Below, one piece after another: positions 1-42,447 of a stretch of 42,447 nt of DNA. The first letter of the stretch is position 1. Every line of letters begins with the position of its first letter. The position numbers and the translations under genes are program-made. The notes beneath the pieces are model-generated. The model searched no databases. It saw only the letters and a program-made list of their open reading frames with translations, and had not been told where the DNA came from. Source of the stretch: Deltaproteobacteria bacterium (lineage in GTDB: Bacteria > Desulfobacterota > Syntrophobacteria > Syntrophobacterales > Syntrophobacteraceae); the NCBI GenBank assembly GCA_012517315.1, contig JAAYVE010000032.1:1-42447 (forward strand), given 5' to 3'.

Positions 1-152
1 CCCGGACTGCGGGCTTCGAAACGGAGAAATAGGGCAAATGTGCGGGCGGGCGTAAGTCGGCGTGGACACGCCGGAAACGACGAGACCCCGAGGGGATCAC
101 CCCACGGGGTCTTGCGTTAACTAAGCACCGCTGAAATCAGCGGATTGAATTT
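1..152. other. Non-coding region rich in inverted repeats beside tRNA-Asn
   Basis: No credible gene is visible here. Three inverted repeats stand out. Positions 58-73 form CGGCGTG-ga-CACGCCG. Positions 81-110 form a long stem, AGACCCCG on the left and CGGGGTCT on the right, with an inner GGGG/CCCC and a short loop. Positions 128-143 form CCGCTGA-aa-TCAGCGG. None is followed by a clear T-run on either strand, so I cannot call a terminator with confidence. The region lies just downstream of the 3' end of the minus-strand tRNA-Asn and is cut by the window edge. Confidence 0.4.
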
Positions 153-228
153 TGGCTCCCCGGGACGGACTCGAACCGCCAACCTAGTGGTTAACAGCCA
201 CCCGCTCTGCCGATTGAGCTACCGGGGA
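153..228 (-). tRNA. tRNA-Asn (anticodon GTT)
   Basis: Read on the minus strand this is a complete 76-nt cloverleaf with an encoded CCA. The 7-bp acceptor stem is TCCCCGG paired with CCGGGGA, the discriminator base is G, the anticodon loop is ctGTTaa, and the T-loop has the standard GGTTCGAGTCC form. It lies about 150 bp downstream of porB on the same strand, with a hairpin at 237-273 between them. tRNA-Asn genes are common integration sites, but no integrase is visible in this window. Confidence 0.97.
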
Positions 229-236
229 ACGAAGTA

Positions 237-273
237 AAGCGAGGAGCATTCTGTAGCAGAACACCCCTCGCTT
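237..273 (-). terminator. Possible terminator hairpin after porB
   Basis: The arms AAGCGAGG (237-244) and CCTCGCTT (266-273) pair perfectly, and the inner TTCTG/CAGAA extends the stem around a 3-nt loop. On the minus strand the stem is followed only by a short T-containing stretch, so intrinsic termination would be weak. It sits between porB and tRNA-Asn, where a transcript end is expected. Confidence 0.4.
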
Positions 274-380
274 GTCAAGCTCCATTGGGGCGGACGGCTC
301 AACAGTTGTTCAGCCGAATTGCCGCCGGCATCTTTTCATGTGGACAGGGGGAATGTTTTTCCCTCCGGTCCCCTTGAATC

Positions 381-1385
381 TCACGCCCCATCCAGTCGCA
401 CGCTCATTTCCGTGCCCTTGATTTCCTTTTCCTTCTTTTCGGGCTCGACGCACTTCTTGAGCAATGCCTCATAGTCGGCATCCACTCTTTCCTGGATCTT
501 CTTGATGTCCGCTTCCGTCAGGTGTCGGAAGCGGCGCTGGGGCTTGAAGTAGTCGGCAACCGCCTTCGGCTTCGCCACCTTGCGGGACAGGTAGTAGACG
601 CCGTCGATCACTTCATACAGAGGGAAAACCTTGCTCTGGACGGCCAGTTTGGCCACTTCGATGCTCTCGTCGATCCCGCACCGCCAACCCGTCGGGCAGG
701 GAGAGTAAATGTGGAGATATGCCGGTCCAGGCACCATCACCGCCTTCTTGGCCTTGTTCATGAGATCCACGGGATACGCGGGCGAAGCCGTGGCGACGTA
801 GGGAATATTGTGGGCCACGGCAATGCTCGGCAGATCCTTCTTCCAGGTGGACTGGCCGATGCTCATCTTACCCGGGGGCGACGTGGTGGTCATGGCGCCG
901 TAAGGGGTGGAGGACGACCGTTGGATACCCGTGTTCATGTAGGCTTCGTTGTCAAAACACATGTAGAGGAAATTGTGACCGCGCTCCATGGCACCGGATA
1001 GGGCCTGGATCCCGATATCCGCCGTGGCGCCGTCACCCCCGTAGGCCACAAACACCGTGTCCGGTTGCTTGATGATGCCTTTGCGGTTCAAGACCTTGTA
1101 AGCGGATTCCACGCCGGCAACCACCGCCGCCGCATTCTCGAAGGCCACATGGATCCAGGGTACCCGCCAAGCCGTCTGGGGAAAAGGGGTGGTGATGATC
1201 TCCATGCACCCGGTGGCGCTGCAGACGACCACGTTGGTTCCAATGGCTTTCATGGCCAGCCGCAAGGCAAGAACCTCCCCGCAGCCCTGGCACGCACGAT
1301 GACCGGGAGAAAGGGGTTCCACATCGGGCAGGTTCTTCAGGTTGAACCCCTTGAAATTTTTCAGAGCTTCAGATGCGATTCCCAT
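381..1385 (-). CDS. porB: Pyruvate:ferredoxin oxidoreductase, beta subunit
   Basis: This 334-residue protein is the TPP-binding beta subunit of a four-subunit 2-oxoacid:ferredoxin oxidoreductase, a cytoplasmic enzyme that oxidatively decarboxylates pyruvate to acetyl-CoA and reduces ferredoxin. The proximal iron-sulfur ligands are visible as CQGC (Cys32, Cys35), a GCM motif (Cys60) and a C-terminal CPTGWRCG. The TPP-binding stretch GGDGATADIG lies near residue 115, followed by a substrate-channel segment with STPYGA and TTTSPPG, which is typical of Por beta chains. The gene follows porA directly, so the four genes form one transcription unit ordered G-D-A-B. Pyruvate is the likely substrate, but the branched-chain (Vor) enzyme has the same architecture and cannot be fully excluded. 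Confidence 0.93.
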   Translation of the reverse strand: MGIASEALKNFKGFNLKNLPDVEPLSPGHRACQGCGEVLALRLAMKAIGTNVVVCSATGCMEIITTPFPQTAWRVPWIHVAFENAAAVVAGVESAYKVLNRKGIIKQPDTVFVAYGGDGATADIGIQALSGAMERGHNFLYMCFDNEAYMNTGIQRSSSTPYGAMTTTSPPGKMSIGQSTWKKDLPSIAVAHNIPYVATASPAYPVDLMNKAKKAVMVPGPAYLHIYSPCPTGWRCGIDESIEVAKLAVQSKVFPLYEVIDGVYYLSRKVAKPKAVADYFKPQRRFRHLTEADIKKIQERVDADYEALLKKCVEPEKKEKEIKGTEMSVRLDGA

Positions 1386-2564
1386 TTATTCCCTCACATT
1401 GATGAATTGGTAGGGGCCAAGCTCACCGTCTTTGGCGGCGGCTACTTTTTCGACCATTTCCTCGAAGTTCTGGACCGTCACGTCCCGTCCACCAAGACCG
1501 ACCAGGAAGTTCCCGACTTTGGGGTGATGCTTCCGGTCGAATAGAACGGACTTGATCTCCAGGGCCACCGGGGCGGAAATCTCCCCACCGTTGAACGCAG
1601 TCACTCTGTCGAGAATGACCAGGTTCTTGGCTCCCTTGATAGCGTCGAACAACTCTTTTGCGGGGAACGGTCGGAAGACGCGCAGGCGGACAACACCGAC
1701 CTTTTTCCCCTGGGAGCGCATGTGGTCGACGGCGCTCATGGCCGTCTGGGAAATGCTCCCCATGGAGAAAATTATCGTCTCCGCATCCTCGGTCTTGTAG
1801 GTTTCCACCAGCTTGTACTGGCGCCCGAACTGCTTGCCGAACTCATCGAACACTTCCTGGATGACCGCCTTGGAGTTGTTCAGCGCCTCATCCTGGGCCT
1901 TTCGGGCTTCCGTGTAAACTTCGGGCATCCCCACGGGCCCCATGGTCACCGGGTTTTCCGGATCCAGGCGGAGTTGCGGCTTGTAAGGGGGCAGGAATTT
2001 CTGGATCTCCGCCTTTTCAGGCATGATGATGGGTTCGATGACGTGGCTGAGAGTGAAGCCGTCCAAATTCACCTGAACGGGCAGGAGCACCCGCTTGTCC
2101 TCCCCGATCCGAAAAGCGATGGGGATGAGGTCCACCACTTCCTGGCCGTATTCGCCGATGAGCTGAATCCATCCCACGTCACGGGCGAACATCAGGTCCG
2201 CATGGTCGTTCCAGATGCTGATGGGGGCGCTGATGGCCCGGTTGGCAACGGCCATGACCATGGGAAGCCGGAGAGACGATGCAATGTAGCAGATCTCCGA
2301 CATGAGCGCATAACCCTGGGAACTCGTGGACGTGAAAGTCCGTGCCCCGGCGGCTGCCGATCCGATGCAGGCGCTCATGGCACTGTGCTCCGACTCCACG
2401 GGGACGAACTCGGCATCCAAATGACCCTCGGCCACCAACTCCGACAGGTGCTCGACGATGTGCGTCTGGGGAGTGATCGGGTACGCCGCAACCACGTCGA
2501 CATCACACAGTCCCACCGCATCGGCACACGCAATAGAGACTTCTACACCAACTCGTTTGGACAT
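1386..2564 (-). CDS. porA: Pyruvate:ferredoxin oxidoreductase, alpha subunit
   Basis: This 392-residue protein is the alpha subunit of the 2-oxoacid:ferredoxin oxidoreductase and contributes the pyrimidine-binding half of the TPP site and the transketolase C-terminal-like domain. The N-terminal YPITPQTHIVEHLSE, the EFVPVESEHSAM segment and TSSQGYALM are characteristic of the family. The C-terminal part from about residue 255 has the expected alternating strand/helix pattern (VRLRVFRPFP, NLVILDR). It abuts porB and follows porD by one base, so translation is probably coupled. Length matches the family norm of about 390 residues. Confidence 0.93.
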   Translation of the reverse strand: MSKRVGVEVSIACADAVGLCDVDVVAAYPITPQTHIVEHLSELVAEGHLDAEFVPVESEHSAMSACIGSAAAGARTFTSTSSQGYALMSEICYIASSLRLPMVMAVANRAISAPISIWNDHADLMFARDVGWIQLIGEYGQEVVDLIPIAFRIGEDKRVLLPVQVNLDGFTLSHVIEPIIMPEKAEIQKFLPPYKPQLRLDPENPVTMGPVGMPEVYTEARKAQDEALNNSKAVIQEVFDEFGKQFGRQYKLVETYKTEDAETIIFSMGSISQTAMSAVDHMRSQGKKVGVVRLRVFRPFPAKELFDAIKGAKNLVILDRVTAFNGGEISAPVALEIKSVLFDRKHHPKVGNFLVGLGGRDVTVQNFEEMVEKVAAAKDGELGPYQFINVRE

Positions 2565-2565
2565 G

Positions 2566-2862
2566 TTAGTCGACCTCCTCCATGATCATCGTGATGGCAT
2601 CAACGGGGCACTCCTTGGCACAAATGCCGCATCCCTTGCACCAGTAATAGTTTTGAACGTAATATCCTTCGGCATCCTTGGTGTAGACCATGTCCGGGCA
2701 GTAGACATAACACTGGCCGCACTTGGTGCATTTTTCCCTGTCTGTTACGGGCCGCATGGCACGCCAGTCGCCGGTTTTGAGTTGTGAAGCGTTCCCGGGA
2801 TCCGTGATGGCAATCCCCAGGTTCAACTGTTTCCAACTGACGATTCCAGTCTCTTTAGCCAC
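2566..2862 (-). CDS. porD: Pyruvate:ferredoxin oxidoreductase, delta (2[4Fe-4S] ferredoxin) subunit
   Basis: This 98-residue protein carries two complete CxxCxxCxxxCP iron-sulfur motifs, CTKCGQCYVYCP and CKGCGICAKECP, which bind two [4Fe-4S] clusters and pass electrons from the TPP centre to external ferredoxin. The N-terminal extension with WRAMRPV is typical of PorD rather than of free ferredoxins. It sits between porG and porA with gaps of only one or two bases, consistent with a single transcript. Confidence 0.94.
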   Translation of the reverse strand: MAKETGIVSWKQLNLGIAITDPGNASQLKTGDWRAMRPVTDREKCTKCGQCYVYCPDMVYTKDAEGYYVQNYYWCKGCGICAKECPVDAITMIMEEVD

Positions 2863-2864
2863 AG

Positions 2865-3416
2865 CTATCCCTCCACCACCGTAGTTTCCTCAAAGGCACG
2901 GTTACAAGCGTTGATGTTCTTTTCCGCGATGGGCCCGAAGCGGTGCTTGATGGGACCCTGCAGACCACTCATCTGAATGATTCCCGAAACCTTGACGAGA
3001 GCCCCCAGCATGGTCGTATTGGTGATGGGTACACGCATGGTCTCCATGGCAATCTTGGACGCATCCACGCAGGCCAGCTTGGCCTTGATGCCCGTATCCT
3101 TCCGGACTTCCTCCGGACTCTTGGCGGTGTTGAGAATCACCATTCCACCCGGTTTCAACCCCGCTTCGACATTGACGATCTTGAGCAAGGTGGGATCGAG
3201 AACGATGACAATGTCCGGCTCGTAGACCTTTTCACGGGTCACGATGGGTTCTTCCCCCACCCGTACAAAAGCCATGACCGGAGCCCCTCGACGTTCCGGG
3301 CCGAAGCTCGGAAACGCCTGAGCATACTTGCCTTCCTCGATCGCCGCAAGGGCCGTGAGTTCGGCGGAGGTCACGGCCCCTTGGCCTCCGCGTCCGTGAA
3401 ATCGAATTTCAACCAT
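2865..3416 (-). CDS. porG: Pyruvate:ferredoxin oxidoreductase, gamma subunit
   Basis: This 183-residue protein is the gamma subunit and first gene of the porGDAB unit. It opens with MVEIRFHGRGGQG, the signature N-terminus of the family, and contains SFGPERRGAPVMAF, another conserved block. An in-frame ATG-like extension to 3512 exists, but I chose 3416 because a ggagagg ribosome-binding site lies seven bases upstream and homologues begin at this methionine. Upstream, 3417-3733 is non-coding and should hold the operon promoter; a candidate operator there is described in the findings. Confidence 0.92.
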   Translation of the reverse strand: MVEIRFHGRGGQGAVTSAELTALAAIEEGKYAQAFPSFGPERRGAPVMAFVRVGEEPIVTREKVYEPDIVIVLDPTLLKIVNVEAGLKPGGMVILNTAKSPEEVRKDTGIKAKLACVDASKIAMETMRVPITNTTMLGALVKVSGIIQMSGLQGPIKHRFGPIAEKNINACNRAFEETTVVEG

Positions 3417-3666
3417 ATTCAGCCTCTCCAGTCTCAATGTTACTGCCAATGCGCTCACCCCAAGAAGCCCGTCATCACATTGCGTTTGAGCATACTCACG
3501 GCGAACCACCACGGGGACACTCTAGCCGAGCCTCAAAGATACTGCAGGATTGTGCAAAAAAGGTCAAGCTTTTTTTGGACAGTCTTGGTCAGGTTTTGTC
3601 CCTGAAGAGAAGAGAGTGAAATCGCCCACTTCGCTTAAGCAAACAATCACAATGTGTGGAGGAAAA

Positions 3667-3700
3667 CCCCTTCAACCCCCTGTGAAAAAAAGTGAAGGGG
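3667..3700 (-). terminator. Possible terminator of the recR transcription unit
   Basis: CCCCTTCA (3667-3674) pairs with TGAAGGGG (3693-3700). Read on the minus strand, the stem is followed by TTTTCC. It lies about 30 bp beyond the recR stop codon and upstream of porG, so it could end the tadA-dnaX-recR transcript. The 18-nt loop is long for an efficient intrinsic terminator. Confidence 0.45.
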
Positions 3701-3733
3701 AACCGGCAGGGAGTGTTTTGAAAAAAAAGCGTT

Positions 3734-4333
3734 TCAGAATTCCCGGCGCCCCTTCATGGCCCTCTCAAGCGTCACCCGATCCGTGTACTTGAGGTCTCCC
3801 CCCATGGGGATTCCGTAAGCGATGCGCGAAACCTGAACTCCACGGTCCTTCAGGAGCCGCAATAGGTAATGGGCGGTGGCTTCGCCCTCGTTGCTGGGGT
3901 TCGTGGCCAGGATCACCTCCCGGATGCCTTCCGCCGGGATCCGGTTGAGGAGTTCCCGGATGCGCAGGTCTTCGGGACCCACCGCCTCCAACGGAGAAAG
4001 GACCCCCTGCAGCACATGATACCGGCCTTTGAACGCCCCGGAATTCTCAATGGCGAGGAGGTCCCCCGTGCTTTCCACGACACAAAGAATTCCGTTTGCT
4101 CTCGCCGGGTCGGAACAGATGGAACACAATTCGCCGTCCGTGAAGTGAAAACACCGGGAGCAGGTGTGCACTTCACGCCGCATGCGCCGGATCAGATCGG
4201 CCAAGGCATCCGCCTCCTCTTGTGGAGCCTGGAGCAGGAACATGGCAACGCGGCCTGCACTCTTTTCTCCCAAACCCGGAAGCCTGCTCAGCCTTCGAAT
4301 CAAGTCCCTGAGAACAGACGGATATGCATCCAT
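3734..4333 (-). CDS. recR: Recombination mediator protein RecR
   Basis: RecR forms a DNA-clamp ring that works with RecO, and in many bacteria RecF, to load RecA at single-strand gaps. At 199 residues it has the standard length. An N-terminal helix-hairpin-helix region (LSRLPGLGEKSAGRVAMFLL) is followed by the C4 zinc finger (Cys58, Cys61, Cys70, Cys73) and a Toprim domain beginning ILCVVEST near residue 82. It lies four bases downstream of ebfC, and the dnaX-ebfC-recR order is a widely conserved bacterial cluster. Confidence 0.96.
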   Translation of the reverse strand: MDAYPSVLRDLIRRLSRLPGLGEKSAGRVAMFLLQAPQEEADALADLIRRMRREVHTCSRCFHFTDGELCSICSDPARANGILCVVESTGDLLAIENSGAFKGRYHVLQGVLSPLEAVGPEDLRIRELLNRIPAEGIREVILATNPSNEGEATAHYLLRLLKDRGVQVSRIAYGIPMGGDLKYTDRVTLERAMKGRREF

Positions 4334-4337
4334 GGAA

Positions 4338-4664
4338 TCAGAAAAGTCCGGGAATCTTGAGACCAGGGATGTTCAGTCCCCCCGCGAGCCTCGACATTTC
4401 CCCCGCGGCCATTTCCTGGGAGCGCCTGAGGCCGTCGTTCACGGCAGCCACCACGAGATCCTGAAGCATCTCCACGTCCTGGGGATCGACGACCTGGGGG
4501 TCTATCTTGAGACTCAAAAGCTCCTGGCGACCATTGAAAACGGCCGTGACCATACCCCCGCCTGCCGTGCTCTCCACTCTCTTGGCGGCCAACTCGTCCT
4601 GGACCTTCGCCATCTTCTCCTGCAGCGCCTTGACCTGCTGCATGGGGTTGAAACCCTTCACCAT
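4338..4664 (-). CDS. ebfC: YbaB/EbfC-family nucleoid-associated protein
   Basis: This 108-residue protein is a small homodimeric DNA-binding protein of the YbaB/EbfC family. The N-terminal helix (VKALQEKMAKVQDELA), the central VESTAGGGMVTAVFNG and the LLVAAVND-type segment match the family. I chose the ATG at 4664 over the upstream in-frame start at 4694 because ggaagga lies six bases before it and the family begins MxxGF. The 223 bp separating it from dnaX are AT-rich in part (4800-4860) and may contain an internal promoter for ebfC-recR. Confidence 0.92.
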   Translation of the reverse strand: MVKGFNPMQQVKALQEKMAKVQDELAAKRVESTAGGGMVTAVFNGRQELLSLKIDPQVVDPQDVEMLQDLVVAAVNDGLRRSQEMAAGEMSRLAGGLNIPGLKIPGLF

Positions 4665-4887
4665 CGTGCATCCTTCCCGGCGGAGTCTCCTCACGCATCA
4701 TCTGCAAAAAGAAACAAAACCAGATCTCAAGAGCCGGCCACAGTCAAATCCAACGTCGGGGAGGATCGCGTCAGGCGGCGACCTTTCCCGACAGCCCCGA
4801 CGGAACGGGTTCCACATATCATTTATCGCTGAAAATTCAACCCGTAAATATCAATGGAAATTTCATGCATAAAGGCCAGGTTCCCCT

Positions 4888-6789
4888 TCAAGAAGCCCCT
4901 TCCCCGGGAATTCTTCCCCCTTTTTTCTCCCGCCTCTCCGAAGACTTGGCCGGCTTGATCTCGATGAGTTCCGCCCCCAGTATCTCCATGGCCTGCTGAA
5001 CCACCGGGTGTTCCATAACTCCCACTTTTTTCTGCGTTTTTGATGGACTGCTTCGTCGACTCCCTTCAACACTGGGGTGACCAGCCGCCTTTGCGCCCAC
5101 TTTGACCTGGAAATCCCGGCCGAAGTAATCCCGGATGGCCCCTCTGAGCCTTTGCAGATTCTGAGGATCCTTCATGGGAGCCTCGAAGATCTCCAATACA
5201 TTCACCTGCAGTGTTCCTTCCCCCATGTCACGCACATCGCTCTGGTGAAGCTTCGCTGAAAGAACGGGACACCGTTCCTGGCTCCACTGCAGAAACTCCG
5301 GCCACCTGGAGGGAACCTCCTCAGTGAGACACCCCCGTGTGCCGTCAGGCATCTTGTTCCATGACGAGTTTTCCGCCCCAGAAAAAGGAGGAGACCCCGA
5401 CCCAGACGACGCTATCGGTTCCAGGGGGGCAACCCTGTTCAAAGCCCCTCCCTCATCCGGAGTAATACTCTGCCTGTCCTTTTTTGGGACGGCGTTTTCG
5501 GGTCCTTCGACATCCCTTTCACCAACTCCAGGGGATGGGAACAACGGGCCAGGGTGATACGTTTCCTCTCGCCTTTTACCGCCTGTGAGAGGGGGCACCC
5601 TTTCTGATGCCACCAAGGGACCGCCTTGGGAAAACCGCTTTTCCAACAATGAGATATCCTGGAGAATTCGGTCGACAGACTGGAGGGAGGGAAGGGTAGC
5701 CAACCGCACCAGCAGCATCTCAAGGGCGATCTTGGGCATTGTGGCCCTTCGAATGTCCTCTTCCCCCTTCAAGAGAAGCTGAAAGATGAGGTGGATCGAC
5801 TCGGGGGTGATCTTCTCTGCTTCACTACGAAGCATTTCCCTCTCCTCGTCGGGAATCTCCATTCGAAGGTCTGCGTCGTCTTCGCAGATCTTTATGAACA
5901 GCAGGTTCCTGAAGTGGTCACAGAGGTGCTGACAGAAGCGCCTGCAGTCGATTCCACGGGCATGAATCCGGTCCACAACCTGGAGACAGGTGGGAGCGTC
6001 CCCCTCCACAACCGCTTTTCCGGCAAGGAGAACGGAGCTGCGGTCGACGACGCCGAGGACGTCGAGCAGTTCCGCATCGCTCAAGCCGGCGCCACTGAAA
6101 GCCAGAACCTGTTCCAAGAGACTCTGGGCGTCTCGCATGCTCCCATCTGCCTCTTTGGCAATGGCGTAAAGCAAAGGGGTGGAGATTTCTGACTCTGAGC
6201 CCACCAAGTCCGAAGCGATCCTCTTCAGGTGATCCACAATGAGGCTGGTGGCAATGCGCCTGAAGTCAAACCTTTGACAGCGGCTCAGGATGGTGGAGGG
6301 GATCTTGTGCGGTTCCGTCGTGGCAAAAAGAAAGACGACGTGTTCAGGGGGTTCCTCCAGCGTTTTGAGCAGAGCGTTGAACGCCTCCGTCGTGAGCATG
6401 TGCACTTCATCGATGATATAGATCCGGGATCGGCTCTTGGCAGGCCTGTACCTCACCGTCTCCCTGAGCTCCCTGATGCTGTCGATGCCCCGGTTGGAAG
6501 CCCCATCCACTTCGAGCACATCCACGCTGTTGCCTTGAGTGATCTCCCGGCAGTTGGAGCAGACGTTGCAGGGTCTTGCCGGCAACTCCTTTTCGCAGTT
6601 GAGCGTCTTGGCCAGGATCCTTGCGACAGAGGTCTTGCCGACCCCGCGGGCACCCGTAAAAAGATATGCGTGCGCCACACGGCCGGCCATCACGGCGTTC
6701 CGAAGTGTCCTGGTGACGTGCGGCTGCCCGATCACCTCATCGAAGTTCTGGGGGCGCCACTTTCGGGCGATTACAAGATATGATGTCAT
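4888..6789 (-). CDS. dnaX: DNA polymerase III subunits gamma/tau
   Basis: DnaX is the AAA+ motor of the clamp loader that opens the sliding clamp and ties together the replicase. Walker A GARGVGKT is at residues 46-53, the zinc-binding cysteines are Cys65, 74, 77 and 80, Walker B IIDEVH is near 125, sensor 1 ATTEP is at 156, and the SRC arginine finger is near 169. Domain III ends near residue 370. A low-complexity, proline-rich linker follows, and then a C-terminal tau-like domain. The protein is 633 residues. I saw no obvious A6G slippery heptamer, so a frameshifted gamma form is not supported by sequence alone. Its start lies about 140 bp downstream of tRNA-Ser(GGA). Confidence 0.96.
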   Translation of the reverse strand: MTSYLVIARKWRPQNFDEVIGQPHVTRTLRNAVMAGRVAHAYLFTGARGVGKTSVARILAKTLNCEKELPARPCNVCSNCREITQGNSVDVLEVDGASNRGIDSIRELRETVRYRPAKSRSRIYIIDEVHMLTTEAFNALLKTLEEPPEHVVFLFATTEPHKIPSTILSRCQRFDFRRIATSLIVDHLKRIASDLVGSESEISTPLLYAIAKEADGSMRDAQSLLEQVLAFSGAGLSDAELLDVLGVVDRSSVLLAGKAVVEGDAPTCLQVVDRIHARGIDCRRFCQHLCDHFRNLLFIKICEDDADLRMEIPDEEREMLRSEAEKITPESIHLIFQLLLKGEEDIRRATMPKIALEMLLVRLATLPSLQSVDRILQDISLLEKRFSQGGPLVASERVPPLTGGKRREETYHPGPLFPSPGVGERDVEGPENAVPKKDRQSITPDEGGALNRVAPLEPIASSGSGSPPFSGAENSSWNKMPDGTRGCLTEEVPSRWPEFLQWSQERCPVLSAKLHQSDVRDMGEGTLQVNVLEIFEAPMKDPQNLQRLRGAIRDYFGRDFQVKVGAKAAGHPSVEGSRRSSPSKTQKKVGVMEHPVVQQAMEILGAELIEIKPAKSSERREKKGGRIPGEGAS

Positions 6790-6928
6790 CTCTTTTGAGG
6801 GTTGAGCCCCGGGGCGGAATGTCTTGTGTGGAGGTGCATGCGCCGCAGCCGACGCGCTGGATCACAATGCAAGAGATCCGGTCAAAGCGTCACGCCAGTC
6901 ATGGCACGAAGCCAGACTGCATCTTTGC

Positions 6929-7021
6929 TGGCGGAGAGAGAGGGATTCGAACCCTCGGTACACCTTTTGGGCGTACACACGATTTCCAGTCGTGCTCCTT
7001 CAGCCTCTCGGACATCTCTCC
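6929..7021 (-). tRNA. tRNA-Ser (anticodon GGA)
   Basis: On the minus strand this is a 93-nt class II tRNA with an encoded CCA. The acceptor stem is GGAGAGA/TCTCTCC, the anticodon loop is ctGGAaa, and a long variable arm (gtacgcccaaaaggtgtac) is typical of serine tRNAs. It lies 53 bp downstream of tRNA-Ser(CGA) and upstream of dnaX on the same strand, so it is probably processed from a tadA-tRNA-tRNA transcript. Confidence 0.97.
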
Positions 7022-7074
7022 GCAATGGTATGGGAAACAGCACTCAGGCAGAGGCTCATTATTCGGAATCGAGG

Positions 7075-7170
7075 TGGCGGAGAGGGTGGGATTCGAACCC
7101 ACGTGCCCTGCTCTTCACAGGACAAGTCGATTTCGAGTCGACCCCGTTACGGCCTCTTCGGTACCTCTCC
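7075..7170 (-). tRNA. tRNA-Ser (anticodon CGA)
   Basis: On the minus strand this is a 96-nt class II tRNA with encoded CCA. The acceptor stem is GGAGAGG/CCTCTCC, the anticodon loop is ctCGAaa, and the variable arm is long. Its first 24 nucleotides are also the last eight codons of tadA including the stop, so the mRNA and tRNA share sequence (see findings). Confidence 0.97.
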
Positions 7171-7647
7171 ACGAAAGCCCTGCTGCTTTTCCTGACGACG
7201 TTCACGAAAGAAACGCCTGAGAATCTCAGCGCATTCCTCCACGCGAACGCCACCGATCACCACTATATAATGATTGAATCCGGACACCCTTGTCAAGTCC
7301 ACAACACCCCCGGCTGCACCCCACTTGGGATCCGGAGCTCCGAATACAAGCTTGCTAAGGCGGGCGTGGAGCATTGCCCCCAGGCACATGGGACAGGGTT
7401 CCAGGGTGACATAGAGCGTCGAACCGGTCAACCTGTAGTTGCCCAGCTCCGATGCCGCCTGACGTATGGCGAGGATTTCCGCATGGGCGGTGGGGTCGTT
7501 GCAGGCAATTGGAGCGTTATATGCCCGGCTGAGAACCCTTCCATTGGTGTCCACAACGACGGCCCCCACGGGAACCTCTCCCTGTGCGTAGCCCCTGGCC
7601 GCCTCTTCAAGGGCCAAACCCATGTAATGGTGAGGATCCGGACTCAT
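7147..7647 (-). CDS. tadA: tRNA-specific adenosine deaminase TadA
   Basis: TadA converts A34 to inosine in tRNA-Arg(ACG). The 166-residue protein has the zinc-site motifs HAE (His55, catalytic Glu57) and PCPMC (Cys85, Cys88), and the conserved EVPVGAVVV near residue 24. A GTG at 7671 is also in frame, but I prefer the ATG at 7647 because the resulting N-terminus matches the length before the VPVGA block in other TadA proteins. The ribosome-binding site is weak in either case. The 3' end overlaps tRNA-Ser(CGA) by 24 bp, and the stop TAA lies inside the tRNA D-arm region. It heads a minus-strand unit of tRNA-Ser, tRNA-Ser, dnaX, ebfC and recR. Confidence 0.93.
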   Translation of the reverse strand: MSPDPHHYMGLALEEAARGYAQGEVPVGAVVVDTNGRVLSRAYNAPIACNDPTAHAEILAIRQAASELGNYRLTGSTLYVTLEPCPMCLGAMLHARLSKLVFGAPDPKWGAAGGVVDLTRVSGFNHYIVVIGGVRVEECAEILRRFFRERRQEKQQGFRGEVPKRP

Positions 7648-7671
7648 TTCCGATGGGATCTTCCCCTTCAC

Positions 7672-8121
7672 TCGGGATCATCCCCATAACACAATGGACG
7701 ACAGCGACAGCCGCGAACCCTCCGAACCGACGGAGGACCTTCTCCTCGGGTCTTCTTCTCCTTGCAAGGCGCAGCAAAAACGAGTCAAAAAGCTGTCTTG
7801 CAAATCCTACCGAAGTGAGGTACGGAAATCGAGCGGAATTGTGCAGAATTGTTTTGCCCAACTCACCATGCTACTTATAATACATGATGAGTTCTCTACA
7901 GAATATACCATAAGCCCACGCAAAAGGCGTCGAGGCGTAATTTTCGCCAGCCGCTCCGGCGGGTTTTGCAAAGGGCTCGGGACGGGCTAGGGTTCATCGG
8001 CAGCGTGAGTTCACTCCAGATGAAAAAAGCATGTTCTCCGGAGGTTGAGGACTCCTCTAGGGGGCATTCCTTTAAAGGGGAATTGCCTTCCGGGGATTCC
8101 TGTTTCCGCCCCTTGGCCGGC
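7672..8121. other. Divergent intergenic region between tadA and the cell-wall genes
   Basis: The divergent genes tadA (leftward) and the Cys-rich protein (rightward) leave about 450 bp without a supported gene. The sequence becomes AT-rich around 7840-7910, where a good plus-strand promoter is visible. Short open frames here have no ribosome-binding site and no recognisable content. Confidence 0.6.
7854..7881 (+). promoter_or_regulatory. Predicted sigma-70 promoter for the Cys-rich protein/L,D-transpeptidase genes
   Basis: A -35 box TTGCCC (7854-7859) is followed after 16 bp by a perfect -10 TATAAT (7876-7881). Transcription would start near 7888 and run rightward, giving a leader of about 130-230 nt before the Cys-rich protein. 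No other plus-strand promoter of this quality precedes the two genes. Confidence 0.6.
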
Positions 8122-8334
8122 ATGAAGCTGGTCTTCGATCCCAGTGCTTGTGGGCACGGTTCTCGCAAGAACCCATGTCCCGACTGTTATCGTTGCCAGT
8201 TCTGCAGCGATGACCGCTGTAACGCGTGCAGGGGAAAAAAGGGGGGTTCCAAAGAGACTCCTCCTCGAAAGCTGTCATTGAAGGAGCAGATCGCCCTCTA
8301 CGAGAGGGTCAATTCTCAGGCCGGATCTCATTGA
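8122..8334 (+). CDS. Small cysteine-rich protein of unknown function
   Basis: About 70 residues from the likely start. The core has His-Gly then cysteines arranged as CPDCYRCQFC and CNAC, preceded by another Cys in SACGHGS, so six or seven cysteines could bind one or two zinc ions or an iron-sulfur cluster. A basic, lysine-rich C-terminal tail follows. The start is uncertain: ATG at 8122 and ATG at 8020 are both in frame, and neither has a strong ribosome-binding site. The stop lies 17 bp before the L,D-transpeptidase ATG, suggesting co-transcription. I do not recognise a named family; the dense cysteine spacing and the position behind a promoter are the reasons for calling it a gene. Confidence 0.55.
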   Translation: MKLVFDPSACGHGSRKNPCPDCYRCQFCSDDRCNACRGKKGGSKETPPRKLSLKEQIALYERVNSQAGSH

Positions 8335-8351
8335 TTCTGGAGAGGGGATTC

Positions 8352-10205
8352 ATGAATCCTGTAAGACTCAGCGCGGCTCTCATTTTTGTGGATCCTCACC
8401 CATGGAAACGTCCTCCGCTGTCCTGCGTTGCTTTGCTCTGCTTTCTCCTTTTGCTGTGCAATGCCTCTCCTGGACCGGCTCAAACGCTGGCCGTGCTCAA
8501 AGAGGTCACGCCTGGCGCCGTTGAAGCCTCGGCCCCTGTCCAGGAAGGAATCGAGGCACGTGCCGCATCCCCTTACTGGAGACCCTTCATATGGGAAGCA
8601 CTCCCTCCCAACTCCCTCATTGACTCCAACGGCAGCCAGATCCTGGAAGCGTATCAACTCAATGAGTGGAGACCGTTCTTTTTCGGCGCGCGATTTGAAT
8701 TGAACGCCAAAGGCAAAACCCTGCTGGAGAGACTCCAAAAATTGCAGGACGATGCCATCGACCCCGCCCCATTCGCTCTTGACTCCTTCCAGGCAGAATT
8801 GCTGAAACTGGAGAGTTTGCGCCAGGCGCTCATGGTCCTGGACCCGGCTTTCCGTGATACACTGGCGGTGCTCGAAGACTGGGAGTCACCTCAGACAGGC
8901 TCTGGGGGCAAGGGGCCGGATGGAGGAAACATCAGGCTTGCGAGCGCCAACTCTCAGATACCCTTGCCTGAGAAGGCTTTCGCCCGGGATAGGGAGGAAC
9001 ACTACCGGCAGTTGTTCAGGACGGCAAGCCTTTTAGATACTCGATTGGCGGAAAAACTGGTGCGGTTTACAGCATCCATGCACCCACGATACAGGGATGA
9101 GCAGGTCAAGGTGCTGTCGGACCAGATGGACATGGCGGATTTCCTCAGGGGTCTCGAACTGGCTTCACCCCAATACGAGAATCTCAAGAAGGCCGCTAGA
9201 ATGTATAGCGCACTCGTGTCCGGCGATGTGAAACAGCCGGTCATCGCCGGTGTTCGGCTCCAACTCGGGGACAGAGGGGACGCGGTGGCGGCCCTTCAAA
9301 AGAGACTGCACCAGGAAGGATTCTATGACGGCAAGATCACCGGGGTTTTCGACGTGTCCACCCAGGACGCCGTCAAGAAGTTCCAGCGGGCCCACCTCGT
9401 GGACGACGACGGAACCATCGGAAAACAGACGCAGCAATGGCTCAACGTGAGCTACCGGTTCAAGCTTGGCATGATCCGGGATGCAATGCGCAACCTCCGA
9501 CTGAGCGAAGCGAGGTTCCATGATCGTTACATTCGCATCAACATTCCCCAGTTTACTCTCGAGTATTACAAAGAAGGCAGAGTCCATGCGGTCCACCGGG
9601 TCATCGTCGGCAAGGCTTCCGGAAAGAAGATCAAGCTGCAGGGGCGCTTGGTGGGTGAAAACCACACCCCTCCCCTTACCAGCGCCATCGAACAACTGGT
9701 GATCAACCCTCGCTGGTATGTTTCCGACCGAATTCGCCAGGAGCTCAACGGGCAGGCCGGGGACGACCCCACCTATTTTGTGCGGAACGGCTACGTGCAG
9801 ATGTCCTCTCAGCACCCTTGGGGTGAGCACCGCCTCTACATGCTTCCCGGTCCGTCCAACCCCCTGGGCCGCGTCAAGTTCGATTTTCCCAACCCCTACG
9901 CCGTATATCTCCACGACACCCCAAAGAAGTACCTTTTCCAAAGGTCCCGAAGGGACTTCTCCCACGGGTGCATCCGGGTGGAACGTGCGCAGGAACTGGC
10001 CCAGCTCCTGCTGACCGACGACGGAAACCCAGCCGCCCAGAAGACTCAAACCTACTATGCGACCAACCGTCAGGTCTTCATTCGGCTTGAGCAGCCTGTG
10101 CCCATCATCATCGAATACCAACCCGTGTCTTTCGGGAGCGACAACGAGGTGGTATTCTGCGGCGACCCCTACGGGTGGTTCGGAGAAAAGCCGTCCCTGG
10201 GCTGA
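8352..10205 (+). CDS. YcbB-like L,D-transpeptidase
   Basis: This 617-residue exported enzyme would form 3-3 crosslinks in peptidoglycan or attach proteins to it. It has a signal peptide with a leucine/cysteine-rich core at about residues 24-36, then a scaffold domain, a peptidoglycan-binding domain at about 302-366 (LGDRGDAVAALQKRL, GVFDVSTQDAVKKFQ), and a YkuD catalytic domain ending in SHGCIRVE with catalytic Cys540. Length and order match the LdtD/YcbB type. The ATG at 8352 is chosen because ggagagggg lies just upstream; the longer frame from 8226 has no such signal and would bury the signal peptide. A cluster of small deletions or frameshifts is not seen. Confidence 0.92.
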   Translation: MNPVRLSAALIFVDPHPWKRPPLSCVALLCFLLLLCNASPGPAQTLAVLKEVTPGAVEASAPVQEGIEARAASPYWRPFIWEALPPNSLIDSNGSQILEAYQLNEWRPFFFGARFELNAKGKTLLERLQKLQDDAIDPAPFALDSFQAELLKLESLRQALMVLDPAFRDTLAVLEDWESPQTGSGGKGPDGGNIRLASANSQIPLPEKAFARDREEHYRQLFRTASLLDTRLAEKLVRFTASMHPRYRDEQVKVLSDQMDMADFLRGLELASPQYENLKKAARMYSALVSGDVKQPVIAGVRLQLGDRGDAVAALQKRLHQEGFYDGKITGVFDVSTQDAVKKFQRAHLVDDDGTIGKQTQQWLNVSYRFKLGMIRDAMRNLRLSEARFHDRYIRINIPQFTLEYYKEGRVHAVHRVIVGKASGKKIKLQGRLVGENHTPPLTSAIEQLVINPRWYVSDRIRQELNGQAGDDPTYFVRNGYVQMSSQHPWGEHRLYMLPGPSNPLGRVKFDFPNPYAVYLHDTPKKYLFQRSRRDFSHGCIRVERAQELAQLLLTDDGNPAAQKTQTYYATNRQVFIRLEQPVPIIIEYQPVSFGSDNEVVFCGDPYGWFGEKPSLG

Positions 10206-10632
10206 ATGAGGGCCCCACTCATCCATACCTCTCTTCGATGACCACATTCCAACGATACACACCTTTTCATCCGCGCGACAAGGTAGTTCAGTGATGCGCA
10301 CACCGACAAAGATCTTTATAATTAATATCATTCGTGAGTTAGGAGATCTCCACTTGCTCACGAGAGACTTTTTTTCATCTTTTTGCACCTGGTACTTTTT
10401 GCCTCCCAGCCGCAATCCGAAACATTTCCCTTCCTCCAGCCTATTTTCACCTGAAAATTAGACGGTTAACTTTGCCCGTCGGCTCCAACCCAACGACCAA
10501 GGCAAAAAAAGGGTTTGACAGGAAAAGCGTTTTCAGATAGTGAAAACCATCTCACTTAAGCAACCTCGCGATCAAGAACTGAATGATGAAAATCGAATAA
10601 ACTGGCCGTGAATTCAAAATAGGAGGAGAGTT
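10206..10632 (+). other. AT-rich intergenic region with promoter upstream of the M74 endopeptidase
   Basis: No gene is supported in these 427 bp. The middle (10310-10345) is AT-rich, and the right part carries the -35 element and inverted repeat annotated separately. A minus-strand frame covering the left part is the shadow of the transpeptidase. Confidence 0.55.
10515..10547 (+). promoter_or_regulatory. Promoter with overlapping palindromic operator candidate
   Basis: A perfect -35 TTGACA (10515-10520) is followed by GTTTTCA-gatag-TGAAAAC (10529-10547), a perfect 7-bp inverted repeat that would cover the spacer and the -10 region. The -10 itself is poor (GATAGT or TAGTGA). A weak -10 under a dyad is what one expects from a regulated promoter. 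It lies about 85 nt before the aggaggag ribosome-binding site of the M74 endopeptidase gene. Confidence 0.5.
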
Positions 10633-12405
10633 ATGGGGCGAACGGAATCCTGCTTCAGACTCAATTTACCGCCTGTCTGTATTCTCGTCTTAACCCTTCT
10701 CACCACACTCTATCTTCCAGCTTCCGCCAAAGCAATCACGGCTTCGGTGGGTCAACCCTACCACGGACGCCTGATCAACGGCGTTCCCTTTCCCGAGCAG
10801 TTCGAGGGTTATCAGGTACGAGACGAGGCACGCTCTTATGCGACGCCGGAGTTGATCGGCGCATTGCTGGACGCTTTGGATGTCGTGCGCAAGCAGGACC
10901 CTGAAACGTGCGACCTGTTCATCGGGGATTTTTCCCGTGAGGGGGGGGGGGCCCTGAACAACCATCGTTCCCATCAGAATGGTCGAGATGTAGATCTTGG
11001 CATGTTCCTCAAGGGCAACCGGGAGGTCAGCACTTTCCTTCCCATGAACGGCGAGAATCTGGATGTGCCCAAGACGTGGGCGCTCATCGAGGGGCTCTTG
11101 CGCTCCCAGCGGGTTCAGTACATTTTTGTGGATAGAAAAATCCAAAATCTTCTTTACGACTACGCCCTTTGCAGGGGCGTGGACCCCAATTACCTGGATC
11201 AACTCTTCGGGGGGACGAGACATTCCATCATCCAGCACGTGAGGAACCACCATGATCACATTCACGTGCGTTTTTATGCGCCATGGTCTACCATGGCGGC
11301 GCAGTTGAATGAGGGTGACGAACAGAAGCGCACCATCATCGAGATGGCGCAGCAGGCCTATTTACCCAAAAAGGTCAATTACTACGTCAAAGGTACGGAG
11401 CCCAGCCTGGACGCTCTCGCCCAAAGCTTCGGCGTGAACCGCAAGGATTTGACACGCTGGAACCAGACCCACGGAAATGACCCGCTGAAGCCTGGGTCGT
11501 GCTTGGTGTTCTACAAACGGGGATTCGAAATCGAGCCTGTTCGCCTGGCCCAGTCTTTAGCCCCTGGGTCCGTGCCGGAAACGCCTGCAGTTCAGCTTGC
11601 GTCCCTGCGATCCCTCAGGAGTGTCTCCGATGCGCCGGTCTCCATCAGAAATCCCCGCTATACCGACAAGCAAGGAAGACAACCAGCTTTTACCTTCGTC
11701 AAGGTGCGAAAAGGCGAGACATTGAAAAGCCTCGCAAAGAAGCACAAGGTGGATCTTTATGCACTTGCGGAACTCAACGGGCTCAAGAGAAACGCTGCCC
11801 TGAAACCGGGCCAGAAGTTGAAGATCGCCACTCCGGGATCCCATATCATCCTGGATGGAGACGGTGCGTATGCTGTCACCGCACGAACCTGCGATCCACG
11901 CACCGTGACATTGAAGGGTCAAAAGGCCTTTGCAGAGAGTAATCTGCAATCGTTGGAAAGGGGAAATCAGCCCGATGCCAAGATCCAACTGGCCCGCCTC
12001 TCTCTAGCCAATCACAGGGACAAGTCTCCAGTGAGTGCAACCGATGCGGGTAAGTCTCGAACGGGAAGAGAAACCACCGGAAAAGTCAAAGAAACCTTGA
12101 ATCTGAAGAGTACGAAGGCCAAATCGATCCAGGTCGCCTCCACTGCAAGCACAAAGAAAAAGGCCCTGAAGGAAATCAATCCCCGATCCGCCTCGAAGAA
12201 AACGAAACCCGCAACCAAGATTGCCGTTACCGAACCCAAATCGAAGACCATCTCCAAGCCACCAGCGAACGCCGTCAAAGTGAGCAGTTCTCCTCAAAAA
12301 GCTGATAAGGGGAGCTTGGCCAACGCATCGAAGAGTGCTTCCAAACCGGCCAGTCAAAACACCGGTAAGGACGGCAGGGCACAGATCGCCAAGAAGGCCA
12401 ACTGA
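10633..12405 (+). CDS. M74-type (MepA-like) murein endopeptidase with two LysM repeats and a basic tail
   Basis: This 590-residue secreted protein is predicted to cleave peptide crosslinks in the cell wall. A signal peptide ends near residue 33 (SAKA). The penicillin-insensitive murein endopeptidase domain spans about 40-225 with zinc ligands in HRSHQNGRDVD (His114, Asp121 region) and HHDHIHV (His206-His211). Two LysM repeats follow: a divergent one near 248-298 and a clear one near 355-400 (VRKGETLKSLAKKH). The last 130 residues are rich in Lys, Ser, Ala and Thr and look disordered. The start is backed by an excellent aggaggag site. The coding sequence contains an uninterrupted run of eleven G at 10941-10951, just before the active-site motif. 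A strong terminator follows at 12537. Confidence 0.9.
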   Translation: MGRTESCFRLNLPPVCILVLTLLTTLYLPASAKAITASVGQPYHGRLINGVPFPEQFEGYQVRDEARSYATPELIGALLDALDVVRKQDPETCDLFIGDFSREGGGALNNHRSHQNGRDVDLGMFLKGNREVSTFLPMNGENLDVPKTWALIEGLLRSQRVQYIFVDRKIQNLLYDYALCRGVDPNYLDQLFGGTRHSIIQHVRNHHDHIHVRFYAPWSTMAAQLNEGDEQKRTIIEMAQQAYLPKKVNYYVKGTEPSLDALAQSFGVNRKDLTRWNQTHGNDPLKPGSCLVFYKRGFEIEPVRLAQSLAPGSVPETPAVQLASLRSLRSVSDAPVSIRNPRYTDKQGRQPAFTFVKVRKGETLKSLAKKHKVDLYALAELNGLKRNAALKPGQKLKIATPGSHIILDGDGAYAVTARTCDPRTVTLKGQKAFAESNLQSLERGNQPDAKIQLARLSLANHRDKSPVSATDAGKSRTGRETTGKVKETLNLKSTKAKSIQVASTASTKKKALKEINPRSASKKTKPATKIAVTEPKSKTISKPPANAVKVSSSPQKADKGSLANASKSASKPASQNTGKDGRAQIAKKAN

Positions 12406-12894
12406 GGGAGGGACTCGAGAAGTCACGCTGCCCCGGATCGAAGAGCGTGGCGGGGGAGACGCGTGTCGCGCTCTCTTTCACGCAATTGTCACTTTCCTTT
12501 CCGAGCTGGTTTTGATATGAAATCATCTCTTCGCCGACGGGCACCCATTATGTGCCCGTTTTTATTTGTCCGGAAGCCGGCGGAAGGGAGAACAGGTTGT
12601 GCGTTCCAGGCAAGGGGAGGACCCGATGGTTTCCCATCGGCGTCGTGACGGTGAGCCGTAGTGCGTCTCTCTAAGGGAGTGTCGCTCCAGCCCTTACGGG
12701 GTCGGCTGGAAGAGCGTTCCTTTTGAAACGGCGGCCATGGCGGGCATGATCCTGGAACCATGGGCTCGCTTCAAAGCTGTCTTTCGAGGGATATTCATGT
12801 CCACCGGGGGCATCCGTATTTTTTGAGAGGCCGCAGTGAGTCTGGGCTGTAGAGTTTTCGGCAAATCGACCATGAAAAGGAGCAAGAGAAGGAG
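12406..12894 (+). other. Intergenic region: terminator, then structured leader of the EF-G gene
   Basis: No gene is supported. The left part ends with the intrinsic terminator at 12537-12564. The remaining 330 bp before EF-G carry two strong hairpins: CCGATGG-tttc-CCATCGG (12623-12640), and a stem of CGCTCCAGCC (12683-12692) with GGCTGG...AGCG (12704-12716) followed by TTCCTTTT. No convincing -35/-10 pair was found. Confidence 0.5.
12537..12564 (+). terminator. Intrinsic terminator after the M74 endopeptidase gene
   Basis: ACGGGCAC (12537-12544) pairs perfectly with GTGCCCGT (12552-12559) across a 7-nt loop and runs directly into TTTTTATTT. This is a textbook rho-independent terminator about 130 bp after the stop codon. 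Confidence 0.9.
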
Positions 12895-14985
12895 ATGTCC
12901 GCGGATCTCACTTCCTTACGCAACATAGGGATCAGCGCTCATATCGATTCAGGGAAGACGACCCTCACCGAGCGCATCCTTTATTACACCCAGCGAATCC
13001 ACGCCATCCACGATGTCAAGGGCAAGGACGGCGTGGGTGCCAAGATGGACTTCATGGAACTGGAAAAGGAGCGGGGAATCACCATCCAATCCGCAGCGAC
13101 TCATTGCTCGTGGAAGGATCACTCCATAAACATCATCGACACCCCCGGTCATGTGGACTTCACGATCGAAGTGGAGAGGGCCCTGAGGGTGCTCGATGGG
13201 GCGGTCCTCGTACTGTGCGGGGTGGGGGGCGTGCAGTCGCAGTCTGTGACGGTGGACCGGCAGATGCTTCGATACAGGGTCCCCCGTGTTGCTTTCATCA
13301 ACAAGTGCGACCGCACCGGTGCGGACCCTTCCCGAGTGGTGCGGCAACTCAAGGAGCGGCTCAACCACAATGCGGTGCCTCTGCAGATCCCCCTGGGTCT
13401 GGAGTCGAACCATGAGGGTGTCATCGACCTGATCACCATGAAGGCTGTTCGCTTCGAGGGAAATCACGGAGATATCATCACGCAGGAGGAAATCCCATCA
13501 GAACTCCTCGCAGAGGCCAAGGAAAAGCGGGAGCAAATGCTGGATGCCATCTCTCTTTTTTCCGACGAACTCACCGAGGCCATTCTCGAAGACCGGGTTA
13601 CCGAGGATCTCGTCCACGAAGCCATCCGCAAGGGGACACTCGCCCTGGAACTCACCCCCGTCCTCATGGGGTCCGCTTACAAAAACAAGGGGGTTCAACT
13701 GCTTCTGGACGCAGTCTGCCGCTATCTTCCCAGTCCGCTGGACGTCACCAACGAAGCCCTGGACCTCGACCGGAACGAGGCATTGGTCTCCATCCGCAAC
13801 GCCCATGACCTTCCCCTTGTAATGCTTGCCTTCAAACTGGAGGTTAGCCGCTATGGACAACTCACCTACGTTCGCCTCTACCAAGGCACTCTCCAGAAAG
13901 GGGATACCATCGTCAACACCCGCACTGAAAAGCGTACCAAGGTCGGTCGACTCATCCGCATGCACGCCGACGAAATGGAGGACATCGACAGTGCCGCAGC
14001 CGGGGACATCGTGGCACTTTTCGGCGTCGACTGCGCATCCGGTGATACCTTCACCGACGGTCAACTGCGCTATGCCATGACTTCCATCCATGTTCCCAAT
14101 CCCGTCATTTCTCTTGCTGTCAAGCCCAAGGACAAGAAGGCGGAAATGAGCATGAGCAAGGCCCTGGCCCGCTTCACCAAGGAAGACCCCACTTTCAAGG
14201 CCCGCCTGGACGAAGAGACGGGAGAGACAATCATCAGCGGCATGGGAGAGCTCCATTTGGACGTCTATGTAGAACGCATGCGCCGTGAGTACCAGGCGGA
14301 GGTGGAGACCGGGATGCCCAAGGTGGCCTACCGGGAGACCATCACTCAGCGGGCCGATTTCAACTACACCCATAAGAAACAGACGGGGGGAGCGGGTCAG
14401 TTCGGGCGCGTGGCCGGCTACCTGGAACCCGCCGTCGAGAGCGAATTCGAGTTTGTCAACCAAATAACCGGCGGAGCGATTCCCACCGAGTTCATCCCTT
14501 CGTGCGAAAAGGGCTTCCAGGCTTGCCTCAGCAAGGGTTCCATGGCCGGCTTTCCCATTGTTGGCGTCCGGGTCACCATCAACGACGGGGCCGCCCATTC
14601 CGTTGATTCTTCGGACATGGCCTTCCAACAGGCTGCTATCGGCGCCTTTCGGGAAGCCTACACCAAGGCGGCTCCCATCCTTCTCGAACCCATCATGCGG
14701 GTGGTGGTGGAGACCCCGACGGACTTCCAGGGGGCGGTGCTGGGAACTCTCAATCAACGAAGGGGCATGATCGTGAGCACCTCCGAGGACGGCGTGTTTT
14801 CCACCATCGAAGCCGAAGTGCCCCTGGCGGAGATGTTCGGGTATTCTACAGTTCTTCGTTCCTCTACCCAGGGGAAGGCTGAGTTCACCATGGAATTCTC
14901 CCGCTATCACAGCATTCCCAGGAGCATCGCGGAGGGGATCGCCGCCAAGCAGCGGGAAGAAATGCAGAAGGCACAGAAGAAGTAG
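12895..14985 (+). CDS. fusA: Elongation factor G, spirochaete/mitochondrial EF-G1-like subfamily
   Basis: This 696-residue GTPase catalyses ribosomal translocation. G1 HIDSGKTT, the switch [11 protein letters not shown]3 DTPGH and G4 NKCD are intact. Several diagnostic stretches match the subfamily shared by spirochaetes, planctomycetes, some deltaproteobacteria and mitochondrial EF-G1 rather than canonical FusA: KGKDGVGA before switch I, GVGGVQSQ after G3, [10 protein letters not shown], and [15 protein letters not shown] in domain IV. Unlike a canonical fusA it is not flanked by rpsL, rpsG or tuf. In species with this subfamily it is the translocating EF-G, with a second paralogue doing ribosome recycling; here that division is inference. 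The start has aaggag directly upstream and a GGAG farther out. Confidence 0.93.
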
Positions 14986-15120
14986 AAGACCGGAAAAGAA
15001 TTCTTTTTGACCTTCCAAGCCTTGGTGTATCATTGTCTCCAAAGGATCGCCACTTCACGTGACCACTACGGAGCCCGGCGCCGGGGGAAGATGTGTGAAA
15101 CTGCATGAGGAGACGAGTCT

Positions 15121-15822
15121 ATGCAATCAGAACGTTCGTCGCACTCCAATCCGCTGGGGTTGGTCGCCAAGTCGCTGGGATCCCCCCTGGAACAGGGAAA
15201 TCTCGGGATCATCATGGGTCGAGCAGGAGTCGGCAAGACTGCATTCTTGACGCACATCGCCCTTGAACACATGATTCAGCAGGGAAAGAATGTTCTCCAC
15301 GTGTGCATCGATGAACTCCCCGAAAAAATCAAGGTGTGGTACGGAGAATTTCTCAAAAACCTGGCTCCGGAGAATTCGTCTCAGGATGTGGCAGCACTCC
15401 AGCACCGCGTGGAGCCCATGAGATTCATCATGGCTTACCTGCATCACACTTTCACCCCTTCCAAGCTGGGACAGGGCATTGTGAATCTAAAAGAGCAGGC
15501 GAACTTCCGACCCTCCCTCGTCATCCTCGACGGTCTGGACTTCGACCATGTGAAACGATCGGACATCGAGGAGATCCGAAGCGTTGCCATTCACCATTCA
15601 GTGGCGCTTTGGATGTCCGCCCGGACCCATCGACACATCTCCACAACGAACGAAAAGGGAGTTCCCTATCCCTGCCACGAGATGGACGATCTCTTTGACG
15701 CCATGCTCTTCCTGGAACCTGAACCCGACCTGGTTCGGGTGAAAATCGTCAAACACGGAGAACATTATCACCCTACCCATGCCGAGGTCGCCTTGAATCC
15801 CCAGACCTACCTCATTGCCTGA
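15121..15822 (+). CDS. RecA/KaiC-like P-loop ATPase
   Basis: This 233-residue protein has Walker A GRAGVGKT at about residues 32-39, preceded by a short strand (GNLGIIM), and a Walker B-like SLVILDGLDF near residue 135. The layout resembles single-domain KaiC/RadA-type RecA-fold ATPases, without zinc finger or Lon-like domain. The polar C-terminus (VKIVKHGEHYHP) is typical of the last strands of this fold. An aggaga ribosome-binding site lies seven bases before the ATG. It is followed 32 bp later by a helical, charged protein in the same direction, and the two probably act together. The specific function is unknown; possible roles are regulation or assembly of a membrane or DNA complex. Confidence 0.75.
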   Translation: MQSERSSHSNPLGLVAKSLGSPLEQGNLGIIMGRAGVGKTAFLTHIALEHMIQQGKNVLHVCIDELPEKIKVWYGEFLKNLAPENSSQDVAALQHRVEPMRFIMAYLHHTFTPSKLGQGIVNLKEQANFRPSLVILDGLDFDHVKRSDIEEIRSVAIHHSVALWMSARTHRHISTTNEKGVPYPCHEMDDLFDAMLFLEPEPDLVRVKIVKHGEHYHPTHAEVALNPQTYLIA

Positions 15823-15854
15823 CTTCGCCGCAGTCTCGCAGGACGGGCCGATCC

Positions 15855-16571
15855 ATGATGGAAGAAGATTTGATGAGTTCCCTGACGCGACAGGTCAAGG
15901 AAGAGGTCATCCAGAATTACCTCACAGAACGCCGCCTTGTGAGCATCCAAATCGAGGAGATTGAAAGCAGGGTGAAGCAACTGAAGCAACGAGCCGTATG
16001 GCTGGGAATGCGCCTCAACCGTTTGGCCCAGTTGATGATCCGGGAGGAGATGAAGGAGCGACTGTTTGCCCTGCTCAGAATACCTCGACCCTCCTTTTGG
16101 AGGGAATCCACGGAAAAGCAGTTCTCACGGCGACTGCGCCTCATCCGTGTGAGCGGGCTGACCGATCGCCGGAGGTTCAGAAAACTTGTGCTGGAATCTT
16201 ATGTCCGTTTTCACGACCGGATGGTGGAGTATGGAAAAGCCCATGGCGAACTCCAACTGGAATGTGATGCTATCAATCGAAACATCATGAACTTTCAAAA
16301 GAATTTCGATCTGCTCAATATTCTCAGTTTTTTGAGGAGCCTGGACGTAGAAGCCGTGGAACGAAAACATTTTCTGGGGGAAAACTTCACGGCGGAAGAG
16401 CTTGCTTCAGTGGATGAAAAGCTTTACATCAGGCCGGTTTCCTTGGAGGAGAGTGCCATTCCGACACCACTGGTCCTGCCCATGCCCCATTCCATTGAAA
16501 ATAACCTTATCGATCTGTCCGACGAGGTGTTTAAGAAATGCGAAAGGCAGGTGCGAGGGCTGATGCTCTGA
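15855..16571 (+). CDS. Charged, mostly helical protein of unknown function
   Basis: A 238-residue protein with no recognised domain. It is rich in Arg, Glu and Leu, and several stretches (about residues 14-65 and 115-165) have heptad-like spacing suggesting coiled coils. No signal peptide, membrane span, cysteine cluster or nucleotide motif is seen. The start is uncertain: ATG at 15855, or at 15873 where ggaag precedes at a fair distance. It lies 32 bp downstream of the P-loop ATPase, so a two-gene operon encoding an ATPase with a helical partner is likely. Confidence 0.7.
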   Translation: MMEEDLMSSLTRQVKEEVIQNYLTERRLVSIQIEEIESRVKQLKQRAVWLGMRLNRLAQLMIREEMKERLFALLRIPRPSFWRESTEKQFSRRLRLIRVSGLTDRRRFRKLVLESYVRFHDRMVEYGKAHGELQLECDAINRNIMNFQKNFDLLNILSFLRSLDVEAVERKHFLGENFTAEELASVDEKLYIRPVSLEESAIPTPLVLPMPHSIENNLIDLSDEVFKKCERQVRGLML

Positions 16572-16948
16572 TGGGAGCTTTGGGAGCATTTGTCCATCTC
16601 CTTACTCTTCGCCGCCCTTCTCTACCCCAGGGTCGCGGCTTTTTGAGGGTGGGAATCGGCAATCTTTGTAACCAGCTGCGCAAAGAATGTAACCAGCTCG
16701 TTGGAAGGAGGGCGAATAAGCGATCGGACGCTCCGGAGGGCCTGTCCCCACCGTCTCCATGATCTTGAAAATCGCCTTTAAGGAGACAAGGAAGCATCTG
16801 CGCATGCATCCTTGACCACACCTTTCTCTGCCATGCGTCGGGAATCGTTTTTCTTTTCAGATCCAATGCCACTTGAGCGATCACTGGCACCATACTTGCT
16901 TCTTTATCTCGTGAAGACTTTTCATTTGGATACGGAGGCGATGTGCAC
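16572..16948. other. Intergenic region with a 21-bp-spaced direct repeat
   Basis: No gene is supported in these 377 bp. TGTAACCAGCT occurs at 16667-16677 and again at 16688-16698, a spacing of exactly 21 bp. Minus-strand frames across the region give arginine-rich, non-conserved looking peptides with no ribosome-binding site. A small Cys-rich gene starts at the right end. Confidence 0.5.
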
Positions 16949-17176
16949 ATGAAGTACCAATGCATCAGATGCCGGGTGACATGGGGAAACGGGGACCCTG
17001 AAAGGGACGGGTATTCTCACGGATTGTGTGAAGAATGCCTTAAGGCGGCGCTGACTCCCCTTTATCGGAAAAGACAGCTGGCTGAGGGTAACTTCGACTG
17101 TTTCGGCACAGCATCGGATTACTGTGACCAGCATGCGTGCACCTATCGACAGATTTGCCTGCTGAAGAAGGATTGA
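16949..17176 (+). CDS. Small cysteine-rich putative zinc-binding protein
   Basis: About 75 residues. A CxxC pair at the N-terminus (CIRC), a second pair CEEC about 20 residues later, and a C-terminal set (FDCFG, YCDQHACTY, ICLL) give eight cysteines and two histidines, so one or two metal sites are likely. GGAGG at 16934-16938 is ten bases before the ATG at 16949; a GTG at 16943 in the same frame is an alternative. It stands alone between two non-coding stretches. Family not recognised; similar small zinc-ribbon proteins are common in sulfate reducers. Confidence 0.65.
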   Translation: MKYQCIRCRVTWGNGDPERDGYSHGLCEECLKAALTPLYRKRQLAEGNFDCFGTASDYCDQHACTYRQICLLKKD

Positions 17177-17249
17177 GGTTATAGGGAGAGATTCTTTCGA
17201 TGTTGAGCATCCGTCGCCCCTTTATTCTCCAGGTGCGAGATATTATTAT

Positions 17250-17265
17250 TCAATTGTTAAATTGA
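17250..17265. repeat. Small palindrome TCAATT-gtta-AATTGA
   Basis: Perfect 6-bp arms around 4 bp in an AT-rich patch upstream of the next small gene (17349). It could be an operator or a weak hairpin; nothing else supports a function. Confidence 0.35.
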
Positions 17266-17348
17266 GACGCCACACCCAGCGAGGGTAGCAAACAGAGTTT
17301 CGCGGCGTCGCCTTTTCGTCGAAAATTGGGAAACCGGCTGCGGGGGCC

Positions 17349-17693
17349 ATGGAAATGATGACACAAAGGCAAACGTATTTAAGGTCATATACGGAGTGCA
17401 CGGGCTGCGACCTTGAGGGGAGCACCAGGGTTGAAGGATATGGTTGCGAAGAGAGAAAGGCCATATTCACGCCTAGGGAGCAGGAGGTTCTCAGGAGAAT
17501 TCGAGAGGCATCCATGAGAGCCCGAATTATCAGGGAATCCATGCGTGTTCATGACGGGGGGGGACCCCGGGATGAGCGGGAAAGGGATCAGGCACTTGCG
17601 GAGCTGGATGCCTTGAGGCGCCTCCGTGCTGATTTGGAGAAGGAACGCATCGCTGCGGCGGAAGAAAGGATGCGACTTCTGGGACACTCATAG
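17349..17693 (+). CDS. Small coiled-coil protein with N-terminal CxxC
   Basis: A 114-residue hypothetical protein. A CTGC pair near residue 17 and a further Cys near 33 precede a long charged helix (about residues 42-112) ending MRLLGHS. The helix has a regular heptad pattern of Leu/Ile/Ala, so a coiled coil is likely. The closing LGH is a feature I associate with a widespread small-protein group in deltaproteobacteria, but I cannot verify that. The start is uncertain (ATG at 17349, 17355 or 17358), with no strong ribosome-binding site. A terminator follows at 17737. Confidence 0.6.
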   Translation: MEMMTQRQTYLRSYTECTGCDLEGSTRVEGYGCEERKAIFTPREQEVLRRIREASMRARIIRESMRVHDGGGPRDERERDQALAELDALRRLRADLEKERIAAAEERMRLLGHS

Positions 17694-17736
17694 GGATTTT
17701 CCCTATTTTTCCAACGGTTGCTGGAAACCGCCGACA

Positions 17737-17769
17737 AACCTGGTCGTAAAAAGGCCGGGTTTTGTTTTT
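17737..17769 (+). terminator. Intrinsic terminator after the small coiled-coil gene
   Basis: AACCTGG (17737-17743) pairs with CCGGGTT (17755-17761, one G-T pair) around an 11-nt A-rich loop and continues into TTTGTTTTT. It lies 45 bp past the stop codon. Confidence 0.75.
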
Positions 17770-18103
17770 CCCGGTTGGTCTTTCAATGGGGTCTTGCCTT
17801 GCTCCGGATTTCAGGCACCGGGTATATGGTACCCGAAGCGATTGCCAAGCGGTCCAAGAGAATTCAGAACCGAATAATCATCCTGCACTTTGCCGGCGTC
17901 TGAAATCCTGGGACCCGCTTCCGTTCAAGTCCTCTTTTCCGGCACATGACTCCATTCCCTGCTGATGAAATAGACGTCTCAGGTTTAGGGCAAAAGGAAT
18001 TTGCGGACTCCATGACGGGGAATTCATGTCATTTTATGGGGCTTCGCCGGATGGGTTCCCGAAAGTGGAGGGATTGCTGGCTTACATTGGTGGAGGTTGG
18101 TTT
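17770..18103 (+). other. Intergenic region upstream of maeB
   Basis: No gene is supported. The frame is open upstream of the maeB start I chose, but that stretch has no similarity to malic enzymes. No clear promoter was found. Confidence 0.45.
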
Positions 18104-20365
18104 GTGATTCGCAGAGAAGACGCACTCAATTACCACAGGCAGGATCGGCCGGGCAAGATCGAGGTCAGGTCCACCAAGCCTTGCACAACTCAAAGAGATC
18201 TTTCCATGGCCTACACACCTGGGGTTGCCGAACCCTGCCGTGAGATCGACCACGACCCTGACAAAGTTTTCGATTACACGGCAAAGGGGAACCTCGTTGC
18301 AGTCGTCACCAACGGTACGGCGGTGCTCGGCCTCGGCGATATCGGGCCGCTTGCCGCCAAACCTGTCATGGAGGGCAAAGGGGTACTTTTCAAGCGGTTC
18401 GCAGACATCGATGTTTTCGATATTGAACTGGACACAAAGGATCCCGATGAATTGATTCAGGCTGTGAAGCTCCTGGAACCGACCTTCGGAGGGATCAACC
18501 TAGAAGACATCAAAGCCCCCGAGTGTTTCTACATCGAAGAGCAGCTTCAGCAACTCATGGGGATCCCGGTGTTTCACGATGACCAGCATGGGACAGCGAT
18601 CATTTCCGGGGCGGCCCTTTTGAACGCCCTGGAATTGCAGGGCAAGAAAATCGAGGAGGTCAAGATCGTCTTCTCCGGGGCGGGAGCCGCCGGGATCGCC
18701 TGTGCGGAACTTTACATCACCCTGGGAGCGAAACGCGAAAATCTCTATCTCGTGGATTCCAAGGGCCTTGTTTACAAGGGCCGCACCAAGGGGATGAATC
18801 CCTACAAGGAGCGACTGGCCAACGGGGATTGTCCCATGACCCTTGCCGAGCTCATGAAAGGGGCCGATGTGTTTGCCGGGGTCTCCGTTGCGGGCCTCGT
18901 GAACAAGGAAATGGTCAAATCCATGGCGGATCGGCCCATCATATTCGCTATGGCCAACCCCGATCCCGAGATCGATTACGCAGAAGCCGTCAGTGTTCGG
19001 GACGACCTCATCATGGCCACGGGTCGCTCCGACTATCCAAATCAGGTGAATAACGTCCTGGGTTTTCCGTTTATCTTTCGAGGTGCCCTGGATGTGGGGG
19101 CGAGGGCCATCAACACGGCCATGAAAGTCGCTGCGGTACGCTCTCTGGCGGAACTCGCCAAGGAGGACATACCCGACTCCGTGCTGAAGGCTTATGGGGG
19201 GCAAGTGTTGCGCTTCGGGCCGGAGTACATCATCCCCAAACCTTTTGATCCGAGAGTCCTAATCTGGGAATCGACTGCTGTGGCTAAGGCCGCTGTGGAG
19301 ACCGGGGTTGCCAGAAAGCCCATTTCGGACTGGGAGGCCTACAAGGACAGCCTGGAAAGGAGGCTGGGGAAAGCCCAGGAGATCATGAGAAGGATCATCC
19401 ACCGGGCGCAGAGGGCCCCTAAACGCATTGTCTTTCTGGAAGGGCACGAACCAAAGATTCTCCGCGCCTGCCAAGTGATCATCGATGAAGGGATCGCTCA
19501 GCCGATCCTTTTGGGGAGCCGGAAGGAAATCGAGGAGAAGATTCTCGAACTGGCGCTGGATCTCAAGGAAGTTGAGATCGTCGACCCTGCGGACTTCCCC
19601 AGGATGGGAGAGTATGTTGACGAGTTTCACAGACTGCGGGCCCGCAAGGGGATCACTCTCCAGGAAGCGAGGAAACTGCTGCGGTACGACAGGAACTACC
19701 TGGGTGCCATGATGGTCAGAATGGGGGATGCCGACGGACTGGTGGGAGGGGTCCATAAACACTATCCGGTGACGATCCGCCCGGCGCTTCAGACGCTTCC
19801 TCTCGAGGAGAAGACGTCGGTGCTGGCAGGTCTCTACATGATGGTCTTTCCCAAGGACGTCATGTTTTTCGCCGATACCACCGTCAACATTGATCCCACG
19901 GCGGAGCAGCTTGCAGAAATTGCCATCTGTGCGGCGGACACGGTGAAACGCCTCCTGGAGATCAAGCCTCGCGTGGCCATGCTCTCCTTCAGCAACTTTG
20001 GAAGCACCCGCCATCCGTTTACGGAAAAAGTCGCCCGAGCGACCCGCATCGTCAAGGAACGTCGACCCGATATCATCATCGACGGTGAGATGCAGGCGGA
20101 TACGGCGGTGGTTCCGGAAATCCTGCAAGAAACCTATTCCTTCAGCGCCCTGAAAGGAAAAGCGAACGTCCTCATCTTTCCCTCCCTTGAGGCGGGAAAC
20201 ATTGCGTACAAGCTCATGGAGCGTCTCGGGGAGGCCAAGGCCATCGGACCCATTCTAACGGGCACGAGCAAGGCCATTCATGTCCTCCAGAGGAACTGCG
20301 ACGTGGAGGACATCGTGAACACCACGGCCCTTGCCGTCATCGACGCTCAGCAACATGACCGATAA
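18104..20365 (+). CDS. maeB: NAD(P)-dependent malic enzyme with C-terminal phosphotransacetylase-like domain (MaeB type)
   Basis: This 753-residue cytoplasmic enzyme would interconvert malate with pyruvate and CO2. The malic-enzyme half (to about residue 410) contains [45 protein letters not shown] and the nucleotide-binding GAGAAGIA. The C-terminal half resembles phosphate acetyltransferase; in MaeB it is regulatory, sensing acetyl-CoA. I chose GTG at 18104 rather than the open frame to 18026 because GGAGG lies seven bases upstream and the protein then begins just before the [11 protein letters not shown] block, as in E. coli MaeB. Next to thiC but separated by a riboswitch. It supplies pyruvate, the substrate of the PFOR at the left of the window. 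Confidence 0.94.
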
Positions 20366-20445
20366 CCGTGGCAGTTGAAGGAGTTCATTGCTTTTTCCGA
20401 AATGATGCGATAATCTTCGAGACACATTCAGCTGAATGGGTTCAA

Positions 20446-20529
20446 TCGCCGAAGGGGTGCTCTCCTCATGGGAGCTGAGATCATACCCTTGGAACCTGAT
20501 CCAGATAACACTGGCGTAGGAATCGGCTA
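20446..20529 (+). promoter_or_regulatory. TPP riboswitch aptamer (THI element)
   Basis: The conserved TPP aptamer core is clear: GGGGTGCTC, then GCTGAGATCATACCC, then CCTTGGAACCTGATCC and AGATAACACTGGCGTAGG. The P1 helix is GCCGA (20448-20452) with TCGGC (20523-20527). Binding of thiamine diphosphate is expected to switch thiC off. Confidence 0.96.
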
Positions 20530-20546
20530 GCGAGGGGACTCCCTTC

Positions 20547-20583
20547 GAAAAGGCCGTTTTCCCAAACGGTCTTTTCGTTTTTT
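20547..20583 (+). terminator. Intrinsic terminator of the TPP riboswitch expression platform
   Basis: A 13-bp stem, GAAAAGGCCGTTT with AAACGGTCTTTTC and a tccc loop, is followed by GTTTTTT. It lies between aptamer and thiC start, so control is probably by transcription termination. Confidence 0.9.
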
Positions 20584-20642
20584 CAGGATGCCCTCATCGC
20601 CCGATTCGGAAGAGGATCTCCTCGTCAAGCAGGGGGAAGGCA

Positions 20643-21926
20643 ATGACGACTCAAATGAAGACTCAACTGGAATTCGCAAAAGCGGGAATTGTTACAGAGG
20701 CCATGCTGAAAGCCGTCGAAGGCGAACCCTTGAAAGCGGAGGAACTGAGAGATCTGATCGCGGCAGGGCGGGCGGTGCTGCCCAAAAACGTGAACCACTC
20801 CTTTCCCGTCGTGAAAGCCGTCGGGCAGGGTCTGAAAACCAAGGTCAACGCAAACCTGGGAACGAGCGCCGAGTGTTGCAGTGAGGAATTGGAGAGAGCC
20901 AAACTCAAAGCTGCCCTGGACGCTGGAACGGATTCCATCATGGATCTTTCCACGGGAGGAGACCTGGCCGCGCTCAGAGCGTTTTTCCTGGAAAATTCGC
21001 CCGTTATGGTTGGGGCTGTCCCCATTTACACCCTGGCCACTGAAATGACCGCCAAGCACCAGTCCCTGGACACAATGGATGCAGACCTCTTGTTCAGGAG
21101 CATCGAAAAGCAGTGTTCCGAAGGGATCGACTACATGACGGTCCATTGCGGAGTGACCCTGGCTTCCGTGAAGAAACTGGATTCTTACGAGAGGGTCATG
21201 CCCTGCGTCAGTAGAGGGGGTTCGATCCACATGCACTGGATGCGCAAGAACAACAGGGAGAATCCTCTCTTTGAGGACTTCGACGACCTGGTGAACATCG
21301 CCCGTAAGTATGACGTGACGTTGAGCCTCGGGGACGGGTTTCGCCCCGGCACCATCGTGGACGCAACGGATGGAGCGCAACTTGAGGAACTGATGATCCT
21401 CGGCGATCTTGCCAGGAGAGCCCGGGAAAAAGGTGTTCAGGTCATGATCGAAGGACCGGGTCATGTCCCCCTGCCCCAGATCCAGGCTAATATTCTCCTC
21501 GAGAAAAGGCTCTGCGACGGGGCTCCTTTTTACATCCTCGGACCATTGCCTACGGACATCGCAGCAGGATACGATCATATCACGTCCGCCATCGGCGGTG
21601 CGGTCGCCGGGGCAGCCGGGGCCGACTACCTCTGCTATGTGACCCCGGCGGAGCACTTGGGGCTTCCCAACGCCGACGACGTCTATCAGGGGGTGATGGC
21701 GGCCCGCATTGCGGGGCATGTGGCGGATATCGCTAAGGGTTTGCCGGGTGCCATGGATCGGGATCGAAGGATATCCCTGGCGAGGCAGAAACTGGACTGG
21801 GATGGGATCGTACGGGAATCGCTGGATCCGGATCTGGTGAAACGCCGCCTTCAAGTGACCCAGGACAAGGAAGCCTGCAGCATGTGTGGAAAACTGTGTG
21901 CCGTCAAGATCAGCAGCCTGATCTAA
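20643..21926 (+). CDS. thiC: Phosphomethylpyrimidine synthase ThiC
   Basis: ThiC is a radical-SAM enzyme that rearranges aminoimidazole ribotide to the hydroxymethylpyrimidine phosphate of thiamine. The 427-residue protein is the short form lacking the N-terminal extension of E. coli ThiC. Conserved blocks include NANLGTSAECC, GADSIMDLSTGGDL-like sequence, TVHCGVT, SLGDGFRPG, EGPGHVP and GPLPTDIAAGYDHI. The cluster-binding C-terminus is CSMCGKLC, a CX2CX3C spacing, one residue shorter than the CX2CX4C of E. coli. ThiC paralogues that make benzimidazole for cobamides (Bza) are similar, but the TPP riboswitch favours thiamine synthesis. A ggggaagg site precedes the ATG. Confidence 0.94.
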   Translation: MTTQMKTQLEFAKAGIVTEAMLKAVEGEPLKAEELRDLIAAGRAVLPKNVNHSFPVVKAVGQGLKTKVNANLGTSAECCSEELERAKLKAALDAGTDSIMDLSTGGDLAALRAFFLENSPVMVGAVPIYTLATEMTAKHQSLDTMDADLLFRSIEKQCSEGIDYMTVHCGVTLASVKKLDSYERVMPCVSRGGSIHMHWMRKNNRENPLFEDFDDLVNIARKYDVTLSLGDGFRPGTIVDATDGAQLEELMILGDLARRAREKGVQVMIEGPGHVPLPQIQANILLEKRLCDGAPFYILGPLPTDIAAGYDHITSAIGGAVAGAAGADYLCYVTPAEHLGLPNADDVYQGVMAARIAGHVADIAKGLPGAMDRDRRISLARQKLDWDGIVRESLDPDLVKRRLQVTQDKEACSMCGKLCAVKISSLI

Positions 21927-21960
21927 TGCGACGCATGATCCGGATTGCTTCTGAACGGTG

Positions 21961-23034
21961 TCATTTTCCCAGAAAGTCGATGAAACGACTGAAGAACCTT
22001 GAATCGAAAGATTCCCTCATCCCTTCATGCATGAGCCTGAGCGCCCTGTATGGCGTCAGTGGCCCCTTGTAAGGACGCTTGGTGGTGAGGGCATCATAAC
22101 AGTCCACGATGTGGGCGACCCTGGCCAGAGGAGCAATCTCCTTTTCCACGAGTCCTAATGGATAACCCGAACCATCGCTGTTCTCATGGTGCTGCAGGAC
22201 GATTTCCAAAGCACGGGGTGGCACGGCGGAGATTCCCCTCAGGTGGTCATGACCCAGGCGGGGGTGGCGGCGAACATGAGAGAGTTCGTCCTGTGTCAGG
22301 GTTCCTGGCTTCTTGAGGATATGATTGTCGATCCAGATCTTGCCCAGATCGTGGAGAAGGCTTCCCACCCCGAAATCTGAAATCTCCTCCACCCCCCAGG
22401 CCAGGTGAGTTCCAAAAGCCATTCCCAAGAGACTCACCTGGATGGAGTGGGTGAATGTGGTGTAATCCTTGGCAAACATCCTGCAAAGGTATGCTGGGGT
22501 GACAGGGTCTTTCTGAAAAAACTCCCCCACCATGCCCGCCCATCTCGATGCATCCCCGATGATGTGGCCCATCTCCGGATCTCTGAAGATCGTTTCCACG
22601 AGAAACTCCGCATGGCGATACATCGACTGGGTCTTCTCTTCCAGGGACGTCTCTGAAGAGTCGATGCAGCACCGCGTGAGTTCCTCGAAATAGGTGGTCA
22701 TGGCTGTCAGGGAGGACTTATGGGCGTATACGGACGCAATCCCTCTTTTGGCCAGGAATTGCCACATCTCTCTTTTAAAGACCTCTCCTTCGCCCGCAAT
22801 GGTTGAGAAGGTGAGTTCCTTCTTGGAAGCCGTATAGACGGGATAATAGAGGGAAAATGCAACGGGACGGTCGGGAAGGATCTTCTTCAAATCAATGGGA
22901 ATGTAATCCTCCAACGATGCATCGTGGACTTGATTTTCGGAAAGAGAGACGAACCTGCCTCTCTCACGCATGATGTGCGCCGCTTGAATGCCTGTCATCA
23001 CCTGCTCGCAGATAAAAGGATTCACCCCGACCAA
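21961..23034 (-). CDS. HD-GYP domain protein, putative cyclic-di-GMP phosphodiesterase
   Basis: A cytoplasmic protein of up to 357 residues. The C-terminal HD-GYP domain (about 190-357) has LLHDLGK, a second His region (HVRRHPRLGHDHL), HHENSDGSGYP and the DCYDALTTKRPY block, all intact, so hydrolysis of c-di-GMP is likely. The N-terminal 190 residues have no named domain but contain the LPDRPVAFSLYYPVY pattern often seen upstream of HD-GYP domains. The start is uncertain: TTG at 23034, GTG at 23025 or ATG at 22998. Converges with thiC, with 34 bp between stops. It lies 37 bp downstream of the HDOD gene and is probably in one operon with it. Confidence 0.88.
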   Translation of the reverse strand: MVGVNPFICEQVMTGIQAAHIMRERGRFVSLSENQVHDASLEDYIPIDLKKILPDRPVAFSLYYPVYTASKKELTFSTIAGEGEVFKREMWQFLAKRGIASVYAHKSSLTAMTTYFEELTRCCIDSSETSLEEKTQSMYRHAEFLVETIFRDPEMGHIIGDASRWAGMVGEFFQKDPVTPAYLCRMFAKDYTTFTHSIQVSLLGMAFGTHLAWGVEEISDFGVGSLLHDLGKIWIDNHILKKPGTLTQDELSHVRRHPRLGHDHLRGISAVPPRALEIVLQHHENSDGSGYPLGLVEKEIAPLARVAHIVDCYDALTTKRPYKGPLTPYRALRLMHEGMRESFDSRFFSRFIDFLGK

Positions 23035-23071
23035 TCATCACGGGAGGCAGGGCAACAGTAAGATCGGAACA

Positions 23072-24379
23072 TCAGCGGGGAATATTGAACTCTATCTTTT
23101 TCGACAAGAAGCTCTGCACATGCTGTGGAAAGGTGTGCATTTTCAATTTGAGGTTCGGGATCAGGTATTTCTCTATGAACCCCTCGATGGTGTTGCCGGA
23201 AACATTCACAAGTCGGACATACTCGTTGATGAAAGGGTGCCTGACAGAGGCGTTCGCTTCTCCCTGAAAATAATCGTGGCACACATGGGCCAAGTAAAGG
23301 TAGGTGATGTTTCGCATGTGTTCCGCAGGGAGGCCGGAGGGCGGCTGGTAGCTGGGAGAGTGCTGGTAGCGCACGGTTTCACAGACCACTTCGGGTATGT
23401 TCCACTCTCTAAGGAGCATTGCGCCCATCGTCGGCGTGTCGAGCATCTCCACAAAGAAGGCCAGTTTGGGATTCTTGGCCTTGATGAGCATGATGACGCT
23501 TTTGCCGATGTCATGGAGCAGGGCGATGGTACTGGTTATGGAGGCACTGCGCTTATCACTGAGTTGGCATATTTCAAAGGCGAGATGAGAGATGATGACG
23601 GAGTGGTGGTGAATGCCCATGAATTCGGGGGTATTGGGCATGACTTTGCGCATTCCGTCAGAGATGACGATCTGGTAAACTTGGAAAAACCCAAGGTACA
23701 TGATGGCATACTGAAGGTCGGACACTTTCCTTTTAAGGTTATAGTAGGAGGAGTTGATCGTCTTCAGGATTTCGCTCACCAGGGATGGATCCTCCTTGGC
23801 CAAATCCGTCACCTCCTTGGCCGACGCAGTCTCGCTCAGGAGCATCCCTACAAGGCGGGTGGTGTAAACGGGAAGTTTGGGGACGCTCTTGATGATGGCA
23901 TAAAGCATGTCCGACTTTTCGTAATGCTTGGCGGACTCTTGGATGGAATCGTGAATGTAGGACCTATAATAGTCGGCGATTCGAACTGCCTGCCGACAGC
24001 AATGGAATAGCCCCTCCATGCGGGAGAGGGAAAGATCGTTCATGCACTTCAGCGCAAAAACCTGGAGGCGCGGATCGAAATTTGAAAAGGCAACCTTGTC
24101 GAAGGCAAGCACGGTGGAAGGCTCTGCAGCCGTCACGGTGGAGATTTTTTTGGCTGCCGGGAAAAAACGGGTCTCTCCAATCCAGTCATTCTCCAGATAT
24201 TTGAATCCACTTTCGCCCTTGGCCGCGCCGGACTTCTCCACTGCAAGTGCCCCTTTGAGCACCAGGTAGCAGGTTTCATCCGCCTCTCCCTCCCGAAACA
24301 GCACCTCGTCCTTCTGGAGCCGAATCGTCTTCCCCAAGTTGTACAGGACGAGCAGATCCTTCTCCTGCAAACCATCCAT
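23072..24379 (-). CDS. Cyclic-nucleotide-binding-like/HDOD signalling protein
   Basis: A 435-residue cytoplasmic protein. The N-terminal 110 residues resemble a cNMP-binding effector domain (LFREGEADETCYLVLKGALAV is the family's beta-roll pattern). An HDOD domain follows from about 165 to 360, with HHHSVIISHLA and LLHDIGK, then about 75 residues without a named domain. HDOD proteins are usually signalling adaptors rather than hydrolases. I chose ATG at 24379 because ggagaga lies just upstream; the longer frame to 24502 adds 41 residues with no domain. It is upstream of the HD-GYP gene and downstream of the giant protein on the same strand. Confidence 0.85.
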   Translation of the reverse strand: MDGLQEKDLLVLYNLGKTIRLQKDEVLFREGEADETCYLVLKGALAVEKSGAAKGESGFKYLENDWIGETRFFPAAKKISTVTAAEPSTVLAFDKVAFSNFDPRLQVFALKCMNDLSLSRMEGLFHCCRQAVRIADYYRSYIHDSIQESAKHYEKSDMLYAIIKSVPKLPVYTTRLVGMLLSETASAKEVTDLAKEDPSLVSEILKTINSSYYNLKRKVSDLQYAIMYLGFFQVYQIVISDGMRKVMPNTPEFMGIHHHSVIISHLAFEICQLSDKRSASITSTIALLHDIGKSVIMLIKAKNPKLAFFVEMLDTPTMGAMLLREWNIPEVVCETVRYQHSPSYQPPSGLPAEHMRNITYLYLAHVCHDYFQGEANASVRHPFINEYVRLVNVSGNTIEGFIEKYLIPNLKLKMHTFPQHVQSFLSKKIEFNIPR

Positions 24380-24571
24380 TCTCTCTCCGCCAGCTTCGCG
24401 GTCATCTGTGTGGCGGTGCATCACACCCAAATCCCTTCCAACATGAGAACCCCCTAAATGTGCCATGATCCGACTGGGGGTATTCACGGCCGGCCCAGGC
24501 AACCCTCGCTTCCGTTTTCATCGACTGCCGCCGCGATTCCCGGTATTAGCCCCATCAAGCGTGCAGCCTGC

Positions 24572-27500
24572 TCACATTTCGTGCATCCTGCGATCGATGA
24601 GTTGGGCGATCAGTGACTCGTATTCCTTTCCCAGGTAGGCACGATAAGGATAGAGTTGATTCTTGAGCAGATGCCAATAGTCCGACAAAGCCTCCCTGGA
24701 GTCAATCTTTCGAATTTCCTCGACGATTGACTCCAGGTAGCGATCACGAATCCTGGATCGATGAAATTCAAACATCTCCTTCAGATGGAACCGCTGCTCC
24801 TCGGAAAAAGGCACCTCTCTCTGGGTGTTCAGCATCTCTTCCTGGATTCTCGGGAGACCTGCCAAATCGTCCAGAGTCTTGAGCCGCTCCTGAAAACCCT
24901 TGAGCATGAGGTCACTGATTTCCCTTTGCTGCATCTCGTAGACGCGCAGGAGTTCCTTTTCGAAATTCCGGGTATCGTAAAGGAGGGTCTCCCTGAGAAC
25001 CTTGACGAGAGTTTCGTAACGCTCTCTCAGTTCTTCGTGATTCCAAACCGTCGTGAGGGACCGGGCCATTTCATCAAACTGAATGGCGTCCTTGAAGTCT
25101 ACCCTGACGGCTTTTTCAACATGACCGGCTTCGAACTGGAGCCCTCCGTACTGAGGAGTTCCCCCCCCAGGACTCAGTCCCTCGAAACAACTGCATGGGA
25201 AAGGCATTTCGCTGAGAATCTTCTGGAGGATTTCATGCCTTCTCTCCAGGGTCCGACTCAAGGGACCGAAGGTGACGAGTCCCCCCTTCTCCGATGTGCC
25301 GTAGAAGTGGTGGAACGCCTGGAAGGCCATGAGAAGAAGTTTGACGGATTCTTCGGGTTGCAGGGAAACAGCCAAGTCGTAAAAGCCATAGACCCTCATG
25401 CCTCCACCCAGGTGGTCCAGGCAGTAGAGCAGGTAGAAGCGAACCCCCTCATTCAATGACGCCAGGATGTTGAGGACATGGGCTGCCTCACCCAACTGCT
25501 TCTCGAACGTCGCCAAGCCGACGCTCTTGAGCTTCTTCTTATGATAAATAAAGTTGACGGGCATCTTCAGCAGGTACATCTGGACATCCTGGTAATCCAC
25601 CCACAGAATCCCCATGAGTTTGAAAAGTCGCTCCAGTGCAGCGCTCTGCCGCCCATGCCACAGGACCTCATCTTCCGCCTCATCTTCCTCAAAACCGCAA
25701 TGCTTGTCATGGTTGAGGTGAAAGCCGCCGTTCTCGCGGGTGGTCAACTGGAAATACGCCAGCACAGCCGCACCTTTTTCCGAAAGGCTTTCCTTCAGCC
25801 AGGCCTGCCAGTCGCCGTCAGATTTCAGGAGCTGAAGCGCGGTGGAGCGACAGGTGAGGAACCACTCCAGCAGATCGTAGACCATGACCCCTTCCCGGAC
25901 GGCTGCAGCAGACAGGATGGAGTGGAGGACCAGAACGTCCAGCAAATGATTGTCACTAGAGGCGGTCAACACCTCCAAGGCCGTCATGGGTTCCTTACCG
26001 GTGATCACGCGACCCACCACGCCGTGATGCCTCACGAGAAAGGCGACCATCTGCTTGACCTGGGGATCGAGGCGATACTTGTCCAGCAGGTCACTGCGTT
26101 CGAGAATCATGGCACCGCGCTCGGCATGCGTCCACCGCGTCTCCTTGGGGGGAATCAGGGCCGCGAAATATTCCGTCTTTCCGATCTCCTGAAAAAGCAA
26201 TGCCAGGGTGAGGGCCTGGTACAAGGCGGGACGCTGTTGAATGCGTTCCAGGATGTATTCAAGGATATCCATTTGTGCGTGGCTTGCCCCGATGCCTTCT
26301 TCGGCGAGAGGCCCGAACTCCTGCTTGGCCAACTGGTAGAATGTGTTGGGATCCTGAAACCCATTCCGGTCCTTGATGACAAGGGCCTGGAACTTCTCCA
26401 GGCAGCGCATGAGGTAGCTTCCTGGAGACTGCTTGTGGAAGAAGGGCGACCGCTCGGTGAGGTTTCCAATGGCATGGAGTTCGGGCATGATGAAGCGAAG
26501 GATTTCAGGGCAATGCATCGCCAGGCCGTCGATGGCATCGTAGATCTCTTCAGGGACAAGGACTTGCTGCAACAAAATGAACTTGAGCCTTTCCTCGATC
26601 TGCTTGATGCGCCTGTCCACCTGATCCAGCGCCACACCTCTCAGGGAATCCTGCGTCCCACAAAAGAGATCGCACCCTTCACGATCCAGGTAGCGACGAA
26701 AACTCTCCAGTTCTGAAAACCGCCGTTCCAGTTCTTGAAGGGTTCTCAGGGAGATGGCCCTGAGTTTCTGGGACTCGAAATGGACAAGAAGAGCGTCCAT
26801 GCGCTCAATGTTTTCTTCCAGGTCCACGAAGGACACGTCCAGTGCCCACGTTTGAGGATTGTTGACGAGGCGGATTCCCGTATCAAAAACAAAGGCAGGT
26901 CTGTTCTGGGAAAACTCCTGCCGGATGGTTTCAAAGAAGGCAGGCTCGAGCCGTTCCATGGGAATACTGAGCAATGTTTCCCTGATCTTGAGAAGCCTCT
27001 GGTCGAGGCGGTCCGGTGGAATGCCGGAAATCATGGGGTTGAAGTTGATGATGTGCTTTTCGGCAGCGTTCACGGCGATCCACAGGAGAATGAAACCAGC
27101 CTCCACACCGAGCCTGGGGAACAGATGGCCGGTTCCGTGAAACTCACTTTCAAGGAACTGCCGAAAGAAATAGGACTTTCCGAAGACGTAGTCACCCATG
27201 AACTGGCGCTTGAACCGGTCGGCAATCTTGGTGAGTTCCAGCGACTCTTCCAGTTCCAAGAGCCTGTCCACCTGATAGTCGCAAACGACCTCCCTTTCGA
27301 ACGGTCCCTTCTTGATCACTTCCTGCCAGTTGTCGAGAAATCCGAACAGGTTGAAAAATTTCATCATTTCCCGGAGGCATTTGTTCTGGATCCCCCCCAT
27401 GGCGCTGACCCGGATGTCGTGCAGCTTTTCCCAGTCCATTGCCGGGTCCGTGGCTACCCAGACGATGTCGTCGTAAACACGTCGCAGTTCCCTGGCCTGA

Positions 27501-29281
27501 TCCTCCTTGAAAGAATTGCCGAGGGCCGCCACAACCTCGGCGACGCTCATGAGATGACAGACCCTCACGAGGTCCAGCAAGTCCGCATAACCCTCCTTCT
27601 TGGACCTGTCGGTGATGGATTTGAGGGTCTGGGTGGGAACCTTGGCGAAAACAACCCGACTCATGGTCGTGTGGCCAACCACGATGAGGAGGAGTTCCCT
27701 CAATTGCGCCGGCGTGAACCCATGGAGGGAAAGCTTGTGGATGTTTTCGAGAACCGGCGTGACCGGTCCCTCGATCTCCCCGGGGTTGAGAATCTCCTGG
27801 CATCTCTCGATCTTGCTCACGTTTGCCAGGAGACCCAATATTGGCAAAAACGTCTGGCTTTTGGTGCGAAAGGGTGTGCTCAGGCGCGTCTGCTCCAGTT
27901 CGGACAATTTCGAGAATGCATGATCCCGTATCTTTTCCAGAATCTGGAATACATCGAGAATGAAACGGAAGGTGTTCCGATACTCCGCCACCAAGGGCAG
28001 GCTGCAACCCATCATCCCCGACGCTTTCACCTCGTCTTCCAGGGGGCCCAGAAGGACCGAGGGGGTATTTGGTTTCCCCACAAAGATGAAAAGGCTTTCG
28101 GGAATTTCACGGTCTATCTCCAGACGCTCCTGCCAGTATTGAAAATGGTGTCTTGGAGACTTGCGTTTCAGGGTGATGCTGGAAAAATAGGGGGCGAAAA
28201 TCCCCTTCCAGAGCTTTTCGGGATCCTTGACGTGATTCTGGTGGGCTCGCGAGTTGAGGTAGGGCAGCTCATTGATCTTTTCAATGGTCAATTCTTCCGG
28301 TTTCCGGTTCTCGATCAAGCGCTTGAGATGGGGTTCGACGAAGGCGAACCGGTTGAGATAATAGTGGAGATCAGCCAGGTGCACATCCAGGTTTTCCTCG
28401 ATGGATTTCGCCCGATACTTCATCCTGGTCTTGAAGGTATGTGCGAAAAGGAGGAAGAACTTGAGTTCCTCATCGGACTTGAACCGGACCCGGCAGACCT
28501 CATCCCGGTCGGGAACGGGAGCGTGGGTCAGGACGAGGACCCGTCCATTGGGCTCGAGAATGTCATAGATCTTTCCTGCCAGGTACACGGCGTAGTTGAA
28601 CAGGCGATGCCGGTTGTGAGTTTTGCGGGATGCCCGGGGAAGTTTCTGCTCCAGAAGATACTCAAAAGGGTCCTTGGGCAGGATCATGATGTCCAGGGGC
28701 ATGCGCCAGGATCGTACCTTCTCCAGGGAATCGAACAGGAAGATCCGGTGGCTCGAAAGGCGGGCCGTGAGTTCGTGGACAACGAGATCCTGTCCGGCGG
28801 TGAGCAGGCCGATGTCCAAGCGGTCTATTCGCGTTTCGAAGATGTGCTGGATGATCAGTTCTTCGATCTCGTCCGCCTTCGTCTTGATTTCGTGGAGGGA
28901 GTGGGCCACGAGGTTGATGGGAATGAGGAAATAGCATTTCCCGGTGGAGCTGAAACGAATCAGAAGACCCAGTTTCTGGTATATGGCATTGACCCTTCTG
29001 GCATTGCGCCCGATTTCCGACGCATCCTGCAGATCGAGTTTTTCGAGGAAGTCGGTGTCGGACTTGCTCAGAACGCTTTGCTCGATCAACCCAAGGCCGT
29101 AGGCGTTCCCTCCAAAGCGACTGGGGAGAAAGGTGGGATGATCTTCGGCAAGAAAGGTGCCCATGGGAACGTCTTGCGGATCAATTCCAAGGCGGGGGTA
29201 TTCTTCCGGGTCGATGAAGCGGAAGTAGGTTTCGTGATGGTCGAAGGGCCTGGACTGCCAGGAGAAGAACTTGTCTTCCAT
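24572..29281 (-). CDS. 1569-residue protein with degenerate HD-type domain, function unknown
   Basis: One uninterrupted gene encodes 1569 residues with no signal peptide and no clear membrane span. Around residues 150-260 the alternation of strands and helices (ending IYDILEPNGRVLVLTH) resembles a Rossmann-type methyltransferase, but the glycine-rich SAM motif is degenerate. Around residues 1020-1130 the pattern is that of a GlnD/SpoT-like HD domain: FQEIGK, then THAERGAMIL, then VRHHGVVGRV. The HD dyad itself is replaced by Gln-Glu, so metal-dependent hydrolysis is doubtful. The rest is helical and rich in charged residues, with a coiled-coil-like C-terminus. It is followed 192 bp later by the HDOD gene and then the HD-GYP gene, and is divergent from pgpA. 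A whole-protein family could not be named. Confidence 0.8.
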   Translation of the reverse strand: MEDKFFSWQSRPFDHHETYFRFIDPEEYPRLGIDPQDVPMGTFLAEDHPTFLPSRFGGNAYGLGLIEQSVLSKSDTDFLEKLDLQDASEIGRNARRVNAIYQKLGLLIRFSSTGKCYFLIPINLVAHSLHEIKTKADEIEELIIQHIFETRIDRLDIGLLTAGQDLVVHELTARLSSHRIFLFDSLEKVRSWRMPLDIMILPKDPFEYLLEQKLPRASRKTHNRHRLFNYAVYLAGKIYDILEPNGRVLVLTHAPVPDRDEVCRVRFKSDEELKFFLLFAHTFKTRMKYRAKSIEENLDVHLADLHYYLNRFAFVEPHLKRLIENRKPEELTIEKINELPYLNSRAHQNHVKDPEKLWKGIFAPYFSSITLKRKSPRHHFQYWQERLEIDREIPESLFIFVGKPNTPSVLLGPLEDEVKASGMMGCSLPLVAEYRNTFRFILDVFQILEKIRDHAFSKLSELEQTRLSTPFRTKSQTFLPILGLLANVSKIERCQEILNPGEIEGPVTPVLENIHKLSLHGFTPAQLRELLLIVVGHTTMSRVVFAKVPTQTLKSITDRSKKEGYADLLDLVRVCHLMSVAEVVAALGNSFKEDQARELRRVYDDIVWVATDPAMDWEKLHDIRVSAMGGIQNKCLREMMKFFNLFGFLDNWQEVIKKGPFEREVVCDYQVDRLLELEESLELTKIADRFKRQFMGDYVFGKSYFFRQFLESEFHGTGHLFPRLGVEAGFILLWIAVNAAEKHIINFNPMISGIPPDRLDQRLLKIRETLLSIPMERLEPAFFETIRQEFSQNRPAFVFDTGIRLVNNPQTWALDVSFVDLEENIERMDALLVHFESQKLRAISLRTLQELERRFSELESFRRYLDREGCDLFCGTQDSLRGVALDQVDRRIKQIEERLKFILLQQVLVPEEIYDAIDGLAMHCPEILRFIMPELHAIGNLTERSPFFHKQSPGSYLMRCLEKFQALVIKDRNGFQDPNTFYQLAKQEFGPLAEEGIGASHAQMDILEYILERIQQRPALYQALTLALLFQEIGKTEYFAALIPPKETRWTHAERGAMILERSDLLDKYRLDPQVKQMVAFLVRHHGVVGRVITGKEPMTALEVLTASSDNHLLDVLVLHSILSAAAVREGVMVYDLLEWFLTCRSTALQLLKSDGDWQAWLKESLSEKGAAVLAYFQLTTRENGGFHLNHDKHCGFEEDEAEDEVLWHGRQSAALERLFKLMGILWVDYQDVQMYLLKMPVNFIYHKKKLKSVGLATFEKQLGEAAHVLNILASLNEGVRFYLLYCLDHLGGGMRVYGFYDLAVSLQPEESVKLLLMAFQAFHHFYGTSEKGGLVTFGPLSRTLERRHEILQKILSEMPFPCSCFEGLSPGGGTPQYGGLQFEAGHVEKAVRVDFKDAIQFDEMARSLTTVWNHEELRERYETLVKVLRETLLYDTRNFEKELLRVYEMQQREISDLMLKGFQERLKTLDDLAGLPRIQEEMLNTQREVPFSEEQRFHLKEMFEFHRSRIRDRYLESIVEEIRKIDSREALSDYWHLLKNQLYPYRAYLGKEYESLIAQLIDRRMHEM

Positions 29282-29384
29282 GTTTGCATTCGTTCGGATT
29301 GTCAGACCGGCAAGGGGTTGCCTCTATTGACTTTGACCACCCCATAACGCATATCATGTTCGCGATTCATTAGCAAATGAACAT

Positions 29385-29918
29385 ATGGACATGAACAACA
29401 CCCGCAAACATCCCTTCCGCCCCATGTCGCGAATTGCACTGGAGAAGAAAGGAGCGGAATTGGACAGGCCCTTCAGCGCCCTTTGCATGGCGACGCTCGG
29501 CCCATTGGGCCGAACTTCCAATGCACCCGGCACCGTCGCGACGCTACTCGCCGGGATCCCTTGTGCCTGCCTTCTCGGCTTTCTTCCGTTACCCCTGAGG
29601 GCCGCATGTGTCGCCGCGGTGGTCCTCGTGGGTGCCCTGGCTGCCGGAAGGGCGGAGATCGTATTGGGCCGCACGGATCCGCAGGAGGTGGTCATCGACG
29701 AACTTGCCGGCTACCTGACGACGATGGTCCTCGTGGAACCCACCGTGGCAAACGTGTTGGTCGGCTTTGTCCTTTTTCGGATTTTCGACATCTGGAAACC
29801 CTGGCCCGTCAATGCCCTACAAACGGGTCTGAAAGGAGGTGCGGCCATCGTCATGGACGACGTTGCGGCCGGAATCTATGGGATGGGAATTCTCCGCATT
29901 CTGGAGTGTTTCTGGTGA
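29385..29918 (+). CDS. pgpA: Phosphatidylglycerophosphatase A
   Basis: PgpA is a membrane enzyme that removes phosphate from phosphatidylglycerophosphate to make phosphatidylglycerol. The 177-residue frame has the family motifs SNAPGTVATL, DPQEVVIDELAGY, FDIWKPWP and GGAAIVMDDVAAGIY, with hydrophobic spans between them. The exact start is unclear: no good ribosome-binding site precedes the ATG at 29385, and a shorter start at 29424 is possible; homologues begin about 20 residues before the APGT motif. It is divergent from the giant HD-like gene and convergent with the VanZ-like gene, whose stop is 7 bp away. Confidence 0.9.
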   Translation: MDMNNTRKHPFRPMSRIALEKKGAELDRPFSALCMATLGPLGRTSNAPGTVATLLAGIPCACLLGFLPLPLRAACVAAVVLVGALAAGRAEIVLGRTDPQEVVIDELAGYLTTMVLVEPTVANVLVGFVLFRIFDIWKPWPVNALQTGLKGGAAIVMDDVAAGIYGMGILRILECFW

Positions 29919-29925
29919 TCGCAGG

Positions 29926-30558
29926 TCAGCGGGGACTGCAGGAAGCCGCGTGAAACCGGTTCAACGACCTCAGAAGCGCAAAGAAGAGAAAGCCGACCGT
30001 CAACCCTGTGAGGTCCAGCCAGAGATCGGTGATACTCATCGTTCTGCCGGGCACGAGGGATTGGTGCAGTTCGTCAAAGAGCCCGAAAACGGCGCCGGAG
30101 AGGAGCACCGCCGAGGCAAAAGCGACGTTTCCCCTTTTCAGGAAAAAAGGGTACCACGCCCAGGAAGTCAGCAGCCCCAAGGTCAGGTATTCGGCTGGAT
30201 GGAACCAGTTGACGTTGAAGCTGATTTCCGTGCCGCTGAACGATCGGTTAGAAAGAAGGAAAATGAAAAGGGCGTAAGCGGCAGGAGGAACCCACCATTT
30301 CCATAATCCAACGCTGCCGCCCCGATCCATCCTTCGGAAAGCCAGGGCGACGAAGGTGCCCGCCATGAGAATGGCAATGGGCAAGGCAATCTCTGACGCC
30401 GGGAGGCGGAGCATCCTTGCAACTCCCAGGGCAGCCGCCGTCTGCACGAAGAATACAGCGGCAATCCACGTCCATGGGCTGACCTGCATCAGAAGGTCCA
30501 GGACAAGAATCGCCCTGGGAGGTCTCACGCAAGTGAACCCCGTTTCCATTCCCGGCAT
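29926..30558 (-). CDS. VanZ-like membrane protein
   Basis: A 210-residue integral membrane protein with about five to six hydrophobic spans. The C-terminal half has the VanZ-family pattern AEYLTLGLL, then FDELHQSLVPGRTMSITDLWLDLTG. Family members in glycopeptide operons are linked to teicoplanin resistance, but most, like this one, have no known substrate. I chose the ATG at 30558 because GGAGG lies eight bases upstream; the longer frame to 30705 includes no conserved sequence. Confidence 0.8.
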   Translation of the reverse strand: MPGMETGFTCVRPPRAILVLDLLMQVSPWTWIAAVFFVQTAAALGVARMLRLPASEIALPIAILMAGTFVALAFRRMDRGGSVGLWKWWVPPAAYALFIFLLSNRSFSGTEISFNVNWFHPAEYLTLGLLTSWAWYPFFLKRGNVAFASAVLLSGAVFGLFDELHQSLVPGRTMSITDLWLDLTGLTVGFLFFALLRSLNRFHAASCSPR

Positions 30559-30831
30559 GTCGTGTCCCTCCCTGCGCCCGCCCGGCATGACACAGACCCG
30601 TTTGACAAGTTTTTCATGAGCGGCCCCCAGCCTTTCGAAAAAAGACGTGACGCATTGAATGCCCCATATAACATAGGGGAGGAGGGATGCCAATGGCCTC
30701 GGCACTCAAGCGGAATCCCTCTGTCTTTGCAGCCTCGGCAGGGCATTCCCAGGATGGGAATTTGCCAACTGAGCGTGGAATGTCTATGATATCTGCCGGA
30801 AAGGCGGTATGATCGTGGGGATCTGGATGAA

Positions 30832-31647
30832 ATGGACGAGGCGTTGAGGCAAAATCTGCAGTCAAGGAAGCTCATACTCTTTTCTTTGATCGTGGCTTTC
30901 GGGTCCGTCATCGGCGGAGTGCAGGGCCGTTGCCTCACCGCAGACGAGGAGGCCACCATCTGGCTTTATGAATCCGTCGCTCCTTCCGTCGTCAATATCA
31001 CCACTTCCGCCTGCGACCCGGAATTTTTCTTTTGCTCCACTCCCACCGAATCCGGCTCCGGGTCGGGGATCGTCCTGAAGGAAGAGGGAATCATCGTGAC
31101 GAACCGTCATGTTGTCGCAAACGCGGAATTCATTCAGGTCACCCTCTCCGACGGGAGAAAGAAGAGAGGGGATGTCGTGGCCTCATCCGTCAGGGATGAC
31201 ATGGCCATTGTCCGCATCGATCCGGGCGATTCCCCTCTGAAACCGATCACCCTGGGCAATTCCGAACAATTGCAGGTGGGGGAAAAGGTGCTGGCCATCG
31301 GGAACCCTTTCGGGATCGGCCAGACCCTTTCTGCAGGGGTAGTGAGCATGACCGGCCGCAGTATCCGAAGCGGTGGATTGGTGCTCAAAGACCTCATTCA
31401 GACCAGCGCCGCCATCAATCCCGGCAACTCCGGCGGGGCGCTGGTCAATTCCAAGGGGGAACTCATCGGGATGAACACGGCCATCCTCAGCCCCACAGGC
31501 ACGAATGTCGGGATCGGATTCGCCATTCCTGTGAACCGCATCAAGTCGGTGACCCCGGGGCTGATGAATCGATGGGGAACATGGCTGGGATGGCTTTTGG
31601 CAGGCTTGATTGCGTATTGGTGCGTGCGAAGGATCCTGCAGACCTGA
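30832..31647 (+). CDS. PDZ-less HtrA-like serine protease with C-terminal membrane anchor
   Basis: A 271-residue envelope protease of the trypsin-like DegP/HtrA type. A signal peptide ends near residue 32. The catalytic triad is intact: His93 in NRHVV, Asp123 in RDDMAIV, Ser200 in NPGNSGG. Instead of PDZ domains, the protein ends with a tryptophan-flanked hydrophobic segment (WLGWLLAGLIAYW) and a short basic tail, so it should be anchored to the inner membrane by its C-terminus with the protease in the periplasm. It is 195 bp upstream of a second, PDZ-containing paralogue, and the two share long identical blocks, so this is a tandem duplication with domain loss. The same proteins elsewhere lack such an anchor. 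Confidence 0.85.
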   Translation: MDEALRQNLQSRKLILFSLIVAFGSVIGGVQGRCLTADEEATIWLYESVAPSVVNITTSACDPEFFFCSTPTESGSGSGIVLKEEGIIVTNRHVVANAEFIQVTLSDGRKKRGDVVASSVRDDMAIVRIDPGDSPLKPITLGNSEQLQVGEKVLAIGNPFGIGQTLSAGVVSMTGRSIRSGGLVLKDLIQTSAAINPGNSGGALVNSKGELIGMNTAILSPTGTNVGIGFAIPVNRIKSVTPGLMNRWGTWLGWLLAGLIAYWCVRRILQT

Positions 31648-31841
31648 CCCCGTTTTCTTTCCGTTGGGATGGCGATGATTCCGGGCATCTGTGCTTGTGG
31701 AAAAACGCGACCCACCCAGCGGCAATAGCCGCCGGCAGGCATCGGACAAAGGCAAAGGGTCAGGAAAAAAGTCATCCTCTGCACGCTTCTGACGGTGCAA
31801 TGACATGGGAGATTGTGAACCATAGAACTACGAGGGATGGT

Positions 31842-32966
31842 ATGCGAACTAGAAAGTGGTCCTGCTTCGTCTTCGCCATGACGGTCCTTGTCGTAGGGGG
31901 GGCTGTGAATTGCGGATGGAGCTTGACGGAGGACGAAAGAAACAACATCGAGATTTACGAACGCGTGGCCCCAGGAGTTGTGAACATCAGCAGCACCGTT
32001 TTGGAGCACGACTTTTTCTTCAACATCGTCCCGAGACAAGGTGCGGGGTCGGGATCGATCATCGATCCCCGAGGATACATCCTCACGAATCATCACGTGA
32101 TCGAGGATGCGACCAAGCTGGAAGTCACACTGGCCAACGGAAAGAAATACGGCGCCAAGCTCATCGGTTCCGATCCGGACGTGGACCTGGCCGTCCTCAA
32201 AATCGAAGCCAAGCGGCAAGAGCTCACCATCATCCCCATGGGGTCATCTGAAAGCCTGAAGGTGGGCCAGAAGGCCATCGCCATCGGGAACCCCTTCGGA
32301 TTGGGTCAGACCCTCACCACCGGTGTCATCAGTTCGGTGGGGCGCACTATTCGTTCCTCCAACGGGGCTCTCGTGGACGCCATCATCCAGACGGATGCAT
32401 CCATCAACCCCGGTAATTCAGGGGGCCCCCTCCTGGATTCTTCAGGAAAGATGATCGGGATCACGACCGCCATTTTCAGCCCGACGGGAGCGAGCGTGGG
32501 AATCGGTTTCGCCATACCGGTGGATACGGCCAAGCGCGTCCTCACCGACCTGATCGAAAAAGGCTATTACGCCTACCCCTGGCTGGGCGCAACCCTCATG
32601 ACCCTCACCCCTGATCTTGCCGAAGCTCTGAAACTCTCCGTCAAGTCCGGAGCCATGGTAGTGGAAACGGTCGACGGAGGTCCTCTCGACCGGGCTGGTG
32701 TCAAAGGCGGCCGGTCAAGGGCGCAAATCGGCAACAACATCATCTTGGTGGGGGGGGACATCATCGTCAGGGTGGACGGTGAAGCTGTCTCCGACGCTGA
32801 TTCCGTCATTCGAAGGATCCGCAGGATGCGCGTGGGGGACAGAGTTTCCATGGAAGTGGTCCACTGGGAGGGAGGCACGAAAAACGTGACGGTGACCCTC
32901 GGCGAGCGACCCAAGGATTTTCGCCACCGTGGTGAGCAACCCCGGGGTTTTCCGCGCCGCCGCTGA
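31842..32966 (+). CDS. HtrA/DegP-like serine protease with one PDZ domain
   Basis: A 374-residue periplasmic protease for misfolded proteins. The signal peptide ends near residue 26. The triad is His85 (NHHVI), Asp115 (DVDLAVL) and Ser193 (NPGNSGGP). A single PDZ domain follows at about 260-355, where a typical DegP has two. I chose ATG at 31842 because gaggg lies five bases upstream; the longer frame from 31572 crosses the neighbouring gene and has no conserved sequence. The C-terminus is short, basic and disordered. Paralogue of the preceding gene. Confidence 0.9.
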   Translation: MRTRKWSCFVFAMTVLVVGGAVNCGWSLTEDERNNIEIYERVAPGVVNISSTVLEHDFFFNIVPRQGAGSGSIIDPRGYILTNHHVIEDATKLEVTLANGKKYGAKLIGSDPDVDLAVLKIEAKRQELTIIPMGSSESLKVGQKAIAIGNPFGLGQTLTTGVISSVGRTIRSSNGALVDAIIQTDASINPGNSGGPLLDSSGKMIGITTAIFSPTGASVGIGFAIPVDTAKRVLTDLIEKGYYAYPWLGATLMTLTPDLAEALKLSVKSGAMVVETVDGGPLDRAGVKGGRSRAQIGNNIILVGGDIIVRVDGEAVSDADSVIRRIRRMRVGDRVSMEVVHWEGGTKNVTVTLGERPKDFRHRGEQPRGFPRRR

Positions 32967-33156
32967 TTTCCCGACGTTGCCGATGAGGGTACGGCAATTC
33001 CCAGTCAACACAGTGAGTGAACGAATCTGCGCCGAGGGGCGGATCGTCGTCCCTCCTGTCCTCCATCGCCAGGGGAGGGGAGAGTGATGCTTCGCCCTCC
33101 GCTCGCCGGATTCACAATCAGGCAAGCGTTGTTCCCATGGAGAAAGAGAGCATAGT

Positions 33157-34800
33157 TTGAAAGCCATTCGGTGTGTCCCTCTCACCATCGTCATCATGGA
33201 CGGAATCGCTTACCGCGAAGGAACCTGTGGAAATGCGGTGACCGAAGCATATACGCCCCACATGGACTGGCTCCTCCAAAACTGCCCGTACACCCTGCTC
33301 CGGGCCCACGGGACAGCGGTGGGACTCCCTTCCGACAAAGACATGGGCAACTCGGAAGTGGGGCACAACGCCATCGGTGCGGGACGGGTTTTCCCCCAGG
33401 GGGCACGTCTCGTCAACGAGGCCATCGCAACGGGAAACGTTTTTCAGGGGCGCGGCTGGCGGCGCATCATGGATTTCGTCCGCTCCAGCCATGGAACGTT
33501 TCATTTCATCGGGCTCTTCTCCGACGGAAACGTGCACAGTCACACGGACCACCTGCGGGCCATGCTGAAACACCTCGCCCATCATGAAAAGCACCCCCGG
33601 GCAAGGGTGCACATTCTGCTCGACGGGCGCGACGTAGGGGAGACTTCGGCCCTGGATTACGTCATCCCCTTCGAAGGGTTCCTGAAGGAACTGTGCGATG
33701 CGGCGCTCGTGGACTACCGAATTGCGAGCGGCGGGGGCCGGATGAAGATCACCATGGATCGGTACGAAGCCGATTGGGACATGGTTGCCCTGGGGTGGAA
33801 AACTCACGTGGCGGGTGAGGGAAGGGGGTTTTCTTCTGCCGAGGAAGCCATCAGGACTTACAGGCAGGAAAACCCCGGGGTCATCGACCAGGATCTGCCT
33901 CCCTTCGTCGTCGTCGATGCGGAGGGGCCCGTTGGTCCGATACGGGATGGGGACGCCGTGGTCTTCTTCAATTTCAGAGGAGACCGTGCCATTGAAATCA
34001 GTCGGGCCTTCGAAGAAGCGGACTTTTCTGTCTTTCAGCGGGTACCGAACCCTCAAGTGGCTTATGCAGGAATGCTGGAGTACGATACGGAAGCCCATAT
34101 CCCGCAGAACTTTCTCGTGGCCCCACCCCACATCGACCGAACGATGGGGGAATTTCTCTGCAGGGAAGGGGTGCGTCAGCTGGCCATCAGTGAGACCCAA
34201 AAATTCGGCCATGTCACATACTTTTGGAATGGAAACCGTTCAGGGAGCCTGGACGAAGCGTTGGAGGAATTCATCGAAATCCCCTCGGACCGAGTGCCGT
34301 TCGAGGAGCGCCCCTGGATGAAGTCTGCGGAGATCACAGACCGGGTCCTTGAAGCAATGGGGTCGGGCCTTTACGACTTCATCCGCCTCAACTACCCCAA
34401 CGGAGACATGGTCGGCCATACGGGCGTCTACCAAGCGGCTCGCATCGCAGTGGAATCAGTGGACCTCGCTCTTGGAAGACTCATGGCAGCTACCCGCAAG
34501 GTGGGGGGGACACTCCTGGTGACGGCCGACCACGGGAACGCGGAAGAGATGTATGAACTGGACAAAAAGACAGGCCAGGCGAAAACTCACAAGGACGGAC
34601 AACCCAAGGCAAAGACCGCTCATACCCTGAATCCCGTCTGGTTCATCGTCTATGATCCCGAAAAAAGGTTCACCATCAGGCTCAATACCTCCATCAAGGC
34701 CCCGGGGCTCTCGCACATCGCCGCCACCTGTTTTCGCTTCCTGGGGCTGACACCGCCCGATTTTTATGATCCTCCCCTGTTTGAAATCCAGGGAGGGTAA
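33157..34800 (+). CDS. gpmI: 2,3-bisphosphoglycerate-independent phosphoglycerate mutase
   Basis: GpmI interconverts 3- and 2-phosphoglycerate in glycolysis and gluconeogenesis using two Mn ions and a phosphoserine. The 547-residue frame has the N-terminal metal-binding VIMDG (Asp15), the phosphorylated serine in GNSEVGH (Ser66), the substrate-binding HSH and RD motifs, and C-terminal metal ligands in YPNGDMVGHTG and TADHGNAEEM. VIMDGIAYRE differs from the usual VLDGWG; it is the type seen in longer variants. The start is TTG at 33157, because the frame is closed upstream and no ATG lies before the conserved IVIMDG; gagag is six bases upstream. Confidence 0.92.
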   Translation: MKAIRCVPLTIVIMDGIAYREGTCGNAVTEAYTPHMDWLLQNCPYTLLRAHGTAVGLPSDKDMGNSEVGHNAIGAGRVFPQGARLVNEAIATGNVFQGRGWRRIMDFVRSSHGTFHFIGLFSDGNVHSHTDHLRAMLKHLAHHEKHPRARVHILLDGRDVGETSALDYVIPFEGFLKELCDAALVDYRIASGGGRMKITMDRYEADWDMVALGWKTHVAGEGRGFSSAEEAIRTYRQENPGVIDQDLPPFVVVDAEGPVGPIRDGDAVVFFNFRGDRAIEISRAFEEADFSVFQRVPNPQVAYAGMLEYDTEAHIPQNFLVAPPHIDRTMGEFLCREGVRQLAISETQKFGHVTYFWNGNRSGSLDEALEEFIEIPSDRVPFEERPWMKSAEITDRVLEAMGSGLYDFIRLNYPNGDMVGHTGVYQAARIAVESVDLALGRLMAATRKVGGTLLVTADHGNAEEMYELDKKTGQAKTHKDGQPKAKTAHTLNPVWFIVYDPEKRFTIRLNTSIKAPGLSHIAATCFRFLGLTPPDFYDPPLFEIQGG

Positions 34801-35020
34801 GACGTCTTCCTAGGGAGTGAGGTGCGGCTGGTTGGGCATCCCCTGAACTCCCTGCGTCAGCGCTTGCTCATTGCAGCCGGACAGCCACCCAGGGTGAAAC
34901 GGCGTGCTGGTCCTTGAGGATGTTTTCCCATGGAACGGCCTTCTGCGACCCCTCTGAGGTGCCGAGATCCCGGGCGCACCAAGGCGGTGTTCAACATGCG
35001 GAGAGGAGAACAGAGAGGTG

Positions 35021-35711
35021 ATGCTGAGCGGTTTGAAACACAGTTTTGTGGAGACTTTCCAGGCTGTCACCCCCATCACCCTCGTGGTGATCATTCTTCA
35101 GGTGTCTCTTGTCTCCATGCCCACCGTCGTTTTTCTCCGATTCCTCATCGGGGTTCTGCTCGTGTTTGACGTCCTGGCCTTTTTTCTTCAGGGAGTGAAG
35201 ATCGGGCTTCTTCCCATGGGTGAATTGATCAGCGAAGAATTGCCCAAGAGACGCTCCGTGACCTTCATGCTTCTCATGGCTTTCGTTCTGGGTTTTGTGG
35301 TCACGATCGCGGAACCTGACGTCAGGGTCCTGGCTCACCAGGTGGATATCGTGTCTCAAGGCCAAATGAACAGGAGCGTTTTGAATGTGACGGTGGCCCT
35401 TGGAATTGCTGTTTTTATCAGCCTTGCGATGCTCCGGATCATCCTGGGAATTCCCATTTCGTAGCTCTTCGGGCTGGGCTATATCATTACGCTTTTTTCA
35501 ACGCATTCACGCACCCTAGTTTCGTTCCCATCGCATTCGATGCAGGCGGAGTGGCAACGGGCCCTGTGACGGTGCGATCATCCTCGCTCTGGGTATCGGG
35601 ACGACCTCGGTTCTGGGGGACAAGTCCCCGGCCTCCGACGGTTTTGGTCTCGTTGGTCTCGCCTCAATCGGGCTGGTTCTTGGGATGATGATTCTCGGAA
35701 TGATTTACTGA
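35021..35711 (+). pseudogene. DUF1538 membrane protein, first copy, broken by a stop codon and two frameshifts
   Basis: The first 148 codons read as an intact DUF1538-like protein with several membrane spans (GVKIGLLPMGELIS, then LGFVVTIAEPDVRVL), ending at TAG 35462-35464. Conserved sequence continues beyond it in other frames: FTHPSFVPIAFDAGGVATGPVTV from about 35496, then IILALGIGTTSVLGD to a stop at 35709. Frame changes lie near 35490 and near 35573. The tail lines up with the second copy (IAFDAVGVATSPTTVT, LDGFGLIALLAM), which identifies it as the same gene. At least three lesions, so it is either a decayed gene or a badly sequenced stretch. The intact form is presumed to be a membrane partner of the downstream PII-like protein. 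Confidence 0.8.
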
Positions 35712-36438
35712 CGGAAGATCTGCTGGAATTCGTCCACCTGGGAGAAGTATTGGTGGAAGTGCCTGTGGCGCTGGGCCCCCTGCTTCTCTTCTCTGTCGCT
35801 TTCCAAGTGCTCTTTCTGAATTTGCCCGCCACATACATATCAACCTCGTGAAAGGTGTTTCCCTGGCTTTTGGAGGCTTGTGTTCTTTCTGCGGGGAGCC
35901 AAGGTGGATTTTCTTCCTGCGGATTCGGAAATGGGTGCTCTCCTTAGAGCATCCAACCACCTGGGGCCTTTTCCCGTTGGGTTTTTTGTTCGGCTTTGTG
36001 GCCACCATCGCGGAACCGGCAGTCCGGATCCTCGGCATGGAAGTGGAGAGGGCGACCAGCGGAGGCATCCGGGCAAGGGTGATTCTACTTGCCCTTGCCC
36101 TGGGAGTGGCTTTCTTCGTGGCCCTCGGAATGTTTCGGACCCTCTACGGCATTCCCGTTCACTACCTGGTGGTGCCGGGTTACCTGATCGTCATGGTCCT
36201 GCTTCGCTTCAGCGACCCGACTTTCACATCCATTGCCTTCGATGCCGTCGGGGTTGCAACCAGCCCCACGACAGTCACTTTCGTCATGGCGCTGGCTGTT
36301 GGAGTGGCGACCGTTCTTGGAAATCGAAATCCTGTTCTGGACGGCTTCGGTTTGATCGCCCTGTTAGCCATGGCACCCATACTGTCTCTAATGTGCCTGG
36401 GACTGCTCTACTCTTGGAGAGGAAGGAAGCGGACATGA
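35708..36438 (+). pseudogene. DUF1538 membrane protein, second copy, with at least three frameshifts
   Basis: A second DUF1538-like gene follows directly. Homologous sequence begins in one frame (EFVHLGEVLVEVPVALGPLL), shifts near 35825 to another, shifts near 35880 to a third (FFLRGAKVDFLPADSEMG), and returns near 35985. The last two shifts compensate, leaving one open frame 35848-36438 that contains about 35 residues of altered sequence. The C-terminal half is intact and well conserved: LFGFVATIAEPAVRILG, IAFDAVGVATSPTTVT, LLAMAPILSLMCLG. The final stop overlaps the start of the PII-like gene (ATGA), as in translationally coupled operons. The start codon is unclear. Confidence 0.75.
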
Positions 36439-36785
36439 ACCAGCGGGAATCTCATGATCTCATTGTTACCAGCGTGAACAGAGGATGGTCCGATAAAATT
36501 GTGAAGGGCTCCAAGGAAGCAGGTGCTGAAGGGGGCGCCATCGTCTCTGGCAGGGTTACGGGGATTCATGAAACACAGACCCTGTTCAGCATCCCCATCG
36601 AGGCAGAAAAGGAAATCGTCCTGACGCTTGTACGGGGAAGTGAGACGGAGGAGGTGCTCTCTGCAGTGGTGGAAGCGGGAAAGCTCAACACCCCGGCAAT
36701 GGGCATCGCCTTCGTGATCGAGCTGAAAAAAGTTGCAGGAATTTGCCACATGCTGCAGTGGACCTGGGTCTGCGATGCATCGTGA
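36435..36785 (+). CDS. PII-like signalling protein associated with DUF1538
   Basis: A 116-residue PII-family protein. The opening LIVTSVNRGWSDKIVKGSKEAGAEGG and the GRVTGIHET/LTLVRGSETEEVL blocks match the PII-like proteins that sit beside DUF1538 genes. Such proteins are thought to sense a small ligand and control the adjacent transporter. ggaaggaag lies upstream and the ATG overlaps the stop of the second DUF1538 copy. The frame is undamaged, in contrast to both upstream genes. The last residues (WTWVCDAS) extend beyond the conserved GICHML end and may be altered. A very strong terminator follows. Confidence 0.85.
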   Translation: MNQRESHDLIVTSVNRGWSDKIVKGSKEAGAEGGAIVSGRVTGIHETQTLFSIPIEAEKEIVLTLVRGSETEEVLSAVVEAGKLNTPAMGIAFVIELKKVAGICHMLQWTWVCDAS

Positions 36786-36888
36786 AGAAGAGGAAAGTTC
36801 TGGGCTTGATCTTAGGGAGAGAATCCAATAAATAGAATGGACGGGTCTGGAAATGTAGTGTTTCCGGAGGTTGGAAGATAATAGTCGG

Positions 36889-36928
36889 GCCGCTATCACG
36901 AGGCTTGTGCGTGATGGCGGCTTTTTTT
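36889..36928 (+). terminator. Strong intrinsic terminator of the DUF1538-PII operon
   Basis: GCCGCTATCACG (36889-36900) pairs with CGTGATGGCGGC (36910-36921; one T-G wobble) and runs into TTTTTTT. This is the best terminator in the window. Confidence 0.95.
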
Positions 36929-37067
36929 CTCCGCAATAAAGATTCTTCTATGGATGCACGAGACGCATTCCAGGCCCCTTCGCCTCTTTCTCGGCGGTGA
37001 TATTGTGTCTAGCGGAAAAAACCTCATGCGGCGCACATGAGTCGCGTGGGACTGCGGAGCAGAAGTC

Positions 37068-39095
37068 ATGCAGATTCCTCTACTGAGCGACATTGTGATC
37101 ATTTTTGCCATGGCCATCGGTGTCCTCTTTGTATGCCATCATCTGAAGATCCCCACTATTGTGGGCTTTCTCCTGACGGGGATGCTGGCTGGACCTCACG
37201 GGCTGGCTCTCATCGGAGCCGTGCACGAGGTGGAGATTCTGGCGGAAATCGGCGTGGTGCTGCTTCTCTTCACCATCGGCCTGGAATTTTCCATGAAGCA
37301 CCTGTGGGAATTGAGGCGATCGGTCCTCTTGGGAGGCACGTTCCAGGTGGTGGCGACACTGCTGGTCACCTTTTTCGTCGCCCGGCATCTCGGGCAGGGC
37401 ATTGAGAAATCGGTGTTCCTGGGTTTTCTGGTCTCCTTGAGCAGTACGGCGATTCTATTAAAGGTCCTTCAGGAGCGGGCGGAAGTGGACAGCCCCCAGG
37501 GAAGGATCAGCCTGGCCGTGCTCATTTTCCAGGATGTCATGGCAGTGCCTATGATGCTCATGATCCCTCTCATGGCCGGTGCCAAGGAGGAAATCGGAGG
37601 CGTTTTCTTCCTGCTGTTTCTCAAGGGTTTTGCCGTGGTGCTCCTGGCCCTGGCCAGCGCCCGGTGGCTGGTTTCGCCCCTGCTGTACCAGATTGCGCGA
37701 ACCCGCAGCCGCGAGCTTTTTCTCATCACGGTTGTCGTCCTTTGCCTCGCCGTTGCCTGGCTCACATCCAGTATCGGGCTCTCCCTCGCCCTGGGGGCTT
37801 TCCTCGCCGGTCTCATCATCTCCGAATCCGAATACAGCTACCAGGCCCTGAGCAGTCTGCTGCCCTTCCGAGACCTTTTCACCAGCATCTTTTTCATCTC
37901 AATCGGCATGCTGGTGGACATCCACGTGCTTCTGGATCACCCTGTGCTGGTGTTACTCATTGTTCTTGGGGTCATCACCCTAAAGGCCCTCATCGCGGCG
38001 GGAGCTGCTGCGATCCTGGGTTACCCCATGCGCACGATGATTTTGGCTGGCCTGGCTTTGAGCCAAATCGGAGAATTTTCTTTCATCCTTTCCAAGGCCG
38101 GCGTGCAGTTCGGTCTGCTCTCCCACGACGCTTACCAGATCTTCCTTGCGGTATCCGTCCTCACCATGGCGGCGACCCCTCTCATCATCGCCGGGGGGCC
38201 CTCGGCGGTCTCGTTGTTGATGAGCCTTCCCATGCCCGGGCGCCTCCGGACCGGCTTCTATCCCATGAACCCAAGAAATGCTTCGCCCCTCGAAGCAGGC
38301 GCAAACGGGGTCATGGTCAAGGAGCACCTTGTCATCATCGGCTACGGGGTGAATGGGAGGAATGTGGCGCGGGCCGCGAGAAATGCGGGGATTCCTTACT
38401 TGATCGTTGAAACGAACCCGGTGACCGTGAAGAAGGAAAAGGCCAAAGGGGAGCCCATCATTTACGGGGACGCTTCCCACGAGGCCGTTCTGGAGCATGC
38501 AGGCATCCACCGGGCAGCGGTCATGGTCGTCGGCATCCCAGACCCTGTGGCCACTCGCATGGTCGTCTCCTCGGCCCGGAACCTGAATCCCAGGCTCCAT
38601 ATCATTACCCGAACGCGATTCCTCCAGGAGATGAAGCCCCTATACGACCTGGGAGCCAACGAAGTGATCCCCGAGGAGTTCGAGACGTCCGTGGAGATTT
38701 TCAGCCGCGTTCTCGCCAGGTACTTGATACCGAAGGAGGAGATCGAACGGTTTGTCGCCGAGGTGCGAAATGACGGTTACAGCATGCTGCGAAAGCTCTC
38801 CGATGAGGCCACATCTTTCTGCACAACGTCTTTTTGCGACTATCGGCTCTATCTCCCCAACGCGGAGATCTGTTCTCTGCGCGTGCACGAGGGGGCCCCT
38901 ATTGCCAACCGGTCCCTGAAAGAGGTGGGCCTGCGGAAACACCACGGCGTGACGTTACTGTCCCTGCGCCGCGATACGGAAATCATTTCCAACCCTTCGG
39001 CCGAAACCGTTGTCCTTCCGGGTGACATTTCCGTCTTGGTGGGAAGCCCTGAACACCTTGCAGAAGTGCGTTCCCTTTTTGAACAAGGCCAATGA
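37068..39095 (+). CDS. CPA2 cation/proton antiporter with RCK (TrkA-N and TrkA-C) domains, KefB/C-like
   Basis: A 675-residue inner-membrane antiporter, probably K+/H+. About 12 membrane spans cover residues 1-390 (LLFTIGLEFS and SLSSTAILLK are CPA2 signatures). A TrkA-N nucleotide-binding domain follows at about 417-535 with the intact Rossmann motif GYGVNGRNVA and GDASHEAVLEHAGI, and a TrkA-C domain closes the protein (about 585-672). A CGGAG site precedes the ATG. Its stop overlaps the next small gene by 4 bp (ATGA). The first gene of a probable three-gene unit ending with a second antiporter. Confidence 0.92.
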   Translation: MQIPLLSDIVIIFAMAIGVLFVCHHLKIPTIVGFLLTGMLAGPHGLALIGAVHEVEILAEIGVVLLLFTIGLEFSMKHLWELRRSVLLGGTFQVVATLLVTFFVARHLGQGIEKSVFLGFLVSLSSTAILLKVLQERAEVDSPQGRISLAVLIFQDVMAVPMMLMIPLMAGAKEEIGGVFFLLFLKGFAVVLLALASARWLVSPLLYQIARTRSRELFLITVVVLCLAVAWLTSSIGLSLALGAFLAGLIISESEYSYQALSSLLPFRDLFTSIFFISIGMLVDIHVLLDHPVLVLLIVLGVITLKALIAAGAAAILGYPMRTMILAGLALSQIGEFSFILSKAGVQFGLLSHDAYQIFLAVSVLTMAATPLIIAGGPSAVSLLMSLPMPGRLRTGFYPMNPRNASPLEAGANGVMVKEHLVIIGYGVNGRNVARAARNAGIPYLIVETNPVTVKKEKAKGEPIIYGDASHEAVLEHAGIHRAAVMVVGIPDPVATRMVVSSARNLNPRLHIITRTRFLQEMKPLYDLGANEVIPEEFETSVEIFSRVLARYLIPKEEIERFVAEVRNDGYSMLRKLSDEATSFCTTSFCDYRLYLPNAEICSLRVHEGAPIANRSLKEVGLRKHHGVTLLSLRRDTEIISNPSAETVVLPGDISVLVGSPEHLAEVRSLFEQGQ

Positions 39096-39277
39096 AAGAA
39101 GGTGTCCCCCTGAATCCTCTGTTCGCCGCCGTCATGAGTGCCGTCACTTCAGGCAGGAGAACCTGCCCCAAATGTGGGAAAACCCATACGGTCTCCCCGT
39201 TGAAGAAGAAGCAGGCGGTCCCGTGCAAATTTTGTGGAAGCCTCATCCCGGCCTCTTCCGAAGGTAAGAAATCGTGA
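39092..39277 (+). CDS. Zinc-ribbon miniprotein between two antiporters
   Basis: A 61-residue soluble protein with CPKCGKTH and, 20 residues later, CKFCG, a classical C4 zinc-ribbon spacing. Its ATG overlaps the stop of the preceding antiporter (ATGA), so translation is coupled. It could be a regulatory or assembly partner of the transporters; that is inference from position. Confidence 0.75.
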   Translation: MKEGVPLNPLFAAVMSAVTSGRRTCPKCGKTHTVSPLKKKQAVPCKFCGSLIPASSEGKKS

Positions 39278-39333
39278 AGGCGTTTCAAGGCACCTCGTCA
39301 AGTTCAAGGACGCTCATAAGGCTCGGATGAACC

Positions 39334-41070
39334 ATGCACGAAGCAGATCTCCTTTCCAATATCGGTATCGCCATCGTTGTCGCTAACGCTTTCGCACTTC
39401 TGGCAAAAGCCTGCAGGCAGCCTATTCTCCTGGCCTATCTCGCTACCGGCATCTTCCTGGGACCTGATATGGGACTTGGATGGGTCAAGGATCCGGAGAG
39501 CATCGCCCTCATCTCGGAGATCGGCCTCATCCTCCTTCTTTTCATCATCGGCCTTGAGATCGACCTGAAAAAGCTGCTCGCCTCTGGGAAGACGCTCATC
39601 GTTTCCGGAATCAGCCAGTTTCTTCTGTGCACCGCCCTGGGAATCGCCTTTTTTTCCGCCTTCGGTTTTCACCTGAGGGAAGGCCGTTTTGACGCCCTTT
39701 ATCTTGCCGTGGCCATGGCCCTGAGCAGCACCATGATCGTCGTTAAACTTCTTTATGACAAATTTGAACTGGCGACGCTTCCTGGTCGAATCACCCTCGG
39801 GATTCTCGTCTTCCAGGACATCTGGGCCATCCTCTTTCTCTCCCTGCAGCCCAGCCTCCTCACCCCACGGACTTCCTTCATCCTGCTCTCCTTTGTGAAA
39901 GGAGCCGGCCTGGTCGCCTTGGCTCTGCTCCTCAGCCGGTATTTCCTCACCCGCCTTTTTTCCTGGATCGCCAAGATACCCGAACTGCTCCTCGTCACCG
40001 CCATCGCCTGGTGTTTTCTTGTCAGCGGCATCGCCGGGGCCCTGGGGCTTTCCCGGGAAATGGGGGCTCTCGTGGCCGGCGTCAGTCTTTCCACGTTTCC
40101 TTACAACATTGATGTGATTGCCAAGGTGATCAATATCCGGGATTTCTTCGTCACTCTCTTCTTCGTGGGCCTTGGCCTGCAGATCCCGGTGCCCACGGGC
40201 CCCCTGATGATCCACGCCCTTGCGGCGTCTCTCTTTCTCATCCTTACACGTTTTTTTTCCATCTTCCCCGTTCTCTTTTTCCTTCGAAATGGGCTGCGGG
40301 CAAGCTTGATTCCATCCATCAACCTGGCACAGATGAGCGAGTTTTCCCTCGTCATCGCTTCCCTCGGACTGGCCTTTCAGCACATCGACAAGGAAGTCGT
40401 GGGGATCCTCACCTTCGTGTTCGCCATCACCTCCGTGCTTTCCACCTACATGATCCAGTACAATCATGAGATCCAGGGGATCATCGCACCCATCCTCCTC
40501 AGGTTGGGCCTCCATGACAGAGACCGGTTGGATTCAGCCAGTCATAGCCCGGAAACTTCAAAAGACATCGTCTTTCTTGGATTCTTCAGGGAAGCCAGTT
40601 CTATCTTTCACGAAATGGAATCCATGGAGGACGCTGCCGGGCGACCCTTGACCAGCCAGGTGGTGGTGGTCGATTTCAACCCGGTGGTCCACGAGGAATT
40701 GAACAAGCGGGGAGTGAATTGCATCTACGGGGACATCTCCAGCGTGGACACCCTGAAACACGCCCACCTGGAGTCGGTGAAAGTGGTGGTGAGCTCCATT
40801 CCCGACTCTATTCTTCGGGGCATCACGAACCTCAGAATTCTGCAGCTTGCCAGGCGAATCTTTCCACAAACCCGCGTAATCGTCGCGGCAAACCTGCTCC
40901 AGACCGCCCGCCAACTCTACGAGGCGGGTGCGGACTTCGTATACATTCCACGGATTCACTCGGCACGGCAGATGGCGGAAATCATCGCCACAGCATCCAC
41001 CCAATCCTTCGATCCCCTTCGAACGGATCAGATGCGGGATTTGAGAGGGCGCAATGAAATCCTGCCGTAA
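39334..41070 (+). CDS. Second CPA2 antiporter with degenerate RCK domain
   Basis: A 578-residue inner-membrane cation/proton antiporter. Membrane spans cover about residues 1-390 (LLLFIIGLEIDLKKL, MALSSTMIVVKLLY). The cytoplasmic part (about 409-540) resembles TrkA-N (DFNPVVHEELNKRGVNCIYGDISSVDTL), but the Rossmann glycine motif is replaced by LGFFREASS, so nucleotide binding is doubtful. No TrkA-C domain follows. It lies 56 bp after the zinc-ribbon gene. Its 3' end overlaps a leftward frame of a damaged sensor gene. Confidence 0.9.
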   Translation: MHEADLLSNIGIAIVVANAFALLAKACRQPILLAYLATGIFLGPDMGLGWVKDPESIALISEIGLILLLFIIGLEIDLKKLLASGKTLIVSGISQFLLCTALGIAFFSAFGFHLREGRFDALYLAVAMALSSTMIVVKLLYDKFELATLPGRITLGILVFQDIWAILFLSLQPSLLTPRTSFILLSFVKGAGLVALALLLSRYFLTRLFSWIAKIPELLLVTAIAWCFLVSGIAGALGLSREMGALVAGVSLSTFPYNIDVIAKVINIRDFFVTLFFVGLGLQIPVPTGPLMIHALAASLFLILTRFFSIFPVLFFLRNGLRASLIPSINLAQMSEFSLVIASLGLAFQHIDKEVVGILTFVFAITSVLSTYMIQYNHEIQGIIAPILLRLGLHDRDRLDSASHSPETSKDIVFLGFFREASSIFHEMESMEDAAGRPLTSQVVVVDFNPVVHEELNKRGVNCIYGDISSVDTLKHAHLESVKVVVSSIPDSILRGITNLRILQLARRIFPQTRVIVAANLLQTARQLYEAGADFVYIPRIHSARQMAEIIATASTQSFDPLRTDQMRDLRGRNEILP

Positions 41071-41626
41071 CAGCGACCCGCCCCGTGAGGTACAAGCAGA
41101 CGGGCCGGTACACCATAAACATGGTATCATCTTCGCTGCGGAAGATCTTTTGCTGTTCCTGCCTTTCGGGATCGGTTTGAAAGGTGCGGATCACCTCGAC
41201 TTCAATGGGATTCGCCTCGAAAGCGGGGTTTCGAGCGTCGACCGCAACCCGGCGGTAGCAGTATTCGGGCATGGTCTGGTGGAAGCGGTCCATCACGGCC
41301 CGCGATACATAGGACGTGGACATGGCTTCCAACACAAAGGCGTCCTCCCTCAGGATCTCATACATCTTGGGCCGCAGCACACCCCGCACGTAGCTCTGAC
41401 TGGCTTCAACCGAGGCCATGACAATTTGAGACTTGGCCTTGGCCGCCTCCTCAAGCAGCGATCTACCCTGCTGGTACAACAAGGGCGAGGAAATTGCACA
41501 GAAGAACAGCAAGATAACGCCAGTGCCGAGAAAAAACCTCTTACGGAGGGAAACGGATGACTCCTTTTTCTCACGTGTCGTCTCAGACGACAAATCCCCT
41601 TGCTGGTGGGAATCATCGATACTCAT
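40982..41626 (-). pseudogene. Truncated DUF3365-type membrane sensor gene
   Basis: The frame codes 214 residues. It starts with a polar N-terminus, a membrane span at about 32-52 (GTGVILLFFCAISSPLLY), and an extracytoplasmic domain resembling DUF3365/Tll0287-like sensors (YCYRRVAVDARNPAFEANP, VIRTFQTDPERQEQQ, MVYRPV). The homology stops at MVYRPV, just where family members have a heme motif CxxCH. Here the DNA reads CLYLTG, which would become CLYxHG with one extra base. The remaining 40 codons are the reverse of the antiporter 3' end. A gggaggag site precedes ATG 41626. So the gene has probably lost its 3' part by deletion or rearrangement; it could also be a short functional protein. Confidence 0.55.
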
Positions 41627-42165
41627 TGGTTTAACACTCCTCCCGCCTGATTTTGAATCCGCCGACACCTGCACGAATCAGGCGCGCTGGCCGCTGCCGA
41701 GTCATGTCGGCGCCCCAAAAGGATGCCGGATGCGTGAGTCATGCCCGCCGGCAACAGCATCACATTCCTCTCCCGTAGGCTTGGTCGGGTTGACGCCACT
41801 CAGCGGTAATCCATCCGCCCGAGCTGCGCGGCTATGGTAACGCGCCCCCTGGAACAAAAAAAGAGATGACCGGCCGCCGCCAACCGGAGATGTCAGCGCC
41901 ATCTCCGGGAGGCATCCGGGAAATTGACAACATAATAACCCCCGATTACTGCCGCCCTGCTTATACACTTAAGCACTACGCTATCTTTTCTCCACGTCCA
42001 TTGCCGCAGACCTTTTTGTATTTGCTTAACAAATTGGAATTCATGGATTTTTATTGCTGGTACGGATCTTGGGCTGAGTGGACGCCAACCCAAAAGAGCG
42101 CTCGATTGGGAATTCTGATTTTGGAGTAGGCGTGGACTTAAACACAAAAAGCTGGAGGCAATTTT
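41627..42165. other. Long intergenic region with structured leader on the minus strand
   Basis: No gene is supported in 539 bp. The strong hairpin CCGGAGATG-tcagcgc-CATCTCCGG lies at 41884-41908; on the minus strand a second CATCTC followed by TTTTTTT (41864-41852) could pair with its left arm instead. Between 41640 and 41850 there are further inverted repeats, for example GATGC...GCATC (41722-41761). An AT-rich patch with TTGACA lies at 41924-41929 on the plus strand. The minus-strand frame covering much of this is a shadow. Confidence 0.5.
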
Positions 42166-42342
42166 ATGGAGAATAAAAGGATTCTCGGCAAAATCATCGC
42201 CGTCATTCCTGGATTGGCGGTCATTGTGCTGACGCTTTACGTTCTTCGCACCTACGTGGAGCCGTGGATGGGTTCGGCGGTGATTTTTGGGCAAAAGGGA
42301 TGGATGGTCAGCAATTCCCGGAGCACCTATGAGGTGGCTTGA
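42166..42342 (+). CDS. 58-residue single-pass membrane protein
   Basis: An ATG with a perfect GGAGG seven bases upstream opens a 58-codon frame ending TGA at 42340-42342. The product has a basic N-terminus (MENKRILGK) and one hydrophobic span (IIAVIPGLAVIVLTLYVL), then RTYVEPWMGSAVIFGQKGW and a polar end. It looks like a small membrane protein. No family recognised. Confidence 0.65.
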   Translation: MENKRILGKIIAVIPGLAVIVLTLYVLRTYVEPWMGSAVIFGQKGWMVSNSRSTYEVA

Positions 42343-42447
42343 GTAAAGCATTCTTGGCGATGGTTTTCGTAAGAATCTGAACAATGATTTGGTTTTCTCC
42401 CCATCCTTTATGAAGAAACCAGCACGTAACATTTCACTTTTTCTGGA

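Follow-up and report, generated by a model that had tools for sequence, protein, structure and literature searches.

Joint mRNA-tRNA transcripts that RNase P cleaves, secG-leuU of E. coli among them, were reportedly described by Mohanty and Kushner in 2008; to our knowledge, no reading frame ends inside the tRNA there and no tRNA promoter is embedded in the upstream gene. The nearest published case to the locus described here is selB/selC, in which a tRNA-Sec gene is nested in or overlaps the selB ORF. In the portion of Mukai 2021 consulted (PMC8124441), the main form has the whole tRNA nested, partial overlaps are also described, and stops lie either mid-tRNA (nt 46-48 in Dyella/Luteibacter) or past the tRNA. 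Repression of the protein by tRNA processing is put forward in the same portion as a hypothesis (PMC8124441). Half of E. coli operons are reported to contain internal promoters, according to the consulted part of PMC12083536. Among the titles and abstract openings searched, we recognised no published description of a tadA/tRNA-Ser overlap.

The tadA reading frame ends inside tRNA-Ser(CGA)

The window, the whole 42,447-nt stretch of DNA that was analysed, carries the following features around the overlap:

7147..7671, minus strand: tadA (tRNA adenosine deaminase), an ORF of 174 aa from a mechanical GTG start; the start position is putative
7075..7170, minus strand: tRNA-Ser(CGA), called by ARAGORN; one copy found in the draft genome
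7147..7170, minus strand: overlap of 24 nt, in which the seven last tadA codons and TAA are tRNA nt 1-24
7147..7149, minus strand: tadA stop codon TAA, at tRNA nt 22-24 in the D-arm
6929..7021, minus strand: tRNA-Ser(GGA), called by ARAGORN and Rfam; next gene downstream of tRNA-Ser(CGA)
4888..6789, minus strand: dnaX (DNA polymerase III gamma/tau), downstream
4338..4694, minus strand: ybaB/ebfC, downstream

On the minus strand, the gene order is tadA, tRNA-Ser(CGA), tRNA-Ser(GGA), dnaX and ybaB. The tadA product scores 187.1 bits against NCBIfam NF008113 (TadA; cut-off 150), and the tRNA matches Rfam RF00005 at 7078-7170 minus with 52.0 bits (cut-off 29). The ORF closes with ...GEVPKRP-TAA, encoded by nt 7170-7147 (GGA GAG GTA CCG AAG AGG CCG TAA), a stretch that spans the acceptor strand and D-arm of the tRNA. 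A same-strand protein ORF enters a complete tRNA gene at this locus, and the coordinates and reading of the overlap given in the original prediction are borne out by ARAGORN, Rfam, the ORF end and NF008113. Any tadA mRNA that reaches its stop must hold 24 nt of the tRNA.

In the stretches fetched from the window's genome, ARAGORN finds 45 distinct tRNA genes and Rfam 44, and the longest ORF entering any of the 45 is tadA into tRNA-Ser(CGA), at 167 codons. The four next-longest tRNA-entering ORFs, which run into tRNA-Leu(TAG), Val(CAC), Gly(CCC) and Pro(TGG), gave no Pfam match at E 0.001 and were taken as chance ORFs. The genome also encodes a tmRNA (215.5 bits), tRNA-Arg(ACG) as a separate single gene, and tRNA-Ser(TGA). 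The last of these could read UCG via wobble, so partial loss of tRNA-Ser(CGA) might be tolerated.

A candidate promoter in tadA codons accompanies a close tRNA

A consensus scan places a sigma70-type sequence, TTGACA-N18-CATTAT, at 7296-7267 on the minus strand, within the tadA CDS:

7291..7296, minus strand: candidate -35 element TTGACA, formed by tadA codons Leu TTG and Thr ACA
7267..7272, minus strand: candidate -10 element CATTAT, formed by tadA codons His CAT and Tyr TAT, after an 18-bp spacer
7171..7266, minus strand: stretch from the -10 element to the mature tRNA 5' end, 96 nt; transcription start predicted near 7260

The element fits the sigma70 criteria of TTGACA, a 16-18 bp spacer and a -10 with A2 and T6; its -35 is perfect, and CATTAT matches the -10 consensus TATAAT at four of six positions. 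The scan match is no evidence on its own, since 4200-8400 contains two such sites and its shuffled versions averaged 1.2. Comparison within the window's order covered 38 loci, one per genome (38 of the 39 order genomes were matched), with the offset measured from a conserved His codon. All 26 genomes with an overlapping tRNA, or with one no more than 20 nt from tadA, have TTGACA and an A2/T6 -10 at the fixed offset; none of the 12 whose tRNA is 82-138 nt away (eight genomes) or unseen downstream within the stretch examined (four) does. The distance from element to tRNA is near-constant across order genomes, at 100-131 nt.

The codons that spell the element are themselves unusual. A leave-one-out codon-usage test covered 68 columns in 21 genomes of families f1 and f2 with tight packing, one of each near-identical pair being omitted; its p-values treat related genomes as independent. 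Thr ACA ranks first (21/21, expected 2.5) and Leu TTG second (21/21, expected 5.5), and Asp GAC and His CAT are also among the top five. The matching columns in genus g7 (n=10) have TTG in 0/10 and ACA in 2/10. The last base of the -10 stays T while the residue that it helps encode varies among Tyr, Ser, Thr and His. Searched for as a pattern across the phylum, the arrangement occurs in 13 of 395 genomes, all of them members of the order (13 of the 16 sampled), and in 0 of 379 non-order genomes; the three order misses are one g7 genome and two genomes with no tRNA nearby, and a backwards-pattern control gave no match among the rows listed.

Other measures are more modest. Against 200 synonymous shuffles, scored with hand-set promoter weights, the promoter score reaches p=0.075 in the window and 0.005-0.30 in the tight f1/f2 genomes. 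On a TadA tree of 47 rows, 37 of them from the window's order (22 branches starred, 17 open), the element changes three times among the 37 order rows; the tree yields just three independent pairs for element and tRNA proximity, all concordant (sign test p=0.25). Most probably, tRNA-Ser(CGA) is transcribed from a promoter of its own within tadA, and its supply in the window is most likely independent of tadA mRNA. The original prediction made tRNA output dependent on tadA mRNA and named a separate tRNA promoter as grounds for giving that dependence up; the conserved sigma70-type element predicts just such a tRNA-only transcript, and the dependence is not supported.

The overlap recurs among relatives and is readily changed

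A phylum-wide TadA search matched 349 of 395 genomes, and part of the loci found, 162 tadA loci from 161 genomes with repeats of one locus removed, were surveyed for their downstream tRNA. Because loci were chosen for likeness to the window's TadA, with two more families added, the survey leans towards relatives. In 33 of the 162 loci, spread over 12 of 35 families, the tadA frame runs into tRNA-Ser(CGA); the tadA stop lies 0-20 nt ahead of the tRNA in 43, 21-150 nt ahead in 37 and more than 150 nt ahead in 17, and no tRNA-Ser(CGA) starts within 900 nt of tadA in the remaining 32. The overlap thus recurs in related genomes, a comparison that the original prediction had asked for, and the congener G001 shares it.

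Overlap lengths fall into few classes: 24 nt in 23 loci, 56 nt in five, 1 nt in two and 47 nt in one, with the whole tRNA passed in two. The lengths recur because of reading frame, one frame meeting TAA at tRNA nt 22-24 and another TGA at nt 54-56. Only L279 (G456) and L292 (G473, a second tadA copy) among the 162 loci nest the entire tRNA-Ser(CGA) within the tadA frame, against 24 nt in the window. The L279 TadA is without the usual C-terminal helix, and the tRNA follows directly.

TAA occupies nt 22-24 of tRNA-Ser(CGA) in 85 of 97 non-overlapping genes and in 31 of 33 overlapping ones; of the 12 non-overlapping exceptions, seven are TAC in genus g7, where they make up seven of eight tRNAs. 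Its presence in the 85 non-overlapping tRNAs indicates that the tRNA supplies the tadA stop, and co-evolution of the stop within the tRNA was rejected on the same counts. With TAA already in the D-arm, an upstream tadA stop can be lost at little cost.

Such losses and gains appear repeatedly. The overlap changes eight times among the 37 order rows of the TadA tree, and the 25 order genomes there with a close tRNA divide into 12 with an overlap and 13 with the stop just before the tRNA. Congeners can differ by a single codon: at the third codon before the tRNA, the overlapping L003 of genus g8 has CGA where L004 (gap +6) has TGA, and in genus g12, L018 has GGA where L016 and L017 have TGA, together with one adjacent change. 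This lability argues against selection having maintained a switch in this lineage; the overlap seems to be a changeable side effect of tight packing and not a feedback switch. Non-conservation in close relatives, which the original prediction had named as a refuting result, is found in part: among these order genomes with a close tRNA, about as many lack the overlap as carry it, and a TGA separates congeners. The suggestion that tadA and the tRNA form a feedback pair finds no support, the promoter element being conserved while the stop position is labile.

A second scan, of named genomes, considered the best 80 of at least 595 candidates, few of them near relatives, and 12 of these 80 have a tRNA-Ser that begins no more than 900 nt past the tadA stop (L199 without a motif call). 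Three loci of family f40 (L060, L108 and L125) have tRNA-Ser(GGA), not CGA, 0-6 nt 3' of tadA, and family f69 (L089 and L111) has a tRNA-Sec gene downstream of its tRNA-Ser pair, within one cluster. Records from Peptococcaceae and Tissierellia (L150, L160, L203 and L205) also have tadA followed by tRNA-Ser(CGA), so the neighbourhood may be old.

Promoter position in other lineages

Elsewhere, the best promoter-like sites fall at other positions. Seven of the eight genomes of genus g7 with the tRNA have their best site in the gap, 78-80 nt ahead of it (exception L020); five of six scored genomes of family f5 have theirs 55-64 nt ahead of the tRNA (exception L040); and at L050, with a gap of 45, the best site spans the tadA stop. 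Among loci of families f54 and f39 (L051, L052, L054, L058 and L252-L292), 42 of 45, from 44 genomes, have TTGAC directly before the tadA start, its distance from the start being almost fixed; the window's order and class show this in 2 of 41. In most of the f54 and f39 loci with TTGAC, an A-rich, -10-like stretch can be seen by eye after it. The predicted mRNA leader there is only a few nt long. A conserved internal element is absent from all 24 f54 and 10 f39 genomes compared, two of which have gaps of 21 and 29 nt.

An internal promoter as a general rule was rejected outside the window's order, given the f54/f39 families without the signal and the 0/379 pattern count. Most tight or overlapping non-order genomes are without the internal element, so the explanation leaves some overlaps uncovered. 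At L039 and L048 (family f6), a TTAAAAT string ~10 nt ahead of the tRNA contains the TAA that ends tadA; it could be a -10 element that straddles the stop.

Promoter position seems to swap between lineages, judging from these motif placements, and one common tadA-tRNA transcript is the simple reading only where the putative promoter precedes tadA, as in f54 and f39. A broader proposal, which we regard as doubtful, is that tadA is a standing host of tRNA-Ser(CGA) whose promoter has been swapped among positions before tadA, inside its codons and in the gap; the f54 and f39 overlaps would then make completion of TadA and maturation of the tRNA true alternatives, with RNase P and the ribosome in competition.

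Proposed explanation and alternatives

For the window, we propose that tRNA-Ser(CGA) is packed against tadA's 3' end and owes most of its transcription to a sigma70-type promoter in tadA codons, the overlap being tolerated and changeable; we assign this reading a probability of roughly 0.77. Transcription would start near 7260, within tadA, giving a pre-tRNA whose leader of ~90 nt consists of the final tadA codons and would be trimmed by RNase P. We infer promoter activity, start site and RNase P cutting alike from the DNA. With the tRNA lying directly against tadA, the stop of the gene can fall just before, at or inside the tRNA, and in the window the D-arm TAA serves as that stop. An internal promoter would leave read-through from tadA possible too. 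RNase P biology suggests, in line with the original prediction, that cutting of such read-through RNA would remove the stop and leave a non-stop RNA, which the tmRNA present in the genome could rescue.

Three other explanations were weighed. A sequencing or assembly error that deleted a stop ahead of the tRNA is conceivable in a draft genome of 61 contigs, yet it can be dismissed with near certainty: the congener G001 carries the same 24-nt overlap, which makes an assembly slip unlikely, and the single-contig genome G015 shows it as well. The original prediction treated tadA and the tRNA as sharing an obligatory transcript, each molecule of which yields either TadA or tRNA, and offered a feedback link as the alternative to a coincidence of compaction. 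Bacterial TadA acts on tRNA-Arg(ACG), which is encoded separately here, and the anticodon CGA of this tRNA-Ser has no A34 to deaminate, so that a functional link between TadA and tRNA-Ser(CGA) appears weak. In favour of the obligatory transcript, the overlap is real and recurrent, the tadA mRNA up to its stop includes tRNA sequence, and the part of Mukai 2021 consulted proposes the same logic for selB/selC (PMC8124441). We nevertheless consider it unlikely, given the conserved internal promoter element and a stop whose place, inside or outside the tRNA, shifts between congeners and over the tree.

The conserved codons could also have another cause. TTGACA/CATNNT may be kept for a codon-level translation effect, another DNA-binding protein or an RNA structure, with the tRNA produced by read-through from upstream. 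The case for a promoter is built on sequence, and sigma70-like strings arise by chance; moreover, 6 of 24 leaders have folds of greater stability than their shuffled versions (z -1.7 to -5.5), among them the window's own (z -3.6; -4.23 for leader plus tRNA) and those of L002, L007, L027, L033 and L034. Such a constraint would have to account for the absence of the element from all 12 order genomes whose tRNA has moved away or is unseen, for its near-constant spacing to the tRNA, and for a T at the last -10 base kept across four residues, and we judge it improbable. Leader structure was dropped as a shared feature: 18 of the 24 leaders are within z 1.5, their shapes differ, and no common fold is apparent by eye.

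If the internal-promoter explanation is true, one tadA stretch in this order encodes protein, promoter and tRNA information at once, visible as frozen synonymous codons, and the locus shows a tRNA riding on a neighbour gene with a promoter able to move. Tests of RNase P against the ribosome could draw on natural variants with the tadA stop at -101, -100, -56, -47, -24, -1 and +1 to +20 relative to the tRNA, and on variants with the promoter-like element before, inside or after tadA. The locus also cautions that transcription need not be shared where a gene and a tRNA have a common boundary.

Comparison with known systems

As reported for secG-leuU, the tadA locus has a protein gene upstream of a tRNA, and a joint transcript would be acted on by RNase P. 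The likeness to selB/selC, as far as the consulted portion of PMC8124441 describes it, is closer: a same-strand ORF enters the tRNA, the extension begins with GGA (Gly), relatives have the stop before the tRNA, and an RNase P cut would give a non-stop mRNA. The tadA case differs from that description in its gene pair, TadA and tRNA-Ser(CGA) having no obvious functional partnership, in an overlap that is 24 nt long and labile, and in a conserved promoter-like element in the upstream gene. Internal promoters of E. coli operons, in the consulted part of PMC12083536, are alike in that a promoter within an operon serves a downstream gene. The tadA element differs from these in lying within coding sequence and apparently serving a tRNA, and in consisting of synonymous codons that are invariant across three families and absent where no tRNA is close.
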